Of a stretch of 64,000 nucleotides of DNA, positions 1 to 64,000 are shown one piece after another (position 1 is the first letter of the stretch; the number at the start of each line of letters is the position of its first letter). The notes under the pieces were generated by a model, which did no database searches, had not been told where the DNA came from, and was given only the letters and a program-made list of their open reading frames with translations. Made by a program: the position numbers and the translations under genes. Origin of the DNA: Natrinema saccharevitans (GTDB taxonomy: Archaea; Halobacteriota; Halobacteria; Halobacteriales; Natrialbaceae); assembly GCF_001953745.1 (NCBI RefSeq), contig NZ_LWLN01000001.1, forward strand, positions 496,001 through 560,000. The letters run 5' to 3'.

Positions 1-1244
1 GTACAGGCGAACGCGATCGCGCCGGCGACGGTGGCGATCCCGAACGCGATCCGGTAGCCGGTCTCGGTGTAGACGCGGACGCCGCCCACGAGGTCGCCGG
101 TCCAGTAGGCGTCGAGCGCCCGCCCCATCAGCGTCGGGAAGATCGCCGCGCCGGTGAAGGCCGCCGCGTTCGCCGCTCCCGTCGAAATCCCGCTCGCGCT
201 GCTTGGGTGGCGTTCCTGCACGACCGAGTACCCCAGCACGAACGCGCCGAGGCTGATGCCGCTCACCAGAAACACCGCACCGACGACCGGCAGCGGCGGA
301 TTTCCGACGACCGCGATCAGGGCGAGACAGCAGGTGTAACAGACTCCGCCGGCGACCATCAGCTCGAGCCGGCGCTCGAGACGGTCGGCCAGCCAGCCGA
401 CGGCGGGCGGGCCGACCATCAGCCCGAGCCCGCCAAGCAGAGTCAGCGTGGAGGCCCGGGTCACCGTCACGTCGTAGGTCTGGACGACGTAGGGGACGCC
501 CCAGAGTCCGAAGAGCGTGATGTTCACGCCGGTCGAACAGAACAGCATGACGCTGACGACCCAGAGCCAGCGGTCCCGGAGGACGGCGGCGAGATAGGAT
601 TTGAGCTGGGCGTTCGTCAGGACCTCCTGTCCGGGGACGCCCTCGAGCGGTTCGAAGCCGGCGGCGCTCGGGGAGTTCCGGACGAAAGCGAAGGCGACGA
701 CGGTTACCGCGAGGCCGAAGACGCCGAGTCCGGCGACCGTCGATCGCCAGCCGAACCGCCCGACTGCGAGCGCGAGCGGCGTCGTCGCGAAGACGCCGCC
801 GAACCCCGCGACGGCGAAGGTCGCGCCGCTCATCGTCGCGAACTCGTCGGTGCGGTACCAGTTCGCACAGAACCGGAGGACGCAGACGAAGATCACGCTC
901 CCGCCGAGGCCGATCAGCCCGCGGGCCAGCGTCGCCGCGAGGTAGCCCTCCGCGACGGAAAACCAGACGACACCGACGTTCATCACGACGGCCCCGGCGG
1001 TGGCCGTCAACCGGGGGCCGATCCGGTCGGCCAGCAGGCCCGACGGGATCTGCATCGCCGCGTAGACCCAGAAGAAGACGGCGTGGAGCGTCCCCAACTG
1101 TGCCCCGGTCGTTCCGAAGGCGGCCATCAGATCCTCCGAGAGGACCGCCGTCGAGAGCCGGCTGACGTTGACCAGCAAGAAGAGAACGCCCAGTATCGCC
1201 CACAGGAGCCACCGTCGTCGAAGCGGATCGTGCCAGAGTCGCAT
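1..1244 (-). CDS. MFS transporter, 3' end cut by window edge
   Basis: Reading from the ATG at 1244 toward 1 gives about 414 residues of a Major Facilitator Superfamily carrier, beginning MRLWHDPLRRRWLLWAILG. About a dozen hydrophobic helices can be traced. The MFS loop 2-3 motif is recognisable as GLLADRIGPR, and a second such loop, GWLADRLERR, follows the middle of the protein, as expected for two six-helix halves. The stop codon lies outside the window. The substrate cannot be assigned; family members exchange organic anions, drugs or sugars. A TATA-like TTAACTTTTT sits about 30 nt upstream of the ATG with a palindrome behind it at 1292-1306. The next gene, rtcA, is divergent. Confidence 0.85.
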   Translation of the reverse strand, partial: MRLWHDPLRRRWLLWAILGVLFLLVNVSRLSTAVLSEDLMAAFGTTGAQLGTLHAVFFWVYAAMQIPSGLLADRIGPRLTATAGAVVMNVGVVWFSVAEGYLAATLARGLIGLGGSVIFVCVLRFCANWYRTDEFATMSGATFAVAGFGGVFATTPLALAVGRFGWRSTVAGLGVFGLAVTVVAFAFVRNSPSAAGFEPLEGVPGQEVLTNAQLKSYLAAVLRDRWLWVVSVMLFCSTGVNITLFGLWGVPYVVQTYDVTVTRASTLTLLGGLGLMVGPPAVGWLADRLERRLELMVAGGVCYTCCLALIAVVGNPPLPVVGAVFLVSGISLGAFVLGYSVVQERHPSSASGISTGAANAAAFTGAAIFPTLMGRALDAYWTGDLVGGVRVYTETGYRIAFGIATVAGAIAFAC

Positions 1245-1291
1245 TGCGCTGGAACTCCTCCGCGGAGCGTGGAAAAAGTTAACAAACCGGA

Positions 1292-1306
1292 AACACGGCC
1301 CGTGTT
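1292..1306. promoter_or_regulatory. Palindrome upstream of MFS promoter
   Basis: AACACGG-C-CCGTGTT is a perfect 7-bp inverted repeat with one central base. It lies just upstream of the TATA-like element of the leftward MFS gene, where a haloarchaeal operator would be expected. Function is inferred only from position. Confidence 0.35.
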
Positions 1307-1374
1307 GACGACCCACTCATCGGAGCCGGCCCGAAGCCGCCACCGGTAGGTGCCTCGAGCCCGCAGTCGAACCC

Positions 1375-2427
1375 ATGTCCCCGCGCGAACTCGACGGCGC
1401 GAACGCCGGCGGCCAGTTCGTCCGGACCGCGCTCGCGCTGTCGGTCCTCACGGACGAGCCGATCCGCCTCGAGAACGTCCGCGGCGACCGGCCGACGCCC
1501 GGGCTTCGCCACCAGCATCTGGCGGTCCTCGAGACGATGGCCGAGATCTGCGATGCAGACGTTTCGGGCGCGGAACTGGGTGCGGAGACCGTCGCGTTCG
1601 ACCCCGGAATCGAGGGCGATGGCGGACTCGAGGGCGGCGAGTACGCCGTCGACATCGGGACCGCCGGCAGCGCGACGCTGCTCTGTAACGCCGTCCTCCC
1701 GCTGGTGACGGTCCTCGAGTCGCCGCTGTCGGTCACGATCACCGGCGGGACGGACGTGGCGTGGTCCCCGCCGCTTGACTACCTGCGGCGCGTGAAACTC
1801 CCGCTCCTCCGACGGGTCGGCCTCGCGGCCGCCTGCGAAGCCGAGCGTCGCGGGTTCTACCCCGAGGGCGGCGGCGAGGTCACGCTCCGACTCGAGCCGT
1901 CCGCTCTCGAGCCGATCGGCCTCGGCGAGCGGGGATCGCTCGAGGCCCTGCGCCTCTACTCGACCGAATCGGCATCGCTGGCCGACCGCGACGTCGCCCA
2001 CCGGCAGGCAAAGGGGGCGCTCGAGCGGCTCGATTCGGACGCCCCCGAACTCGCGGACCGGAACGAAACCACCGCGGACAGCCCCTCGCCGGGCTCCGCG
2101 CTCGTGCTTCGAATCGACCACGGAACCGGGATCGCCGGATTCTCGGCGCTCGGCGAACGCGGGAAACCGGCCGAGCGGGTCGGCGAGGACGCCGCCGACG
2201 CCGCGAACCGCTTCCTCGAGGGGACGGCCCCAGTCGATCGGCACATGGCCGACCAGCTGCTTGTCTTCCTCGCGCTCGCGGGCGGCCGCGTTCGGATCCC
2301 GGCCGTGACCGATCACGTCGACACCCGGTGTGACCTGCTCGAGGCCTTCGGGGCCGAGATCGACCTCGAGGACGACGGTGCGACGACGCTCGTCTCGGTC
2401 TCGTCGCTGCTGGACGGGATTCAGTAG
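1375..2427 (+). CDS. rtcA: RNA 3'-terminal phosphate cyclase
   Basis: The 350-residue protein matches archaeal RtcA, which uses ATP to convert RNA 3'-phosphate ends to 2',3'-cyclic phosphates through an enzyme-AMP intermediate. Recognisable blocks are the N-terminal GGQFVRTALALS, the GTAGSATLL motif near residue 100, the GFYPEGGGEV motif near residue 160, and RHMADQLLVFLALAGG, where His290 sits at the position of the adenylylated catalytic histidine. Length is typical. The start MSPRELDGANAGG places the GGQ-type motif about 12 residues in, as in homologues. It stands alone; flanking genes are divergent or convergent. Confidence 0.93.
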   Translation: MSPRELDGANAGGQFVRTALALSVLTDEPIRLENVRGDRPTPGLRHQHLAVLETMAEICDADVSGAELGAETVAFDPGIEGDGGLEGGEYAVDIGTAGSATLLCNAVLPLVTVLESPLSVTITGGTDVAWSPPLDYLRRVKLPLLRRVGLAAACEAERRGFYPEGGGEVTLRLEPSALEPIGLGERGSLEALRLYSTESASLADRDVAHRQAKGALERLDSDAPELADRNETTADSPSPGSALVLRIDHGTGIAGFSALGERGKPAERVGEDAADAANRFLEGTAPVDRHMADQLLVFLALAGGRVRIPAVTDHVDTRCDLLEAFGAEIDLEDDGATTLVSVSSLLDGIQ

Positions 2428-2444
2428 ATCGTGGCTCCAGGGAG

Positions 2445-2693
2445 TCACAGCCGTTCTCGGTTCAACAGCCCCGCCAGCGTGATCAGCAGAGAAATTACGA
2501 GAATCCCCGCTCCCGTGACCGCGAGTGCGAACGTCGGTGTCCCGGGATCGAACTCCGGAGCCGCGAGCAGCAGCGTTCTCAGGTAGGACACCAGCCGGTT
2601 CCACACGACGGTGGCGATGACCACTGTGATCGCGAGCCCCAGAAAGAGGAGTTGGTAGTCGAACCACGTTTTGAGCCCGTCTGACGACACCAT
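2445..2693 (-). CDS. Small two-helix membrane protein
   Basis: An 82-residue protein from the ATG at 2693, starting MVSSDGLKTWFDY. It has one hydrophobic helix near residues 14-31 (LLFLGLAITVVIATVV), a linker, and a second near residues 54-76. A TATA-like ACTATACC lies about 27 nt upstream of this ATG, supporting a leaderless start here rather than at an upstream in-frame TTG at 2756. No family is recognised and no function is proposed. It is convergent with rtcA. Confidence 0.6.
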   Translation of the reverse strand: MVSSDGLKTWFDYQLLFLGLAITVVIATVVWNRLVSYLRTLLLAAPEFDPGTPTFALAVTGAGILVISLLITLAGLLNRERL

Positions 2694-2879
2694 CCGGAAA
2701 ACTGTTCGAATCGCGACGGTATAGTCGTTCGGTCGACACGACAGTTGGTGGCGCAAGTCGTCTGTCGCTCCCGCACCACCGCAGGTGATTTATCCATCCG
2801 AAGTGACGCCTCCGGTCCAGCGTGATCCTGCGCTGACAGACCGCCATAACTTATACCAACGCCGTTCGTTGGCTGGAGT

Positions 2880-2936
2880 ATGACCGAGGGACACACCGAC
2901 CGTCGCGGCCGTACAACTCGGGGGGCCGACCGGTGA
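2880..2936 (+). CDS. Leaderless 18-codon mini-ORF overlapping KDG kinase start
   Basis: ATG at 2880 opens an 18-residue basic peptide, MTEGHTDRRGRTTRGADR. Its TGA (2934-2936) overlaps the GTG start of the sugar kinase at 2933. An AACTTATACC element at 2848-2857 lies about 27 nt upstream of this ATG, not of the kinase start, so the transcript probably begins here. The peptide may exist only to couple translation to the kinase. It is too short to judge from coding statistics. Confidence 0.45.
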   Translation: MTEGHTDRRGRTTRGADR

Positions 2937-3886
2937 GCGACATCGTTACCTTCGGCGAGACGATGCTCCGGCTCTCGCCGCCGGGGAACGAACGCCTCGA
3001 GAACGCCGACGAGTTCGAGGTCCGCGCTGCGGGAGCGGAGAGCAACGTCGCCATCGCGGCCGATCGGCTCGGCGCGTCGGCGACCTGGCTATCGAAGGTG
3101 CCCGAGACGCCGCTGGGCCGGCGGGTCGTCAGCGAACTCCGGGGCCACGGCATCGAGACCGACGTGACTTGGAGCCACCGGGGCCGACAGGGGACCTACT
3201 ACCTCGAGCACGCCGGCAAACCCCGCGGGACGAACGTGATCTACGATCGGGAGAACACGGCGGTTTCGACGGCGAAGGTCCGCGACATCGACATCGACAA
3301 GATCCAGAACGCGCGAGTCTTTTTCACGACCGGAATCACGCCGGCGCTCTCCTCGACGCTGCGGGACACGACGCTGAAACTGCTCAAAGCGGCTCGGAAA
3401 GGCGGGACGACCACCGCCTTCGACTTCAATTATCGTCGCAAGCTCTGGTCGCCCGACGAGGCCCGGGAGACGCTGACGAAGCTGTTCCCCGGCATCGACG
3501 TCCTCGTGATCGCCGCTCGCGACGCTCGAACCGTACTGGGGTTCGAGGGCGACCCGCGACAGTTGGCACACAAGCTCGGCTCGCAGTACGACTTCACGAG
3601 CGTCGTCGTCACCCGCGGTGAAGAAGGCGCGGTCGGCTGGCACGACAGCGTCGTCCACGACCACGGGGTCTACGAGACCGACACCGTCGATCCGATCGGC
3701 ACCGGCGACGCCTTCACGGGTGCGTTCATCGCCCGCCGACTCGACGGCGACGACGTCCCGACCGCCCTCGAGTACGCCGCCGCGACGGCCGCACTCAAGC
3801 GGACCATCCCCGGCGATGTCGCGCTGATCACCGCCGACGAGGTCGAGACCGTCGTCAAAGAGCAGGACGAGGACATCTCCCGGTAG
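2933..3886 (+). CDS. kdgK: PfkB-family sugar kinase, probable 2-keto-3-deoxygluconate kinase
   Basis: The 317-residue protein begins with a GTG codon: MSDIVTFGETMLRLSPPG. It has the PfkB N-terminal pattern (AAGAESNVAIAADRLG, residues about 32-47) and the C-terminal signature DPIGTGDAFTGAF, with Asp259 as catalytic base. FGETMLRLSPPG and the overall length resemble archaeal KDG kinases, which phosphorylate 2-keto-3-deoxy-gluconate at C6 in the haloarchaeal semi-phosphorylative Entner-Doudoroff pathway. Specificity within PfkB (KDG, fructose or ribose) is not proven by sequence. Translation is likely coupled to the upstream 18-codon ORF through a GTGA overlap. Confidence 0.85.
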   Translation: MSDIVTFGETMLRLSPPGNERLENADEFEVRAAGAESNVAIAADRLGASATWLSKVPETPLGRRVVSELRGHGIETDVTWSHRGRQGTYYLEHAGKPRGTNVIYDRENTAVSTAKVRDIDIDKIQNARVFFTTGITPALSSTLRDTTLKLLKAARKGGTTTAFDFNYRRKLWSPDEARETLTKLFPGIDVLVIAARDARTVLGFEGDPRQLAHKLGSQYDFTSVVVTRGEEGAVGWHDSVVHDHGVYETDTVDPIGTGDAFTGAFIARRLDGDDVPTALEYAAATAALKRTIPGDVALITADEVETVVKEQDEDISR

Positions 3887-4059
3887 TCGGCCGGCGCCGG
3901 TTCCGATCCGACCGTCTCGAGACGGGCGCGATCCGTCCCCCGCTCGAGTCGCCTCCAGTCGGTAACTGTTCTCCCGGCCCGAAGTCACGGCGCGGCGACC
4001 GTAACGAACGGCTGGGAGTCGGGACCCCCTTTTTACCGACCGCTGTGCTACCTCCGGCC

Positions 4060-4611
4060 GTGAGTCGAACCGTTCGTCCGGCCACGGTCGACGACGTCTG
4101 GGCCGTCCACGAGATTGCACGCGAGAGTTGGCACGCCGCCTACGACGACGTTCTCGGCTCCCAGCGGGTCGACGCCGTCGTCGACGAGTGGTACGCGATC
4201 GGCGACCTCGAGTCGTCGATCGCGGCGGCGACGGGCCGCGAGGACGCCGCGTTTCTCGTGGCCGAGCGACCGGACGACGACGGCGGGGACGAACCCCGGA
4301 TGGACGCCGACCGTTGCGGGTTCGCCCACGCGGTCCCGTGGCCGGAGGACACTTCGGTGGCGTTTCTCGCCCGCCTCTACGTCCACCCGGCCGTCTGGAA
4401 CGAGGGGGTCGGCACCGCCCTGCTCGAGGCACTCGAGGCCGCCCTCGCGGAGACCGCCGAGCGGCTCCGGCTGGCGGTGCTGGCGGCCAACGATGTCGGG
4501 ATCGCCTTCTACGAATCCCGTGGATTCGATCGCGTCGGGACCCGACCCTCGGATATTGGGGACGGCCTCGAGGAACACGTCTACGAGCGACGGCTCCCGG
4601 ACGCGGCTTGA
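4060..4611 (+). CDS. GNAT family N-acetyltransferase
   Basis: A 183-residue acetyl-CoA-dependent acetyltransferase. The acetyl-CoA-binding motif A is visible as RLYVHPAVWNEGVGTALL near residue 108, followed by the helix ALEAALAETAERL and the FYESRGF segment typical of motif B. The GTG at 4060 (MSRTVRPATVDDVWAV) is preferred over an in-frame GTG at 4045. A TTTTTAC element lies about 27 nt before 4060, and the fold normally starts at the first beta strand R-x-A-T-x-x-D. The acceptor substrate is unknown. Confidence 0.88.
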   Translation: MSRTVRPATVDDVWAVHEIARESWHAAYDDVLGSQRVDAVVDEWYAIGDLESSIAAATGREDAAFLVAERPDDDGGDEPRMDADRCGFAHAVPWPEDTSVAFLARLYVHPAVWNEGVGTALLEALEAALAETAERLRLAVLAANDVGIAFYESRGFDRVGTRPSDIGDGLEEHVYERRLPDAA

Positions 4612-4672
4612 GCCGGTCGCTCGCCGGGCACCGAACAGTTCCGTGCCCGACACTGTGTTGCCGACGACGTGA

Positions 4673-4969
4673 CCTGGGACGCGGTTTCGCACCTTCGCGG
4701 AGACGACCGACAACGACCTCGAGGCGCTGGCGGCCTGCGCCCGGACCCGGACCGCGCCCGCCGACTGGGACGACATCGCGGGGGTCGACCACCCCGTGGT
4801 GATCGTGGCCGGCGGCGACGACGACATCGCCGGCGATCCGACGGCGCTCGCTGACGGGTTTCCGAACGGCGAGGCCGTCGTTATCGAGGGCGAAGACCAC
4901 CTGACCACGGTGCCGGACGATCGGTTTACCGACGCTATGCTGGACTTTCTCGAGCGGGAGAGGTTGTAG
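4673..4969 (+). pseudogene. C-terminal remnant of an alpha/beta hydrolase
   Basis: After an in-frame TGA at 4670 a frame stays open to TAG at 4967-4969. It encodes about 98 residues ending in the usual C-terminal half of alpha/beta-hydrolases: a beta strand HPVVIVAGGDDDI, then EAVVIEGEDHLTTVPDDR with the His of the catalytic triad in GEDHLT, then a terminal helix. No nucleophile elbow (GxSxG) or N-terminal half is found upstream, where the GNAT gene ends at 4611. There is no ATG near the frame start. It is interpreted as a decayed gene whose 5' part has been deleted. Confidence 0.6.
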
Positions 4970-5090
4970 CTCGACGGGTTTCCGCTCGGTCTCCCACTAC
5001 TGGCGGTCTCGAAACGCGCTTTTGTAGCGGTTACTGGTGGCTCGAGGACGTTTCTCGATGACTCGTGTGTGCTGCTCTCGTGGCAACAGG

Positions 5091-5210
5091 GAGTCGCCAC
5101 GCCCTCCCCAACCGATTCGCTCGCTCCGGAATCGCTCACTCATCCCTCGCGCAGTGTCGTCGATCAGTCCTCGCTGTCGCTCGGACCTGATCGACAGCGC
5201 GCGCCACCGC
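5091..5210 (+). repeat. Dispersed repeat family A, copy 1
   Basis: This intergenic stretch shares a block order with 39897-40024 (+) and 39671-39785 (-): GAGT(C/G)GCCAC, CCTCCCCA(A/G)CCGATTC, CTCATCCCTCGCGCAG, and an end GACAGCGCGCGCCACCGC. The interior is variable. The rest of the 4970-5256 gap shows no gene. Confidence 0.7.
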
Positions 5211-5256
5211 ACGTAGTTCGGTCGGAGCAGCGGAAAGATAAGGAGTCTGGCGGCCG

Positions 5257-6555
5257 TTATAGCGTCTTCTCGGCTTCCTCGTCGTCCACGACTTCGATCC
5301 CGCGGTTGTTGACCGCCATCGGATCGAGGCCGACCTCCTGCAGGAAGTCCTTGTACTCCCGTTCGCACTGCTCGGCGTCTTTCTGCTTGTCGCTGGCCCG
5401 GTCGCAGAGTTCGATCAGGTTCTCGGGGACGTCGTTCTGGTAGACGATCCAGTGATTGATCAGATCGCTGAGCCGGCGGATCGGGCTCGTGAAGTGGCCG
5501 TAGATCTCGAAGTTCAGCGCGTGGTGACCGCCGAACGGATCGTTCATGTACTTCGCGCGGGGCATCACCTTCATCACCGCCCACTGGATCTTGTCGAGCT
5601 GGCGGGCGGGCGCGTCCTCGAGCGTCGCGTTGACGGCCTTGCGCGGGTCGTCCCAGGTGCTGCCGGGGATCGAGACGCCGTCCAAGTCCTGAATCTCCCG
5701 GAGCGCCTCGGACCACTCGTCGGGGCTTGGCTGTGGGTGGACCCGGTACATGGCCTCGACGCCGCGATTCCACATGAGTTCGTGCGTGACGGCCTTGTTG
5801 GCCTTGAGCATGCACTCCTCGATGATGGTGTGGGCACGATCGCGGCTCGGGTTGAGAACGAGCGAGCCGTCCTCCTTGCGCTGTTCGTGCATCTGCTCGG
5901 CGAGGTCGTAGACCAGGGCGTTCTCCTCGTGCAGCGGCGCGTCGGGGTCCTCGAGCCGATTCTCGGCCTGCGTGTAGGTCAGGCGCTCGTCGGATCGAAT
6001 GACCGACTTGTAGATCTCGATGGTCTCGTAGGAGAGGTTCTCCTTGTCGAGGTGCATCTCGACGGTGTGGGCCAGACGGTCCTCGTTGGGGACCAGCGAA
6101 CAGACCGTCTCGGCCAATACCGGCGGCAGCATGTGGACCGTGTAGCCGGGGAGATAGACCGTGTTGCCCCGTTCGACGGCCTCGTCCCACATCGCCGTGT
6201 CGGGGTTGACGTAGTGGGTCACGTCGGCGATGTGGACCCAGAGAACGTACTCGTCCTCTCGTTCCTCGATCGAGAGCGCGTCGTCGAAGTCCTGGGCGTC
6301 GATCGGGTCCGTCGTCCACGTCGTCAGGTCCCGGAGGTCCGTCCGCTCGTCGATCTCCTCCTCGATCTCGGCCGTCACGCCCTCCGTTCGGGCCTCGGCC
6401 TCCGCCAACACTTCCGAGGGGAACTCGTCGCGCAACTCGAACTTCTCGAACAGTTCCTCGCGCTTGTTCTCGAGGTGGCGCGCGAGATCCTCGGAGACCT
6501 CGACGGGACCCTGTCCTTCGACGGTCCCGGCTTCGGCCTGTGCGTCGTCACTCAT
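5257..6555 (-). CDS. RNB-domain exoribonuclease (RNase II/R family)
   Basis: The 432-residue protein is a 3'-5' exoribonuclease of the RNase II/R family. The catalytic RNB motif DPIDAQDFDDALSIEE is near residues 82-97 and supplies the Mg-binding aspartates. Other family blocks are MLPPVLAETVCSL, LTYTQAENRL, NKAVTHELMWNRG and HFTSPIRRLSDLINH. It lacks the flanking cold-shock and S1 domains of bacterial RNase R, as do other short haloarchaeal homologues, so it is nearly a bare RNB domain with a C-terminal helical tail. The start at 6555 gives MSDDAQAEAGTVEGQ. Upstream lies a divergent ABC exporter operon. Confidence 0.92.
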   Translation of the reverse strand: MSDDAQAEAGTVEGQGPVEVSEDLARHLENKREELFEKFELRDEFPSEVLAEAEARTEGVTAEIEEEIDERTDLRDLTTWTTDPIDAQDFDDALSIEEREDEYVLWVHIADVTHYVNPDTAMWDEAVERGNTVYLPGYTVHMLPPVLAETVCSLVPNEDRLAHTVEMHLDKENLSYETIEIYKSVIRSDERLTYTQAENRLEDPDAPLHEENALVYDLAEQMHEQRKEDGSLVLNPSRDRAHTIIEECMLKANKAVTHELMWNRGVEAMYRVHPQPSPDEWSEALREIQDLDGVSIPGSTWDDPRKAVNATLEDAPARQLDKIQWAVMKVMPRAKYMNDPFGGHHALNFEIYGHFTSPIRRLSDLINHWIVYQNDVPENLIELCDRASDKQKDAEQCEREYKDFLQEVGLDPMAVNNRGIEVVDDEEAEKTL

Positions 6556-6682
6556 GGCGAGGGCTACGCACGTAAGAGTGAAAGTCGTGTCGGGACGGCC
6601 CGCTCAGCGCTCCCGGCGCTGGACCGCCTGCTGGCATCGTCGATAGCAACATATACTTTGTGTCTAACACGAATGCCGTTGA

Positions 6683-7591
6683 ATGGACGCGATCGCCCTC
6701 CGAGACGTCACCAAACGCTTCGGTGACGTCCGCGCCCTCCGCGGTATCGATATGACAGTCGAGACCGGCGAAGTGTTCGGCTTTCTCGGGCCGAACGGGG
6801 CCGGCAAATCGACGACGATCGACCTCTTGCTTCACTACGCGCGCCCCTCGAGCGGGTCGGTCACGGTACTCGGTCGTGACGTCGCCGAGGAACCGATCGC
6901 CGTCCGGCGACGCGTCGGCGTCCTTCCCGAGGACTTCGCGCCGTTCGAGACGATGACCGGTCGCCAGCACCTCGCGTATGCGATCGAGGCGATGGACGCC
7001 GACGACGATCCGTCGACTCTGCTCGAGCGGGTCGGTCTCGGCGACGACGGCGACCGCGTCGCCGCCGATTACTCGACGGGGATGACCCAGCGACTCGCGC
7101 TCGCGATGGCGCTGGTCGGCGAGCCCGACCTGCTGGTCCTCGACGAGCCGTCGACCGGGCTCGATCCCCACGGCGTCCGCCGAATGCGCGAGATCGTCAG
7201 GGCGGAGCGCGACCGCGGCGCGACCGTCTTCTTCTCGAGTCACATTCTCGGGCAGGTCGAGGCGGTCGCCGATCGCGTCGCGATCCTCCGTTCGGGGACC
7301 CTCGTCGCCGTCGACACGATCGACGGACTCCGTGAGGCCGTCGGTGTCGATACCGAACTCCGCGTCGAACTGGCCGCCGAACCGGCCGCGATCGCACCCG
7401 CCATCGAGTCGGTCGACGGGGTCGCGGCGGTCACCGTAAGCGACGGCGCGTTGCGAATCGATTGCAGCGCCGACGCGAAGCTCCGAGTCCTAGACGAGAT
7501 TCGGGCCGCCGGCGGAACGATCCGCGACTTCTCGAGCAGCGAGGCGTCGCTCGAAGACCTGTTCGTCACCTACACGGAGGGATCGGCGTGA
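6683..7591 (+). CDS. ABC-2 type transporter ATP-binding protein
   Basis: A 302-residue ABC ATPase. The Walker A is GPNGAGKST (about residues 37-45), the signature region is YSTGMTQRLALAMAL, the Walker B is LLVLDEPSTGLDP, and the H-loop is SSHI. A roughly 80-residue C-terminal extension, typical of CcmA/NatA-type subunits, ends SLEDLFVTYTEG. It energises the membrane protein encoded next, whose GTG overlaps this gene's TGA (GTGA). The pair forms a two-gene operon. The exported substrate is unknown. A TATA-like ATATACTTTG lies 25-30 nt upstream of the start. Confidence 0.93.
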   Translation: MDAIALRDVTKRFGDVRALRGIDMTVETGEVFGFLGPNGAGKSTTIDLLLHYARPSSGSVTVLGRDVAEEPIAVRRRVGVLPEDFAPFETMTGRQHLAYAIEAMDADDDPSTLLERVGLGDDGDRVAADYSTGMTQRLALAMALVGEPDLLVLDEPSTGLDPHGVRRMREIVRAERDRGATVFFSSHILGQVEAVADRVAILRSGTLVAVDTIDGLREAVGVDTELRVELAAEPAAIAPAIESVDGVAAVTVSDGALRIDCSADAKLRVLDEIRAAGGTIRDFSSSEASLEDLFVTYTEGSA

Positions 7592-8385
7592 ACTGGCGAC
7601 TGATCGCTCGGAAGGAGATCGGCGATGCGGTTCGAAACCGACAGTTACCCGCGATCGCCGGCACGTTCGCGCTGGTCTATGCCGTCGTCGCGGTGCTTCA
7701 TCTCAGACGAGTCGAACGGGGGTTCGTCGCTCCCGTCGACCTCGTCGACCGGTTCGCGCTTCCCGGTATGCTGCTCGTCCCGGTGACCGCGCTGTTGCTC
7801 GCCGCCGGTGCGATCGTCAGGCGGCGCTCGAACGGACAACTGACGCTCCTCCTCGGGCTCCCACACGATCGACGCGATATCGTCGTCGGCACGTACGTCG
7901 GCCGGTACGCGGTCTTTCTCGCGTCCCTCGTTACAGGAGTACTCGCCGGCGTGGCCGTCGTCGTCGCCGCCGGGCACACGGTTCCGGTCGGTGCCGTCCT
8001 CGCGTACGCCCTCGCGAGCGCCGGGTTGGGACTCGCGTATCTCGCCGTCGCGATCGGGATCTCGGCGACGGTGCGGACGCAGACGTGGGCATCGTTCGCC
8101 GTCTTCGGGGCGTTGCTCTGTTTCCTGTTCGCGTGGCGGTTCGTTCCCGACGGTCTGACCTACGTCGCGGCCGGCTTCGAGGAGCCGGCGACGCGACCGT
8201 GGTGGGCGTCGTACGTCGGTGCGTGTTCCCCCAGCATCGCCTACGAACGGCTGCTTGACGCCGTGATCGGCTCCGGCTCGGACACCGACCGGTCGCTGGT
8301 CCGGTTCAGTGCCGCGGTCCTGCTGGGCTGGGCCGTTCTCGCCCCCGCCGTCGGCTACCGGCGGTTCGCGAGGACCGACCTCTAG
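7588..8385 (+). CDS. ABC-2 type transporter permease
   Basis: A 265-residue integral membrane protein starting at GTG 7588, MNWRLIARKEIGDAVRNRQ, the usual cytoplasmic amphipathic start of ABC-2 permeases. About six membrane helices follow (for example PAIAGTFALVYAVVAVL, PGMLLVPVTALLLAAGA, GAVLAYALASAGLGLAYL, and a final AAVLLGWAVLAPAVG). A long extracytoplasmic loop lies near residues 190-235. It overlaps the ATPase stop codon, so the two are translationally coupled. Its stop overlaps that of the convergent zinc-ribbon gene. Confidence 0.88.
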   Translation: MNWRLIARKEIGDAVRNRQLPAIAGTFALVYAVVAVLHLRRVERGFVAPVDLVDRFALPGMLLVPVTALLLAAGAIVRRRSNGQLTLLLGLPHDRRDIVVGTYVGRYAVFLASLVTGVLAGVAVVVAAGHTVPVGAVLAYALASAGLGLAYLAVAIGISATVRTQTWASFAVFGALLCFLFAWRFVPDGLTYVAAGFEEPATRPWWASYVGACSPSIAYERLLDAVIGSGSDTDRSLVRFSAAVLLGWAVLAPAVGYRRFARTDL

Positions 8386-8678
8386 CGCTCGCGTTCCTCG
8401 AGCGGCCCGTACCGCTCCTCGACCGCCGTCAGATAGCTCGCGAGAAAGCCCGCCCGGTCGCGCTTTCCGGCCTCGATCTCGACCAGCAGCGCCTCGAGGT
8501 CGTCCCGCGGGTGGTGACACAGCTCGCGGTGACAGGACTTACAGAGGTGTTCGAAGGTCTTGTCCGCGCGGTCCCAGCGATCCCCGTGTTTGTCGTACTC
8601 GCGGGCCTCGTCGCGCGGACACTCGGTGCCACAGGCGAGACAGGTGACGGTCTCGGTTCGGGTCCGAGCGGGCCACAT
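8382..8678 (-). CDS. Small putative zinc-binding protein
   Basis: A 98-residue protein with two cysteine pairs. An N-terminal C-L-A-C-G-T-E-C near residues 13-18 and a later C-K-S-C-H-R-E-L-C-H-H near residues 46-56 could bind one zinc or form a treble-clef-like knuckle. The C-terminal half is charged and helical (LEALLVEIEAGKRDRAGFL). Small zinc proteins of this kind are common in haloarchaea. I do not recognise a defined function. It is convergent with the ABC permease and the last codons of the two genes overlap. Confidence 0.75.
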   Translation of the reverse strand: MWPARTRTETVTCLACGTECPRDEAREYDKHGDRWDRADKTFEHLCKSCHRELCHHPRDDLEALLVEIEAGKRDRAGFLASYLTAVEERYGPLEERER

Positions 8679-8791
8679 ACGCGGTCCGACGGGGTGGACC
8701 CACTTAGCAATTGGTACGCCCCACGGCGACGCCCGGCGGCTCGAGGGCCCGGAACGGGCCTTTTATTTCCGGACCGCTCGTTGGCCCGGAC

Positions 8792-9271
8792 ATGCAGGTC
8801 AAGTCCCGACACCACCTCCGCAGCGATGCGGTCTCGGACCTCGAGGACACGCTCGAGGCACAGCTGGGCGTCTCCCCCGAGGGCGACGCCTACGAGCGCG
8901 TCGAGTTCGAGGACACCGACTGGGAGGTCGTCCTCATCGACGGCGAGCCGCAGGTCGCGTACTTCGACGAGGAGCCGTTCCTGACGGTCCGGGGAGCCAA
9001 CGCCTACGATCCCGACAAGAGACTCGTGACGGTCGACGCGGGCGCGGTCTCGTTCGTCAGCGACGGGGCCGACGTGATGCGACCCGGAATCACCGAGGCC
9101 ACCGACGACATCTCGCCGGACGATCTGGTCGTCATCGCGGAGGAGTCCCACGGCAAGGTCCTGGCCGTCGGTCGCGCCCGCGTCGACGGCGCCGAGATGG
9201 CCGGCGACGAGGGGAAGGTCGTCGACTCGCTGCACCACGTCGGCGACGACCTCTACGAGTTCACCGGGTGA
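8792..9271 (+). CDS. PUA domain RNA-binding protein
   Basis: A 159-residue protein, MQVKSRHHLRSDAVSDL. The C-terminal half carries a PUA fold: LVTVDAGAVSFVSDGADVMRPGI near residues 82-104, then DLVVIAEESHGKVLAVGRA, the strand pattern found in archaeal MCT-1-like and tRNA-modification PUA proteins. The N-terminal half is a separate alpha/beta domain. It probably binds structured RNA in translation or modification; the target is unknown. A TTTTATTTC element about 27 nt upstream makes the ATG at 8792 a leaderless start and excludes longer readings. Confidence 0.88.
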   Translation: MQVKSRHHLRSDAVSDLEDTLEAQLGVSPEGDAYERVEFEDTDWEVVLIDGEPQVAYFDEEPFLTVRGANAYDPDKRLVTVDAGAVSFVSDGADVMRPGITEATDDISPDDLVVIAEESHGKVLAVGRARVDGAEMAGDEGKVVDSLHHVGDDLYEFTG

Positions 9272-9440
9272 GTCGGTCGGGTCACGCGGCGGCGGGAGAA
9301 CGATCGTTTCCTTGTCGACCCAAAACACTGCTGCGAATCCGTTCACACTCCTCGATTAGTTATGGGTCGTGCTAGCAATACTAGGATCTAGAAGACGTAT
9401 GTCCACAGACTCTATATAGTGTCGTGCGGCATCACGGCCC

Positions 9441-9890
9441 CTGATTAGGACGACGGTCGAAACGGTCGCCCTCCGATCACCCCCGACGATCGCACCGACG
9501 ACCCCGGTATCCGCAGCGGCGCGGCGACTCCGCCGGCCGGACGTCTCCGCGCTCCCGGTTCTCGAGGACGACTCGCTCGTCGGTATCGTCACCGGGTCGG
9601 ATATCGTCGCACTGGTCGCCGAAACGGACGCCCGGCCGGTCGTTCGGGAACTCATGTCGAACCCGGTGACGACGATCGGCCCGACTGCGACGCTGTCGGC
9701 GGCCGCCGAACGGATGCGAACCGCCGGGGTCAGACAGCTCCCCGTCGTGGCCGACGGCCGGTACCGCGGGCTGCTCCCCGCGCACACGCTGGCACCGTAC
9801 CTCTCGCGGCACCGACTCGAGATCGAGTGGGACGACGAACCGCTCCGGGTCGATCGGTCGGCCGAGTCCGGACTCACTGCGGGCGACTGA
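9441..9890 (+). CDS. Tandem CBS-domain protein without a canonical start codon
   Basis: The frame encodes two CBS domains: TVETVALRSPPTIAPTTPVS through LVGIVTGSDIVALVAE, then LMSNPVTTIGPTATLSAAA through LPVVADGRYRGLL. The C-terminal tail is acidic. CBS pairs bind adenosyl ligands and act as energy or ligand sensors. Between an in-frame TAG at 9417-9419 and the internal ATG at 9654 (inside domain 1/2) there is no ATG, GTG or TTG. A TCTATATAG element at 9411-9419 lies about 27 nt before CTG 9441/ATT 9444, so a leaderless non-canonical start is plausible. Alternatively the gene began at ATG 9399 and is broken by the amber codon. Either way the domains are intact. Confidence 0.6.
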   Translation: MIRTTVETVALRSPPTIAPTTPVSAAARRLRRPDVSALPVLEDDSLVGIVTGSDIVALVAETDARPVVRELMSNPVTTIGPTATLSAAAERMRTAGVRQLPVVADGRYRGLLPAHTLAPYLSRHRLEIEWDDEPLRVDRSAESGLTAGD

Positions 9891-9920
9891 GCCTCCCACC
9901 GATCCCCGTTCGGCCGGCGC

Positions 9921-10685
9921 TCACTCGCCGCTTTCCGCGAGGTCGTCGGCCTCGTAGGCGCCCTCGTACCGGTCGAGGGTGTCCCGGTAGCCCCGGACCG
10001 CGAGGTCGTAGGTCTCCCGCAGGTCCGCGATCGGCGTCTCGGTCGCGTCGACCCGCAGGTCGTTGTACGGCGGCTCCACCGGGTGCGACTCGGTCGTCTC
10101 GACGACCACCGCCGCGCTCTGGACTGACAGGTCCTCGCGCTTGTCCCCGCCCTCGAGGTCGCCGGCGGCGAGGGCGTCGATCAGCCGCTTCGCGAGCGGG
10201 TCGGTGTCGACGTCCGCGGTGACGGCGGTCGGACCGGTCGAGGGATCCGTCTCGTCGCGGACGGCGGTCGCCTCGTAGGCCTCGGCGGCCGCCTCGAGGA
10301 CCGCCGGACCGGTCAGCAGATTGCCGGCGATGGTGTAGCTGTCGCCCTCGCGATGGCCGTACCAGTCGCCACACTCTTCGCCGGAGAACGTAAACGTCGT
10401 CTCTCGATCGACTCCGTGGAGTTGACGCTGGGGCGCGCCCTCGTCGGCGTTGAGAAGCCCCTCGAGGGCGTCGTCAACGGCCAGCCCGTCGTCGATGTAG
10501 TCGATCCCGCGCTCGCCGAGTTCGACGTTGACGAGACTCTGGGTCGCGACGGCACCCTGCTCGCTGACGAACGGACACAGCGTTCCAACGCCCGGCAGCC
10601 GCGTCGTGACCGCGACGCCGAACCGGTGGTGGCGCTCCCCGGATTCGGTTTCGTAGGGCTCGTGAACGCAGATGCTAAACGTCAT
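9921..10685 (-). CDS. DUF1028 family protein (putative Ntn-type hydrolase)
   Basis: A 254-residue protein starting MTFSICVHEPYETESG. It follows the DUF1028 pattern: a short strand, then FGVAVTTRLPGVGTLCPFV, GAVATQSLVNVELGERGI, a DALEGLLNADEGAPQRQLHGVD segment, ECGDWYG and YTIAGNLLTGPAVLEAAAEAY. The family is structurally related to N-terminal nucleophile hydrolases, and its substrate is generally unknown. Homologues run 220-330 residues, so this one appears complete. A TTTTAAC-type TATA about 27 nt upstream on the minus strand supports the start. It is monocistronic and convergent with the CBS gene. Confidence 0.85.
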   Translation of the reverse strand: MTFSICVHEPYETESGERHHRFGVAVTTRLPGVGTLCPFVSEQGAVATQSLVNVELGERGIDYIDDGLAVDDALEGLLNADEGAPQRQLHGVDRETTFTFSGEECGDWYGHREGDSYTIAGNLLTGPAVLEAAAEAYEATAVRDETDPSTGPTAVTADVDTDPLAKRLIDALAAGDLEGGDKREDLSVQSAAVVVETTESHPVEPPYNDLRVDATETPIADLRETYDLAVRGYRDTLDRYEGAYEADDLAESGE

Positions 10686-10897
10686 CGTTTGAATAGCTAT
10701 AACGGGCGAGTTAAAAAGCCACGGACGGCCCCAGTGGGCCGTCCGATGGGCCGACCGTACCCAATCGAAGCGCCGGGACGGACCGGTCCAAACGTCCGAC
10801 TCTCCCGACCGAACGACCGTAATCGACCGATAACGGCCGGCTGTGGCGACCGTGTCTGACGTAAGAACTATACAGACAGCGACGGACGCTCACACCT

Positions 10898-11260
10898 ATG
10901 GGATTGATGAGCAAAATTCTCGGCGGGAACCAGTCCCGCACCGTCGAGGACTACGCCGAACTGGACCTCGAGGACGTCGACGCGGGGTCGGCCGAGGCGA
11001 CGATGCAGGTACACATCGCGGAGGTCGGCAGTCAGGCCGACGCGATCGACATCAAAGACGCCGTCTACGACGGCGACATCGTCATCGCTGACATCACGCG
11101 GCTCCGGACCGAGGACAGCACGGTCGAACACGTCATCGACGAACTGCGGCAGGTCGCCCAGGAGGTCGACGGCGACATCGTCCGAAAGGGCGACGACCAG
11201 ATGATCATCACCCCGACCGGTGTCCGGATCAGCCGCGAGAAACTCGGCCAGAAACTCTGA
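10898..11260 (+). CDS. sepF: Archaeal SepF cell-division protein
   Basis: A 120-residue SepF. The N-terminal MGLMSKILGG forms the short amphipathic membrane-targeting helix. After an acidic linker comes the SepF core with strands and helices (MQVHIAEVGSQADAIDIKDAVYDG, IVIADITRLRTEDSTVEHVIDEL, GDIVRKGDDQMIITPTGVRI). In archaea with FtsZ1/FtsZ2, SepF is the essential membrane anchor that recruits FtsZ2 to midcell. The ATG at 10898 sits about 27 nt after AACTATACA, indicating a leaderless transcript. No ftsZ is adjacent. Confidence 0.93.
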   Translation: MGLMSKILGGNQSRTVEDYAELDLEDVDAGSAEATMQVHIAEVGSQADAIDIKDAVYDGDIVIADITRLRTEDSTVEHVIDELRQVAQEVDGDIVRKGDDQMIITPTGVRISREKLGQKL

Positions 11261-11453
11261 GCGACGGGGTGGACGAGCCCCGCCGAACCCGTGATCCGTT
11301 GTCGAACACCCCTTCGTGGTCGGTATCGCCTCGCTGTTTTTCGACGCCGCGGCGGCTGTGATGAGCGTGCGGCTGTATCGGCGTCGCTCGAGGTGTTTTC
11401 ACCCGGCGGGAATTCTCGGCCGGGTTATCCCCGGCGTTCCCGTATAGAGGAGT

Positions 11454-12113
11454 ATGACGGGCTTTCGTGCAACGGTCGTCGTCGACGAGCCGGGAGACTG
11501 TCCGGTCGCTTCCGTCTCGGCACAGGCCGGCGAGCAGATCGACTCGATCGCTCGCTCCTCACGGGCCACCGCCGACGGGACCGTCGTCGAGGAGTTCGGC
11601 GTCGCCGCCGACGCTTCGATCGACGACAGCGGGGACGCCGGCGTCGAACTGACGCCGGTGCAGTCGAACGAGCGGGAGGACATCTACCGGTTCGAGCGCG
11701 ACGCCGCGGCGGACTGCGTCTGCGAGGTCGTCGAACGGACCGGCACTCCGGTGTCCTCGGTCCGGGCACAGGACGGCTCCCTGCTGTTGTCCTTCCGGAC
11801 CCTCGAGCTGGCCGAAGTCGCCGACATCGTCGATCACCTGCGGGAGCTGTTCGACGGCGTCCTCGTCGAGGAGCTGACACAGGACCACGAGGAGGTCTCG
11901 GCGGATCCGGTCGTCGTCGACCGCGGGATACTCACGGACAGACAACGGGAAATCGTCGAGACGGCCCACGAGATGGGCTATTTCGACTATCCGAAGGGCG
12001 CGAACGCGACCGACGTCGCCGAGGAACTGGGCGTCGCCCGATCGACCTTCACCGAGCATCTGGCGGCGGCCCAGACGAAGCTGATGGACGCGATCCTCGA
12101 GGAAGAGACGTAG
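11454..12113 (+). CDS. Bacterioopsin-activator type HTH regulator
   Basis: A 219-residue Bat-like (HTH-10) transcriptional regulator. The N-terminal 150 residues form the bacterioopsin-activator sensor-like domain. The C-terminal 55 residues are the HTH_10 DNA-binding domain: LTDRQREIVETAHEMGYFDYPKGANATDVAEELGV followed by RSTFTEHLAAAQTKL, the recognition-helix region. Such proteins lack a phosphoreceiver and are among the most common haloarchaeal regulators; the target genes are unknown. GTTATCC near 11425 is a possible TATA. The 190 nt before it hold only a weak GGGG/CCCC hairpin after sepF. Confidence 0.9.
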   Translation: MTGFRATVVVDEPGDCPVASVSAQAGEQIDSIARSSRATADGTVVEEFGVAADASIDDSGDAGVELTPVQSNEREDIYRFERDAAADCVCEVVERTGTPVSSVRAQDGSLLLSFRTLELAEVADIVDHLRELFDGVLVEELTQDHEEVSADPVVVDRGILTDRQREIVETAHEMGYFDYPKGANATDVAEELGVARSTFTEHLAAAQTKLMDAILEEET

Positions 12114-12149
12114 CCGCCGGCGTCGCTCGCGATTCGTTTTCTCCGCCCG

Positions 12150-12587
12150 TCACTCCGCGATGATCACCGGCCGATCCGTGTCGATGATCACCTGTTGACT
12201 GACGCTGCCGAAGATCGCTTTGCCGACCGGGGAGCGTTTCCGGACGCCAAGCAGGATCGAATCGGCGTCGATCTCCTCGGCCACCTGCCGGATCCCGTCC
12301 GCGGGCTCGCCGACCATTTCCGTCCGCTCGACGTCGATCCCGTCGTCCGCGAGTCCGTCCTCGATCAGCGCGACGGTGTCGGGAACGTCGCGGATCTCGG
12401 ACAGCGACTCGTTGACGTCGTCGATGAACGTCGTCCCGCCCTCGTCGGCGATCGTGTCGATCTCCTCGAGGACGTGCAGGACCGTCACCGACAGGTCGTC
12501 GGGGTCGGCCGGGAGCGAGCGCAGCGTCTCGAGCTGTGCGGTCGCGCGCTGCTCGTCGGTGTCGACCGGGGCAAGAACGTGGTACAT
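12150..12587 (-). CDS. Universal stress protein (UspA family)
   Basis: A 145-residue single Usp domain from ATG 12587, MYHVLAPVDTDEQRATAQ. The N-terminal strand with the PVD motif and the C-terminal ATP-binding loop, LLGVRKRSPVGKAIFGSVSQ (the G-2x-G-9x-G-S/T type), are both present, so it belongs to the nucleotide-binding class. In-frame codons upstream would add 16 residues without Usp homology and were not used. The role is probably in stress signalling. It is convergent with the HTH regulator and divergent from the glyoxalase gene. Confidence 0.9.
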   Translation of the reverse strand: MYHVLAPVDTDEQRATAQLETLRSLPADPDDLSVTVLHVLEEIDTIADEGGTTFIDDVNESLSEIRDVPDTVALIEDGLADDGIDVERTEMVGEPADGIRQVAEEIDADSILLGVRKRSPVGKAIFGSVSQQVIIDTDRPVIIAE

Positions 12588-12748
12588 GTCCGATCGTGAG
12601 GGCCACGCCATCAAAGGTGTACTGGCGGTTCCCATCGCGTGACGGCGACGCCTGCCCGTCCGACGAGGGACGGGGTCGGTCCCCCCGAGAACCGGCAGCT
12701 CTCGAGCCCGCCAGTAACCCTTTGACCGACGGCGTCCTCCCGGACCAT

Positions 12749-13123
12749 ATGGACGTCATTCACACGGCGCTGTGGGTCTCGGATCTCGAGCGTACCCGAG
12801 AGTTCTACGTCGACGCCCTCGGACTCGAGGAGAACTGGTCGTTCGCCACGGACGACGGGGTCGAGAACGCCTACATCGGCGGCGAGAACGCGGAGTTTCA
12901 GTTCAAGTACGATCCCGAGGGCGGTCCGGAAATCGATTCCGGCACGATGGCCCACGTCGCGGTCGGCGTCGACAGCGTCGACGAGACCGTCGAGCGACTG
13001 GTCGAACGGGCCGATCCGCCGATCCACGAGGAGCCGACGACGATGGACGACATCGGTGTCCGGGTCGCGTTCGTCGAGGATCCGGACGGCTACGTCGTCG
13101 AACTGGTCGAAGAACTCGAGTAA
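12749..13123 (+). CDS. Glyoxalase/VOC superfamily protein
   Basis: A 124-residue VOC domain with two beta-alpha-beta3 repeats. The first is MDVIHTALWVSDLERTREFYVDALGL; the second starts at MAHVAVGVDSVDETVERL and ends VAFVEDPDGYVVELVEEL. Candidate metal ligands are His5, a Glu in the ENAEFQF strand, His near residue 72 (AHVAV) and Glu near residue 120 (VELVE), which resembles lactoylglutathione lyase and related lyases. The substrate is unknown; haloarchaea use gamma-glutamylcysteine rather than glutathione. Confidence 0.88.
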   Translation: MDVIHTALWVSDLERTREFYVDALGLEENWSFATDDGVENAYIGGENAEFQFKYDPEGGPEIDSGTMAHVAVGVDSVDETVERLVERADPPIHEEPTTMDDIGVRVAFVEDPDGYVVELVEELE

Positions 13124-13139
13124 GCGCCGCCGCGGGGCT

Positions 13140-14423
13140 CTAGGGGTCCGACCCGTCGACCGCCGCGGGGTTCGTCACTGTCGGCTCCGTCCGGACGACT
13201 TGGACGAGGAGTCCGGCCGCGATCACGACGACGGCGGCCAGAAATAGCCACGAGCTGCGGTAGCCTACCGTATCGGCCAGATAGCCGAACGCGGGCGGGG
13301 CGACGAGCGCGCCGCTCGTCAACGCCAGCTGACCGCCGGCGGTCGCGCCGCCCATCTCGTCGGCCCGGACGAGCGTCGCCATCAGGGAGTAGTAGACGCC
13401 GGTGTAGCCGAGAACGAAAAAGCCGAGGACCGAAAAGGCGATCGCGGCCCCGAGTTCGCTCGTCGTCGACGCGACGACGACGAACATGACGGCGCTGCCG
13501 ATCGACTGGGCGACCAGCAGCGAGCCGATCCTGACCCGCGGTTCGCCGGGGAGGACGTCGCTCAGCCAGCCGGTCAGCACGCGACCGGCGCTGCCGAACA
13601 GCTGGACGAGCGCGAGGACGACCCCGCCGAACGCGACGGACGCGCCGACGGACTCCTCGACGTAGAGAACGGTGTAGCCCGTGGTCGTAAACAGGGCCGC
13701 CCCGAGGAAGAGCCCGGCGACGGTCAACACGAGGTAGGGCGGGTTCGAGAGCAGTTTCCGGAAGTCCGGGTAGCCGGGCTCGTCACCCGCGCCGTCGCTT
13801 GCATAGAGGCGATAGAAGGCGACGGCGACGACCAGCCCGACGGCGGCGGCGACCAGAAAGCCCGCCTGCCAGAACAGCGCGCCCGCGAGCCCGGTGACCA
13901 GCAGGGCGCTGATGCCGCTGCCGCCGGTGACGCCGACCTGTTTGATCCCTATCGCGAGGTTCTGTCGACCGGGGTCGATGTTGTCGAAGACGGCCTTGTT
14001 CGTCCCCGGCATCGCGGTGCCGTACAGCGATCCGAGGACGAACACCGCCGCGAGCAGCAAGGCGTAGCTGGGCGCGCCCGCAACCAGCAGCGCCCCCGTC
14101 GCGAGCCCGAGCAGGCCAAGCGTCAGCGTCGTCCGTTCGCCGAACCGATCGGTCAGGGCCCCGAGAGGCAGCAGGAAGACGGCGTAGCCGAGAGTGAGCG
14201 CCGTCACGACGATCCCGACCGAAAACCGAGAGAGCCCGAAGGCGTCCCGGAAGAACGGCGTCGCGGCGAAAATCGTATAGTAACAGATACTCGCCGCGAT
14301 CTGCCACGTCGTGACCAACAGGACGGTCCGCCAGTACGATCGCTCCATCCGGTGGCACTCTTCGCAAAGGGGTTCGAAAAGCGTGGTGGCGACGGTGTCC
14401 CCTGCCGGATCGACCGGCTGCAT
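13140..14423 (-). CDS. MFS transporter with N-terminal cysteine segment
   Basis: A 427-residue MFS carrier. Twelve helices can be traced from WRTVLLVTTWQIAASICYYTIF, with the loop motif GALTDRFGERTTL near residue 90 and a later GWLSDVLPGEPRVR. The start is set at ATG 14423, giving a short cytoplasmic leader with CEECHRMERSYW. A TATA-like TATAATT at about 14490-14496 on the minus strand fits it, though ATG 14348 is also possible. The substrate is unknown; it resembles haloarchaeal nitrate/oxalate-type and general MFS families. The coding frame runs open much further upstream, but that part is antisense to citrate synthase. Confidence 0.88.
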   Translation of the reverse strand: MQPVDPAGDTVATTLFEPLCEECHRMERSYWRTVLLVTTWQIAASICYYTIFAATPFFRDAFGLSRFSVGIVVTALTLGYAVFLLPLGALTDRFGERTTLTLGLLGLATGALLVAGAPSYALLLAAVFVLGSLYGTAMPGTNKAVFDNIDPGRQNLAIGIKQVGVTGGSGISALLVTGLAGALFWQAGFLVAAAVGLVVAVAFYRLYASDGAGDEPGYPDFRKLLSNPPYLVLTVAGLFLGAALFTTTGYTVLYVEESVGASVAFGGVVLALVQLFGSAGRVLTGWLSDVLPGEPRVRIGSLLVAQSIGSAVMFVVVASTTSELGAAIAFSVLGFFVLGYTGVYYSLMATLVRADEMGGATAGGQLALTSGALVAPPAFGYLADTVGYRSSWLFLAAVVVIAAGLLVQVVRTEPTVTNPAAVDGSDP

Positions 14424-14654
14424 CGACGGCCGCCGGTCGCGGCCGGGATCGGGTCGATCCGGGTACTCGAGTGAATCCCACGAAAGACAATTATAGTACT
14501 CGGTCGGGCATTCGACTGACTGTCTGTTCGTTCGATGTCGAAAACGCCACCCGGACGTGTTCGTGATACCGGCAAAATACGGACATCCGCCGTGTCGAGT
14601 GCCGGCACCGACTAAACGATAATACTTTTCCATTGGCGTCCGAAATCCCTGAGT

Positions 14655-15803
14655 ATGTCTGACGACCTCAAGAAAGGGCTCGAGGGCGTGTTGGTTGCCG
14701 AATCGGAGCTCAGTTCCATCGACGGTGACGCGGGCCGACTGATCTATCGCGGCTACACCATCGAGGATCTGGCTCGCGGCGCGAGCTACGAGGAAGTCCT
14801 CTATCTGCTCTGGAACGGCCATCTCCCGTCCGAGGACGAACTCGAGCCGTTCACGGACGCGTTGCTCGAGGAACGCGAGGTCGACGACGATGTCCTCGAG
14901 ACGATGGAGCGGCTGGCCGCGGCCGGCGAACGGCCGATGGCCGCCCTGCGGACCGCCGTCTCGATGTTCTCGGCCTACGAACCCGAGGACGACGCCGACC
15001 CCGAGGACCTCGACGCGACCCTCCGGAAGGGTCGTCGCATCACGGCCAAGATCCCGACCGCGCTCGCGGCGTTCGAACGCTACCGCCAGGGCGAGGAGCC
15101 GGTCGACCCCAACTCCGATCTGGGGCTGGCTGCGAACTTCCTCTACATGCTGACCGGCGAGGAGCCGGACGACGTCGCCGCCGAGACGTTCGATCAGGCG
15201 CTGATCCTCCACGCCGATCACGGCCTCAACGCCTCGACGTTCACTTCGATGGTCATCGGCTCGACGATGGCAGACATCTACAGCGCCGTCACCGGCGGCA
15301 TCAGCGCCCTCTCGGGACCGCTTCACGGCGGCGCGAACCAGGACGTCATGGAAGTCCTGATCGAGATCGACGAGAGCGACCTCGACCACCGCGAGTGGGT
15401 CGAGCAGGCGACCGCCGAGGGCCGGCGCATCCCCGGCTTCGGCCACCGCGTCTACAACGTCAAGGACCCCCGTGCGCGGATCCTGCAGGAACGCAGCAAG
15501 GAACTCGCCGAGACCGGCGAGGACAAGTGGTACGACTATACCACGACGATCGAGCAGTTCCTCACCGAGGAGAAGGGCCTCGTCGAGAAGGGGATCGCCC
15601 CGAACGTCGACTTCTACTCCGGCTCGGTCTACTACCAGCTCGGCATCCCGATCGACATGTACACCCCCATCTTCGCGATGAGCCGCGTCGGCGGCTGGAT
15701 CGCCCACGTCCTCGAGTACCAGGCGGAAAACCGCCTCATCCGGCCGCGCGCCCGCTACACCGGCCCGCAGGATCAGGCGTTCGTCCCGCTCGAAGAGCGG
15801 TAA
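14655..15803 (+). CDS. citZ: Citrate synthase
   Basis: A 382-residue citrate synthase (oxaloacetate + acetyl-CoA to citrate, entry to the TCA cycle). The N-terminus KGLEGVLVAESELSSIDG and GYTIEDLA are typical of archaeal type II enzymes. Catalytic residues appear in GPLHGGANQDVM (His), GFGHRVYNVKDPRA (His) and NVDFYSGSVYYQLGIP (Asp). A GATAATACTTTT element lies about 30 nt before the ATG. Gene symbols for this family vary (citZ or gltA). 2-Methylcitrate synthase activity cannot be excluded by sequence alone. Confidence 0.95.
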   Translation: MSDDLKKGLEGVLVAESELSSIDGDAGRLIYRGYTIEDLARGASYEEVLYLLWNGHLPSEDELEPFTDALLEEREVDDDVLETMERLAAAGERPMAALRTAVSMFSAYEPEDDADPEDLDATLRKGRRITAKIPTALAAFERYRQGEEPVDPNSDLGLAANFLYMLTGEEPDDVAAETFDQALILHADHGLNASTFTSMVIGSTMADIYSAVTGGISALSGPLHGGANQDVMEVLIEIDESDLDHREWVEQATAEGRRIPGFGHRVYNVKDPRARILQERSKELAETGEDKWYDYTTTIEQFLTEEKGLVEKGIAPNVDFYSGSVYYQLGIPIDMYTPIFAMSRVGGWIAHVLEYQAENRLIRPRARYTGPQDQAFVPLEER

Positions 15804-15858
15804 CGGTCGCGAGTCGTTTCGGTTCGGTTTCGATCGCGTGCGCCTGTTTTCCTCGGCT

Positions 15859-16203
15859 TTAGTACCGATCGCTCAGTTCGCGGACCAGCACGGAGACGCC
15901 GATCAGCGAGGTCAGCAGGACGGCGAGGTTGAACGCGGCGTGGACGAGCGGCCGGTACTTGGGGTCGACCCAGAGGTCGATGGCGTCGGTCACGCTGCCG
16001 TAGAACCGGATCAGCGCGACGACCGCCACCACCGAACAGACGGCGAGGCCGCCCCAGACGAGGTATCGCCGGATCGCCGCCGAACGCGGATCGAGCCCGT
16101 CGTCCGACTCGGCGGTCGGCGGCGCCTCGTCCGTCTCATCGCGGTACTGGTCGTCCGGCGGTGCCTCGAGCGTCGTCTCGGTGTCGGTCGGTGTTTCGGT
16201 CAT
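15859..16203 (-). CDS. Small two-helix membrane protein, operon with PGF-CTERM gene
   Basis: A 114-residue protein with an acidic 45-residue cytoplasmic N-terminus (MTETPTDTETTLEAPPDD). Two membrane helices follow, near residues 48-67 (YLVWGGLAVCSVVAVVALI) and 88-108 (HAAFNLAVLLTSLIGVSVL). Its ATG overlaps the stop of the upstream surface-protein gene (ATGA at 16200-16203), so the two are translationally coupled and probably work together at the membrane. No domain is recognised with confidence. Confidence 0.75.
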   Translation of the reverse strand: MTETPTDTETTLEAPPDDQYRDETDEAPPTAESDDGLDPRSAAIRRYLVWGGLAVCSVVAVVALIRFYGSVTDAIDLWVDPKYRPLVHAAFNLAVLLTSLIGVSVLVRELSDRY

Positions 16204-17261
16204 TGGAACCTCCGTGCGAGGGCGATCGTCGCGAGGACGGCGGCCGCGGTGACGGCGATCCCGAAGCCGGGCGTGCCGTCGCCGCTGCCGTCCTCGCCGT
16301 CGGCGGCGTCGTCGGACGCGTCGGACCCGTCACTGCCATCGTCCGCGGCGGTCGATCCGCCGGCGAAGTCGCTCACCTCGAGCCCGCCCGACGCGGTCGT
16401 CTCGTTGACCGACAGCGATCCCGGGCCGAGGTTGGCGACCGAGCGGTCCGTGCTGACGATCGTGCCGTCCCGCCACAGCACCGCGTCGAGGTAGTAGTCG
16501 TATTCGGCCGGCACGGTGAGTTCGGCGGTCGGCGACGCGGTCTTCCCGGGCTCGATCGTCGACAGGTCGACGGTCGCCGCGTCGGCGACGACGTTCGACC
16601 CCGACTGACGGGCGACGACCTCGAGTTCGAGGTCGGATTCGGGGTCGTCGCCGGTGTTGGTGAGGTAGCTATCGACGGCGAGCGTCGCCCGCTCGTCGGT
16701 CGTCGACTCGATCGAGTAGCCGATCGCGGGCACGTCAGCGAGGCTCCCGCCCGACCCGCCGCCGAACCGGTGGAACTCGACGTCGGTGTCGGCGTAGGCC
16801 GGAGTCAGCGAACCGACGCCCTCGACGGTGTGGCTCGTCGACTCGGTGCGGTTGCCGTCCCGATAGACCAGCGTCTCGATCTCGTAGCCGCTCTCCCGGG
16901 GGACGGCGACCGAACTCGAGACGACGCGCTCGGATTCCTCCTCGAGCCGGCCGACCTCGCGTTCGGTCGTCGCCTCGACGAGGCCGCTCTCCGTATCGAT
17001 CGCTCGGTGGACGACGGTGACGTTCTCGACGGGACCGCCGCGGTGGTCGAGATACGTGTCGACGGCCAGGGTCGCCGTGCCGCCGGTGACGCTGTCGGCG
17101 CTGATCGTCAGCTCCGTCAGCGAGACGTGGCCAGCGGGTTCGCCGTCGCTGGCCGTCTCGGACGCAGCGGGATCGGACACCGCGCCGGCGAGGGCGAGCG
17201 TCGTGAGCGCCCCGAGGACGACCACGAGCGTCGCGACGGCGAGGAGGGACTCGCGGTTCAT
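16200..17261 (-). CDS. Secreted PGF-CTERM surface protein
   Basis: A 353-residue exported protein. It has an N-terminal Sec signal (SLLAVATLVVVLGALTTLALAGA), two repeated beta-sandwich domains and a Gly/Asp/Ser-rich linker (about residues 300-328). It ends TPGFGIAVTAAAVLATIALARR, a PGF-CTERM sorting signal for archaeosortase A, which would replace the helix with a lipid anchor. Each domain contains a similar element (TATLAVDTYLDHRGG and RATLAVDSYLTNTGD), suggesting an internal duplication. The 3' neighbour is a coupled membrane protein. The function is unknown; the domain type resembles a haloarchaeal DUF found in cell-surface proteins. Confidence 0.85.
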   Translation of the reverse strand: MNRESLLAVATLVVVLGALTTLALAGAVSDPAASETASDGEPAGHVSLTELTISADSVTGGTATLAVDTYLDHRGGPVENVTVVHRAIDTESGLVEATTEREVGRLEEESERVVSSSVAVPRESGYEIETLVYRDGNRTESTSHTVEGVGSLTPAYADTDVEFHRFGGGSGGSLADVPAIGYSIESTTDERATLAVDSYLTNTGDDPESDLELEVVARQSGSNVVADAATVDLSTIEPGKTASPTAELTVPAEYDYYLDAVLWRDGTIVSTDRSVANLGPGSLSVNETTASGGLEVSDFAGGSTAADDGSDGSDASDDAADGEDGSGDGTPGFGIAVTAAAVLATIALARRFQ

Positions 17262-17323
17262 GCCCGAACGGTTCGATCAGTTGTATAAGTGCTTTGTGTA
17301 ATTTGGGGTGAACGTTCCGCGAG

Positions 17324-17854
17324 ATGGTCGTCCCGGTCCCAGGCGATACGCGCAAGTCCTTCGAGGCCGAACCGCGGCCCGTGACGGTCTTCGTCTACGG
17401 GACGCTGACCGACCCCGAACGGGTGGCGTCGGTCCTCGAGACGACGCCGTCCGAGGCGGTTCGGCTGTTCGTCGGTCCCGCGACCCTCGAGGGTCTCCAC
17501 CGGGTCGACGGCCGGTATCCGACGCTCGTTCCCGGTGGCAGCGTCGGCGGTCGGTTGCTCGCGGTCGACGACGCGGCCCTCGAGCGACTGGACCGATACG
17601 AGGGCGTCGACAACGGACTGTACGTTCGAGTTGCGGTCCCGATCTTCGACGATGATGGCGACTCGCCGGCCGACTCGAGCGAGACGGCGAGTTTGGAACC
17701 GGCTCCCGGCGCGCCCGCGGACCGGTCGTGGGTGTACGTCGGCGACCCGGCACGACTCGCAGTCGACGCGACTTGGCCGGGCGATGGCCCGTTCGGCGAT
17801 CGGGTTCGCCGGTTCGTTTCGCGGGCCGATGTCGTGATACGGAACCCCGAATGA
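17324..17854 (+). CDS. Gamma-glutamylcyclotransferase-like (AIG2/GGCT) protein
   Basis: A 176-residue GGCT-like fold protein. The substrate-loop motif VFVYGTLTDPERVASVL near residue 22 matches the YGTL signature. LEGLHRVDGRYPTLVPGG and ALERLDRYEGVDNGLYVRV contain the conserved Glu region before Y-x-R. Family members release 5-oxoproline from gamma-glutamyl compounds, which could fit the gamma-glutamylcysteine used as the haloarchaeal thiol; activity is inferred. The first 19 residues have no homology pattern, so an internal start is possible. The promoter is shared divergently with the PGF-CTERM operon. Confidence 0.85.
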   Translation: MVVPVPGDTRKSFEAEPRPVTVFVYGTLTDPERVASVLETTPSEAVRLFVGPATLEGLHRVDGRYPTLVPGGSVGGRLLAVDDAALERLDRYEGVDNGLYVRVAVPIFDDDGDSPADSSETASLEPAPGAPADRSWVYVGDPARLAVDATWPGDGPFGDRVRRFVSRADVVIRNPE

Positions 17855-18000
17855 CGCCCGTCTTCCTTCCGTCTGACGTGGCGATCAACCCGCTGCCTTC
17901 GTGCGGTTTCACTTTCACCGCGGGTGCATGAGATTTATATGGTCACGGTCCCCTTCTCCAGTCGCACGTCACACGCCGTGCATTCCCTGTATTCCCTGTC

Positions 18001-18021
18001 GTGTTGCTGAACTGGCAACAC
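18001..18021 (+). other. Stem-loop in the leader region of the threonine ammonia-lyase gene
   Basis: GTGTTGC-TGAACTG-GCAACAC is a perfect 7-bp stem with a 7-nt loop, 85 nt before the ATG at 18107. A TTTATATG element at 17933-17940 could start a transcript near 17960 that carries this hairpin. A second TATA-like CCTTACA near 18077 would give a leaderless mRNA without it. It could be a terminator or a leader regulator. Confidence 0.4.
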
Positions 18022-18106
18022 ATCCTGTTGGGGGTAACGGCGGGCCCCACCGGCCTCCCGGATCCCTGGCAGTAATCCTTACACCCCACGCCCCGTAGTC
18101 GGGGGT

Positions 18107-19318
18107 ATGCTCGAACTCTCGGATATTCTCGAGGCACGCGAGCGAGTCCGGGAAACCTCCCGGCACACACCGCTCGAACACTCGCACACCTATTCGTCGA
18201 TGACCGGAGCCGACGTCCGGCTGAAACTGGAGAACTTCCAGCGGACGGGCGCGTTCAAGATCCGCGGGGCGACCAACCGGATCGCGACCCTCTCCGAGGC
18301 CCAGAAGGACGCGGGCGTCGTCACCGCCAGCGCGGGCAATCACGCCCAGGGCGTCGCGCTGGCGGCCACTCGCTCGGGCGTCGACTCGAAGATCGTGATG
18401 CCCGAACACGCGCCGATCTCGAAGGTCAAAGCGACCAAGAGCTACGGCGCGGAGGTCGTCCTCGCGGGCCGGGACTACAACGAGGCCGCCGAGCGCGCCC
18501 ACGAGATCGAACGCGAGGAGGGCCGCACCTACGTCCACGCCTTCGACGACGAGGACGTGATGGCCGGGCAGGGCACCATCGGCCTCGAGATCATCGACGA
18601 CTGCCCCGAGGTCGAGACCGTCGTCGTTCCGATCGGCGGCGGCGGGCTCATCAGCGGGATCGCGACCGCCGTCAAGGAGCAAAAGCCCGAGGCCCGCGTG
18701 ATCGGGGTCCAGGCCGAGGGGGCCTCCAGCGCCGCGAAGTCGCTCGAGAAGGGACAGCGGGTCGCGCTCGACGGCGTGGACACCATCGCCGACGGGATCG
18801 CGACCCGCAGCGTCGGCGAGCGGACCTTCCCCCACATTCAGGAGTACGTCGACGAGGTCGTCACCGTCTCCGACCCCGAGATCGCCGTCGCCCTGGTCTA
18901 CCTGCTCGAGCGCTCGAAGACGGTGGTCGAGGGCGCGGGCGCGGTCCCCCTCGCCGCGGTCCTGTTCGAGAAGTTCGACTACGACGAGGGCGAGGTCATC
19001 GTCCCCGCGCTCTGTGGGGGCAACATCGACCTCAACACCCTGACCAACGTCATCGTCCGCGGCCTCGTCGAGACCGGCCGCTACCTGAAGATCCGGACCG
19101 TGCTGAAAGACCGCCCCGGCGCGCTCGAGGACCTCCTCGACGTCTTCACCGCCCACCGGGCGAACATCTACGCGATCCACCACGACCGGACCTCCCGCGA
19201 GGTCGAGATGAGCGACACCGAAGTCGAGATCGAACTCGAGATGCGCGGCCCCGACCACGTCGACGCGTTCCTGTCGGCGCTGCGGGACGCGGGCTACGAA
19301 GTCGACGTACTGGCCTGA
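18107..19318 (+). CDS. ilvA: Threonine ammonia-lyase with C-terminal ACT domain
   Basis: A 403-residue PLP enzyme converting threonine to 2-oxobutyrate and ammonia. The PLP lysine is in RTGAFKIRGATNR (about residue 47). The substrate loop SAGNHAQGVALAA and the phosphate-binding PIGGGGLISG follow. The last 80 residues (YLKIRTVLKDRPGALEDLLDV and on) form an ACT regulatory domain, the short-form architecture of TdcB/IlvA enzymes in archaea. It could serve isoleucine synthesis or catabolism. A paralogue without visible C-terminus begins at 63538. RidA, which clears the reactive enamine product of this reaction, is encoded 900 bp downstream. Confidence 0.92.
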   Translation: MLELSDILEARERVRETSRHTPLEHSHTYSSMTGADVRLKLENFQRTGAFKIRGATNRIATLSEAQKDAGVVTASAGNHAQGVALAATRSGVDSKIVMPEHAPISKVKATKSYGAEVVLAGRDYNEAAERAHEIEREEGRTYVHAFDDEDVMAGQGTIGLEIIDDCPEVETVVVPIGGGGLISGIATAVKEQKPEARVIGVQAEGASSAAKSLEKGQRVALDGVDTIADGIATRSVGERTFPHIQEYVDEVVTVSDPEIAVALVYLLERSKTVVEGAGAVPLAAVLFEKFDYDEGEVIVPALCGGNIDLNTLTNVIVRGLVETGRYLKIRTVLKDRPGALEDLLDVFTAHRANIYAIHHDRTSREVEMSDTEVEIELEMRGPDHVDAFLSALRDAGYEVDVLA

Positions 19319-19435
19319 TCGGAAGGCGACGGCCTCGAGCGATCCCTGACCGGCCACGATCGATGGTCGGCGTAACGCTCGGGCCGCCGATTTCGGGGCG
19401 GAACGCCTATTATGTCAGAAGTGTAATTGGTACCA

Positions 19436-19969
19436 ATGGGTTCGGACTGGGCAGTCATTCCACTCGGGTTCCTCGTCGTCGTCCTTCTGGTGGGAGCGGG
19501 GCTGTTCGTCGCGTTCCAGCTCCAGCCCGATACGCCGGGTGGAGGGGTTTCGGACGTCGAGAGCGTCCCGGTCGGGCCCGAGAAACCGACGCCGTTGAAC
19601 TCCTCGACCGTCGCGGACTACGCCACGACGTACGAAGAGCGCCTGTTCTATAACGACCTCGTCGCGAGCCACGACCACCGACTCTCCGGCGACGAGCGCG
19701 TCACGACCGCGTGTACTCCGCTCGAGGTCGCGAACGAGAGCGACGCGTTTCGCGTTCAGCTAGCGTGTCGGGGCGGCGTCGCCGACTCCTCGCGACTGTC
19801 CGAGTCGGAGACGTTCACGTACGCATCCACCTACCGAATAACGGAGAATACGACACGACAGACCGAACTTCGGGGGTACCCGTTCGGAACGGATCGGGGA
19901 TTCAACGACGAACGGCGTTCCGCTAGCCGTCATCGAGACGTCAGCACCGGTACTGTAGAGGAGACGTGA
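19436..19969 (+). CDS. Membrane-anchored protein of unknown function
   Basis: A 177-residue protein from ATG 19436 (MGSDWAVIPLGFLVVVLL). It has one N-terminal membrane helix near residues 7-28 and an extracytoplasmic domain containing two cysteines (TTACTPLEV and QLACRGG) that could form a disulfide. The C-terminus is polar. CCTATTATG about 27 nt upstream supports a leaderless start at this ATG rather than the in-frame TTG at 19427. No family is recognised. Base composition is slightly less GC-rich than the neighbours. Confidence 0.7.
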   Translation: MGSDWAVIPLGFLVVVLLVGAGLFVAFQLQPDTPGGGVSDVESVPVGPEKPTPLNSSTVADYATTYEERLFYNDLVASHDHRLSGDERVTTACTPLEVANESDAFRVQLACRGGVADSSRLSESETFTYASTYRITENTTRQTELRGYPFGTDRGFNDERRSASRHRDVSTGTVEET

Positions 19970-20216
19970 AAATCAAGGTACGTCCGTATCGATAGTTGCT
20001 GCGGACGCTGCGTCCGGGATCCTGCTGCTGTAAGTCGGTGATGTTCGGCCTCTCTTCGCTCCCTCGAGCAGTCAATAACACACTGATCGGCCAGTACGAC
20101 GTGAGACATCGTTCGCCGTGACTCAGTGCCTCGGAGTAGCGTCTCGTCGTCCCGGCGGCCGCGGTCGGCCGGCGACTTCGCCCGCTTTTAAGCCGTCGCG
20201 GCGAGAGCGTGCACGT

Positions 20217-20597
20217 ATGAAACGCATTATCGAGACCGACGACGCGCCCGCCGCGGTCGGTGCCTACAGTCAGGCCGCCGGGAACGACTCGCTGCTGTTC
20301 ACCGCCGGGCAGATCCCCATGACGGCCGACGGCGAGTTGCTCGACGACGAACCGATCGCGACCCAGACCGAGCAGGTGCTGTACAACCTCGACGCCGTCC
20401 TCGACGAGGCCGACGCGTCGTCCGCGGACATCCTCAAGGTGACCGTCTTCCTCGAGGACATCGACGACTTCGACGCGATGAACGAGGCCTACGCCGACTA
20501 CTTCGACGACGAACCGCCGGCCAGAAGCGCCGTCGAGGTCGCCGCCCTCCCGAAGGGCGTCGGGATCGAGATCGAAGCCGTCGCCGATCTCGAGTGA
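20217..20597 (+). CDS. ridA: RidA family enamine/imine deaminase
   Basis: A 126-residue RidA (YjgF/YER057c/UK114) protein. PAAVGAYSQA, LFTAGQIPM, a QVLYNLDAVLDEA helix and the signature PPARSAVEVAALPKG are present. The Arg in PPARS is the catalytic/substrate-binding arginine of true RidA. It hydrolyses 2-aminoacrylate and 2-aminocrotonate released by PLP dehydratases such as the threonine ammonia-lyase at 18107. CTTTTAAG about 27 nt before the ATG gives a leaderless start. The next gene follows after 16 nt. A second family member lies at 48106. Confidence 0.92.
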   Translation: MKRIIETDDAPAAVGAYSQAAGNDSLLFTAGQIPMTADGELLDDEPIATQTEQVLYNLDAVLDEADASSADILKVTVFLEDIDDFDAMNEAYADYFDDEPPARSAVEVAALPKGVGIEIEAVADLE

Positions 20598-20613
20598 CCC
20601 GGGTGAGCGTCTC

Positions 20614-20877
20614 GTGAGCGGCTATCCGGCCGGACAGATGGGGATCGACCCGCGGACCAAGTCCGCCGTCCTCTGGGGGCTCGTCGGGGCCCTCTCCTTT
20701 CTGGTCCTGGTGCAGGGCTACGCCCTCCTTGTCGCTCCCCTCGTGAGCATCACGGGCGCGCTGGCACTCGCGGCCGCGGTCGGCATCGGCGCGGGGTTGG
20801 GGGCCTACCTGCTCGAGCCCCGGATCGCCGCGTGGGCGCTCGACCGCGGGCGCGGCGACGGATCTCGTAAGGGTTAA
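20614..20877 (+). CDS. Small two-helix membrane protein downstream of ridA
   Basis: An 87-residue protein beginning at GTG 20614 (MSGYPAGQMGIDPRTK); an ATG at 20638 is an alternative start. Two hydrophobic segments, AVLWGLVGALSFLVLVQGYALLV and SITGALALAAAVGIGAGLGAYLL, span most of it, and the tail is basic. It lies 16 nt after ridA and 27 nt before a tRNA gene, so it is probably cotranscribed with ridA. The function is unknown. Confidence 0.75.
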   Translation: MSGYPAGQMGIDPRTKSAVLWGLVGALSFLVLVQGYALLVAPLVSITGALALAAAVGIGAGLGAYLLEPRIAAWALDRGRGDGSRKG

Positions 20878-20904
20878 ACGAGGGACGCGGTTAGGATAGC
20901 GTGA

Positions 20905-20985
20905 GCCAGGATGGCCGAACGGTAAGGCGCACGCCTGGAAAGCGTGTTCCCTTTGGGATTCAGGGTTCAAATCCCTGTCCTGGCG
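20905..20985 (+). tRNA. tRNA-Ser (GGA)
   Basis: An 81-nt class II tRNA. The acceptor stem pairs GCCAGGA with TCCTGGC, with discriminator G at 20985. The anticodon stem is CACGC/GCGTG around CTGGAAA (anticodon GGA, reading UCC/UCU). A variable arm TTCCCTTTGGGATT and a T arm CAGGG-TTCAAAT-CCCTG complete the cloverleaf. CCA is not encoded and no intron is seen. Confidence 0.96.
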
Positions 20986-21260
20986 TTTTCGTGATTTCAC
21001 TTGCTGCGAGCGACGCGTAGCGGCGCGAGTAATTCGAAATCACGAAACGCCACAGATGGGATTTGAATCAGACCAGTCGCAGCGCCGAGCGAAGCGAGGC
21101 GATCGTCTGGGCGTGGTTCAAATCCCTGTCCTGGCGTTTCTGTCGCGAACAAATTCGTGAGCGACGAAAACACAACGTCGAGATTTGAACACGCGAGTCG
21201 CACGCGGCCGAACGCAGTGAGGCAGGCCGTCTCACAACTGTTCAACTCCCTGTCCTGACG
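20964..21260 (+). repeat. Tandem degenerate copies of the tRNA-Ser 3' end (att-like)
   Basis: The last 22 nt of the tRNA (20964-20985) recur perfectly at 21115-21136 and with about three changes at 21239-21260. The spacers contain hairpins: TGGCGTTTTCGTGATTTC (20981-20998) pairs with GAAATCACGAAACGCCA (21036-21052), and GGGATTTGAA near 21058 is the inverse of TTCAAATCCC. No intact integrase lies nearby. Confidence 0.8.
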
Positions 21261-21407
21261 TTTCTGTCACGAACGACATCGTGAGCGACAGATCGTCTGT
21301 CCTGTGAGCTACTGGTGCTGTGAATTAGTGGACAAATCCATCACAACGAAGCCGGATTCCGTGATCAAATTGAAATAACTGACCAGAAGGCTTTCACGTG
21401 TCGTTCC

Positions 21408-21974
21408 GTGACCGGGCCGTGGATGCGACGCATACTGCTCGTCGTGACGCTGGCGGTACTCGTATCGCTTGCCGGCTGTTCGGGGCTCGGCGGAGACACG
21501 GCCGATCCCTCGCCGGAGGGCAACGACTCGGCAACGCCCTCCGCAGACGGCAACAGCACCGTCGAGTCCGGCGATCCGGCGCTCGAGGCGACGGACACCA
21601 ACCAGTCGATCGCGATCGAGGCCGACGAGTCGGTCAATGGCAGCGAGTGGGAGTCGCTCTCGGTGACCTACCCGCGCGAGAACTTCACCGTCGACAGCGC
21701 CCAACACGAGGACATCGTACTCGGTGCCGACACGACCGGCGACGGCGTCGTCGACCGGGAGTTCAACGAGACGCACGTTAGCGGCGTCAACAACAACGAC
21801 TACTCGTTCACGATCGAACTCGACACCGACTACACGCTCGAGTCCGGCGACGTGGTCGTCGCGGCCTACCCCGCGGTCGACAACCCGTCCGAACCGGGCG
21901 AGTACACCGTCGCGGTGACGATAAACGAGGCCCAGACCGCAAACGGAACGATCACGATCACGGACGGGAACTGA
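21408..21974 (+). CDS. Predicted lipoprotein
   Basis: A 188-residue secreted protein with a lipobox, LVSLAGC-SG (Cys about 24). It follows the hydrophobic signal LLVVTLAVLV, so it should be lipid-anchored outside the cell. A Ser/Thr/Asp/Asn-rich linker comes next, typical of haloarchaeal surface lipoproteins. The C-terminal domain has beta-rich text (FTVDSAQHEDIVLGADTTGD, YSFTIELDTDYTLESGDVVV) resembling a surface immunoglobulin-like fold. Either GTG 21408 or ATG 21423 could be the start; GAAATAAC near 21375 favours 21408. No function is assigned. Confidence 0.75.
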   Translation: MTGPWMRRILLVVTLAVLVSLAGCSGLGGDTADPSPEGNDSATPSADGNSTVESGDPALEATDTNQSIAIEADESVNGSEWESLSVTYPRENFTVDSAQHEDIVLGADTTGDGVVDREFNETHVSGVNNNDYSFTIELDTDYTLESGDVVVAAYPAVDNPSEPGEYTVAVTINEAQTANGTITITDGN

Positions 21975-22061
21975 TCGCGCTCGAGTCGCGAGCGGACGGC
22001 GACCCGGCGGCTCGCGAGTCGTTTCTTCCGACGGCGGAAAACGGGTAGGGGTACCGGAGCG

Positions 22062-22175
22062 CTACCGCTCGATCTCGACAGGGGATTCGGTCGCGATCCA
22101 GCAGTCGGGGTCGTCGGGATCCCGGAGTTCGAGCGCGCCGCGCTGACACACCACCATTTCGTATCGATCGTCCAT
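22062..22175 (-). CDS. 37-residue haloarchaeal microprotein
   Basis: A short ORF, below usual ORF cut-offs, with ATG at 22175 and TAG at 22062-22064. The product has a basic/aromatic start (MDDRYEMVVCQRG), then LELRDPDDPDCWIATESPV. The pattern of a short strand pair followed by D-P-D-D-P-x-x-W-I resembles a family of tiny haloarchaeal proteins ending in N/D-P-x-x-W-I (DUF7331-like, from memory). Codon third positions are GC-rich like the flanking genes. A GTTACGATA element lies about 35 nt upstream. Function unknown. Confidence 0.6.
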   Translation of the reverse strand: MDDRYEMVVCQRGALELRDPDDPDCWIATESPVEIER

Positions 22176-22372
22176 GTCGACCCCATCGAGGAGTCGGTCG
22201 GGATCGGGTATCGTAACGCGGTCCGTACCCGGCAGTTCGGCGGGAGTAACGGCTTCCTACCGCCCCCGAACCCGTCGACCGACCGCTCGAGGGACCACCG
22301 ACGCCCCGTCGCGACGGCGGCCGGCGCGCCGCGACCGGACAATCCTTTGGGCCGTCGACCCGAGGATCGGGT

Positions 22373-23125
22373 ATGTGCGGTCGCTACACCCTCACCGTCG
22401 ACGGGGACGATCTCGAGGCGCGGTTCGACGCCCGGCTGTCCGACTCGGGGTTCGAACCCCGGTACAACATGGCACCGGGCCAGGAACTGCCGGTGATCAC
22501 GAACGAGGAGCCCGAGGCCTTTCGACGCCTCGAGTGGGGGCTGGTACCGTCGTGGGCGGACGACGACAGCGGCGGCCTGATCAACGCGCGGGCCGAGTCC
22601 GTCGACGAGAAACCGAGCTTTCGTGAGGCCTACGAGCGACGGCGGTGTCTCGTCCCCGCGGATGGATTCTACGAGTGGGTCGAGACCGAAGACGGTGAGG
22701 GAATCGGAGATTCGCGATCCTCGTCGGATCGGGGATCCGACGGTGGAAAACGCCCGTATCGGGTCACCTTCGAGGACGACCGGGTGTTCGCGATGGCGGG
22801 GCTGTGGGAGCGCTGGGAGTCGGAGACGACCCAGACGGGACTCGACGCCTTCGGCGGGGGAGTCGACGCGGCGGGCGAGGACGGTCCCCTCGAGACGTTT
22901 ACGATCGTCACGACCGAGCCAAACGACCTCGTCGCGGACCTCCATCACCGAATGGCGGTGATCCTCGACCCCGACGACGAACGGCGGTGGCTGTCGGGCG
23001 AGGCCGGTCGGGAACTGCTCGCGCCCCGGTCGGCCGACGGGATGACGGCGTATCCTGTTTCGACGGCTGTCAACGACCCGGCGACGGACGAGCCGTCGCT
23101 GGTCGAACCGGTCGAGACGGTGTGA
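22373..23125 (+). CDS. SRAP-domain protein (HMCES/YedK family)
   Basis: A 250-residue SOS-response-associated peptidase-like protein. Cys2 of MCGRYTL, exposed after Met removal, is the residue that crosslinks to abasic sites in single-stranded DNA. Other family motifs are RYNMAPGQ, EWGLVPSWA, INARAESV, RRCLVPADGFYEW and the catalytic His region TTEPNDLVADLHHRMAVIL. Two short acidic insertions (near residues 105-125 and 160-175) distinguish it from bacterial YedK. It protects abasic sites during replication and is encoded alone here. Confidence 0.94.
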   Translation: MCGRYTLTVDGDDLEARFDARLSDSGFEPRYNMAPGQELPVITNEEPEAFRRLEWGLVPSWADDDSGGLINARAESVDEKPSFREAYERRRCLVPADGFYEWVETEDGEGIGDSRSSSDRGSDGGKRPYRVTFEDDRVFAMAGLWERWESETTQTGLDAFGGGVDAAGEDGPLETFTIVTTEPNDLVADLHHRMAVILDPDDERRWLSGEAGRELLAPRSADGMTAYPVSTAVNDPATDEPSLVEPVETV

Positions 23126-23176
23126 CGGCGGCCGTCCCACGGCCGCGCGACCGTCCCGTTCCAACGAATATATGTT

Positions 23177-23190
23177 TTAGGCTCACCTAA
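23177..23190. promoter_or_regulatory. Iron-box-like operator 1
   Basis: TTAGG-CTCA-CCTAA ends 9 nt before the ATG at 23200, just downstream of a TATATG element. It matches the DtxR/IdeR/SirR-type palindrome and the four other sites in this island. Confidence 0.8.
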
Positions 23191-23199
23191 TCCTTCTCC

Positions 23200-23718
23200 A
23201 TGGAACTGACGAGGCGAGACGCGGTCGCCGCGCTGTCGGCACTCGGCCTCGGGGGGACGCTGGCAGGCTGTGTCGCCCCGCCCGGCTCGGAGCCGATCGA
23301 CGTCGAGGGGCTCCGCGAAACGCTGGTCGCGACCGCCGAGGTCGTCTACCCCAGCGAGGTGTCCGGGATCGAACCGTTCGTCGCGGCCTTCCTCGAGGGA
23401 CGGCTCGGGGACCGGGACCACGTCGCGGGGCTCGAGGGAGCGGTCGCGGAACTGGACGAGAACGCGAACGTGTGGTTCGACGCGGAGTTCGCGGCGCTGT
23501 CGGCCGCCGACCGCGAGCAGGTCCTGCGGAACGTGGGGGCCGACGACGCCGAGGAGAACCCGTCGGGGACGGCGAGCGAACGGGTCCGGTACTACGTCGT
23601 CAACGACCTCCTGCTGGCGCTGTACGCCTCGCCGACCGGCGGCGAACTGGTCGGCCTCGAGAACCCGCAGGGCCACCCGGGCGGGATCGGGACCTATCAG
23701 CGGGGGCCGAACGCGTGA
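23200..23718 (+). CDS. Tat-exported gluconate 2-dehydrogenase subunit 3-like lipoprotein
   Basis: A 172-residue small subunit of a membrane-associated GMC dehydrogenase. The N-terminus MELTRRDAVAALSALGLGGTLAGC combines a twin-arginine motif with a lipobox (Cys about 24). The helical body (VVYPSEVSGIEPFVAAFLEGRL, FAALSAADREQVL, RYYVVNDLLLALYASPTGGEL, GHPGGIGTYQRGP) fits the gluconate 2-dehydrogenase subunit 3 family, which folds with and escorts the FAD subunit through the Tat pathway. Its TGA overlaps the GTG of the FAD subunit. Operator 1 lies directly upstream, so expression is probably repressed in iron-replete cells. Confidence 0.88.
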   Translation: MELTRRDAVAALSALGLGGTLAGCVAPPGSEPIDVEGLRETLVATAEVVYPSEVSGIEPFVAAFLEGRLGDRDHVAGLEGAVAELDENANVWFDAEFAALSAADREQVLRNVGADDAEENPSGTASERVRYYVVNDLLLALYASPTGGELVGLENPQGHPGGIGTYQRGPNA

Positions 23719-25352
23719 GCTGGGAGCGGCCGCCGGCCGGTTCGGCGGCACCGGCCGCCGATACGGACGCCGATCGAACACCCGTCCCCGATGCCGACGT
23801 CTGCGTCATCGGCGCTGGCCCCGCAGGCGGGATCGTCGCAGACCGCCTCGCGGAGGCCGGCCGCGAGGTCGTGATCCTCGAGGCCGGGCCGCGGTTCGAT
23901 CCCGACGATCGGCTCGCTCGTCAAGAGCGCGCGATCCGGCCCGCCTACGACCGCCCGGACGTCTGGGACGGCGATCCGGAGCGGGATGCCTACGAATCCT
24001 CCGGGGAGCGGTTCTACCCGCTGAACCACGCTCGCGCTCGCGGGGTCGGCGGCTCGACGCTGCACTGGCAGGGGATGGTGATGCGGCTCCACGAGGACGA
24101 CTTCGACTCCGAGAGCGTCCGCGGCGTCGGGGCCGACTGGCCGATCGACTACGCGGACCTCCGTCCCTACTACGCCGCGGCCGAGCGGGAACTGGGCGTG
24201 GCAGGGGCCGACGACAACCCGTTCGCCCCGCCGCGGGAGCGGCCCCATCCGATGCCGGCCTTCCCGCCGTCCTACAGCGATTCCCTGTTCGCCGAAGCCT
24301 GCGACGAACTCGAGATCGCGATGCACTCGGTGCCCAACGCGCGCAACTCGGAGGCCTACGACGATCGGAGCGCCTGCGTCGGCTACGGCACCTGTCAGCC
24401 GGTCTGTCCCTCGGGCGCGAAGTACGACGCGACCGTCCACGTCGAGCGCGCCGAGCGAAGGGGCGCGACCGTCATCGACCGCGCGCCGGTCCAGCGACTC
24501 GAACACGGCCCCGACGCGATCGAGGCGGCCGTCTACGCGACGCCGGACGGCCAGCGCCACCGCCAGTCGGCCGACGCCTTCGTGATCGCCTGCGGCGGCG
24601 TCGAGACGCCCCGCTTGCTCTTGCTCTCGGAATCGAGTCACTTCCCCGACGGGCTGGCCAACTCGAGCGGGCTCGTCGGCCGGTACTTCATGGACCACCT
24701 CTTCGCGGGCACCGGCGGCGTCCTCGAGGAACCCACCCGCCAGAACCACGTCGGCTTCCTGACCAGCGAGTCCCACCAGTTCTACGACGAGGCCGACGCC
24801 GAGCAGGCCCCCTTCAAAATCGAGTTCTTCAACTACGACGGCCCCTCGCCGGTCGGGATGGCGCTGACCGGCGACGACTGGGGCGACGACCTGCTCGAGC
24901 GGCTCCGCTCGGACTACGGCACCCACATCGGGATGGGCGGACTCGTCGAGCAACTCCCCCGCGAGGACAGCTACGTCGGCCTCGACCCCTCGACGACCGA
25001 CGATCACGGCAACCCGGTGCCGGACGTCCACTGGACCGTCGGCGACCGCGCGCTCGAGACGATCGAGCGCGTCAACGAGATCCAGGAGGAGATCCTCGCG
25101 GAACTCGGCGCCGAGATCACCTGGCAGGTCGGCCCCGAGGGAACGGGGCCGGCCTATCATCACATGGGGACGACCCGGATGGGTGACGATCCCGACGAGA
25201 GCGTCGTCGGACCCGATCTGCGAACCCACGATCTCGAGAACTGCTGGATCGCCTCGAGCAGCGTCTTCCCGACTGGCGGGGCGATGAACCCGACGCTGAC
25301 GATCGCGGCGCTGGCCCTGAAGGCCGCCGACCACGTCCTCGAGTGGTTGTAA
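23715..25352 (+). CDS. GMC-family FAD dehydrogenase, large subunit
   Basis: A 545-residue GMC oxidoreductase starting at GTG 23715, translationally coupled to the subunit-3 gene. The FAD-binding GAGPAGGIVADRLAEAG is near residue 32, GVGGSTLHWQGM near 110, and the C-terminal FAD block HHMGTTRMG with MNPTLTIAALALKAADHVLE closes the fold. Cys221, Cys227 and Cys231 (C-x5-C-x3-C) occupy the region that binds a 3Fe-4S cluster in bacterial FAD-glucose dehydrogenases. It lacks its own signal and probably exits with the Tat subunit. It would oxidise a sugar, sugar acid or alcohol; no cytochrome c subunit is encoded next to it. Confidence 0.88.
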   Translation: MSWERPPAGSAAPAADTDADRTPVPDADVCVIGAGPAGGIVADRLAEAGREVVILEAGPRFDPDDRLARQERAIRPAYDRPDVWDGDPERDAYESSGERFYPLNHARARGVGGSTLHWQGMVMRLHEDDFDSESVRGVGADWPIDYADLRPYYAAAERELGVAGADDNPFAPPRERPHPMPAFPPSYSDSLFAEACDELEIAMHSVPNARNSEAYDDRSACVGYGTCQPVCPSGAKYDATVHVERAERRGATVIDRAPVQRLEHGPDAIEAAVYATPDGQRHRQSADAFVIACGGVETPRLLLLSESSHFPDGLANSSGLVGRYFMDHLFAGTGGVLEEPTRQNHVGFLTSESHQFYDEADAEQAPFKIEFFNYDGPSPVGMALTGDDWGDDLLERLRSDYGTHIGMGGLVEQLPREDSYVGLDPSTTDDHGNPVPDVHWTVGDRALETIERVNEIQEEILAELGAEITWQVGPEGTGPAYHHMGTTRMGDDPDESVVGPDLRTHDLENCWIASSSVFPTGGAMNPTLTIAALALKAADHVLEWL

Positions 25353-25370
25353 CTGTCGGATTGCCCTATT

Positions 25371-25384
25371 TTAGGCAAACCTAA
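25371..25384. promoter_or_regulatory. Iron-box-like operator 2
   Basis: TTAGG-CAAA-CCTAA lies just upstream of the TATA-like ATAAATAC (25389-25396), which is 29 nt before the ATG at 25418. The placement would block TFB/TBP binding. Confidence 0.82.
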
Positions 25385-25417
25385 AAGCATAAATACGGCG
25401 CGCAGAGAGTACCGGCA

Positions 25418-26164
25418 ATGAGTAGTGGGGCCCAGCCCGCGACGACCGATGATTCGGACGAGGAGTACACCTTCGAGGACGTCAGCGTCGTCATGGGAAC
25501 GTACAACGAGGAGGAAGCGATCGGGAAAGTACTGACCGACATCGACGAGGTCACCGACGGGACGGCCGAGATCGTCTGCGTCGACGGCTCGTCGGACCGC
25601 ACCCCCGAGATCGCCCGCGACCACGGCGCGACGGTCATCGAGCAGGAGCCACAGGGGTACGGCGTCGCCGTGCGCGCAGCGATCCTCGAGCCCGACCGGC
25701 CGATCGTCGTCACGACCGACTGCGACGACACCTATCCGATGGAGCAGCTCCCGGAGTTTCTCGCACTGATCAACGACGGCTACGACGTCGTCAGCGGCGA
25801 CCGGCTCTATCACGGCGCGGACGCGATGCCGGCACTCAACCGCCTCGGCAACCACGCCTTCGCCGCGGTCGCGAGCCTCCTCATGGGCACCCGCGTCCAC
25901 GACACCACGACCGGCATGCGGGCCTACCGGCGCGACGTCGTCGAGGACATCGAGTGGACGGAAAACACCGGCCTCTCGGCGGAACTGCTGCTCCGCCCCC
26001 TGATGCGCGGCTACGACGTCCGTGAACACCCGATCGAGTACCGCGAACGCGCCGGCCAGACGAAGCTCGATCCGTTCAAAGGCGGGGCCGAGATCGCCCG
26101 CTCGATCGTCAAAGTTCCCCTCGAGGAGCGACTGCGAGAACTTCCGCACCGGCCGACGCAGTAG
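25418..26164 (+). CDS. Family 2 glycosyltransferase, polyprenyl-phosphate sugar synthase type
   Basis: A 248-residue GT2 enzyme. The GT-A pattern is clear: VSVVMGTYNEEEAIGKVL, EIVCVDGSSDRTPEIAR, the second aspartate motif IVVTTDCDDTYP, and VSGDRLYHG. It has no C-terminal membrane helices, which resembles the soluble dolichol-phosphate mannose/glucose synthases (AglJ/Dpm1-like). These transfer a sugar from a nucleotide donor to dolichol phosphate. Its promoter carries operator 2. It could supply the lipid-linked sugar used by the membrane glycosyltransferase encoded convergently at 26183-28204. Confidence 0.88.
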   Translation: MSSGAQPATTDDSDEEYTFEDVSVVMGTYNEEEAIGKVLTDIDEVTDGTAEIVCVDGSSDRTPEIARDHGATVIEQEPQGYGVAVRAAILEPDRPIVVTTDCDDTYPMEQLPEFLALINDGYDVVSGDRLYHGADAMPALNRLGNHAFAAVASLLMGTRVHDTTTGMRAYRRDVVEDIEWTENTGLSAELLLRPLMRGYDVREHPIEYRERAGQTKLDPFKGGAEIARSIVKVPLEERLRELPHRPTQ

Positions 26165-26182
26165 TCGACGCGGCTTCGTTTC

Positions 26183-28204
26183 TTAACCCAGTCCGTCCCG
26201 ATCGGGCGTCGCGAGGTCGGTTCTGACGAACGTCCCGTCGGGCGCGCTCTCGGGGAGGTACGCTGCCTCGCCGCCACAGTCGCGGATCCCGCTGCATCGC
26301 TCGACCCGGGGTGTCAGCGCCTCTACCGTCTCGTCGTCTCCCCGCACCGGCAACTCGAGCCGGTAGCTGAAGCTGTTGCCGGGACCCCGATCGACGAACA
26401 CGGTCAGCGTGACGTCGTCTCGCTCGTCGACGGCGATCGAGTCGGTGGCGTTCCACGCCGCGCCGCGCAACCGGACCTCGCCGTCGGCCACGACCAGCCG
26501 GGTCGCCAGCGGACTCGAGACGTCGTCGGCGACGTAGGTCTCGCTTCCGTCGTCGGTCGTAATCGTCGCGCTGACGCTGCCGGCTGCCTCCGGAACGCCG
26601 ACGGTCGCGTTCAGGGCGACCGTCTCGCCGGCGACCCGCTCGACCCGCTGGAGACGGGCACCCTGTGGCGACCCCACCTGCGGGGCCCAGGTTCCCCGAT
26701 ACGCGAAGCGGTACAGCGAGCGGTCGGGGTACGCGTCGGCCACGTCGAACGGCCGCTCGTCGAGGGCGTAGACGCGGTCCCCGTCGAAGCCGGGATCGTT
26801 GCGAAGCGCCTGGAACGGGTGCGCGAGCCAGTCGCCGTACGGCGTCGGCAGATAGACGACCGCCGGTTCCTCGATCGCCCCGTCCTCGAGCGGATCGTAG
26901 GCCCGATCGTAGGTCTCGGTGACGGCCTCGTTTCGCTCGAGTTTCCCCTCGAGGGTCGTCGCGGTGACGCCGCCGACCGCGAGCGCGCTCACGAGCAACA
27001 CCGCGACGACGGCCGCGCGAGCTCCCTGCGGTGACAGAGAGCGGTCGGCCCGTCGGCGAACGATGTCAAACAACGCCAGCGCGCCGACGGCGGCGAAGGC
27101 CGCGGCCGGAAGCAGGAGGTCGAAGTGATAGTAGGGGCCGTGGGTGGCGATCAGGCCGGTGCCGGCGCGGTCGATGTCGCCGAGGACGTTGAAGTTCCCC
27201 CAGAAGTAGACGTTGCCGACGGTAATCGTGAGCAATTGACCGGCGAGGATCGCCTCGCGTGGCGAGAGGCCCCGGCGGACGACCAGTCCGAGTCCAGCCG
27301 CGGCCAGCGCCGCGCCGAGCAGCCCCCCGACGAGCCACTCCGTGAAAAAGGACCGCAGGACCAACGCGTTGGAGCGCAGCGCCAGCCCGACCGTGTACTC
27401 GATCTCGTGTTCGAGGATCCGCCGCCGACCGAATCCCAGCCCGTCGAGCGGGGCGAACGCCTCGTAGGGAAACACCAGCGGCGAGCCGGTCACGACGGCG
27501 TTGTAGGCCAGCGCGAGCCCGACGCCGACCAGCCCGAACGCCGCCGTCGCGGCCTGTCGGGGGAGCGCCGCCCGGTGGTCCCGCCACAGCGTCCAGCAGG
27601 CGTGGGCGATGAACGGGGCGGCGAACAGGACCGCCGTGTACGGTCGCGCGAAAAAGGCCAGCCCGATCGCCGCGCCGGCAGCGCCCGCGAACCGCAGGTC
27701 CCCCGTCCGGTCGGCCCGGAGGTACGCGTAGGCGAAGGCCAGATTGAGCATCGCCGTCGGCGCGTACGGCAGGAACACCGCCGTCTCGATCAGGAACAGC
27801 GGCGAACACAACACCGCGACGGCGGCGACGAGGCCGGTCCGCCGATCGAATACCTCCCGCACGACCAGCGCCACGAGCGCGGGGATTGCCGCGCCGATCC
27901 CCGCCAGCGCGAGCCGGTAGCCGCCCGCGAGTTCGCCCAGTGCGAAGATCGCCGCGGGGACCGGCGAGTACTTCGGATAGAGCCGCTTGCCGTCCTCGAC
28001 GAAGAACCATGGCCGGAAGACGTCTTCGACCGGCGGTCGGACGAAGAGTTGGCCCTCGAGCAACATCGCCGCCTGCTGGAGATAGACCCCTTCGTCGTGG
28101 TTGAGCGAGTGGTAGGGAAAGGTCCGCGTCGCGAGCAGCCAGACGGTGACGGCGCCGACGAGCGCGACGGCGGCCACGGCGAGCCGCCACGGGCGACGTC
28201 TCAC
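26183..28204 (-). CDS. ArnT/PMT-like polytopic glycosyltransferase with extracytoplasmic C-terminal domain
   Basis: A 673-residue GT-C type membrane protein. The first outer loop carries the hallmark acidic motif SLNHDEGVYLQQ (about residues 34-45), like the D-E catalytic pair of ArnT/PMT/GT83 enzymes. Some ten helices follow up to about residue 430. The last 240 residues form a soluble beta-rich domain with two cysteines (CSGIRDCGG), presumably outside the cell. Such enzymes transfer sugars from polyprenyl-phosphate carriers to lipids or proteins. It lies 37 nt downstream of the iron-permease gene on the same strand and is probably cotranscribed under operator 3. Confidence 0.82.
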   Translation of the reverse strand: MRRRPWRLAVAAVALVGAVTVWLLATRTFPYHSLNHDEGVYLQQAAMLLEGQLFVRPPVEDVFRPWFFVEDGKRLYPKYSPVPAAIFALGELAGGYRLALAGIGAAIPALVALVVREVFDRRTGLVAAVAVLCSPLFLIETAVFLPYAPTAMLNLAFAYAYLRADRTGDLRFAGAAGAAIGLAFFARPYTAVLFAAPFIAHACWTLWRDHRAALPRQAATAAFGLVGVGLALAYNAVVTGSPLVFPYEAFAPLDGLGFGRRRILEHEIEYTVGLALRSNALVLRSFFTEWLVGGLLGAALAAAGLGLVVRRGLSPREAILAGQLLTITVGNVYFWGNFNVLGDIDRAGTGLIATHGPYYHFDLLLPAAAFAAVGALALFDIVRRRADRSLSPQGARAAVVAVLLVSALAVGGVTATTLEGKLERNEAVTETYDRAYDPLEDGAIEEPAVVYLPTPYGDWLAHPFQALRNDPGFDGDRVYALDERPFDVADAYPDRSLYRFAYRGTWAPQVGSPQGARLQRVERVAGETVALNATVGVPEAAGSVSATITTDDGSETYVADDVSSPLATRLVVADGEVRLRGAAWNATDSIAVDERDDVTLTVFVDRGPGNSFSYRLELPVRGDDETVEALTPRVERCSGIRDCGGEAAYLPESAPDGTFVRTDLATPDRDGLG

Positions 28205-28241
28205 GGTACCGGCCCTCGTTGGAACGTCTCACTCACGGATC

Positions 28242-29855
28242 TCACCGCCCTTCCTGTGCGAGTATCACCGCCATCGACAGGCCCGAGATACCGACGAGTA
28301 CGAGCGCCGGCACTGCCGCCTGTCCGTAGAGGCCGGCCTCCTCGACCCGCCAGATGTAGGTCACGAGCGTCTCGAACCCGAGGGGGCGTAGCATCAGCGT
28401 CGCCGGCAACTCTTTCATCGTCGTGAGAAAGACCAGCGCGGCCCCGGCGGCGACGCCCGGCAGGATCAGCGGGAGCGTCACCGACCGGAAGGCGTTCAGT
28501 CGCGATCGACCCAACGTGCGGGCCGCCTCGACCAGCTTCTGGTCGACCTGCAACGTCGAGGTCCGGATCGATCCGATCGCTTGCGGCATGAACCGGACCA
28601 CGTAGGCGAAGACCAGCAGCGGAACGGTCTTGTAGACCGACGGCAACACGTCGAGGCTGAAACTGAGCAACGCGATCGCCAGCACGATCCCGGGCGTCGC
28701 GTAGCCGATGTAGGGGGCCCGGTCTGCCAGCGCCGCCACTCGCGAGTCGGAGGTCGCCGACCCCATCCCGATCGGCAGCGCCACCAGCACCGAGACGACG
28801 GCGGCGAGCAGGGCGACGTAGGCCGAATTGAACCCGTACTCCCAGTCGAAGGTCAGCCGCCCGACCTGGTAGCCGGGACCGCCCGTGTTCAGCCACATCC
28901 AGAAGATGGCGACCGGAAGCACGAGCGCGAGCAGGGCGATCGCGCTCGGCAACAGGAGGGCCACGTATCGCAACGCCCCCAACTCGAGGTCGGCGCTGCC
29001 CCGATCGCCGCCGCTCTCGTACGCGCCCGACTCGTCGACGCCGATCCGCGACTCGATCGCGAGGATGATCGCCGTCACCGTCAGCAGCTGTAGCGAGAGC
29101 AACGCGGCGTAGTCGCGGTCGAAGGCGTTGTATCTGGCGTAGATAAACTGCGTGAACACCTCGACGCGCATGATATTCGGCGTGCCGAAGTCCGCGAGGG
29201 CATACAGCGCGACGAGCAGTGCGCCGGCGGCGATCCCCGGCAAGATCTGCGGCAGGGTGATCCGGCGAAACGCCTCCCAGCGGCCCGCGTTGAGGGTCCG
29301 GGCCGCCTCAACGAGCGAGCCGTCCATCGAGAGCAGGGAGGCTCGCGTGGTCAGGAACACGTACGGATAGGTGTACAGCGTCAACACGAACGCGGCCCCG
29401 GCGAAGCCGTAGACCGACGGGAGGGCGTCGACGCCGAGCGGCTCGAGGAAGCCGACGAGTTCGCCCTGCGGACCGAACGCCGAGACGAACGCGAACGCCC
29501 CGAGGTAGCTCGGGACGGCCAGCGGGAGCGCGATGAGGACGGTCCAGAACCGGGGGAAGGGAATCTCGCCCTGAACCGTCAACACCGCGAGCGGCACGCC
29601 GATGAGGACGCTCGCCCCTGTCACGATCGCGACGAGAGCGACGCTTCGGATCAGCACGTCGATCGTCCGGGAATCGACGGCGAGTTCGAACGCGCGGGTC
29701 CCGAGCCCGGCGGCGTCGATGACCAGCCAGAGCAACGGGAGAACGAGAACGGCTGCGATGGCCGCGGCGAGCAGGACGAGGCCTATTTCGGTCGCGCCGC
29801 TGTCGCTGCCGTCGGCTCGCCCGACCGTCTTCGCGACGCGTTCCCGAACGCTCAT
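28242..29855 (-). CDS. Ferric-type ABC transporter permease (fused two-domain)
   Basis: A 537-residue permease with two tandem binding-protein-dependent transport domains, each of about six helices. The EAA loops are visible as LVEAARTLNAGRWEAFRRITLPQILPG near residue 180 and LVEAARTLGRSRLNAFRSVTLPLILPG near residue 440. This internal duplication is the architecture of FbpB/CysT-type iron(III) and thiamine permeases. The ATG overlaps the TGA of the binding-protein gene (ATGA, 29852-29855). No ATPase gene is present in the island, so the nucleotide-binding subunit must be encoded elsewhere. Confidence 0.92.
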   Translation of the reverse strand: MSVRERVAKTVGRADGSDSGATEIGLVLLAAAIAAVLVLPLLWLVIDAAGLGTRAFELAVDSRTIDVLIRSVALVAIVTGASVLIGVPLAVLTVQGEIPFPRFWTVLIALPLAVPSYLGAFAFVSAFGPQGELVGFLEPLGVDALPSVYGFAGAAFVLTLYTYPYVFLTTRASLLSMDGSLVEAARTLNAGRWEAFRRITLPQILPGIAAGALLVALYALADFGTPNIMRVEVFTQFIYARYNAFDRDYAALLSLQLLTVTAIILAIESRIGVDESGAYESGGDRGSADLELGALRYVALLLPSAIALLALVLPVAIFWMWLNTGGPGYQVGRLTFDWEYGFNSAYVALLAAVVSVLVALPIGMGSATSDSRVAALADRAPYIGYATPGIVLAIALLSFSLDVLPSVYKTVPLLVFAYVVRFMPQAIGSIRTSTLQVDQKLVEAARTLGRSRLNAFRSVTLPLILPGVAAGAALVFLTTMKELPATLMLRPLGFETLVTYIWRVEEAGLYGQAAVPALVLVGISGLSMAVILAQEGR

Positions 29856-31012
29856 CCCGAGACGCCGGCGTCGTCCATCAGCTCGAGGGTCGGCTCGAGA
29901 TCGGCCAGGTCCGCGAGGTCGATGTCCGGCGGGCTCAACTCGTCGATGGTCGGCAGCCCACCGACGGGTTCGACGCCCGCGATCATCGGATAGGCGAAAC
30001 TGATCGTCGCGAAGTACTCTTGGGCCTCGGACGAGAGCAGGTGGCGGACGAAGTTATCGACCAGTTCGCCGCGCTGGGTACCCTGTACCTTCAGCGCGCC
30101 CGCGACGTTGATCAACGCGCCGGCGTCGCCCTCGGTAAAGGCCAGATCGATCGGGGCGTCCGGCCGACTGTTCTTGACCCGCATCGCGTAGTAGTGGTTG
30201 GCGAACCCGGCCGACAGCGAGCCGTTGGCGACCGCCTCGGAGACGGCGTACTCGTTGCTGAAGCGTTCGGTCCCCGCCTCGCTCATGCTACTGAGCCAGT
30301 TGCGGGTCACCTCATCATCGCGGAGCAGCCGCATGGCCGTCACGAACGACTTGAACGCACCGTAGGTCGGTGCCCACCCCATCGTTTGCAGTGCGCCGGT
30401 CTCGGGGAAGTCCTGCACGGTGTTCGGAACGTCTGATTCGCTCAGTTCGTTCGTGTTGTACGGAACCGCGCGGGCACGGCCGGCGACGCCGGCCCACGCG
30501 TTGTCGTCGCCGACGAACTGGCTGTTTCCGACCGCTTCGACGGCGTCGTCAGACAGCGGTTCGTACGCGTCGTTCTCCGCGACGAAGCCGAGCGAACTGG
30601 CGTCGATCGACCAGAACACGTCGGCTTGGGACGCGCCGGAGTCGACCTCCTCGACGATCGTCTGGGCCAGCGAGGACGAGGTATTGTCGGTCGGATGGAC
30701 CTCGAAATCGGGATAGATCTCCTGGAGCATCTCCACGAACTCGTAGTAGATGCCGCCCTCGCCGCCGCCGATGTAGAGCGCGAGGTCCCCCGAGAGGTTC
30801 GGGAGGTCCTCGATGGAGGTCCCGCCCGGCGCCGGTCGCCCCTCGACCAGCGAACCGGATCCGCGGAACTCCGAGAGCGACGGAATCTCCGCGTTCTGTT
30901 CGTCGTCGTCGAAGAAACCGAGACAGCCGGCAAGCGATGCAGCGCCGAACGCGGAGCCGACCTGCAGCGTTCGCCGACGTGAAACCACTCGATTATCCTT
31001 CTCGTCGTTCAT
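29852..31012 (-). CDS. Ferric iron-type ABC substrate-binding lipoprotein
   Basis: A 386-residue exported binding protein. SRRRTLQVGSAFGAASLAGC combines a Tat motif and lipobox (Cys about 30). LALYIGGGEGGIYYEFVEMLQEIYPDFEV and SQADVFWSIDASSLGFV match FbpA/AfuA-like family 1 proteins. The adjacent Tyr274-Tyr275 in FANHYYAMRV correspond to the tyrosine pair that binds Fe3+ in FbpA. This, plus operator 3 and the downstream permease, makes ferric iron the likely ligand. Thiamine- or phosphonate-type relatives cannot be fully excluded. Confidence 0.9.
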   Translation of the reverse strand: MNDEKDNRVVSRRRTLQVGSAFGAASLAGCLGFFDDDEQNAEIPSLSEFRGSGSLVEGRPAPGGTSIEDLPNLSGDLALYIGGGEGGIYYEFVEMLQEIYPDFEVHPTDNTSSSLAQTIVEEVDSGASQADVFWSIDASSLGFVAENDAYEPLSDDAVEAVGNSQFVGDDNAWAGVAGRARAVPYNTNELSESDVPNTVQDFPETGALQTMGWAPTYGAFKSFVTAMRLLRDDEVTRNWLSSMSEAGTERFSNEYAVSEAVANGSLSAGFANHYYAMRVKNSRPDAPIDLAFTEGDAGALINVAGALKVQGTQRGELVDNFVRHLLSSEAQEYFATISFAYPMIAGVEPVGGLPTIDELSPPDIDLADLADLEPTLELMDDAGVSG

Positions 31013-31019
31013 ATTTGGT

Positions 31020-31033
31020 TTAGGTTGACCTAA
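31020..31033. promoter_or_regulatory. Iron-box-like operator 3
   Basis: On the minus strand TTAGG-TCAA-CCTAA lies between the TATA-like TATAAGTTTTT (about 31032-31042) and the ATG at 31012 of the binding-protein gene. Confidence 0.85.
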
Positions 31034-31051
31034 AAACTTATAGCTGACGGT

Positions 31052-32233
31052 TCAGTCGTCAGCGACGACCGGTCCGCGGTCCGTCTCGAGGCCGGTCGCC
31101 GGGCGCAGCGTCGCCAGACAGTCGAGCCAGTCGAGCATGTACTCGCCGACGTGGTTGAAAAAGGCCCCGTTGTTGTAGTCGTCCCAGTCGCCGTCGGCGA
31201 GTTCGCGAGCCATCGCCTCGAAGACCGCGGCGTAGGAGTCGGCGTCGCCGCCGACTTCGTCGATCACGCGCCAGAGGTGTTCGTTCAGCTCGAGGCCCGG
31301 CACCTCGTTGTTCAGGTCGTCGAAGGTGCTGCGGGGGGCCTTGTTGTGTTCACACAGCGGCGCGCCGTTGTAGATCCGCGTGCCCAGCACGTCGCAGGCG
31401 CGCTTGAGGAACACGCCCGACCAGATGTCGTCGAATCGCCCGACGTCCCACTCGTTTTCGTCCATCGGCAGCTGGTAGAACGCCGGGATCACCTCGCGGC
31501 GGAAGGCGAGGTTCATCGAACAGACGGTGAGGTAGCTGTCTCGCGCCGCGACGAAGTCCTCGCCGAAGTCCTCGCCCGAGGTCCGGGTCTGGGCCTGACC
31601 CTCGAGGTCGCCGTCCATCAGGATGCGGACGGCGTCGAGATCGGGGACGTTGGTCCACAGTCCCTGCGAGGCGACGACCTCGCCGCCGTCGATCTCGGTC
31701 GTGTCGGTCTCGACGGTTTCACCCATCGCCGAGTAGGGGTAGCCCCGCGGGTAGAGCCCGTGCTCGTCGGCGTTCTGGTAGAGGACGTTGACCCACTGCT
31801 CGTCGGACGACACTTCCTCGATCTCGCCCTCGAACGCGAGGTTGTCCATGTGCGTGCCGAAGAAGTCCTCGTCCTCGTGGGGCAGCGTGTCGTCGTCGAT
31901 GAAGAAGCCGTAGTCGAACTCGTCGCGGGCCCACATGTACAGCAGACCGAAACTCGTCTCGGCGTGGCTGGCCGCCGGCACGACGTGACCGTACTCGGCG
32001 ACGTCGTTGGCCTCGTACCACTCCTCGCGGCGGCTCCCGTCGAAGACCTCCCCCGAGACGCCCTCTTCCTCGAGCATGGCTTCCATCTCCTCGGTCTCGC
32101 AGAAGTCCTCGGTGACGAGGACGACGTGGAGTCGCTCGAGGTCGAAGCCGTGGTCGCGGGCGTTCGCGAAGTACGAGCGCATGCACTCGTACTCCCGGAT
32201 CGTCGGGACGATGACGCAGATATCCTGACTCAT
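31052..32233 (-). CDS. RGP-like glycosyltransferase (alpha-1,4-glucan-protein synthase family)
   Basis: A 393-residue protein of the reversibly glycosylated polypeptide family. The N-terminal ICVIVPTIREYECM, the metal/nucleotide-binding FDYGFFIDDDTLPHED (near residue 108), the CSMNLAFRREVIPAFYQLPM block and FDDIWSGVFLKRACD are characteristic. Plant members are autoglycosylating UDP-arabinopyranose mutases; archaeal functions are unproven. Presumably it handles a nucleotide-sugar in the cytoplasm. The start at 32233 lies about 14 nt from operator 4, which overlaps the 3' end of the upstream flippase-like gene. Confidence 0.85.
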   Translation of the reverse strand: MSQDICVIVPTIREYECMRSYFANARDHGFDLERLHVVLVTEDFCETEEMEAMLEEEGVSGEVFDGSRREEWYEANDVAEYGHVVPAASHAETSFGLLYMWARDEFDYGFFIDDDTLPHEDEDFFGTHMDNLAFEGEIEEVSSDEQWVNVLYQNADEHGLYPRGYPYSAMGETVETDTTEIDGGEVVASQGLWTNVPDLDAVRILMDGDLEGQAQTRTSGEDFGEDFVAARDSYLTVCSMNLAFRREVIPAFYQLPMDENEWDVGRFDDIWSGVFLKRACDVLGTRIYNGAPLCEHNKAPRSTFDDLNNEVPGLELNEHLWRVIDEVGGDADSYAAVFEAMARELADGDWDDYNNGAFFNHVGEYMLDWLDCLATLRPATGLETDRGPVVADD

Positions 32234-32240
32234 TGCCCGC

Positions 32241-33392
32241 CTATTTTTTAGGCGAGCCTAAAACATTGTCGGTCTCACGCGACGGCTCCGAGGCCGTCGC
32301 GTCCGACACGGAAAGTCCCAGCGCGGCGACCGCGCCGGCGCCGCCGACCAGCGTCACGCCGTTTTTCAGCGCGTGATCGACGATCGCCGCCGCCAGCGCC
32401 GTCCCCGCGCCGACGGGGGTGAGCGCGACGACTAGCGCCGTGAACGCGGCCTCGTAGAGCCCGACGCCGCCCTGGGACAGCGGGAGGACCTTCGCGAGGT
32501 TCCCGACGCTGACCGCCAGCGTTCCGACCGCCAGCAGCGGTCCCAGCGCCAACCCGCTGCCCAGCGCCCCCAGAACCAGCACCGCCGTCAGGACGTCGAG
32601 CGCCCAGATCAGCAGGCTTCCCGCGCCGATCCGCGCCACCGTCGCCGGCTGCCGGGCGACCACCTGGACGTCCCCCGCGAACCCGAGCGCGGCCGCGAGC
32701 GCCCGCTCGAGGCGCGGTCGGCCCGCCGCTCGAGCCCGCAACCGTGCGCCCAGTCCGTGGTCCGCCCGCGCGGCGGTGACGACGACGAACCCGACGCCGA
32801 CCGTCGCCGTACTCACGGCCGCCGCGGCCGCCAGCGCGGTGCGTGCGCCCCCGGCCTCGGCGGCGATCTCGAGCGGGCCGGCCGCGCCGGTGACCGCGAG
32901 CCACGCCGTCGCCAGCCCCGCGAGCGCGGCGATCGTCGCCAGATCGAACACGCGTTCGACGGCCAGCGACGCGAACCCGGCGGTGTAGGGCACGTCCCGT
33001 CTGGTTTCCATCACGTACGCGCGGGCCGCGTCGCCGGCCCGCGCCGGGATCGCGAGGTTCGCGGTCTGGCTGACGAAGACGGCGGCCGTACAGAACGCCG
33101 TCCCGGCCCGCCGCCCCATCGCGGCCAGCACGTCGCCGTACCGCCGTCCGCGGAGGGGCCACGAGACGGCGTAGACGACGACTGCGGCCCCGAGCAGGCG
33201 CGGGTCGGCCGACGAGATCTCCGCGAGAACCGTCCCGACGTCGACGTCCCGGAGGGCGACGAACAGCCCGACCACCACGAGTACCGTGCCCGCGATCGTC
33301 AGCCGACCGCGGGTCAGCGCCGCTGCGATCCCGCCGCTCGCGGCGTCGTCGCCGGACGCGTCCGCTCCCGTTCGCTCGCCCCCGTCGCTCAT
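32241..33392 (-). CDS. Lysylphosphatidylglycerol synthase TM-like (flippase-like) membrane protein
   Basis: A 383-residue protein of the UPF0104/AglD C-terminal/LPG-synthase-TM family, with about eight helices after an acidic N-terminus. Family features include the early SADPRLLGAAVVVYAVSW, TANLAIPARAGDAARAYVM and AKVLPLSQGGVGLYEAAF motifs. Relatives are implicated in flipping or attaching lipid-linked sugars. It has its own operator (5) upstream, while its 3' end contains operator 4 for the next gene. Its context, with a polyprenyl-type GT2 and a GT-C enzyme, suggests a role in lipid-linked glycan translocation. Confidence 0.85.
   Translation of the reverse strand: MSDGGERTGADASGDDAASGGIAAALTRGRLTIAGTVLVVVGLFVALRDVDVGTVLAEISSADPRLLGAAVVVYAVSWPLRGRRYGDVLAAMGRRAGTAFCTAAVFVSQTANLAIPARAGDAARAYVMETRRDVPYTAGFASLAVERVFDLATIAALAGLATAWLAVTGAAGPLEIAAEAGGARTALAAAAAVSTATVGVGFVVVTAARADHGLGARLRARAAGRPRLERALAAALGFAGDVQVVARQPATVARIGAGSLLIWALDVLTAVLVLGALGSGLALGPLLAVGTLAVSVGNLAKVLPLSQGGVGLYEAAFTALVVALTPVGAGTALAAAIVDHALKNGVTLVGGAGAVAALGLSVSDATASEPSRETDNVLGSPKK
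32248..32261. promoter_or_regulatory. Iron-box-like operator 4, inside coding sequence
   Basis: On the minus strand TTAGG-CTCG-CCTAA encodes part of the flippase-like protein's last residues (VLGSPKK) and sits about 15-28 nt before the RGP-like ATG, over its TATA region. Confidence 0.82.
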
Positions 33393-33416
33393 ACCCGATG
33401 CTTCGGACCCAGATAT

Positions 33417-33430
33417 TTAAGCCCACCTAA
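33417..33430. promoter_or_regulatory. Iron-box-like operator 5 (one mismatch)
   Basis: On the minus strand TTAGG-TGGG-CTTAA runs into TTAAATATCT, a TATA element about 26 nt before the ATG at 33392. Confidence 0.75.
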
Positions 33431-33504
33431 AACTGCTCTGGTCGGGCGGGACGCTCTCGCTCGAGCGGGTTTCCGCCGAGGAAGATCACCGCGCTGCTCG
33501 CCGC

Positions 33505-34434
33505 TCAGCGCAGTTCCGAGACGATTTCCCGGGTCGCCCGTCGCACCGCCTCGTCGCTCGAGAGCCGGGGCTCCCAGCCCAGCGCCGAGAGCTTCTCGAT
33601 CGAGAGCCGCATCTTCGGCACGTCGCCGGTCCAGCCGCGGTCGCCGCCGGTGTACTCGAACGCGGGGTCGAGGTCCAGTTCGTCCGCGACGATGGCGGCG
33701 ATCCGGTCGACCGAGGTCGTCGTCCGCGTGCCGAGGTTGTAGGTGTTCATCGCGTCGTCGGCGTTCTCGACGACGTGACACATCGCGTCGAGACAGTCCT
33801 CGATATGGAGGTAAGACTTCTCCTGGCGGCCGTTACCCAAGATGGTCAGCGTCTCGGGGTCGTCCCGTAGCTTCTCGATGAAGTCCGGAATCACCGCCCC
33901 GCGCAGTCGCGGTCCGACCACGTTCGCGAACCGAAAGTTCCAGACCGTCAGATCGTGGCTGTGGGCCCGCGCCGAGAGCAGCCCCTCGTCGGCCAGCTTG
34001 CTCGCCCCGTAGGCGCTGATCGGCTCGAGCGGGGCGTAGTCCTCGGGCGTCGGCCGCGGTGCCTCGCCGTAGACCGTCGAGGAGGAGGTGTAGGCGATCT
34101 CCGTGACCCCCGCGTCGGCCATCGCCTCGAGGAGGGTCCGGGTCATTCGCGTGTTGTCGTCGAACTGACCGTGGGGCCGGTCCGTGTCGACGTGTTTCGA
34201 CGCCGCGAGGTGGAAGACGAGGTCGACGTCGTCGAGCGCTCCCTCGAGCGCGTCGGGCTCGGTGAGGTCGGCCGCGAGGAACTCGGCGTCGTCGGGGACG
34301 CGGTCGCGGTCGCCGTTCGAGCAGTCGTCGACGACCGTGACGGCCGCGCCGTCGGCGAGCAGGCGCTCGGTGAGGTGGGAGCCGATGAAGCCGGCCCCGC
34401 CCGTGACGAGTACGTGTCGACTCGAGATGGACAT
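33505..34434 (-). CDS. NAD-dependent sugar epimerase/dehydratase
   Basis: A 309-residue extended SDR. The Rossmann motif is VLVTGGAGFIGSHL (GxxGxxG, residues about 8-21), FHLAASKHVDTDRP follows, and the catalytic Ser/Thr and Y-x3-K are in TSSSTVYG and ISAYGASKLADE. RFANVVGPRLRGAVIPDFIEKL and KSYLHIEDCLDAM fit UDP-glucose 4-epimerase-like enzymes. It probably makes a nucleotide sugar for the adjacent glycan genes. It has no iron box itself and lies upstream of the flippase-like gene on the same strand with a 112-nt gap. The start at 34434 gives MSISSRHVLVTGG. Confidence 0.9.
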   Translation of the reverse strand: MSISSRHVLVTGGAGFIGSHLTERLLADGAAVTVVDDCSNGDRDRVPDDAEFLAADLTEPDALEGALDDVDLVFHLAASKHVDTDRPHGQFDDNTRMTRTLLEAMADAGVTEIAYTSSSTVYGEAPRPTPEDYAPLEPISAYGASKLADEGLLSARAHSHDLTVWNFRFANVVGPRLRGAVIPDFIEKLRDDPETLTILGNGRQEKSYLHIEDCLDAMCHVVENADDAMNTYNLGTRTTTSVDRIAAIVADELDLDPAFEYTGGDRGWTGDVPKMRLSIEKLSALGWEPRLSSDEAVRRATREIVSELR

Positions 34435-34553
34435 GAGCACTGATTCAGCGACCCGTTGGTAAGTAGTTGCGTTTCGCGTCGAGACGGCGCTGTTGCTCGT
34501 GCGCGAGCGGGCGTTCGACCGGAGACGAGAATGTCGATTCGGAGAACGGACGC

Positions 34554-35813
34554 TTAGACGCCAGTGGAGTACCGCAGGAGGCCGGCGAACCCGCCGAAGG
34601 CGTTGAGCAGTTGTTCGCCCTTCTCGAAGTCCGTCGAGATGAACTTGGTCTCGGTACCGCGCTGTTCGGCGATCTCGATGAGGTGGTCGATGGCGTCCTC
34701 GCGGTCCTCGTCGGTCGCCTCGACCTCGGTCCCGCAGTCGGTACAGGTGTGGGTCGGCGTCGATTTGCGCCGGTCGATGACCTCGCGTTCGGTCGCGCCA
34801 CACTCGGGACAGTCGTAGGTGACCACGTCCTTCCGGAGGTCCTCGCTGATGAGCAGGCGATCGACCGCCCCCATCATCAGGTTCTGGCGGGTCTGCTCGA
34901 AGCCGTAGGTGGCCTTGTCGCCCGCGTTGAGTTCCTCGAAGAACTCCTCCATCACCTTCTTGTCCTTCATCACCTCGGCGTCGGCCAGGGCGTCCTCGGC
35001 GTTGTCGACGAGGTCCTTCAGGCCGGACTCGTCGGTGTAGGCGACGTCGAACTTGCCCAGGACCTCGTCCTGGAGTTCGTGGTGGAGGTAGTCGCCGTCG
35101 AGGAACTCGTCTTTGGTCGGCGAGGGACCGCCCACGAGAATGCCGTCGATCTCGTGGCGCTTGGGGACGAACAGGTCGTTGGCCATCCCCGCGACTTCCT
35201 GGTAGAAGTTGTCGATCGCCTCGAGGCGCAGGCGGGCGAATCGCTGGGCGGACTGGCCACCCTTTCGCTGCTTTCCGGGGACCAGCGAGGAGGCGGACTT
35301 GACCGGCTCGATGCGTTTGCCCTTCAGCCAGCCGACGTTTGCCTCGCGGCGGTCGAGGACGATCAGGCCGTACAGGCCCTTGTCGGCCAGCATCTCCTCT
35401 AGGGGCTCGGTCAGGAAGTCCGAGTCGCAGTGATAGCGGAAGGACTCGATGGGCTGGGGCGGACTCTCGAGGACTTTCGTGACCATTTCGGTGCGACCGC
35501 CGCCGGAGTCGACCGCGCCGGAGAACAGCACCATCCCGTTCTCGGGCGGGTACGTGCTGTAATACTTGAGACGATCTTTGATGCTCGTCAGCGCGTCCTG
35601 CACGGCCGTTCGGGTCTGTTTGGACTTGATGTTGGCCGCTTCGCTGTGTTCCTGCGTGACGTGCTGGACGACGTCACTGATCTGTCTGTCGTCGGGAACG
35701 TAAATCGTCACGAGCTGCGTTCCGGAGCCGTCGTAGTCCTTGAGATCCTCGATGACCTTCCGGAACTCGTACTTTTTCCGGTCGGATTGCTCCTGCTCGC
35801 CCTCCTGGCTCAT
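34554..35813 (-). CDS. prf1: Peptide chain release factor aRF1
   Basis: A 419-residue class I release factor recognising all three stop codons. The N-terminal decoding motif NIKS is in EAANIKSKQTR (about residues 60-63). The peptidyl-hydrolysis GGQ is at residues 185-187 (KGGQSAQRFARLR). The C-terminal domain carries a mini zinc ribbon with CPECG and CTDCG. The start at 35813 (MSQEGEQEQSDRKKYEFRKVIEDL) matches family length; in-frame extension further upstream is antisense noise. It is the only such gene here. Confidence 0.96.
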   Translation of the reverse strand: MSQEGEQEQSDRKKYEFRKVIEDLKDYDGSGTQLVTIYVPDDRQISDVVQHVTQEHSEAANIKSKQTRTAVQDALTSIKDRLKYYSTYPPENGMVLFSGAVDSGGGRTEMVTKVLESPPQPIESFRYHCDSDFLTEPLEEMLADKGLYGLIVLDRREANVGWLKGKRIEPVKSASSLVPGKQRKGGQSAQRFARLRLEAIDNFYQEVAGMANDLFVPKRHEIDGILVGGPSPTKDEFLDGDYLHHELQDEVLGKFDVAYTDESGLKDLVDNAEDALADAEVMKDKKVMEEFFEELNAGDKATYGFEQTRQNLMMGAVDRLLISEDLRKDVVTYDCPECGATEREVIDRRKSTPTHTCTDCGTEVEATDEDREDAIDHLIEIAEQRGTETKFISTDFEKGEQLLNAFGGFAGLLRYSTGV

Positions 35814-35998
35814 TACACGTATAAAACCGGTCTGTCGGTAAGAATCCTTTGACACACCGATCGACCGGGGCGACCGCCCGGTCCGACGACGTCCGATCGG
35901 GCCGCGTTCGGTCGCCGGTCGACCGACCGTTCCAGCGGGCGGGCGGTGAGGTGACGATTTAAGGGGGTGCCGTTCCACTGTCCGGACAGTACCCACGC

Positions 35999-36868
35999 AT
36001 GTCTCACGAGACTGTCTACGCCATCGCGAGCGGAAAAGGCGGCGTCGGGAAGACGACGACGACGGTCAACCTCGGCACGGCCCTCGCGGACGCCGGGGCA
36101 CGCGTTGCCATCGTCGACACCGACCTCGGGATGGCGAACCTCGCCGGGTTCGTCAGCCTCTCTCCCGACTCCACGACTCTTCACGACGTGTTGGCCGGCG
36201 ATGCATCGATCGAGGACGCGACCTACCGACTGGCCGACAACATTGTCGCAGTGCCGAGCGGGACGACCCTCGACGAGTACGCCGAGACCTCCCCCGAAGG
36301 GCTGCGCGAGGCCGTCGACGACCTCCGCTCGCGCTTCGACTACGTCCTGCTCGACGTCGGGGCCGGCATTAGCCACGAAACCGTCCTGCCGCTCGGACTG
36401 GCCGACGCCGTCGTTCTCGTCTCGACGCCCGAGCCCGCCGCCGTCCACGACACGAAAAAGACCGTCGAGCTGACCGACCGCTCCGGCGGCGAGGTCGCGG
36501 GCCTCGTCCTGACCCGAACCCGACCCGACGGCGACGTCTCCCACGAGGAACTCGCCGACCGCCTCGAGGTGTCGCTGCTCGGGACGATCCCCGAGGACCC
36601 GTCGGCCCGGGACAGCGTCTACGCCGGGACGCCGCTGGTCGTCTACGAACCGGACGGTCCGGCGGCCGTCGCCTACCGGCGGCTCGCCGCCGATCTAACC
36701 GGCCTCGAGGTTCCCGTCCCGACCGACGACGAACCGGGGACGGCCGATGGGGGCGCAGACGACACGGCGGACGCGGCGTCCGAGGCGGCCGCCGACGAGG
36801 GCGACGGACGGGAAGCCGCCCACGACGACGTCTCGAGTGCGATCACCGAAGCCGAGTCCGATCCCTGA
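35999..36868 (+). CDS. MinD/ParA-family ATPase
   Basis: A 289-residue deviant-Walker ATPase. The signature KGGVGKTTTTVNLGTALA begins near residue 13, VAIVDTDLGMANLAG supplies the A' motif, and YVLLDVGAGISHETVLPL the Walker B region. A 50-residue acidic tail (TADGGADDTADAASEAAADE) follows the domain. Haloarchaea encode several MinD paralogues, which position chemotaxis and archaellum machinery rather than FtsZ; which paralogue this is cannot be told. No ParB or MinE partner is adjacent. The ATG at 35999 is the first codon of the beta-1 strand. Confidence 0.9.
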   Translation: MSHETVYAIASGKGGVGKTTTTVNLGTALADAGARVAIVDTDLGMANLAGFVSLSPDSTTLHDVLAGDASIEDATYRLADNIVAVPSGTTLDEYAETSPEGLREAVDDLRSRFDYVLLDVGAGISHETVLPLGLADAVVLVSTPEPAAVHDTKKTVELTDRSGGEVAGLVLTRTRPDGDVSHEELADRLEVSLLGTIPEDPSARDSVYAGTPLVVYEPDGPAAVAYRRLAADLTGLEVPVPTDDEPGTADGGADDTADAASEAAADEGDGREAAHDDVSSAITEAESDP

Positions 36869-37158
36869 TCGGCGGCCCGAACGCGCCGGGTAACGGGTGC
36901 CTTCCGCCGGCGATTGGCCGTCGGTATCCGCCCGCGGTTCGGAACGGGCCGATTACCGCCGTTCGACAGCTTCACGAGCGCGTGACGGTCTGACGCCACG
37001 TACGGTCGATCTCGAGCCGATATGGCCGACGTTTGGATCTGTTTGTCGGTCCCTTCCCGCGCGGTTTCGACCGTCGGTTCGATCCGAACGAGTCGCCGTT
37101 CGTGACTGACCGGGTAACGAACTTATTACTAATCACGACTGTTCCCGATGGGTCGCCC

Positions 37159-37674
37159 ATGGAGCGACGAAAGATCCTCCTCGGCAGTGGCGCTGCGCTC
37201 GCAACGGTCCTCGCCGGTTGTTCCAGCGACGAAACCGGCGACGACGAATCGAACGATGACGACGACGGGTCGCCGTCCGACGGCGGGAACGGTGACACCG
37301 ACGAGCCCGACGACGAGAACGAGTCCGACATCCCCGGGATGGACACGGACGCGATGACACTCGACAGCGAGAAGGTGTCGATCGAGGACATCAACAAGGA
37401 CGGCGACGAGGTCGACGTCGTCGCGACGACTACCACGACCGACCTCGATGTCCTGCGTGCGGAACTCCAGTCGATCGGGGAGACGCTCGCGGCGGCGATC
37501 ACCGACCCCGAGGCGTTCGCGGCCGAGGTCAACAGCGTCACCTGGGTCCTCGAGCAGGACGGGGCGATGGTGATGTCGTTCTACGTCGACGTCCAGTGGG
37601 CGATCGAGTACATCAACGACGAGATCGACGATGACGAACTCGCCGATCTCGTGTTCGAGACCACCGACGAGTAA
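37159..37674 (+). CDS. Tat-type lipoprotein of unknown function
   Basis: A 171-residue protein from ATG 37159, MERRKILLGSGAALATVLAGC. The paired arginines and lipobox (Cys about 21) predict Tat export and lipid anchoring. A 45-residue Asp/Asn/Gly/Ser linker follows. The folded C-terminal domain (about residues 70-171) reads KVSIEDINKDGDEVDVVATTTTTD through FYVDVQWAIEYINDEI. A GAACTTATTACTAA element about 30 nt upstream fixes the start and rejects a longer in-frame reading from 37033. No family is named with confidence. The preceding 290 nt (36869-37158) show no gene. Confidence 0.8.
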   Translation: MERRKILLGSGAALATVLAGCSSDETGDDESNDDDDGSPSDGGNGDTDEPDDENESDIPGMDTDAMTLDSEKVSIEDINKDGDEVDVVATTTTTDLDVLRAELQSIGETLAAAITDPEAFAAEVNSVTWVLEQDGAMVMSFYVDVQWAIEYINDEIDDDELADLVFETTDE

Positions 37675-37783
37675 GCGCGCACGTCCGTGCGGACGGCGTC
37701 GTTCTTTCGGCCACGCCCCACCCAGCCGCGGGACCGTCCCGACGGCCGGCACCGCCGCGACCGCCCCGGGGGGTCCCGGCCGC

Positions 37784-39571
37784 TTACATCGACCGCGGCG
37801 CGGCCACGCCCAGGATCGACAGGGCGTTCGCGACCGTGTGTTTCGAGGCGGCGACCAGCGCGAGTCGGGCCTCGCGAACCTCGGGATCGACGTCGTCGGC
37901 CAGCACCGGACACTCCCGGTAGAAGCCGTTGAACCGATCGGCGAACTCGCGAGTGTAGGTCGCGATCCGGTGGGGCTCGAGGTCGTCGCCGGCCTCGTCG
38001 ACGACCGCCGGGAACCGCGCGATCGTCTCGAGCAAGTCCCGCTCGGCGTCGGTCCCGAGCAGGTCGGCCTCGAGGGCCTCGAGAGTCACGTCCTGGGTCT
38101 CGAGGTCGGAATCGGGATCGAGGCCGGCCTCTTCCAGGATCCCACAACAGCGCGCGTGGACGTACTGGACGTACGGTGCGGACTGGGCCTCGAAGTCCAG
38201 CGCGCGGTCCCACTCGAAGGTGATCGCCTTCGTCGGCTGTTTCGAGACGATGTCGTACCGAACGGCACCGATCCCGACCTGATGGGCGATGCGCTCGATG
38301 TCGTCGTCGTCGAGTTCGTCGTCGCGGATGCGGTCGTCGAGCCGGTCCTCGACCTCCTCGCGCGCCCGGTCGATCGCCTCGTCCAGCAGGTCGTCCAGAT
38401 CGACGCCGGTCCCGCGACGGGTACTCATCTTCCCCTCGGGGAGGTTGACGTAGGAGTACAGCACCTGCCGGAGGTCGTCGGTATCGTTGCCCAGCAACTC
38501 CAGCGTCGTCCGGAGCTGTCGGGCCTGTAACTTGTGGTCCTCGCCGAGCACCGTCACGGCCCGATCGTACTCGTCGAACTTCCACTCGTGGTGGGCCAGG
38601 TCCCGCGTGGCATAGAGGGAGGTGCCGTCCGAACGCAGGAAGACGAGGTTCTTGTCGATCCCGTGATCCTCGAGGTCGAGCTGCCAGGCATCCTCCTCGT
38701 AGACCGACTCGTCGAGGTCTTTGAGCCGCGAGACGAGGTCGTCGGTGTCGCCGTTGCGCATGAAGCGGGTCTCCTTGACGAACTCGTCGAACTCGGCTGG
38801 CAGGCGCTCCAGACACTCGGTCATCCCGCCCAGCACCTGATCGACGACCTCGCTGACGCGCTCGTAGGTCTCGTCGTCGCCCGCCTCGAGGCCCTGCATG
38901 ATCGACTCGATCTCGGTCTCGGCCGCTTCGACCTCCTCGTCGGGCGCGTTCTCGAGGACCCGGTTGCCCTTCCGGTAGTAGCGCACGAGGTCGTACTCTT
39001 TGCGGTCGCGTTCGGGCTCGCTCTCCAAGTCCGCCTCGTCGAAGGTCTCGTAGGCCCAGGTGAAAACGGCCATCTGTCGGCCGGCGTCGTTGACGTAGTA
39101 GTGGCGATCGACGTCGTAGCCGGCGTACTCGAGCAGGTTGGCGACGGCGTCGCCGATGATCGGGTTCCGCGCGCGGCCGACGTGGACCGGCCCCGTCGGG
39201 TTCGCGCTCGTGTGTTCGACGACGACGCTCGTGTCGCGGTCCGGCAGGTGACCGTAGCGCTCGTCGGTCGCTTCGGACAGCGTCTCGGCGAAGTAGGCGT
39301 CGCTGGGCAGGAAGTTGAGATAGGGGCCCTGCGTCTGCACCACCGAGACGTAGGTCAACTCGTCGGCGTCGATCTCGTCGGCGACCCGCCCGGCGACCTG
39401 CGGCGGCGGCGCACCGGCCTCGCCGGCCAGTCGGAAGGCGACGCTCGAGGCCAGCACGCTCGCGACGTCGTCCGGCGGTTCTTCGATCCCGAGATCGTCC
39501 GTCGGAAAGTCGAGCGCGGCGAGCGCCCCCTCGAGGGCGCCCTCGACTTCCGCGCGTAGGGCAAGGAACAT
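37784..39571 (-). CDS. argS: Arginyl-tRNA synthetase
   Basis: A 595-residue class I synthetase charging tRNA-Arg. The N-terminal Add1 domain is about residues 1-105. The HIGH-type motif lies in [15 protein letters not shown], followed by the Rossmann core ([16 protein letters not shown]). The KMSKS-type loop is [10 protein letters not shown] near residue 385, and the C-terminal anticodon-binding DALR domain includes [18 protein letters not shown]. Length and motif order are as in other haloarchaeal enzymes. The gene is single and monocistronic. Its upstream region is occupied by an inverted pair of dispersed repeats. Confidence 0.96.
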
Positions 39572-39670
39572 ACCCGCCCGTATTCAGGGCCGGAGTAAAG
39601 GGATGTCGGGTTTCGGCTCGAACTCGTCCGAACGCGACTCGAGTATGTAGACTCCACGAGCAGCCAATAT

Positions 39671-39785
39671 GCGGTGGCGCGCGCTGTCGGCTGACTGAGC
39701 GTTAGCGAGGGCAGCCGATGACGCTGCGCGAGGGATGAGCGAGCGACTGCAAGGAGCGAACGAATCGGTTGGGGAGGGTGTTGTC
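39671..39785 (-). repeat. Dispersed repeat family A, copy 3 (inverted)
   Basis: Read on the minus strand it shows CCTCCCCAACCGATTC, CTCATCCCTCGCGCAG, GTCATCGGCTG and the end GACAGCGCGCGCCACCGC, the same order as at 5091-5210 and 39897-40024. The stretch 39572-40073 otherwise holds no gene. Confidence 0.7.
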
Positions 39786-39896
39786 CTCATCGTTCCCACG
39801 TTAGCGAGATGCGTTGCTTCTGGGTCGCGTCAGAACGTACTGTTCCAACCTGTTGTGTTCGACCGTGGACAAGCGGAGGGAAGTGTCCTGCTACCG

Positions 39897-40024
39897 TAGC
39901 AACACGGAGTGGCCACGGCCTCCCCAGCCGATTCACTCGCGCCTGCCGGCGCTCGTTCATCCCTCGCACGATGTCATCGGCCGCCTCCGTTCGCACTCCG
40001 GCGGCCGACAGCGCGCGCCACCGC
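39897..40024 (+). repeat. Dispersed repeat family A, copy 2
   Basis: Starts TAGCAACACGGAGTGGCCAC and ends CGACAGCGCGCGCCACCGC. It faces copy 3 across about 110 nt of unique sequence, so the two could form a large cruciform or hairpin transcript. Confidence 0.7.
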
Positions 40025-40073
40025 GAGGGAAATATGTCCACTGCGGATTCGCTACGAGACGACGATCCGTCCG

Positions 40074-40610
40074 TCACTCGAGAGACTGCGCAGCCTCCCG
40101 AAACCGCTCCTCGTGGACCGGCCGAAACGTCTCGCTCGAGGCGTCGAACGCGGCGGGCGTCCAGAACCGGGCGTCCGTCGCGTCGCTACCCGCGACCGGT
40201 TCGCCGGTGGCGTCGGCCCGGTCGGCCACGTAGTGGACCGTCACGACGTGTTTGCCCGTTCGGGGCGGCATCGCCGACGCGGACAGGATCTCGAGGTCGG
40301 CCGGATCGACGGCGACGCCGGTCTCCTCCTCGAGTTCGCGGGCGGCCGCCGCGGGCGGTTCCTCGCCGGTCTCCATGTGGCCGCCGGGGATCGTCCACTC
40401 GCCGACGCCCGGCGGGACGCCCCGCTCGACACAGAGAACGGCCGGGTCCGGCCGGGAGCGGTCGACGACGGCGACGCCGGCACAGGGGACGGGGTTGTGC
40501 CAGACGATCGCCTCGCAGGCCGGGCAGCGCTTTCGCTCGCGGTCGTCGGCGCTCGTCCGCTCGAGGCGGGTGCCACAGTCGGGACAGAACGTCGGGGGTC
40601 GGCTGACCAT
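40074..40610 (-). CDS. Nudix hydrolase with N-terminal zinc ribbon
   Basis: A 178-residue protein. A zinc ribbon is at the N-terminus (FCPDCGTRLER and RCPACEAIVW), and the Nudix domain follows. The Nudix box GGHMETGEEPPAAAARELEEETGV (near residues 74-97) has the G-x5-E-x7-R-E-x2-E-E pattern that binds Mg and hydrolyses nucleoside diphosphate-linked compounds. Zinc-ribbon Nudix proteins of this size resemble the NudC/ADP-ribose pyrophosphatase group, but no NAD-specific motif is obvious. It is read toward the repeat pair. A palindromic element separates it from thrC. Confidence 0.9.
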   Translation of the reverse strand: MVSRPPTFCPDCGTRLERTSADDRERKRCPACEAIVWHNPVPCAGVAVVDRSRPDPAVLCVERGVPPGVGEWTIPGGHMETGEEPPAAAARELEEETGVAVDPADLEILSASAMPPRTGKHVVTVHYVADRADATGEPVAGSDATDARFWTPAAFDASSETFRPVHEERFREAAQSLE

Positions 40611-40637
40611 CTATCGACGGTTCGATATGCAGTCCTC

Positions 40638-40716
40638 ATACGGTTTGCTGTAACGATTTCCCGGTGCGACCCAGGCCGTCGCGGTCGCTCCGGAACTGAC
40701 GTACAGCAGACCGTAT
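40638..40716. repeat. 3'-end palindrome family B, copy at thrC stop
   Basis: ATACGGTTTGCTGTA (40638-40652) and TACAGCAGACCGTAT (40702-40716) form a 15-bp inverted repeat with one mismatch. Read from thrC, the element starts at its TGA and continues ATACGGTCTGCTGTACGTCA, like copies at 53303 and 56989. Confidence 0.75.
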
Positions 40717-41843
40717 CAAAGGGTCTTCAATCCACTGCCGGTCAGCGGGACGACGACGTCGTCCCCGTCGTCGACGACGCCGTTTTCGCGGTACTGCTCG
40801 AGGGCCGCCGGCGCGACCGCACAGGTGGGTTCGACGTAGAAGCCGTTGCGATGTAGTCGGTCGAGCGTGGTCTCGATCGGTCCCCCACCGAGGGAGATGG
40901 CGTCACCGTCGGTTTCCTCGATCGCCTCGAGGATCTCGGTGCCGCGTGCGGGTTCGCTGATCCGAATGCCGTCGGCGATGGTCGTCCCATCGCCGTCGGC
41001 GGTGTCCCCGCCGAGCGCGGCGACGATGGGGGCGTAGCCGGCCGCCTGCGCGCCCAGTAGCCGCGGCATCCCGTCGACGATGCCCGCCTCGTTCAGCAGC
41101 GAGAAGCCCCGATACGCGCCCAAAAAGAGCGTCCCGTGACCGATCGGGAGGACGACGGCGTCGGGGACGGTCCAGCCCTGCTGGGCGGCCACCTCGAACG
41201 CGAAGGTCATCGTGCCCGCGTAGAAGGCGGGGTTCCAGGCGTGGCTGGCGTACCAGCCGTCGCCGGTCTGGAAGGGGGCCTCGCCGTCCCCGTCGCCCTC
41301 GACGGCCCGGTGACAGGCCGCGGTGACGTCCTCCCGAGAGCCCTCGATCCGAACCGGGCGGGCGTCGGCCCGCTGGATCGTCATCAGCTTCGACTGCTTG
41401 ACGTCGGCGGGGACGTAGATGTCCGCGTCCAGCCCCGCCCGCGCGGCGTAGGTCGCGATCGACGCGCCGGCGTTGCCCGAGGAGTCCTCGATGACCTTCT
41501 CGACGCCGAGTTCGACCGCCCGCGAGAGCGTCGTCGTCGCGCCGCGGTCCTTGAACGATCCCGTGGGGAAGACGTACTCGAGTTTGAACTGCGCGTCCCA
41601 GTCGGGGGCCTCGACCAGCGGCGTAAAGCCCTCGTAGAAGGTGACGTGCTGTTCGATCGGGAGGAACTCGAAGAAGGTCCACAGGCCCTCGGTCGTGTCG
41701 AGGTTGTGCAGCGGGAGCGGATCGCCCTGCGGGTGCGGTCGCTCGTCGAACTCCAGTGCGTGGCCACAGCCACAGCGCCAGGGTTCGTCCGGTCCGGCCT
41801 CGTAGACGGTCCCGCAGTCGGGGCAGGTGAGATCGGCCGCCAT
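40716..41843 (-). CDS. thrC: Threonine synthase
   Basis: A 375-residue fold-type II PLP enzyme. The N-terminus has a rubredoxin-like knuckle (CPDCGTVYEAG and CGCGHALEF). The PLP lysine is in PTGSFKDRGATTTL (near residue 95), SSGNAGASIATYAARAG follows, and LPIGHGTLFLGAYRGF is the phosphate-binding loop. These features match threonine synthase, which makes threonine from O-phosphohomoserine. Its ATG starts 1 nt after the stop of the AspA-like gene, so the two form an operon, which is unusual for thrC and may point to a related PLP activity. Confidence 0.85.
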   Translation of the reverse strand: MAADLTCPDCGTVYEAGPDEPWRCGCGHALEFDERPHPQGDPLPLHNLDTTEGLWTFFEFLPIEQHVTFYEGFTPLVEAPDWDAQFKLEYVFPTGSFKDRGATTTLSRAVELGVEKVIEDSSGNAGASIATYAARAGLDADIYVPADVKQSKLMTIQRADARPVRIEGSREDVTAACHRAVEGDGDGEAPFQTGDGWYASHAWNPAFYAGTMTFAFEVAAQQGWTVPDAVVLPIGHGTLFLGAYRGFSLLNEAGIVDGMPRLLGAQAAGYAPIVAALGGDTADGDGTTIADGIRISEPARGTEILEAIEETDGDAISLGGGPIETTLDRLHRNGFYVEPTCAVAPAALEQYRENGVVDDGDDVVVPLTGSGLKTL

Positions 41844-41844
41844 A

Positions 41845-42804
41845 TCAGTACTCGTCGACGTCGGTGCCGACCGAGCAGACGTACTCCCCGGTCGCGACCT
41901 GCGGGAGCCGTCTGGCCCGCCAGAGGATGCCGTCGCTGTCGGCGGTCACCTCCGCTTTCGGCTCGCCGAAGGGGGTCGTCACCTCGAACAGCGTCTCGCC
42001 CGGGCGGACCCGATCCCCGAGGTCTTTCGTTCGGGTCACGAGCCCGCCGGCCGGGGCCCCGTACTGCTCGAAGCCCTTCGCTCGCGTCTGGACCTCGAGC
42101 GGGTGGGCCTCCTCGAGGAAGTTGTAGTACCGGAGGACGTTGAACACGCCCGTGACGCCCTTTCGAACGCTCTCCTCGTCCCAGCCGACGGCCCCGCCGA
42201 GTTCGGGGTCGACGGTCGGGATCCCCTCGTCGGGGGCCGCGCGGGCCAGCTGGCCGTCCGGCCCCTTCTGGTCGAGAACGTAGCCGCAGCCGAAGGCCTT
42301 CGCCAGCTCGAGACACTGATCGTGGAGCCGGTGGCGCTTGCCACAGCGGACCCGGACCTCGTCTACCATCCGGCTGGTCGACCCCTGGTGGAGATCGAGG
42401 ATCAGGTCGGCCCGCGAGGCGGTCTCGAAGGTCGCGGCCGCGATCCGTTCGGTCGAGGTGCCGCCCTCGTTGCCCGGATAGGCCCTGTTCATCTTCGTGT
42501 CGTCGATCGGGTTGCGGTGTTCGGCCACCTGGAACGCGTGGTAGTTGACGATGCCCACGATCAGGATCGTCCCCGAGAGTTCGGCGGGGTCCAGTCGCGG
42601 CACGACCCGCTGGACGACGCCGACGCCGTTGAGTTCGTCGCCGTCGCTCGCCGCCTGCATGTAGAGGGTCTTCCCCGGCTTCGCGCCGTTGACCACGGCC
42701 ACGGGCAGTCCGAACGGACTGCCATCCCGCGTCTCGCCGACCTCGAGACGGCCCGTATCGATCTCCCCGGGCCCCGCGCTCGCCGTACCGAGCGTCGTCG
42801 TCAT
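41845..42804 (-). CDS. AstE/AspA-family zinc deacylase (DoeB-like candidate)
   Basis: A 319-residue member of the succinylglutamate desuccinylase/aspartoacylase family. PGKTLYMQAASDGDELNG, DDTKMNRAYPG and ADLILDLHQGSTSRM correspond to the metal and substrate sites, and the C-terminal 70 residues form the usual beta domain. The first zinc motif is DGDE where the family normally has HGDE/HGNE, so a ligand His is replaced by Asp. Relatives include DoeB/EutE, which deacetylates N-acetyl-diaminobutyrate in ectoine breakdown. That role is inferred from the genes 15 kb away and is not certain. Confidence 0.75.
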   Translation of the reverse strand: MTTTLGTASAGPGEIDTGRLEVGETRDGSPFGLPVAVVNGAKPGKTLYMQAASDGDELNGVGVVQRVVPRLDPAELSGTILIVGIVNYHAFQVAEHRNPIDDTKMNRAYPGNEGGTSTERIAAATFETASRADLILDLHQGSTSRMVDEVRVRCGKRHRLHDQCLELAKAFGCGYVLDQKGPDGQLARAAPDEGIPTVDPELGGAVGWDEESVRKGVTGVFNVLRYYNFLEEAHPLEVQTRAKGFEQYGAPAGGLVTRTKDLGDRVRPGETLFEVTTPFGEPKAEVTADSDGILWRARRLPQVATGEYVCSVGTDVDEY

Positions 42805-43014
42805 ATGTCCCTCACGATGAACCCGTTCGCCTTTATACTATCCTTTGATCTCGAGCGGCGGGAGCAGCGACGGGAGGGACGGCCGTGCCGGGTGCCGGCT
42901 TCACGACCTCGAGACGGGACGAGCGCCCCAGTCTCTCGGCGAGCCGCGCCAGCCGTGATTCACCCCGAAATCGGCCGTAGTTCGCGCTCGAGGCCGGCCG
43001 TGTGTCGGTCCCGG

Positions 43015-43854
43015 TCAGCTACTGAGAACGGCCCGAAGCGCGAACCGGAGGTTCTCCCGCCGTTCGGCGATCCGGCGATAGAAGTACGACAGCCAGCGGT
43101 CGCCGTAGGGGACGTACTGGTAGACGTCGTACTCCTCGGCCAGCTCGTACTGGGCGTCCTCGCGCACGCCCATGAGCATCTGGATCTCGAAGTCGGTGCC
43201 GTGGCGCTCGTGTAACGCCGTCGCGTGTTCGATCATCGCCGGATCGTGGCTGCCCACCGCGATCCCGCCGTCGTAGCGCTCGAACGCCGCCTCGAGCAGG
43301 GTCCGGTACTCCTGATCCACGCGCGTGGAATCGGTGTAGGCCACGTCGCTCGGCGGATCGTAGGCCCCCTTGACCAGCCGGACCTTGCCCGGGACGTCGG
43401 CGAGTCGCCTGAGGTCGGCCCGGGTCCGGCGGAGGTTCGCCTGCAGGCAGACGCCGACCCCGCCCCCGCCCCGTTCGCGGGCGACCGCCTCGAAGGCGTC
43501 CAGCGTCGCGTCGGTCGTCGCGTGGTCCTCCATGTCGATCCAGACGAAGACGTCCCGCTCGGCCGCGGCGGCGACGATCTCCGCCAGCTCCCGCCGGAAC
43601 ACCGACTCGTCGATCTCGAGGCCCAGCTGCGAGGGCTTGACCGAGATGCAGGCCCCGAGCCGCGAGCCGGCGATGTCGGCGACGAGCCGCCGGTATTCGG
43701 CGGCGTCGGCGGCGGCTGCCCCTCGATCGTCGTAGTGTTCGCCGAGCAGGTTGACGATGCCGTCGACGCCGCGGTCGTTCAGTCGCCGGACGTGGGCGAG
43801 CGCCTCGGCGGGGGATTCTCCCGCGACGAACCGGTTCGCGATCGGCGGGATCAT
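43015..43854 (-). CDS. putA: Proline dehydrogenase
   Basis: A 279-residue FAD-dependent monofunctional proline dehydrogenase, oxidising proline to 1-pyrroline-5-carboxylate. Barrel motifs visible are ACISVKPSQLG, VWIDMEDHATTDATLDAF, RLVKGAYDPPSD, and the C-terminal FEIQMLMGVREDAQYELA and WLSYFYRRIAERREN, which includes the substrate-contacting Y-x-x-R-R helix. The ATG at 43854 (MIPPIANRFVAGES) was chosen; the longer reading from 43905 adds no family sequence. P5C dehydrogenase is not in the window. The APC transporter gene lies 130 nt upstream on the same strand. Confidence 0.9.
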   Translation of the reverse strand: MIPPIANRFVAGESPAEALAHVRRLNDRGVDGIVNLLGEHYDDRGAAAADAAEYRRLVADIAGSRLGACISVKPSQLGLEIDESVFRRELAEIVAAAAERDVFVWIDMEDHATTDATLDAFEAVARERGGGGVGVCLQANLRRTRADLRRLADVPGKVRLVKGAYDPPSDVAYTDSTRVDQEYRTLLEAAFERYDGGIAVGSHDPAMIEHATALHERHGTDFEIQMLMGVREDAQYELAEEYDVYQYVPYGDRWLSYFYRRIAERRENLRFALRAVLSS

Positions 43855-43986
43855 AGCCCCTACTGGGGGCGCGACCGACAAGAGGATTCCTCCGTTTTTC
43901 GGCAACGGTCTCCTGCGGGCGAGGAACTCGGTGCCGTCGCAATGATCCCCTCGTCTCGAGCGGTCGAACGGCCGAACCCCTTCTTC

Positions 43987-46254
43987 TCACTGACGACCGA
44001 ATATCCGGTCGCGGAGCGACCGCGAGGACGGCCGTTCGGTCAGCAGGACCGGTGCGTCGAGGTCTTCGATGACGTTGAACACGAGCGACCCCCGGACGAT
44101 ACGCGACAGGAGGCCCTGCTCCGTCGCGCCGACGACGACGAGTCCGTAGTCGGCACTGGATCGTTCGATCGCGGTTTCGACGTCGCCGGTCTCGATCCGT
44201 AACTCGGCGTCCGACAGCTGGTGGCCGTCGGCCCACTCGCGCAGGAACTCCCGGCCCGTTTCCTCCTCGCCGTCGTCTGCGACGTGCAGTAGCGTGACCT
44301 CGGAGCCGATCGTCTCTCGGAGCGCGAGGGCGACTTCCGCGGAGAGATCGGACGACCCGCCGCCGGCCGTGGGAACGAGGATATCGGTCGGATCGAACTC
44401 CTCGGTGTCCAAGACGAGGAAGTCACAGGGCAGTTCCTGAGTCAGTTCCTCGAGGGTACTCTCGGCGCGACCGCCCGTGAACCGTGTGCCGCCGTAGCCC
44501 ATCACGACCGTATCGGCGTCGTTCGACTCCGCCGCGTCGTACACCTCCTCGAACCCGCGGTGTGAGAGGATCGTCTTCGTCTCGATCGGGACCTCGAACG
44601 CCGCCGCGTCCTGCTTGGCGGCCTCGAGCAGGCTCTCCGACGCGTCGTCCAGGCCGCCGCCGTTTCTCGCGGCGGCATCAAGCGAGGTCTGGTCGGGGAC
44701 CGTCACGATGTGCGTCGCGAGTACGCGACCGCCTCGGTGTTCGGCGAGCGCGCCGGCGAGCGTGATGAGTGCGCTTTCGGTGCGGGGATTGGACAGTGCG
44801 ACCATGATCGTCGGCCCGTCCGTCCCGCTGGGTGCGACCGCGTCGGCGGCGTCGACGACCGGATCCGGCATCTCGTCCTCGCGGCTCCGAACGTAGTGCG
44901 AGAGGACGCCCTGTTGCGTCGTCTTGGTACGGGCATAGAGGAAGTACCAGAGAACGGCGGCGACGACGAACGCTCCGGACAGGGCGATCTCCAGCCCGTC
45001 CATGAACGCGACGAGTCCGAGCGACAACACCGCGCCGAGGATCGGCGTGATCGGGTAGAACGGAACCGTGAAATCCGGATCGTACTCCGGTACGTCAGCC
45101 TCCCGGAACACGATGAGCGCGACGTTCATCAGCGCGTAGACGATGAGGTGGAGGACGCTCGCAGCTTTCGAGAGGACCTCGATGTCGCGTCCCATGAACG
45201 TGATGAACGCGATGATGAGCGCACCGGTGACGAGGATCGACCGATAGGGCGTCGCGAAGTTCGGGTGGATCTCGTTGAGCCAGTTGGTGACGATCTTATC
45301 GCGGCCCATCGCGAAGTTGATCCGCGCCGAGGCGAGGATCGAAGCGTTCGCCGACGACGCCGTCGCCAGGAGCGCGCCGAGAGTCATCACCCCAGTCGCG
45401 GCAGCGGCGAGCCCGCCGACGGGGCCGATCGAAGTGGGAAACGCGACCTCGGCGGCCTGTGCGACCGGTGCGTCCTGGCTGAGGTCGGGCCACGGGATGA
45501 CCCCGAGCATGGTCGTCACGAGGATCGCGTAGATGACGGTGACGATCCCGACGCTCCCGATGATGGCGATGGGGAGGTTTCGGCCCGGGTTCTTCAACTC
45601 CTCGGCGACGGTCGCGATCTTCGCGTAGCCGAGGAACGACACGAACACGAGCGCCGTCGCCGGTAGAATCGCTCCCGACCCGTAGGGTGCGAGTCCGCCG
45701 TCACCGACCAGCGTCGCGTAATCGAACGAGACGAAGCCCGCGATGGCGAAGACGGTGAGGATCGCCAGCAGCGTGAACACGATGATCGTTTGGATGCCGC
45801 CGGTCTCCTTCGCGCCGATGTAGTTGACGCCGACGAAAATCGCGCCGGCGAACAGCGCCCCCACCTGAATCGGATTGAGGAACACAATCTCCGGTAGCGG
45901 GAGGAACACGGCGAGATACTGGCCGAATCCGATACAGTAGAACGCGGAGGCGAAGGCCAGTCCCATCCAGTCACCCATGCCGGCGATCGAGCCGAACATC
46001 GGGCCCAGCGACTTGTTGATGTAGTAATAACCGCCGCCGGCCTTCGGCATTGCGGTGCCGAGCTCGGAGACGGACAGCGCGTTCACCATCGCGATCAGTC
46101 CACCGACGACGAACGACACGACGACGACCGGTCCCGCCGCGTTCGCGGCGACGCCGGGCAGGACGAAAATCCCGGCACCGATCATCGTCCCGATACCGAT
46201 CGTCATCGCCGAGATCAACCCGAGGTCCTTGGCGAGTTCGTCGTCACCGCTCAT
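43987..46254 (-). CDS. APC-family amino-acid permease fused to universal stress domains
   Basis: A 755-residue fusion. Residues about 1-440 are an APC-superfamily permease (GLISAMTIGIGTMIGAGIFVLPG at the start; about 12 helices). Residues about 480-755 contain two Usp-type alpha/beta domains (PTIMVALSNPRTESALITLAG and PTDILVPTAGGGSSDLSAEVALAL), the second ending LVVVGATEQGLLSRIVRGSL. The Usp tail probably senses nucleotides and regulates transport. The start is ATG 46254. The frame is open to 46497, but that extension is Arg-rich and non-membrane. It may import proline or another amino acid for the adjacent proline dehydrogenase. Confidence 0.9.
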   Translation of the reverse strand: MSGDDELAKDLGLISAMTIGIGTMIGAGIFVLPGVAANAAGPVVVVSFVVGGLIAMVNALSVSELGTAMPKAGGGYYYINKSLGPMFGSIAGMGDWMGLAFASAFYCIGFGQYLAVFLPLPEIVFLNPIQVGALFAGAIFVGVNYIGAKETGGIQTIIVFTLLAILTVFAIAGFVSFDYATLVGDGGLAPYGSGAILPATALVFVSFLGYAKIATVAEELKNPGRNLPIAIIGSVGIVTVIYAILVTTMLGVIPWPDLSQDAPVAQAAEVAFPTSIGPVGGLAAAATGVMTLGALLATASSANASILASARINFAMGRDKIVTNWLNEIHPNFATPYRSILVTGALIIAFITFMGRDIEVLSKAASVLHLIVYALMNVALIVFREADVPEYDPDFTVPFYPITPILGAVLSLGLVAFMDGLEIALSGAFVVAAVLWYFLYARTKTTQQGVLSHYVRSREDEMPDPVVDAADAVAPSGTDGPTIMVALSNPRTESALITLAGALAEHRGGRVLATHIVTVPDQTSLDAAARNGGGLDDASESLLEAAKQDAAAFEVPIETKTILSHRGFEEVYDAAESNDADTVVMGYGGTRFTGGRAESTLEELTQELPCDFLVLDTEEFDPTDILVPTAGGGSSDLSAEVALALRETIGSEVTLLHVADDGEEETGREFLREWADGHQLSDAELRIETGDVETAIERSSADYGLVVVGATEQGLLSRIVRGSLVFNVIEDLDAPVLLTERPSSRSLRDRIFGRQ

Positions 46255-46702
46255 GCGGGGCCACCCCTGCCCGTTTCGGCCCCCTCGAGATCGCGACTCG
46301 GCGTTCCGGTGGCGACGGGAGAACGGACGCCGCTCGCAGTAGCCCGCTCCAATCCGCGCCCGCGCCGGCGGGTTGCGTTCGATACCGACCGTCTCGGCGG
46401 ACCGCACGCGCGACTTCGGGCGTTCATTGACCGGTGTTGTGTCGGAGACGGTGATAAACTCCCTGATTACGAAAAGCGGTTGTGACCGCTCTCCCACGGT
46501 CCGCCGTCACGGACCGCACCGCGGGTGATCCGCGGTCGTTCGGCTTCGACGCCGCGGAATCGCCACGACCAACCCGTTCTCATCCACTCGATTGCCCCCG
46601 AAACACTCGAGCAGCCGACCCAAATCTGTATTCAGTATCTGTATATCCTCTGCATGAATATCGTGGACAAGTTATTTGTAATCGGTTCCCTTGCCACTAC
46701 GT
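46255..46702. promoter_or_regulatory. Divergent intergenic region with shared 12-mer
   Basis: A 448-nt gap without a credible gene. CAGTATCTGTAT at 46633-46644 is identical to 57740-57751, upstream of the DoeA-like gene. GTTATTTGTAAT near 46671-46682 is the probable TATA of the aminotransferase. GTTTATCACC near 46447-46456, read leftward, may serve the APC gene and would give a leader of about 170 nt. Confidence 0.5.
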
Positions 46703-48085
46703 ATGACGGCAGGACCGCCGATAGACGAACTTCACTTCGCGGACGCACCGACCGTCGACGACGTTCCCGGCCCGAACACGCGGGCCTTGCTCGAGAAACA
46801 GCGCGAGATCGACAGCAGTGCCGTCGCGTACCCCGACGACATCCCGATCGCCTTCGAGGAGGGCAAGGGCGCGACGGTTCGGGACGCCGACGGCAACACC
46901 TACATCGACCTCTTCGCGGGGATCGGCGTCCTCAACGTGGGCCACTCGAACCCGTACGTCCTCGAGGCGGTCCACGAACAGGCCGACAAGTTCGTCCACA
47001 CGGTCGACTTCCCGACCGAGGCGCGCCTCGAACTGATCGAGAAACTCGACGAGATCGCACCGGACGGCCTGCGGGGCCAGAACAAGGTCGTCTTCGGCGG
47101 CCCGACCGGCAGCGACGCCGTCGAGGCCACGATCAAGCTGTCGAAGTACAACACCGGCGGCGACGGCCTCATCGCGTTCCGCGGCGCCTACCACGGCGCG
47201 ACGACCGGCGCGATGAGCGTCACTTCGAACAAGAAGTTCAAGGGGGACTACACGCCCCTGCTCGCCGACGTCGTCCACGCGCCCTATCCCCATCCGTTCC
47301 GACAGGATAAGGCACCGCAGGAGGCGGTTGACCACGCGCTCGAGGAGGTCCAGGCGATCGTCGAGGATCCTTACGGCGGGCTCGCGAACCCCGCGGGGAT
47401 CATCGTCGAGCCGATTCAGGGCGAGGGCGGGATCGTCACGCCCCCGGAGGGGTTCCTTCAGGGGCTTCGCGACATCGCCGACGACAACGACGTGACGCTG
47501 GTCTTCGACGAGATCCAGAGCGGGCTCGGCCGCACCGGGCAGTGGTGGGCCAGCGACTGGGAGGGTGTCACCCCCGACGCGATGACCAGCGCGAAGGCGC
47601 TGGGCGGCGTCGGCTTCCCGCTCTCGGCGACGATGTACCACGAGGACTTAGACACCTGGGGCTCGGGCGACCACGCCGGCACCTACCGGGGCCACGTCGT
47701 CGGGATGCGCGCCGGCACCCGCGCCATCGAGTACATCCAGGAACACGATCTCCTCGCGCACGCCCGCGACCTCGGCGAGTACATCCGGGGGCGGCTCCGC
47801 GAGGCGGGCGACGGGAACGCTCACCTCGCGGACGTCCGCGGCAAGGGGCTGTTCATCGGTGCCGAGTTCGTCGACGCCGACGGGACGCCCGACGGCGACC
47901 TCGTCGACGCCATCCAGCAGTACTGTTTCGAGCGGGGCGTCCTCGTCTGGACGGCCGGCCGCCACGGCAACGTCCTTCGGTTCCTGCCGCCGCTGGTGCT
48001 GACCCGCGAACTGGCCGAGACCGCCCTCGACGTCGTCGTCGAGGCGATCGAGGCGGTTACCGCCGAGGCGAAACGGACCGCCTGA
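46703..48085 (+). CDS. Class III aminotransferase, diaminobutyrate/GABA type
   Basis: A 460-residue fold-type I PLP enzyme. [20 protein letters not shown] binds the cofactor phosphate, [18 protein letters not shown] follows, [13 protein letters not shown] holds the PLP-ring Asp, and [12 protein letters not shown] the Schiff-base lysine. The C-terminal [13 protein letters not shown] resembles the H-x-G-T-F-R-G motif of diaminobutyrate aminotransferases (EctB/Dat/DoeD). The ATG at 46703 sits 27 nt after a TATA-like element, so a TTG at 46691 is rejected. With RidA 20 nt downstream it forms an operon, possibly converting diaminobutyrate to aspartate semialdehyde. Confidence 0.86.
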
Positions 48086-48105
48086 CTCGAGTCCCGACGA
48101 TCCAC

Positions 48106-48495
48106 ATGTCCGACGTCGAACCCATCGAAACCGACGACGCGCCGAGTAACGACAACCCCTACTCGCAGGGGGTCCGCGCCGGCGACACGCTGTACGTCTC
48201 GGGCTACGGTCCCGTCGATCCCGAAACGGGCGCGGTCGTCGAGGGAGACATCGAAGCCCAGACCGAGCGGGTACTCGACAACGTCGCCGCCGTCGTCGAC
48301 GAGGCCGGCGGCGACGGGCTCGCCGACGTGGTCAAGGTGACCGTCTACCTGACCGATCTCGAGGACTACGAGCAGGTCAACGCGGCCTACGGTGCCCGGA
48401 TCGGCCCAGAACCGCCGGCTCGCGTCTGCGTGGAGGTCTCGCGGCTGCCCGAGGACGTCCGCGTCGAACTGGACGCGACCGCGTACCTCGGTTAA
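48106..48495 (+). CDS. RidA family protein, second copy
   Basis: A 129-residue Rid protein: NPYSQGVRAGDTLYVSGYGPVDPETG, a central RVLDNVAAVVDEAGG helix, ADVVKVTVYLTDLEDYEQVN and the signature PPARVCVEVSRLPEDV. The conserved Arg of PPAR-V is kept. It is encoded 20 nt after the aminotransferase and so probably removes reactive imines or enamines formed during that catabolism. It is about 40 percent similar by eye to the RidA at 20217, but with a longer, acidic N-terminus. Confidence 0.9.
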   Translation: MSDVEPIETDDAPSNDNPYSQGVRAGDTLYVSGYGPVDPETGAVVEGDIEAQTERVLDNVAAVVDEAGGDGLADVVKVTVYLTDLEDYEQVNAAYGARIGPEPPARVCVEVSRLPEDVRVELDATAYLG

Positions 48496-48944
48496 CTCGG
48501 CCGATCACCGTCCGCGTCGGCACCGACGAACGCCGGTGCGAAGGGGTACTCCCAGGCCTCGCCGAAGATCGCCTTCGCCATCGCGACGATCCAGACGAAG
48601 ACGCTGAGGAATCCGAGGGCGATCGCGCCGAACGTCAGGAGGAAGACCGGCACGAAGACGGCCGTCTCGAGGAGGCCCGGTACCGGGACGGACTCGAACA
48701 GCGCGTCCAGCCCGAACAGGAGGACGAACGTCGCGAGGAACGAACCGCCGACCAGCAGGTGCCAGTTGAGCGCGTTTCGGGCGTTGGCGCGGGTGAACTC
48801 GTGTGTCGATACTAGATAGATCACGGCGGTGGCGACGAACCCGACGAACGGCAGTATCGCGATGAAGTGGACGAAGATTCCCAGTAGCGTCCGCTCCGCG
48901 AGGATCGACGGGCCAGGTTCGGTCGCTGCAGTGGGTTGTGACAT
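48492..48944 (-). CDS. DUF4870-family membrane protein
   Basis: A 150-residue Tic20-like DUF4870 protein. After an unstructured start come helices at about residues 22-45 (LGIFVHFIAILPFVGFVATAVIYLV), 62-82 and 88-122. The family signature THEFTRANARNALNWHLLVG lies between helices 1 and 2. Function is unknown. Its terminal codons overlap those of the convergent RidA gene at 48492-48495. The HTH gene 18 nt upstream on the same strand may be cotranscribed. Confidence 0.85.
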   Translation of the reverse strand: MSQPTAATEPGPSILAERTLLGIFVHFIAILPFVGFVATAVIYLVSTHEFTRANARNALNWHLLVGGSFLATFVLLFGLDALFESVPVPGLLETAVFVPVFLLTFGAIALGFLSVFVWIVAMAKAIFGEAWEYPFAPAFVGADADGDRPS

Positions 48945-48962
48945 GTGTTGTGAAGCGGTTCG

Positions 48963-49565
48963 TTAGTTCGGGTTCGATCGGTCAGCTGCCGGCACCGAAC
49001 CGGCGACACCGTCGCCGCGGCGCTTGCGAACGATGCGTTCGGCCACGAGCAACGCCAGACAGGTGACAAAGAGGTTCCCGGCGGCCACCCAGAACCCGTG
49101 ACTGGCGCTGACCGGGGCCTCGATCGACAGGGCGGTCAGTACGACGCCGACGCTGAAAAGCACCAAGCTCAGCTGGAAGCCCGCGAGGACCAGCGTTCTG
49201 ATTCCCGCGGGGTTCCGAAGCCGGAGGAAGTCCTCCGCCGACAGCGTCTCGAGCGGCGTCTCGTACTCGAGAGCGCGCTTGCCTTCGGGCGAGAGCGGCC
49301 ACTGGGACTCGGGGTGGTTGACGTAGTACAGCGTGATCGTCTCGGGGTAGGTTTCCGCCGCGACGACGTCGATCTCGCGGAGTTCGTCGAGCCGGTTCCG
49401 AACCGTCTCCGTGCTGACGGTCGGTCGCACGCGGGACTGGAGCTGTCGGATCGAGAAGAACGGCCGATCCGACTCGAGCATCACCTCGACGACGTGTCGT
49501 TGCGTGAGTTTCTTCTCGAGCGTGGGATCGATTCGGTCCTCGATCCACGTCGGGAGGGTCGTCAT
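48963..49565 (-). CDS. Winged-helix protein with C-terminal membrane helices
   Basis: A 200-residue protein from ATG 49565 (MTTLPTWIEDRIDPTLEKKLTQRHVV). Residues about 18-90 form a winged HTH (HVVEVMLESDRPFFSIRQL, TVSTETVRNRLDELREIDVV, ITLYYVN). After a linker two hydrophobic helices follow (IRTLVLAGFQLSLVLFSVGVVLTAL and FWVAAGNLFVTCLALLVAERIV), and the end is basic. This suggests a membrane-tethered regulator. A GTTTACTT element about 31 nt upstream supports the start. It is a tandem paralogue of the frameshifted gene at 49728-50292. Confidence 0.82.
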   Translation of the reverse strand: MTTLPTWIEDRIDPTLEKKLTQRHVVEVMLESDRPFFSIRQLQSRVRPTVSTETVRNRLDELREIDVVAAETYPETITLYYVNHPESQWPLSPEGKRALEYETPLETLSAEDFLRLRNPAGIRTLVLAGFQLSLVLFSVGVVLTALSIEAPVSASHGFWVAAGNLFVTCLALLVAERIVRKRRGDGVAGSVPAADRSNPN

Positions 49566-49727
49566 GGGTAGTTCCGGCATCGGTCGGGAACGAAGTAAAC
49601 CCCGGGACGAATTTGGCGGCTCCCAAACCCGAACCCGCCACCGCCAAGGACCGGGCAATGGATAGAAACGAGTGCTTGAACGGCCGCGCAGTCGTGCGGT
49701 TTCGGCCGTGTCCCGGCTCTCCCCGGC

Positions 49728-50292
49728 TCAGGTCCGACCGCGGCGTTCGCGGATCCGCGTGGCGGCCAGTTCGGCGATCCGGAGAGCGACACAGACCGCG
49801 AGCAGGTTCCACCCGGCGGTCCACAGGCCGTGGCCGCCGCGAAACGGTGCCTCGAGCCCGCCGACGGACAGCGCCAGTCCCAGCACGAAACACACCAGAC
49901 TGAGCTGGTAGCCGGCGAGGACGATCGTCCTGATCCCCTCTGAGTCCCGGAGCAACAGGAACTCCCGCGCCGAGAGCCGGTCGAGCGGGTTCGCCGACGG
50001 GCGGGAGTCCGTCGCCGCCGGCCGACCGGTACCGTCGGGGAAATCGACGTAGTACAGCGTCGTCGACGACGGATACGTCTCGGCGGCGACGACTCCTCGG
50101 TCGCGGAGTTCCGCGAGCCGTTCCCGGACGGTCGCCTCGCTCGCGTCCGGTCCGATCCGTTCTCGAAGCTCCGGTACCGAGAAAGAACGGTCGCTCACCG
50201 TCCAGCATCGCCGCGACGACCCGTCGCTGGGTGAGCGTGCGGTTCGGGTCCGATTCGATCCGCTCGTCGATCCACGGTGGGAGGGCGGGCAT
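49728..50292 (-). pseudogene. Frameshifted winged-helix membrane protein paralogue
   Basis: ATG 50292 begins MPALPPWIDERIESDPNRTLTQRRVVAAMLDGERPFF, aligned residue for residue with the intact paralogue at 48963. At 50182-50184 (TTCTTTCTC on the coding strand) one extra base shifts the frame. Homology resumes in the other frame as SVPELRERIGPDASEATVRERLAELRDRGVVAAETYP and continues through two membrane helices to 49728. A GTG at 50198 could start the second part as a truncated protein. The promoter (GTTTATCA about 28 nt upstream) is intact, so this is a recent lesion, a sequencing error, or a recoding site. Confidence 0.75.
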
Positions 50293-50626
50293 GCGAACCG
50301 TCGCTATCGATCGCACGCCTGATAAACACCCGACCGTCTTTGGTCGCCGCCGACCGCCCCTCGAGCGACGCCGCGCCGGTCTCGAGTTCCCGTCCGGATC
50401 GTTCGGGGAGTCGTTCGGCGGTTGGTGGCCGCCAAAATCGCGCCCGGTTTTACGTCCGTCCCCTGTCGAGGGGCACGTGCGGGGATTTCGACCCGCCCGT
50501 CGGCCCTCCACGCGACCCCTCGATCGACCGCCGTCGACCGGCCCGCGTGCCGGGTCGTGTCATCCCGTCGTTTCGCGGTCGGTCGTGGGGACAGCTTCCC
50601 GGCGATTCTACATCGATCGTGGAAAA

Positions 50627-50710
50627 TATAGTAGCCGCTGAAAGTCATTGCACACCTGATCGCACGACTGCGCTGCGATCAGTGTGTAAATCGTTTCAGC
50701 GGCTACTATA
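50627..50710. repeat. 84-bp inverted-repeat element
   Basis: TATAGTAGCCGCTGAAA (50627-50643) and TTTCAGCGGCTACTATA (50694-50710) are perfect 17-bp terminal inverted repeats. The interior is also nearly palindromic (TGATCGCA with TGCGATCA). No ORF is inside. It looks like a MITE or other non-coding mobile palindrome; the remaining gap 50293-50763 contains no gene. Confidence 0.8.
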
Positions 50711-50763
50711 GTATACGATTATTGACTACGGTTAAGTGTCCGCCGCGCATACAACCGGCAAGA

Positions 50764-52044
50764 ATGTCCTACGAGGTGCGAAACAGAGTGCGGGATCTCC
50801 GGCGGGCGTTTCACCGCCACCCCGAGCCCGGCTGGCGCGAGTTCCGGACGACGGCCCGGGTCGTCGAGGAACTCGAGCGGATCGGGGTCGACGGGATCGC
50901 CGTGGGTCGGGAGGCACTGGCGACCGACGAGCGGATGGCGGTCCCGCCCGCGTCGGAACTCGAGCCGTGGCGCGAGCGCGCCCGCGAGGCCGGGGTTCGA
51001 TCGGACGTCCTCGAGCGGACCGCCGACGGGCACACGGGGGTCGTCGCGACGCTCGAGCAGGGCGAGGGCCCCTGTCTAGGGCTGCGGGTCGACCTCGACG
51101 CGATCTCGATGCGGGAGTCGACGGCCGACGATCACCGGCCGGCCGCGGAGGGGTTCCGGTCGGAACACGACGGCTACATGCACGCCTGCGGCCACGACGC
51201 CCACCTCGCGATGGCGCTCGGCGCGCTCGAGGCCGTCAAGGAAAGCGAGTTCGAAGGCACGTTCAAGGTGTTCTTCCAGCCGGCCGAGGAAATCTCCGGC
51301 GGGGGGAAGGCGATGGCCGAGGGCGGGCACCTCGACGACGTCGATTACCTACTGGCGCTGCACGTCGGCCTGGATCATCCGACCGGCGAGATCGTCGCCG
51401 GCATCGAGAAGCCGCTGGCGATGGCCCACCTCACCGCGACCTTCGAAGGGGCGAGCGCCCACGCCGGCAAGGCCCCCAACGAGGGGGCAAACGCCATGCA
51501 GGCGGCCGCGACTGCCATCCAGAACGCCTACGGCATCCCCCGCCACAGCGACGGGCTGACCCGGGTCAACGTCGGCCGGATCGAGGGCGGGACCGCGAGC
51601 AACGTCATCGCCGAGGAGGTTTCCATCGAGGCCGAAGTCCGCGGCGAGACGACCGCCCTGATGGAGTACACGCGCACCGAACTCGAGCGGGTCTGTTACG
51701 CCGCCGCGGAGATGCACGACTGCGACGTTACCCCGCGGGTGATCAGCGAGTCCCCGCGCGTCGACAGCCACCCCGCCCTGCGGGACCTCGTGGGCAACGT
51801 CGCCTGGGAGATCGACGGCGTCGAGCGGGTGATCCCGACCGAGGAGTTCGGCGTGAGCGAGGACGTGACCTACCTCATGCAGCGAGTCCAGGACAACGGC
51901 GGGCTCGCCTCGTACGTCCTGATCGGGACCGATCACCCGACGAGCCACCACACGCCAACCTTCGACGTCGACGAGGAGAGCCTCGAGGTCGGGGTCGAGT
52001 TGCTCACCGAGACGGCGATCGCGCTCTCCCGGCGGCGGCCGTAG
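50764..52044 (+). CDS. M20-family amidohydrolase, copy 1
   Basis: A 426-residue M20D amidohydrolase/peptidase. FHRHPEPGWREF near residue 16, the zinc motif HACGHDAHLAMALGALEAV (about residues 138-156), the catalytic FQPAEEISGGG, LLALHVGLDHPTGE, and the dimerisation-domain SAHAGKAPNEGANAM are present, with DHPTSHHTPTFDVDE at the end. Members remove acyl groups from amino acids. It is clearly homologous along its length to the protein at 62201. Start ATG 50764 was chosen by comparison with that paralogue. The 84-bp inverted repeat lies just upstream. Confidence 0.9.
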   Translation: MSYEVRNRVRDLRRAFHRHPEPGWREFRTTARVVEELERIGVDGIAVGREALATDERMAVPPASELEPWRERAREAGVRSDVLERTADGHTGVVATLEQGEGPCLGLRVDLDAISMRESTADDHRPAAEGFRSEHDGYMHACGHDAHLAMALGALEAVKESEFEGTFKVFFQPAEEISGGGKAMAEGGHLDDVDYLLALHVGLDHPTGEIVAGIEKPLAMAHLTATFEGASAHAGKAPNEGANAMQAAATAIQNAYGIPRHSDGLTRVNVGRIEGGTASNVIAEEVSIEAEVRGETTALMEYTRTELERVCYAAAEMHDCDVTPRVISESPRVDSHPALRDLVGNVAWEIDGVERVIPTEEFGVSEDVTYLMQRVQDNGGLASYVLIGTDHPTSHHTPTFDVDEESLEVGVELLTETAIALSRRRP

Positions 52045-52230
52045 CGACGGTCGGGAACACGGTTTCGCTCGCCGGGCTCGGTCCGAGCTGAACCGTCCGG
52101 AAACGGACGACACCTCCCGACAGAAGCGCTGCTGTTCGGGCTTTGGACCGCGCTGTCGTGACCGGTCGGCGGCGGTATCGGACGTCGTCCGAAACGTAAT
52201 CTGCCTGCAGTTCGATACGCCGACGGAGAG

Positions 52231-52563
52231 ATGGACCGGACGATCGACTTCTCGAGCGACTGGCCGTGGCTGCTCTTCTACGCGTCCCAGCTGGCCGGCC
52301 TGTCGCTCGTACTGTGCTTCGTCGTGTTTCCACTCGAGGGGCCCGTCGACGTGCTGATCGCCGTCCCGTTCGCGCTGTTGGTGGTCGCGGTGGCGGTGGG
52401 CCTGTGGCGGCGGGTGATCGACGGCGACGAGCGAGACCACCTCGGGACGGCCGACGACATCACGCACGACCCGTACGCGGACCCCGGACAGGCGGCTCGC
52501 GACAGGTGGGAGCGAGCGATCCGGCGGCTCCCCGACGGGGACGGCGACGACGAGCGGGACTGA
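52231..52563 (+). CDS. Small membrane protein with charged tail
   Basis: A 110-residue protein with two hydrophobic helices, near residues 12-34 (WLLFYASQLAGLSLVLCFVVF) and 39-59 (VDVLIAVPFALLVVAVAVGLW). They are followed by a 50-residue cytoplasmic tail rich in Asp and Arg (DERDHLGTADDITHDPY). No named domain is recognised. The gene stands alone between the M20 hydrolase and the 215-residue soluble protein, both on the same strand, with gaps of 186 and 94 nt. Confidence 0.7.
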   Translation: MDRTIDFSSDWPWLLFYASQLAGLSLVLCFVVFPLEGPVDVLIAVPFALLVVAVAVGLWRRVIDGDERDHLGTADDITHDPYADPGQAARDRWERAIRRLPDGDGDDERD

Positions 52564-52657
52564 GAGGCGGGAGCGGCGGCCGACTCGAGAATTGACAGTG
52601 TCGAATCACGTTCTCGGAATGGGAAACGTTAATTCGCGCGACCACCGTGTATCCTCC

Positions 52658-53305
52658 ATGAGCCAGGACGACGTGCCGGAGTCGCTGCGGACGGCGGCGG
52701 ACTCGGATCGCCCGCGCGGGATTCTCACGCCCTCCGACCGCGATTTCCTGCTCGGCCGGAAGACCGACTACACCGACCACTCCAAGAAACAGAAACGAAA
52801 CCGCATCCGGCGGCGGGTGCGCAACGCGGTTCTCGATTTCAGCATTCTCTTCGAGTACATGGAGGAACGCGACCGGGAGACGGTCTTCGACCCCGACGAC
52901 GAGGAACGCGACGCCTACACGCAGGGGATCACGGACATGCTCGCGTTCCTCCATCTCGGGACGATGGGGTATCACACGCCGTTCAAGGACATGCTCTCGG
53001 AGGGGGTCGGCAAGGCCGAACAGCGCCTGGCGGGCTCGAACTATCGGATGGTCAACGTCGAGTTCAACGTCGATCCGGTCGGCCAGATCGACGTCGACGA
53101 GGTCGTCGACAAACTGGAAAACGAGGAGTTCGCCCAGCTCACCGACGAGGAACTCCGCGCGTTCGTCCGCCTGCTGACGATGTCCGACGACTTTTCGCCG
53201 ACGGAAACACGGGCAGAAATCAAAGACCGGGTCGACGAGTTCGCCGATCGAGTGACCGAAAGCACCGAGGCCCGCGAGCGAGCCGTCGAGGAGCTAACGG
53301 ACTGA
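52658..53305 (+). CDS. Conserved haloarchaeal protein of unknown function
   Basis: A 215-residue soluble, acidic, mostly helical protein. The N-terminal motif RGILTPSDRDFLLGRKTDYTD followed by the basic KKQKRNRIRRRVRNAVLDF is seen in several haloarchaeal DUF families (DUF5806-like, from memory). The C-terminal third (EFAQLTDEELRAFVRLLTMSDD through EIKDRVDEFADRV) is a charged helical repeat. The basic patch could contact nucleic acid, but no function is assigned. Its TGA is the first triplet of a palindromic element. Confidence 0.75.
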   Translation: MSQDDVPESLRTAADSDRPRGILTPSDRDFLLGRKTDYTDHSKKQKRNRIRRRVRNAVLDFSILFEYMEERDRETVFDPDDEERDAYTQGITDMLAFLHLGTMGYHTPFKDMLSEGVGKAEQRLAGSNYRMVNVEFNVDPVGQIDVDEVVDKLENEEFAQLTDEELRAFVRLLTMSDDFSPTETRAEIKDRVDEFADRVTESTEARERAVEELTD

Positions 53306-53390
53306 GACGGACCGCTGTCCGTCAGTTCCGGCGCAACCGCCGGACGGACGCGGTTGCGCCGGGAAACCGTTACGACAGACCGTCTGAGAC
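53303..53390. repeat. 3'-end palindrome family B, copy at 53.3 kb
   Basis: Starts at the TGA stop with TGAGACGGACCGCTGTCCGT, continues CAGTTCCGGCGCAACCG, and returns as CGGTTGCGCCGGGAAACCG and ACGACAGACCGTCTGAGAC. The arms are about 35 bp with mismatches. Between 53391 and 53735 nothing gene-like is seen. Confidence 0.75.
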
Positions 53391-53735
53391 GCCGTCATCG
53401 AATTCCGTTTTCGGCACGCAGTCGTCCGGCGCTCGGCTCGAGTCGGCAGTGATCGCGGGGTCGGCACGGCCGGCCTCTCACTGAACGGATCGACCACGTT
53501 CGCGAGGCGGTGCGCCCGGCGGACGTCGTCGCCTCGGTCGTCACCGCTCTCCGTTCGCGAACACGCTTTCTGATCGGGTCGCTAGTTCGCTATCTCCTCG
53601 CCTGTCTTCTGTAGGATTACAACCATCACTTTAAAAAGCATAGTGCAGACATATGGCCACTTATATTGGGTATATAATGGATTTCACTGGTAAATGTTGG
53701 GTAAACGTAATCCGTTTATTATCTCCGCGAGTGAG

Positions 53736-53752
53736 AAACACTTATTGTATAC
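53736..53752. promoter_or_regulatory. BCCT promoter element, shared with 62151
   Basis: AAACACTTATTGTATAC overlaps the TATA of the BCCT transcript (about 26 nt before 53771) and is nearly the same as AAACACTCATTGTGTATA at 62152-62169. Both contain ACAC-N5-GT(A/G)T. Confidence 0.5.
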
Positions 53753-53770
53753 GGCGTCAATGGTCGCGGT

Positions 53771-53857
53771 ATGCCATTGCGCAGCATGGTGAACGATCGG
53801 TGGAGAACGGGGCAACCAACGTGCCATCGCGCGATCCACAGGGGTGAGGTCGGATGA
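53771..53857 (+). CDS. Leaderless 28-codon mini-ORF overlapping the BCCT start
   Basis: ATG 53771 lies about 26 nt after the TATA-like TTATTGTA, so the mRNA probably begins at this codon. The 28-residue product (MPLRSMVNDRWRTGQPTCHR and on) is basic and ends in a TGA overlapping the BCCT ATG (ATGA at 53854-53857). It may act as a translational coupler or regulatory peptide. No homologue is known to me. Confidence 0.45.
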   Translation: MPLRSMVNDRWRTGQPTCHRAIHRGEVG

Positions 53858-55497
53858 GCGACGCGGACCAGGGGATGGTCGACGAGTTCCTCGAGGAGAT
53901 CGATCCGGTCGTCTTCGCGTTCGGGGCGTTGCTGACTGCCGGCGTGATCGTGGCGTTCTTTATCAACCAGAGTGCTGTCACGGAGACGATCAACACCGTG
54001 TACGGCTGGGTCGTCGAGTACCTGAACTGGGCGCTGTTGGTGATCGTGTTCCTGATCGTTCTCTTCCTGCTGTTCCTGATCGTCGGGCCGTGGGGGAGGA
54101 TCAAGATGGGGGACTCGGATCCGGAGTACAGCTTCCTGTCGTACTTCGCGATGTTGTACTCCGCCGGGTTCGCGGCAGGGGTCGTCTTCTGGGGACCGAC
54201 CGAAGCGCTGTTCTACTACAATAACCCGTCGCCGCTGTTCGGCGTCGAGGGCGGGACGAGCGAGGCGATCCCGATCGCGATTCAGCAGACGCTGTTCCAC
54301 TGGGCGCTGCCCCAACTGGCTGTCTTCACGATCATGGGACTCGCTATTTCCTACTTCGCGTACAATTACGATGACGTCCCGCTCCGGGTCTCGTCGGCGC
54401 TGACGCCGATAATCGGGAAGGAGAACCTCGACGGCCCGGCCGCGAAGGTCGTCGACATCCTCGCCGTCTTCGCGACGATCGGCGGCGTGGCCACCTCGCT
54501 CGGCTTCATCGGCAGCCAGTTTATCGCCGGACTCAGTTACCAGTGGGGGATCGACTTGGGGAACGTCGGCATCCTCCTCGTGGTGACCACGATGACGCTC
54601 CTGTTTACGATCTCGATGGTGCTGGGCGTCGACAGGGGCATCCGCCGGCTGTCGAACTTCAACATGATCCTGTTCGTCATCCTCATGGCCGCGACGTTCA
54701 TTCTGGGCCCGACGCTGTTCCTGCTCCTGCTGGGCTCGCAGGCCATGGGCGGCATGATCGCCGACTTCACGTCCATGAGCCTCTACACGGGAACCGGCTC
54801 CGACGGTGGGACGACGTGGATGAACTCGTGGACCGTCTTCTACTGGGCGTGGGCGCTCTCGTGGTCTCCGTTCGCCGGCCTGTTCATCGCCCGCATCTCC
54901 AAGGGCCGGACCGTCCGCGAAGTAGCCTTCACCGGCATCGGCGCGACCTCGGCCGCGACCATCCCGTGGTTCACGTTCGTCGGCGGCACCGCGCTGCAGT
55001 ACCATCACACCGGAACGGCCGACTTCAGCACCGTGATCGCCAACGAGACGCCGGAAGTGTCGGGCTTCATCCTCTTCGACGCCTTCCCGCTCGGGACGGT
55101 GTTCATGATCGCCTTCATGATCCTCGTGACGACGTTCTTCATCACGTCGGCGGACTCCTCGACGCTCGCCGTCTCGATGATGACCACCGGTGGCAAGGCC
55201 AGCCCCTCGAACATCAACCGGATCTTCTGGGGCGTCGTCCTCGGCATGACCGCCGCGATCCTCATGATCATCGGCGGCGAGGGCGGAACGAGCGCGCTCC
55301 AGAACGCGGTCATCATCACCGGTGCACCGTTCGCGTTCGTCTGTTTCGCCGCGATGCTCTCGCTGATCAAGGACTTCGGCTCGAGCTACGGTCGCGTCCT
55401 CCTGCAGGACGAGACCGTCCTGATCGGCTCGAGTCGACAGTCCGACGCCGACTCCCCGTCCGGCCCCGCCGGTACCGTCGAAACGGACGACGACTGA
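53854..55497 (+). CDS. BCCT-family compatible-solute transporter
   Basis: A 547-residue betaine/choline/carnitine/ectoine transporter with 12 helices. After an N-terminal segment MSDADQGMVDEFLEEIDPVVFAF come AAGVVFWGPTEALFYYNNP, the BCCT signature WTVFYWAWALSWSPFAGLFIARISKGRTVREV, and TTFFITSADSSTLAVSMM. It takes up zwitterionic quaternary amines or ectoines by Na+ symport. The aromatic-box Trp cluster on helix 8 is retained (TVFYWAWALSW). Its position before the aminotransferase and the ectoine-hydrolase-like gene suggests ectoine or betaine as a nutrient substrate. Confidence 0.94.
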   Translation: MSDADQGMVDEFLEEIDPVVFAFGALLTAGVIVAFFINQSAVTETINTVYGWVVEYLNWALLVIVFLIVLFLLFLIVGPWGRIKMGDSDPEYSFLSYFAMLYSAGFAAGVVFWGPTEALFYYNNPSPLFGVEGGTSEAIPIAIQQTLFHWALPQLAVFTIMGLAISYFAYNYDDVPLRVSSALTPIIGKENLDGPAAKVVDILAVFATIGGVATSLGFIGSQFIAGLSYQWGIDLGNVGILLVVTTMTLLFTISMVLGVDRGIRRLSNFNMILFVILMAATFILGPTLFLLLLGSQAMGGMIADFTSMSLYTGTGSDGGTTWMNSWTVFYWAWALSWSPFAGLFIARISKGRTVREVAFTGIGATSAATIPWFTFVGGTALQYHHTGTADFSTVIANETPEVSGFILFDAFPLGTVFMIAFMILVTTFFITSADSSTLAVSMMTTGGKASPSNINRIFWGVVLGMTAAILMIIGGEGGTSALQNAVIITGAPFAFVCFAAMLSLIKDFGSSYGRVLLQDETVLIGSSRQSDADSPSGPAGTVETDDD

Positions 55498-55612
55498 CCG
55501 CGTCGACGCCGCCGCGGCCGGCCCGGGGCTATCGCCGGCCGTCATGCTGTTCGCTTTTTCGCCGTCGCGACCACACATCCTCGCCAATCCATAACAAGTT
55601 TTAATGTACGAG

Positions 55613-55631
55613 ATACACATAAACTGTGTAT
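55613..55631. promoter_or_regulatory. Palindromic operator across the aminotransferase start
   Basis: ATACACA-TAAAC-TGTGTAT is a perfect 7-bp inverted repeat that includes the first two bases of the ATG at 55630. It follows the TATA-like TTTTAATG at 55600-55607, a placement typical of repression. Confidence 0.6.
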
Positions 55632-56991
55632 GGATAGGGACACGGCGGAACCCGACGCGGACGCGCTTCCCGGGCCGAACGCGAAGCAGTGGGTCGACTT
55701 CCACCAGGAGTACTCCGCGCCCAGCGAGTACTCTCACGAGTTCGTCTGGGACGTGACCCGCGAGGCCGACGGGCCCTTCGTCACGGACGTCGACGGCAAC
55801 GTCCTGCTCGATTTCACCTGTCACATCGGCGCGGCACCGCTTGGCTACAACAACGAGACGGTCCTCGAGAAAGTCCGCGAGTTCGACCTCGTCGAACCGA
55901 TGAAGATCGCGGGCCAGGACATGTACTTCGGCTCCGGCCCCAACCCCGACGAGGCCGACTTCCCCGGCTCGAGCCACCTCATGCAGAAGCTGACCGAGGT
56001 CTCGAGCCAGTACGGCATGGACACGGTCTTCCTCTCGAACTCCGGCGCGGAGGCCATGGAGAACGCGATGAAGATCACCAACGCCTACCGCGCGCCGGCC
56101 AAGTACGGCGTCGCATTCGGCGGTAGCTTCCACGGCCGCACCCTCGGGACCCTCTCGATCACGAAGTCCAAGGACGTCTACACGCGCCACTACCCCGAGA
56201 TCAGCGGGATCGAAACGGTCCCGTTCTGCGCCGACCGGGGCTGTGACGCCGACAGCTGCGATTGCGGCTTCTTCGCCGGCGGCGGCTCGCAACTCAGAAC
56301 CATGCTCGCGCCCGAGGGCGGCCACGTCGACCCCGACGAGGTCGCCTTCCTCACGCTCGAGCCGATCCAGGGCGTCGGCGGCTACCGCTTCCCCAGTCAG
56401 GAGTTCATGGGGGAGGTCGCGGCCGTCACCGACGAGTACGACATTCCCCTGGTCGTCGACGAGATCCAGGCCGGCGTCGGCCGGACCGGCGAGATCTGGG
56501 CTTCCGATCACTACCCGATCGAACCCGACGTCATCGCCAGCGCGAAGGCCCTGCGCGTCGGCGCGACCATCTCTCGCTCCGAGGTGTTCCCCAGCCAGAA
56601 GAACCGGCTCGGCTCGACCTTCGGCGGCGGCGACCTGCTGGGCTCGATGATGGGCGCGTTCACGCTCGAGGCCATCGAGGAACACGACCTGCTCGAGAAC
56701 GCGACCCGCCGCGGCGAGCAGGCGAAAGAACTCCTACGCGACGACGTGCCCGACCACGTCGAGGACGTCCGCGGCAAGGGCCTGATGCTCGCCGTCGAGT
56801 TCGATACCCCCGAGCGCCGGAACGCGATCGTCGAGGCGGCCCTCGAGCGCGGACTGTTGACCCTCGGCTGCGGGAAGAAGACGATCCGACTGCTGCCGCC
56901 GCTGGACTCGACCGAGCGCGAGATCGAACTCGGCGTCGACATCTTCTGCGAGGCGATCGAAGCCGTCGGCCCGAGCGCGAAAGTGGCCTGA
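55630..56991 (+). CDS. Class III aminotransferase with cysteine-rich insertion
   Basis: A 453-residue PLP aminotransferase. FLSNSGAEAMENAMKITNAYR binds the cofactor phosphate, FGGSFHGRTLGTLSITKSK follows, LVVDEIQAGVGRTGEIWASD holds the PLP-ring Asp, and ASAKALRVGATI the lysine. GSTFGGGDLLGSMMG and IRLLPPLDSTEREIELGVD finish the fold. It resembles archaeal 4-aminobutyrate, ornithine or lysine-epsilon aminotransferases. A stretch near residue 200, FCADRGCDADSCDCGFF, carries four cysteines. A palindrome spans its start, and a family B element begins at its stop. Confidence 0.88.
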   Translation: MDRDTAEPDADALPGPNAKQWVDFHQEYSAPSEYSHEFVWDVTREADGPFVTDVDGNVLLDFTCHIGAAPLGYNNETVLEKVREFDLVEPMKIAGQDMYFGSGPNPDEADFPGSSHLMQKLTEVSSQYGMDTVFLSNSGAEAMENAMKITNAYRAPAKYGVAFGGSFHGRTLGTLSITKSKDVYTRHYPEISGIETVPFCADRGCDADSCDCGFFAGGGSQLRTMLAPEGGHVDPDEVAFLTLEPIQGVGGYRFPSQEFMGEVAAVTDEYDIPLVVDEIQAGVGRTGEIWASDHYPIEPDVIASAKALRVGATISRSEVFPSQKNRLGSTFGGGDLLGSMMGAFTLEAIEEHDLLENATRRGEQAKELLRDDVPDHVEDVRGKGLMLAVEFDTPERRNAIVEAALERGLLTLGCGKKTIRLLPPLDSTEREIELGVDIFCEAIEAVGPSAKVA

Positions 56992-57027
56992 GACGGTCCG
57001 CTGTAGTTTCCCGGCGCGACCGCCGGA
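56989..57027. repeat. 3'-end palindrome family B, partial copy
   Basis: TGAGACGGTCCGCTGTAGTT then TCCCGGCGCGACCGCCGGA begins exactly at the aminotransferase TGA. It matches the left arm of the copies at 40716 (minus) and 53303. The right arm is missing. Confidence 0.65.
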
Positions 57028-57047
57028 TCAACGATTCGTTGGCTCGG

Positions 57048-57593
57048 TTACCACGGCTCGTTCTTCAACTCGAGTTTGTACGCGGCCACGTTCGTCGTCA
57101 CGTGCAGAATCGGGGTGAGGACGACGACGACGAGGATCACCTCGAGCGTGAACCACTCGCGGAACCACTCGAAGTCCAGCAGGGCCGCGAGCGGTAAGGA
57201 GACGACGACGAAGTCCAGCTGGTCGAGGCCGGGGAACATCGCACCGCGCTGGCGGCCGGTCCGGCGCTTGAGAAAGGAGGCGAGGATGTCCCCGAGCATC
57301 GCGCCGCCGGCGAGGCCGAGCGCCGCGAGTGGGGTAAAGGCCGGCACGTCGAAACCGAGGGCGCTACTGACGTCGCCCGCGATAACCGTCAGCACGGCCG
57401 CGAGCGCGAGGCCCGCCGCGACGCCCATCGCCGTCCCGCGCCAGGTCTTTCCGTCGCCGAGTACCCGCTTGTCGCCCCAGGTCCGACCGCCGTCGATCGG
57501 TCGGCCGCCGCCGGCCAGCACCGCGGCGTTGTTGGGGACGTACGCGGGCAACATCGCCCAGAACGCGATCACGAGCGTCTCGAGTACTGCCAT
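57048..57593 (-). CDS. carS: CDP-archaeol synthase
   Basis: A 181-residue integral membrane CTP:2,3-di-O-geranylgeranylglycerol-1-phosphate cytidyltransferase, which makes CDP-archaeol for phospholipid head-group addition. FWAMLPAYVPNNAAVLAGGG, PIDGGRTWGDKRVLGDGKTWRG (the conserved D-G-K-T-x-R-G cytoplasmic motif) and GAMLGDILASFLKRRTGRQRG are diagnostic. About five helices are present. The ATG at 57593 gives the usual short start MAVLETLVIAFWAMLP. It is convergent with the aminotransferase and unrelated to the catabolic genes on either side. Confidence 0.93.
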   Translation of the reverse strand: MAVLETLVIAFWAMLPAYVPNNAAVLAGGGRPIDGGRTWGDKRVLGDGKTWRGTAMGVAAGLALAAVLTVIAGDVSSALGFDVPAFTPLAALGLAGGAMLGDILASFLKRRTGRQRGAMFPGLDQLDFVVVSLPLAALLDFEWFREWFTLEVILVVVVLTPILHVTTNVAAYKLELKNEPW

Positions 57594-57739
57594 ATCGGCC
57601 GGGAGGAACCGACGTGTCTTAACGGCCGGTGGTTCGATCGAACGGCTCCGACCGGTTCGAGACGGCCGACGCGCCCTCGAGCCGGGTGTGATCGCGGATC
57701 CGGCCCGCCGCCGTCGGCCCGGCTCGCCCATATTGTAAA

Positions 57740-57761
57740 CAGTATCTGTATCTACTATACA
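57740..57761. promoter_or_regulatory. Promoter motifs upstream of DoeA-like gene
   Basis: CAGTATCTGTAT (57740-57751) is identical to 46633-46644. Overlapping it, TGTAT-CTACT-ATACA (57747-57761) is a perfect 5-bp inverted repeat. Both lie upstream of the TATA-like TTTTATTA near 57770. Confidence 0.5.
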
Positions 57762-57813
57762 CGAAAAGATTTTATTACTACTAATCGATGCTCCTCGTAG
57801 AGACCCTGTTACC

Positions 57814-58995
57814 ATGCCACGAGAGCATATTTTCGACGAGGCCGAATACGAACGACGGGTCGAACGGACCAAAGAGCGCTTGCGCGAGGAAGACCTCGAC
57901 GCGATCGTCGTCGCCGATCCGGCGAACATGAACTACCTGACCGGCTACGACGGCTGGTCCTTTTACGTCCATCAGGCCGTCGTCGTCACACCCGACCGCG
58001 ACGAACCGGTCTGGATCGGCCGCGACATGGACGGCGGCGGCGCGCGAGCGACGACCCACCTCGGCGACGACAGCATCCGCGCCTACAGCGACGACCACGT
58101 CCACTCGCCCCACGACCTCCACCCGATGGACTACGTGGCGGGCGTCTTAGAGGAACTCGAGGTCGCCGACGGCCGGATCGGCCTCGAGATGGACGCGGCC
58201 TACTTCACCGCGAAGTCCTACACCCGACTCCAGGCGAACCTCCCAGAGGCCGAGTTCGAGGACGCGACGCTTTTGGTCGGCTGGGTCCGGATCAAGAAAT
58301 CGGAGCAGGAACTCGAGTACATGCGCGAGGCCGCCCGCATCTCCGAGAACGCGATGCAGGCGGGGCTGGACGTCATCGAGGAGGGAGTTCCCGAGTACGA
58401 GGCCGCGGCCGCGATCTACGAGCAACTCATCACGGGCACCGAGGAGTACGGCGGCGACTACCCCTCGATCGTCCCGCTGATGCCCTCGGGCGATCACACC
58501 GGGACGCCCCACCTGACCTGGACCGACCGCGAGTTCGAGGACGGCGACCCGGTCATCATCGAACTCTCGGGCTGTCGGCACCGCTATCACTCCCCGCTCG
58601 CCCGCACCACCTTCGTCGGCGATCCGCCCGCGGAACTCCAGGAGACCGCCGACATCGTCGTCGAGGGGATCGAAGCTGCACTCGATACCGTCGAACCCGG
58701 CGTCACCTGCGAGGCCGTCGAGAAGGCCTGGCGCGAGACGATCGCCCAGTACGGCCTCGAGAAGGAGGACCGCATCGGCTACTCGATGGGGCTGGGCTAC
58801 CCGCCGGACTGGGGCGAACACACCGCGAGCATCCGTCCCGGCGACGAGACCGTCCTCGAGGAGGACATGACCTTCCACATGATCCCGGGCATCTGGACCG
58901 ACGAGATCGGCATGGAGATCAGCGAGACGTTCCGCGTCACGAGTACGGGCGCGGAGACGCTCGCGGACTTCCCGCGGGAGTTGTTCACGACGTAA
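57814..58995 (+). CDS. doeA: M24-family protein, probable ectoine hydrolase
   Basis: A 393-residue creatinase/aminopeptidase P-fold protein. ANMNYLTGYDGWSFYVHQAVVV near residue 35 and ELSGCRHRYHSPLARTTFVG near residue 250 match the DoeA/EutD ectoine hydrolases, which open ectoine to N-acetyl-2,4-diaminobutyrate. Canonical M24 metal ligands are largely lost: D-x-G becomes E-L-S, and the D-I-T-R-T position reads S-P-L-A-R-T, as expected for this non-peptidase branch. Neighbouring aminotransferases, M20 deacylase and BCCT carrier fit an ectoine pathway. Proline dipeptidase activity is the main alternative and seems unlikely. Confidence 0.82.
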   Translation: MPREHIFDEAEYERRVERTKERLREEDLDAIVVADPANMNYLTGYDGWSFYVHQAVVVTPDRDEPVWIGRDMDGGGARATTHLGDDSIRAYSDDHVHSPHDLHPMDYVAGVLEELEVADGRIGLEMDAAYFTAKSYTRLQANLPEAEFEDATLLVGWVRIKKSEQELEYMREAARISENAMQAGLDVIEEGVPEYEAAAAIYEQLITGTEEYGGDYPSIVPLMPSGDHTGTPHLTWTDREFEDGDPVIIELSGCRHRYHSPLARTTFVGDPPAELQETADIVVEGIEAALDTVEPGVTCEAVEKAWRETIAQYGLEKEDRIGYSMGLGYPPDWGEHTASIRPGDETVLEEDMTFHMIPGIWTDEIGMEISETFRVTSTGAETLADFPRELFTT

Positions 58996-59056
58996 CGCGG
59001 TCCGCCCCGACGTGGTACGGCTCACATACTAACCTCTGGAACCCGACTACCATCCA

Positions 59057-60364
59057 ATGACAACACCACCATCCACGGCGGAGACCGAATCGGCGGACGA
59101 ACCCGAATCCGCGCTGGTCACCGCCCGCAGACAGTTGGAACGCGCCGCGACCCACGTCGACGTCGACCCCGGCGTCGTCGAACGATTGAAACACCCGACG
59201 CGGGTCCAGCAGGTATCGGTCCCCTTAGAGCGAGAGGACGGCACCGTCGAGGTCTTCACCGGCTACCGGGCCCAGCACGACGACGTCCGCGGCCCCTACA
59301 AGGGAGGCCTGCGCTACCACCCCGAGGTCAGCGCCGAGGAGTGTATCGGCCTCTCGATGTGGATGACCTGGAAGTGCGCGGTGATGGACCTGCCCTTCGG
59401 CGGCGGGAAGGGCGGGATCGCCGTCGATCCCAAGTCCCTGACCGACGACGAGACCGAGCGGCTCACCCGCCGGTTCGCCGAGGAACTGCGCGACGTCGTC
59501 GGGCCGACGAAGGACGTCCCCGCGCCCGACATGGGGACCGACGCCCAGACGATGGCCTGGTTCATGGACGCCTACTCGATGCAACAGGGCGAGACCATCC
59601 CCGGCGTCGTCACCGGGAAGCCGCCGGTCATCGGCGGCTCCTACGGCCGCGAAGAGGCCCCCGGCCGTTCGACCGCCATCGCCGCCCGCGAGGCGATCCG
59701 GTACTACGACCGCGAGGTCTCGGAGACCACGGTCGCGGTGCAGGGCTTCGGCAGTGTGGGTGCCAACGCCGCCCGCCTGCTCCACGAGTGGGGCGCGTCG
59801 ATCGTCGCCGTCTCGGACGTCAACGGCGCGGTCTACGACGCCGACGGCCTCGACGTCGAGGCGATCCCCTCTCATCACGAGGAACCGGAGGCGGTCACCA
59901 GCTTCGCGACCGACCTCAAGGACGACGATAGCGTCCGTCGGCTCTCGAACGCGGACCTACTCGAACTCGACGTCGACGTCCTGATCCCGGCCGCGGTCGG
60001 CAACGTCCTCACCGCCGACAACGCCGACGCCGTCTCGGCCGACATCGTCGTCGAGGGGGCCAACGGCCCGACGACCTTCGCCGCCGACGCCGTCCTCGAG
60101 GAGCGGGACGTGCCGGTGATCCCGGACATCCTCGCGAACGCGGGCGGCGTCACCGTCTCCTACTTCGAGTGGCTCCAGGACATCAACCGCCGCCAGTGGT
60201 CCCTCGAGCGCGTCAACGAGGAACTCGAGGACCACATGCTCGAGGCCTGGACCGACCTTCGCGACGTGGTCGACGCCGAGGGGTTGACGTGGCGCGACGC
60301 CGCCTACGTGGTCGCGCTGTCCCGGATCGCCGAGGCGAAGGAGACGCGCGGGCTCTGGCCGTAG
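59057..60364 (+). CDS. gdh: Glutamate dehydrogenase
   Basis: A 435-residue Glu/Leu/Phe/Val dehydrogenase. The substrate-binding [16 protein letters not shown] and the catalytic lysine region [30 protein letters not shown], the NAD(P)-binding [17 protein letters not shown], and [23 protein letters not shown] are all present. It interconverts glutamate and 2-oxoglutarate. Beside two aminotransferases it could regenerate 2-oxoglutarate and release ammonium during compatible-solute catabolism. Haloarchaea carry several paralogues with different coenzyme use; the coenzyme is not decided here. It lies 61 nt downstream of the DoeA-like gene on the same strand. Confidence 0.94.
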
Positions 60365-60463
60365 TCGGCTTCGGCCGCCAGCGGTAGCTCGAACCGGTCG
60401 CCGCCCGGCTGAGCGCGGTCGTGAAGGGAAGCGCTCATGTCCCGCCGGTCACATACTCCGACA

Positions 60464-61123
60464 ATGGCGTGGAAGCGCGAGTTCGCGAGCGGACTGATCG
60501 TCATCGGTCCGATACTCGTCACGCTGTACGTTCTCTACCGCGTCTACGCGCTGGTAACCGGCATCGTGCCGATGGTCCCGATCGACGCCGTACTGAGCGG
60601 GGTGATCACGCACGCGCCGACCCGGTCGCTGGTCGTCGACGTCTCACACGCGATCGTTCCGCTCGTGTTGTTCTCCATCGTGACCGTCGCCGTCGGGTTT
60701 CTGACCCGGACCACGGTCGGTGACCTCTTCACGCGCGGCGTCGACCACGTTGCGAACCGCGTTCCGGGGTTGCGCGTCATCTACAACGCGTCGAAAGTCG
60801 CCGCCGAAACCACGTTCGGCGAGGAACAGGCGCTGCAGGAACCGGTCAGGGTCGAGAACTGGAACGGCGTCGAGGTGCCCGCGTTCAAGACCGGCCACAC
60901 GACTACCGACGGGCGGCCGGTCCTCTTTATACCGACCGCGCCGAACGTCTCCTCCGGGTTCGTCGTCGAGGCCGATCCCGACCGCGTCACCGAGACCGAC
61001 GAACGCGTCGACGAAACGCTGGCTCACGTCCTGAGCGGCGGATTCGGCGAGTCGACTCGACCCGACGGGGCGGCCCCGACGGTCCCGTTCGAGACGACCG
61101 ACGACCGCACCGACGACGAGTGA
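60464..61123 (+). CDS. DUF502-family membrane protein
   Basis: A 219-residue protein from ATG 60464 (MAWKREFASGLIVIGPILVTLYVLYRV); an ATG at 60437 would add nine residues. The DUF502 pattern comprises helix 1, a second helix pair near residues 55-85 (AIVPLVLFSIVTVAVGFL), and the conserved cytoplasmic block GLRVIYNASKVAAETTFGEEQALQEPV. VLFIPTAPNVSSGFVVEADPD follows. Function is unknown; it appears in archaea and bacteria without stable context. The C-terminus is acidic. It is convergent with the hydroxyacid dehydrogenase, 4 nt apart. Confidence 0.82.
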   Translation: MAWKREFASGLIVIGPILVTLYVLYRVYALVTGIVPMVPIDAVLSGVITHAPTRSLVVDVSHAIVPLVLFSIVTVAVGFLTRTTVGDLFTRGVDHVANRVPGLRVIYNASKVAAETTFGEEQALQEPVRVENWNGVEVPAFKTGHTTTDGRPVLFIPTAPNVSSGFVVEADPDRVTETDERVDETLAHVLSGGFGESTRPDGAAPTVPFETTDDRTDDE

Positions 61124-61127
61124 CCGA

Positions 61128-62102
61128 TCACTCGCTCGAACCCGGCCGCAAGACGACGTTTTCGAGTTCGCCGCCGGACTCGAGCGACTCGAGGTTGCCC
61201 GCGACGATATCCGCAAGCCGGTCCCAGTGCTTTGGGGTATGACCGCCGGTATGGGGCGTAATGAGGCAGTTTTCGAGGTCCCACAGCGGGTGGTCGGCCG
61301 GCAGCGGTTCGGGGTCGGTGACGTCCAGCGCCGCCCCGCGAATTCCCTCGGACTGGAGCGCCGAACGCAACGCGTCGGTGTCGACGATGCCGCCGCGGGC
61401 CGCGTTGACGATCACGGCGTTCGGGGGCAGCGTCGCCAGTTCCGCCTCGCCGACGAGCCCGCGGGTCAGGTCGTTGAGCGGGCAGGCCAGCACGACGTAG
61501 TCGCTCCGCGAGAAGGCCTCGTGGACGTCGTCCTCCTCGAATCCGAGTACCTCGTCGGTCGGGCCGCCCTTCTCGGGGGTGTAGCGGATCCCGATCGTCT
61601 CGACCTCGAACCCCTCGAGCCGCTGGACGACCGCCTGCCCGATCGAGCCCAGCCCGACGATCGTGACGGTGCTGTCGGTGAACTCGTGGGACTGGAAGTG
61701 TCGCCACTCGTTGTTTTCCTTGCGCCGCCAGCCCTCGTGGAGCCGGCGGGCGAACACGAGCATGTTGCCGATCGTCTGCTCGGCGATGCCGGGGGCGTGG
61801 ATACCGCCGGCGTTCGTCACGGTCACGCGGCGGTCGGCCAGCGCGTCCATCGGCACGTGATCGGTGCCGGCGAAGGTACACGCGAACAACTCGAGCCGGT
61901 CGGCCCGCTCGAGGAGGTCTTCGTCGATCGAGATACCGGTTACGACCCGGGCCTGCGGGATCAGTTCGCGTTCTTCCTTCGGGGTCCGCGCGAGCGCGAC
62001 GGTGCGGTCCGGCAGTCGCTCGCGCAGTCGGTCGGCGTACGATTCCATCGACAGCCCTTCCGTTCCTTCTCGGAGAACGACGACGTCCGGCTCCGGACTC
62101 AT
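61128..62102 (-). CDS. D-2-hydroxyacid dehydrogenase
   Basis: A 324-residue NAD-dependent D-2-hydroxyacid dehydrogenase. The Rossmann motif is TIVGLGSIGQAVVQRL (GxGxxG, near residue 148). Catalytic Arg is in VIVNAARGGIVDTDALRSAL, Glu in LDVTDPEPLPADHPLW and His in CLITPHTGGHTPKHW. It reduces a 2-oxoacid or oxidises a D-hydroxyacid; the exact substrate is unknown. Start ATG 62102 gives MSPEPDVVVLREGTEGL. It shares a 98-nt divergent promoter with the M20 gene at 62201, where the ACAC-N5-GTGT motif lies, so both may be coregulated. Confidence 0.92.
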   Translation of the reverse strand: MSPEPDVVVLREGTEGLSMESYADRLRERLPDRTVALARTPKEERELIPQARVVTGISIDEDLLERADRLELFACTFAGTDHVPMDALADRRVTVTNAGGIHAPGIAEQTIGNMLVFARRLHEGWRRKENNEWRHFQSHEFTDSTVTIVGLGSIGQAVVQRLEGFEVETIGIRYTPEKGGPTDEVLGFEEDDVHEAFSRSDYVVLACPLNDLTRGLVGEAELATLPPNAVIVNAARGGIVDTDALRSALQSEGIRGAALDVTDPEPLPADHPLWDLENCLITPHTGGHTPKHWDRLADIVAGNLESLESGGELENVVLRPGSSE

Positions 62103-62151
62103 TGTCCGACGATCGTCACCGACTCCCTTATCCTTTTTGTGTAGTCGTCGT

Positions 62152-62169
62152 AAACACTCATTGTGTATA
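62152..62169. promoter_or_regulatory. Motif in divergent promoter, similar to BCCT promoter
   Basis: AAACACTCATTGTGTATA contains ACAC-TCATT-GTGT and lies between the hydroxyacid dehydrogenase and M20 genes. A further TTGTGTA occurs at 62137-62143. Confidence 0.5.
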
Positions 62170-62200
62170 ATTAAGTCGCTGGGGCGCGTCACCCCCTCGC

Positions 62201-63541
62201 ATGACCGAGCCGATTCAGGACCGTCTCGTCAGCCTCCGTCGCAGTTTCCACCGCCACCCCGAGCCCGCGTGGCGCGAGTTCACCACCACGGCCCGTCTCG
62301 TCGAGGAGATCAGGGGTATCGGCGTCGACGAACTGGCCGTCGGCCCCGACGCCTACGATCCCGCCGACCGGATGGCCGTCCCCGACGCCGACCTCGAGCC
62401 GTGGATCGAACGCGCCCGCGAGCGCGGTGCGGACGAGTCACTCTTGGAGCGGATGACCGGCGGGAACACGGGCGCAGTGGCGATCCTCGAGCGCGGCGAC
62501 GGGCCGTCGATCGGCCTGCGCGTCGACATCGACGGGCTGTTCATCGAGGAGTCGACCGATCCGGATCACGATCCGGTCGACGAGGGCTTTCGCTCGGAGA
62601 TCGACGGGACGATGCACGCCTGCGGCCACGACGTCCACATGACCTGGGGGCTGGCCGTCCTCGAGTCCATCGCCGAGAGCGACTTTGCGGGCCGACTGGT
62701 GGTCTTCTTCCAGCCCGCCGAGGAGACCGGCGGCGGGGGGTGCCCAATGGCCAGGAGCGACTTCGCGAGCGGACTGGACTACCTGCTGGCGGTCCACGTC
62801 GGTCTCGATCACCCCACGGGCGAGGTGATCGCTGGGATCGAGAAGCCGCTGGCGATGTGCCACGTCGACGTGACGATCGAGGGGACCTCCGCGCACGCGG
62901 GCAAGGCCCCGAACGAGGGGGCAAACGCCATGCACGCCATGGGTTCCGGGATCGTCAACGCCTACGGTATCCCCCGTCACAGCGACGGGATGACCCGAGT
63001 CAACGTCGGCAGGGCCGAGGCCGGAACCGCGAGCAACGTCATCGCCGAACGCGCCCACATGGAGTGCGAGGCCCGCGGCGAGACGACCGCGCTGATGGAG
63101 TACACGAAACGCCGCCTCGAGCGAACGATGCGGTCCGCCGCGAAGATGCACGGCTGCCGGGCCGACGTCGAGGTCGTCAGCGAGTCGCCCCGGGCCGACA
63201 GCGACCCCGAACTGCAGGCGCTGGTGAGCGAGGTCGCCGGCGGCGTCGCGGGCGTCGATCGCGTGGTGCCGGCCGCCGACTTCGGCGCGAGCGAGGACGC
63301 CACCTTCCTGATGGAACGGGTCCAGGAAGACGGCGGGCTGGCGACGTACATGATCGTCGGCACCGACCATCCCACCAGCCACCACACCCCGACCTTCGAC
63401 GTCGACGAACGGAGCCTCCAGCACGGCGTCGACGTCCTGGTCGGAACGATTCGGGAACTCGAGGCCCGGCATCCGGTTCCGCAGGCCGACGCGGGGGACG
63501 CGACGCCGGCCGACGACGCGAGCGCGGAGGTCGGTGAATGA
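62201..63541 (+). CDS. M20-family amidohydrolase, copy 2 (candidate N-acetyl-diaminobutyrate deacetylase)
   Basis: A 446-residue M20D enzyme closely related to the protein at 50764. FHRHPEPAWREF, the zinc motif HACGHDVHMTWGLAVLESI, catalytic FQPAEETGGGG, LLAVHVGLDHPTGEVIAGIEKPLAM, and SAHAGKAPNEGANAM are present, ending DHPTSHHTPTFDVDE plus a 25-residue acidic tail. Its TGA overlaps the ATG of the threonine-dehydratase-like gene (ATGA), a translationally coupled pair. In an ectoine pathway it would remove the acetyl group left by DoeA, a job done by M20-type DoeB2 in some bacteria (from memory). That role is inferred. Confidence 0.88.
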   Translation: MTEPIQDRLVSLRRSFHRHPEPAWREFTTTARLVEEIRGIGVDELAVGPDAYDPADRMAVPDADLEPWIERARERGADESLLERMTGGNTGAVAILERGDGPSIGLRVDIDGLFIEESTDPDHDPVDEGFRSEIDGTMHACGHDVHMTWGLAVLESIAESDFAGRLVVFFQPAEETGGGGCPMARSDFASGLDYLLAVHVGLDHPTGEVIAGIEKPLAMCHVDVTIEGTSAHAGKAPNEGANAMHAMGSGIVNAYGIPRHSDGMTRVNVGRAEAGTASNVIAERAHMECEARGETTALMEYTKRRLERTMRSAAKMHGCRADVEVVSESPRADSDPELQALVSEVAGGVAGVDRVVPAADFGASEDATFLMERVQEDGGLATYMIVGTDHPTSHHTPTFDVDERSLQHGVDVLVGTIRELEARHPVPQADAGDATPADDASAEVGE

Positions 63542-64000
63542 GCGGGAGCGACGAGGCGAGCGGTGCGGACGACCCCCCGGTTACGCTCGCGGACGTCGAG
63601 GCCGCCCGCGAGCGCATCTCCGACGTCGTCCACCGGACGCCGCTGGACACCTCCCGGACCTTCGCTGAGATGAGCGGGGCGGCCGCAGTCGGACTCAAAC
63701 TCGAGACCGTCCAGCGGACCGGCTCGTTCAAGATCCGCGGTGCCTACAACAGGATGGCCCAACTCTCGACCGCGGAGCGAGAAGCGGGCGTCATCACCGC
63801 GAGCGCGGGCAACCACGCCCAGGGCGTGGCGCTGGCGGGCGACCTGCTCGGGATCGAGACGACGATCGTCGTCCCCGAGATCACTCCCGCCGCGAAGATC
63901 GAGGCCACCCGCGGCTACGGGGCCGCAGTCGTCGTCGAGGGCGAACTCTACGAGCGCTCCTACGAGTACGCCCTCGAGCGGGCCGAAGAGACGGGCGCGA
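63538..64000 (+). CDS. Threonine dehydratase-like PLP enzyme, cut by window edge (EutB candidate)
   Basis: The first 154 residues of a fold-type II PLP lyase. After an acidic leader, LADVEAARERISDVVHRTPLD, the PLP-lysine motif QRTGSFKIRGAYNRMAQL and SAGNHAQGVALAGDLLG are visible. The rest lies beyond the window. It resembles threonine ammonia-lyase (paralogue at 18107), but its ATGA coupling to the M20 gene in this locus suggests EutB, the hydroxyectoine dehydratase-like enzyme of the same family. Sequence alone does not separate the two. Confidence 0.8.
   Translation, partial: MSGSDEASGADDPPVTLADVEAARERISDVVHRTPLDTSRTFAEMSGAAAVGLKLETVQRTGSFKIRGAYNRMAQLSTAEREAGVITASAGNHAQGVALAGDLLGIETTIVVPEITPAAKIEATRGYGAAVVVEGELYERSYEYALERAEETGA

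Follow-up and report, generated by a model that had tools for sequence, protein, structure and literature searches.

A shared operator joins a ferric ABC transporter and predicted surface-glycosylation genes in one co-inherited haloarchaeal module

In most haloarchaea, a group of glycan genes and a ferric ABC transporter constitute one regulon and one co-inherited module. We lean towards reading this module as iron-repressed and as coupling an FbpABC-type ferric importer with dolichyl-phosphate-sugar surface glycosylation, with the sugar, its acceptor and the benefit to uptake as predicted elements. The window analysed comprises 64,000 nt of Natrinema saccharevitans (GCF_001953745.1, NZ_LWLN01000001.1, positions 496,001-560,000, forward strand), and its relevant features, numbered within the window, are the following:

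23176-23191, no strand: operator with one mismatch (TTTAGGCTCACCTAAT) of the GMC dehydrogenase pair, 8 bp between its end and the ATG
23200-23718, + strand: GMC dehydrogenase small subunit, Tat-exported lipoprotein-type (PF13618 Gluconate_2-dh3, 2.8e-8)
23715-25352, + strand: GMC-family FAD oxidoreductase, large subunit (PF05199, 2.4e-22; PF00732, 2.8e-11)
25370-25385, no strand: perfect operator of the GT2 gene
25418-26164, + strand: GT2, dolichyl-phosphate hexose transferase (NCBIfam NF041391, 413.6 bits, cutoff 375)
26183-28204, - strand: GT-C membrane glycosyltransferase, PMT/ArnT-like, with a DUF7846 C-terminal domain (PF13231, 7.3e-9; PF25230, 2.5e-50)
28242-29855, - strand: FbpB-type ferric ABC permease (PF00528, two stretches)
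29852-31012, - strand: FbpA-type ferric-binding lipoprotein (profile match to 7w3w, 6.7e-79)
31019-31034, no strand: perfect operator of the operon encoding binding protein, permease and GT-C
31052-32233, - strand: RGP, GT75 protein of NDP-pyranose-mutase type (PF03214, 7.2e-19; MtdL, 2.2e-29)
32241-33392, - strand: UPF0104/LPG_synthase_TM flippase-like membrane protein (PF03706, 9.7e-42)
32247-32262, no strand: perfect operator of the RGP gene, within the final codons of the flippase gene
33416-33431, no strand: operator with one mismatch (TTTAAGCCCACCTAAA) of the flippase gene
33505-34434, - strand: NAD-dependent sugar epimerase (PF01370, 9e-53)

The operator consensus, TTTAGG-N4-CCTAAA, was found five times in the window against an expectation of 0.12, and at least five sites were reached in none of 100 shuffles of the window. 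In the 3.98-Mb Natrinema genome there were 17 sites, compared to none for a reversed-pattern control, and the pooled neighbourhoods (1.25 Mb) held 224 sites versus a single control match. Orthologous genes carried the operator upstream in 59 of 60 cases for RGP, 50 of 59 for the binding protein, 42 of 46 for GT2 and 18 of 20 for the flippase, and it preceded the GMC small subunit in 23 of the 24 cases in which this gene is the first of its unit; among internal genes of other families, used as a control, it was detected in 1 of 119. All 20 unlinked GT2 genes retained the operator. A chance origin of the sites was ruled out by the shuffles, the reversed control and the ortholog counts, and the common operators claimed in the original prediction, like all the genes that it named (GT2, GT-C, permease, binding protein, RGP, flippase-like protein and epimerase), were found. 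No separate operator precedes the GT-C gene, which lies 37 bp after the permease gene. Of 61 neighbourhoods, drawn from more than 40 genera, 57 have GT-C directly behind a member of the binding-protein operon, and it remains in this operon even where the permease has relocated.

The ferric assignment of the transporter was also borne out. The binding protein is related in sequence to solved ferric-binding proteins, with matches to 34 PDB sequences, the best of them 7w3w (FbpA/HitA profile), and the NHYYxxR iron site (N272, H273, Y274, Y275 and R278) was invariant in 22 orthologs, so that its identity as an FbpA-like ferric protein is well supported at the level of sequence. No ABC ATPase is encoded in the cluster of the window. 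An ortholog was present in all 24 genomes tested, away from the cluster in the lineage of the window, and the unlinked ATPase gene had the operator upstream in 23 of these 24, the remaining locus being truncated by a contig end, while none of four ATPase paralogs had it. A transporter broken by loss of its ATPase was thus ruled out.

Of 174 Halobacteria genomes, 138 contain both RGP and GT2 and the other 36 contain neither, and 20 genomes without RGP also lacked GT-C and GT2. The original prediction had staked itself on conservation of the arrangement, and neighbourhood comparison revealed glycan genes kept with the transporter across Halobacteria. In some genomes the glycan genes are scattered and have only the operator in common: the entire genome of Haloferax holds 13 sites, of which four lie at the binding-protein operon, RGP, GT2 and GMC, at separate locations (2.297-2.298, 2.388 and 2.704 Mb). 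The module was not found outside Halobacteria: among the 148 genomes surveyed across the phylum, a single one from beyond the class has GT2, at 57%, with no other module gene within about 9 kb of it.

The GMC pair (23200-25352), which the original prediction had not covered, belongs to the same system. Its orthologs were present in 22 of the 23 RGP-containing genomes that lack GMC next to the cluster versus 1 of 20 RGP-less genomes, and the unlinked genes carried the operator in 19 of 22 cases, with two mismatches in two more, while none of four distant GMC homologs did. The twin arginine of the small subunit was invariant in 22 orthologs.

The remaining operator sites belong mostly to an iron regulon, lying near genes for a FecCD transporter, siderophore-type binding proteins and an FbpC-type ATPase. 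The same operator is also found near a DtxR-family gene beside DpsA, so that iron uptake genes and a regulator gene have it in common, as in DtxR-type regulons. The module is probably controlled by a DtxR-family repressor, for which three clear DtxR-family genes are candidates, and we infer induction under iron starvation from this operator and the identity of its remaining targets. The main-text table of an iron-starvation proteome of Haloferax volcanii contains no gene that could be mapped to the module (PMC11349517). The iron-induced proteins given there include a UPF0104 protein (HVO_1859, +11.6-fold) and an epimerase (HVO_0655, +12.7-fold), and attempts to map these two onto the module were unsuccessful; in the Haloferax genome of our set (G078), no UPF0104 gene lies beside any operator.

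GT2 scores above the curated NF041391 cutoff, a family whose label specifies a hexose transferase and is silent on furanoses. GT-C combines PMT_2 and DUF7846 domains (its true start is possibly 28177), and its model showed the GT-C fold, with Z scores of 22.8 to Pmt4 and 22.5 to ArnT. Its first outer loop carries the conserved pair of acidic residues, N35, D37 and E38 being invariant.

RGP, named in the original prediction as an RGP-like glycosyltransferase, fits a GT75 nucleotide-sugar mutase better than a polymer-building transferase, the mutase activity being predicted from its family profile, modelled fold and aligned residues. The model of its Haloferax ortholog superimposed on MtdL over 357 residues with a Z score of 37.3 and an rmsd of 2.9, the next non-GT75 match having a Z of 14.1. 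The key residues of MtdL, D109-D111, R159, D195, S228, R257, D260 and H287 (PMC9937993), were all paired in the alignment with invariant RGP residues, among them D113-D115, R163, D196, R264, D267 and H294 (numbering of the first alignment row), so that the DDD motif, the arginine of the autoglycosylated type, the catalytic aspartate and the Mn-ligand histidine are recognizable by alignment. Four further positions of MtdL, D87, Q229, R289 and H292, are occupied by His, Met, Lys and Arg, and the activity may consequently differ from that of MtdL; D87 is not a defining position, as plant members vary there too (Ser). The positions contacting the base, which would bear on UDP versus GDP specificity, were mixed. 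Members of GT75 autoglycosylate an arginine, and some are devoid of mutase activity (PMC9937993), so RGP could be a glycosyltransferase or an autoglycosylated primer, with GT2 using an ordinary hexose. The histidine at the D87 position would agree with this, but the invariant equivalents of R159, D195, R257, D260 and H287 and the match to MtdL over the full-length fold speak against it, and we hold such a non-mutase role to be doubtful.

The flippase-like gene adjoins the cluster in 20 of 61 neighbourhoods, counting the window, and is absent beside two thirds of them; it is lineage-specific. The complete logic of making, flipping and transferring a lipid-linked sugar that had been proposed thus holds for the lineages with the flippase and not for the rest. 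Similarly, the epimerase is indeed adjacent, being a neighbour in some lineages, but its membership in the regulon was ruled out by the lack of an operator in all 17 genomes (0/17).

The shared operator and the joint gain and loss with the ferric pump suggest that cells respond to a lack of iron by changing the sugars on their surface. Operators, regulon, co-inheritance and enzyme families are the computed parts of the following scheme. When iron is scarce, the repressor would leave operators that overlap the core promoters. RGP would then convert an NDP-pyranose into an NDP-furanose, and GT2 would load a sugar, possibly this furanose, onto dolichyl phosphate; we infer the order GT75 before GT2 from co-inheritance only. 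The lipid-linked sugar would reach the outer face, assisted by the UPF0104 protein where present, and GT-C would transfer it to an outside acceptor, which could be a lipoprotein, an S-layer glycan or a glycolipid. The Tat-exported GMC dehydrogenase may oxidise a sugar outside the cell, and the product may assist the lipoprotein FbpA and the permease in capturing ferric iron, acting as a ligand on the surface or as a ferric reductant, or may end instead in remodelling of the envelope within the same starvation response. In its most specific form, the scheme would have GT75, the dolichyl-phosphate transferase, GT-C and the exported dehydrogenase produce, across the class, a starvation-induced, oxidised, furanose-bearing surface glycan, a cell-bound ferric ligand or reductant feeding the FbpA-type importer instead of a siderophore; we consider this version speculative and unlikely to hold in full. 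The iron-capturing polymer of the original prediction is a guess.

Two other explanations concern the purpose of the glycan. GT-C might glycosylate FbpA or other iron lipoproteins for stability or surface retention, the glycan having no role in iron binding. Its place behind a binding-protein-operon gene, even where permease and ATPase have moved, and the closeness of its fold to protein O-mannosyltransferases and ArnT would fit; however, the conserved N-terminal linker of the binding protein, a candidate acceptor, also occurs in binding proteins of genomes without glycan genes, which leaves its status as a special glycosylation site unsupported, and the GMC dehydrogenase would be left unexplained, making this alternative improbable. 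Haloarchaea employ dolichyl-phosphate sugars for an acidic exopolysaccharide, as described for AepG (PMC9943897), and this precedent, together with the dispersal of the glycan genes in some genomes, would be compatible with a general remodelling of the envelope or exopolysaccharide upon iron starvation, merely co-regulated and leaving uptake unaffected. To this proposal, to which we give little credence, are opposed the persistent bond between GT-C and the binding-protein operon and the conserved neighbours of the cluster, among which no polymerase or long glycosyltransferase cluster recurs. Finally, a secreted sugar-acid-based iron chelator would account for an exported gluconate-dehydrogenase-type GMC in the regulon but is very improbable, as GT-C enzymes use membrane-side acceptors and the siderophore-type binding proteins of the regulon already serve other chelators.

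The coupled importer-glycosylation reading would tie surface glycosylation to iron supply across a whole archaeal class and, if true, would add an iron acquisition route beside siderophores and simple ferric transporters. Archaeal GT75 proteins gain a predicted role and pathway, and RGP, GT2, GT-C and GMC form a defined set for probing surface sugar in iron uptake.

Among known systems, FbpABC/HitABC has the same NxYYxxR binding protein, FbpB-type permease and FbpC-type ATPase, whereas here a GT-C enzyme lies within the operon and the ATPase is relocated in the lineage of the window. The archaeal DtxR-family regulons (Idr1/Idr2, SirR, TroR and ferR) likewise have a palindromic operator and iron uptake targets; glycan and GMC targets distinguish the present case, although published regulons may already include some. 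The ferR regulon is reportedly the subject of work by Leyn and Rodionov in 2015. With the GT75 mutases MtdL, Hyg20 and plant UAM/RGP, the full-length fold and catalytic residues are in common, the differences being four changed active-site positions, the link to a dolichyl-phosphate transferase and the iron-type control. The Agl system of Haloferax volcanii (AglD, AglR, AglS) and Haloarcula AepG resemble the module in a GT2-made dolichyl-phosphate sugar, a UPF0104 flippase-like protein and a GT-C transferase, but the module has in addition a GT75 mutase-type protein, a GMC dehydrogenase, an iron-type operator and a ferric transporter, and no AglB-type oligosaccharyltransferase recurs among the annotated conserved neighbours of the cluster. 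In the bacterial Arn system (ArnC, ArnT, ArnEF), which is also metal-responsive, a GT2 likewise loads polyprenyl phosphate and a GT-C transfers outside, but its sugar is aminoarabinose, it includes neither GT75 nor a ferric ABC transporter, and its induction follows high ferric iron.

In the window (496001-560000 of the main contig; genome 3.98 Mb), genes were called with a small codon-usage caller trained on evident genes and verified against Pfam and NCBIfam. The genes considered are:

23200-25352, +: GMC pair
25418-26164, +: GT2
26183-28204, -: GT-C
28242-29855, -: permease
29852-31012, -: binding protein
31052-32233, -: RGP (GT75)
32241-33392, -: flippase (UPF0104)
33505-34434, -: epimerase

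The regions around 60 RGP orthologs, drawn from over 40 genera, were compared all-against-all together with the window, giving 61 loci; one of the 61, L068, yielded no gene calls. The original prediction of a glycan module tied to a ferric ABC transporter is supported in part: the glycan genes are kept with the iron transporter, and both GT-C and the binding protein occur at 59 of the 61 loci. RGP was found at 60, permease at 50, GT2 at 46, ABC ATPase at 35, the GMC small and large subunits at 35 and 32, flippase at 20 and epimerase at 17. GT-C lies directly 3' of the ATPase at 32 loci (median gap -1 bp) and of the permease at 6; where permease and ATPase are relocated, it lies directly 3' of the binding protein (19 loci, median gap 44 bp). 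That GT-C and the ferric-binding protein stay together in one operon gives the best hint that glycan and iron may be directly linked. In ten genomes, GT-C is followed by the GMC small subunit (median gap 9 bp).

Of 174 Halobacteria genomes, 138 carry RGP and 138 carry GT2, the genomes listed for each being identical. Neither GT-C (at 1e-15) nor GT2 (at 1e-40) was detected in the 20 listed RGP-less genomes, while four control genomes have both; in the RGP-less genomes binding-protein homologs remain, mostly at 33-38%. Among 23 RGP-bearing genomes in which GMC does not adjoin the cluster, 22 have a GMC ortholog, compared with 1 of the 20 lacking RGP. From this pattern of co-occurrence and absence, the glycan genes behave as a single unit, which travels with this particular form of ferric transporter.

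The module is missing from 36 genomes; the 20 listed all belong to the window's own family, a pattern that suggests losses within it, possibly among alkaliphiles. In one genome from a different class of the phylum, GT2 has a solitary ortholog (57%; locus L310, 9561-10274), with the rest of the module and the operators absent. In two genomes the RGP match is split into residues 1-328 and 325-380 (G118:C3:370475-371668 and G085:C1:1566210-1567400), as by a small insertion inside an open frame.

Allowing one mismatch, the window holds five copies of the operator TTTAGG-N4-CCTAAA (0.12 expected) and the whole genome 17, compared with none genome-wide for the reversed pattern. Each of the five ends 6 to 32 bp upstream of a start codon (GMC small subunit, GT2, binding protein, RGP or flippase) and overlaps or adjoins a TATA-like element, a position that suits a repressor. 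Other genomic sites lie near a FecCD permease and ATPase that two binding proteins accompany, near a further binding protein of siderophore type, near a DtxR-family regulator adjoining a DpsA-type ferritin, and near an isolated FbpC-type ATPase; a few are near genes without clear iron relation (DUF7551/7552, a methyltransferase). Three DtxR-family genes are clearly over the family cut-off. We infer iron control of the operator from the genes that it marks and from its resemblance to DtxR sites. The RGP operator is itself inside the end of the flippase gene (at 32241-32262), where it and adjoining bases encode the flippase C-terminal LGSPKK and stop.

In the neighbourhood set, 224 operator sites were counted versus one for the reversed pattern. 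The operator is upstream of RGP in 59/60 cases, binding protein in 50/59, GT2 in 42/46, GMC small subunit in 23/24 when heading its unit, and flippase in 18/20; the epimerase had none (0/17), and internal genes of other families had it in 1/119. It also stays with these genes away from the cluster, being kept at 20/20 distant GT2 genes and 19/22 unlinked GMC pairs (two more at two mismatches), and absent from the four distant GMC homologs. In 24 genomes picked as having no ATPase in the cluster, an ortholog was found elsewhere in all 24 (close by in G060), with the operator upstream in 23, the remaining locus being cut by a contig end; none of four ATPase paralogs had it. One Haloferax genome has only 13 operator sites, four of which mark the binding-protein operon, RGP, GT2 (90 kb away) and GMC (400 kb away).

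Tandem operator pairs exactly 36 bp apart were observed at four loci (1501/1537 in L265, L267 and L270; 6809/6845 in L116), and one spaced 35 bp at L114. Such pairs, which may allow cooperative binding and graded control, include those 5' of siderophore-type binding proteins in Haloferax; glycan-module operators are single. L116 also encodes, at 6948-7871 and downstream of two operators, a haloarchaeal DUF7552-DUF7551 protein whose role in iron metabolism may have gone unrecognised.

Profile comparison relates the binding protein to ferric-binding proteins of the FbpA/HitA type (best match 6.7e-79), and its N-H-Y-Y-x-x-R is kept in 22/22 aligned sequences. Two FbpA-like subtypes are found at this operon position: one carries the YSGRxE of bacterial proteins, the other the YxGGGEGG present in the window (alignment A3).

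Both profile and structure place RGP in GT75. The profile hits the mutase MtdL at 2.2e-29; a model of the ortholog from Haloferax (pLDDT 84), which shares 76% identity with RGP of the window, matches GT75 with Z 37.3 over 357 residues, the next family reaching Z 14. Counterparts of MtdL D109, R159, D195, R257 and D260, which MtdL requires (PMC9937993), are invariant in RGP, as are those of D110, D111, S228 and H287; D87, Q229, R289 and H292 are substituted. GT2 scores above the threshold of the NCBIfam dolichyl-phosphate hexose transferase family, and its profile search returned dolichol-phosphate mannose synthase (1e-16) and ArnC. The GT-C model (pLDDT 85) matches Pmt4 (Z 22.8), ArnT (Z 22.5) and also oligosaccharyltransferases. 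The GMC small subunit has a Tat lipoprotein signal and a gluconate-dehydrogenase small-subunit domain. Joint export of subunits is known for such dehydrogenases, and it is likely here too, since no export signal was seen in the called start of the large subunit and its partner carries one.

To the observed regulon, operon structure, co-inheritance and enzyme families, a mechanism may be added in which iron shortage would raise all module genes. RGP would yield an NDP-furanose or other nucleotide sugar, GT2 would load this sugar onto dolichyl phosphate, GT-C would pass it to the outside, and GMC would oxidise a sugar there.

No description of this gene combination was found in the open-licence literature. 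The UPF0104 family has predicted flippase activity (Makarova et al., PMC5898192). The proteins most induced in iron-starved Haloferax volcanii include a member of UPF0104 and an epimerase of GalE type (Sailer et al., PMC11349517); neither could be mapped to this module. As to the sugar, both UDP-galactofuranose and UDP-arabinofuranose are made by AtRGP2 and OsUAM1 (PMC9937993). Galactofuranose is a fair first guess, because these plant GT75 members make its UDP form and because it occurs in Halobacterium glycolipids.
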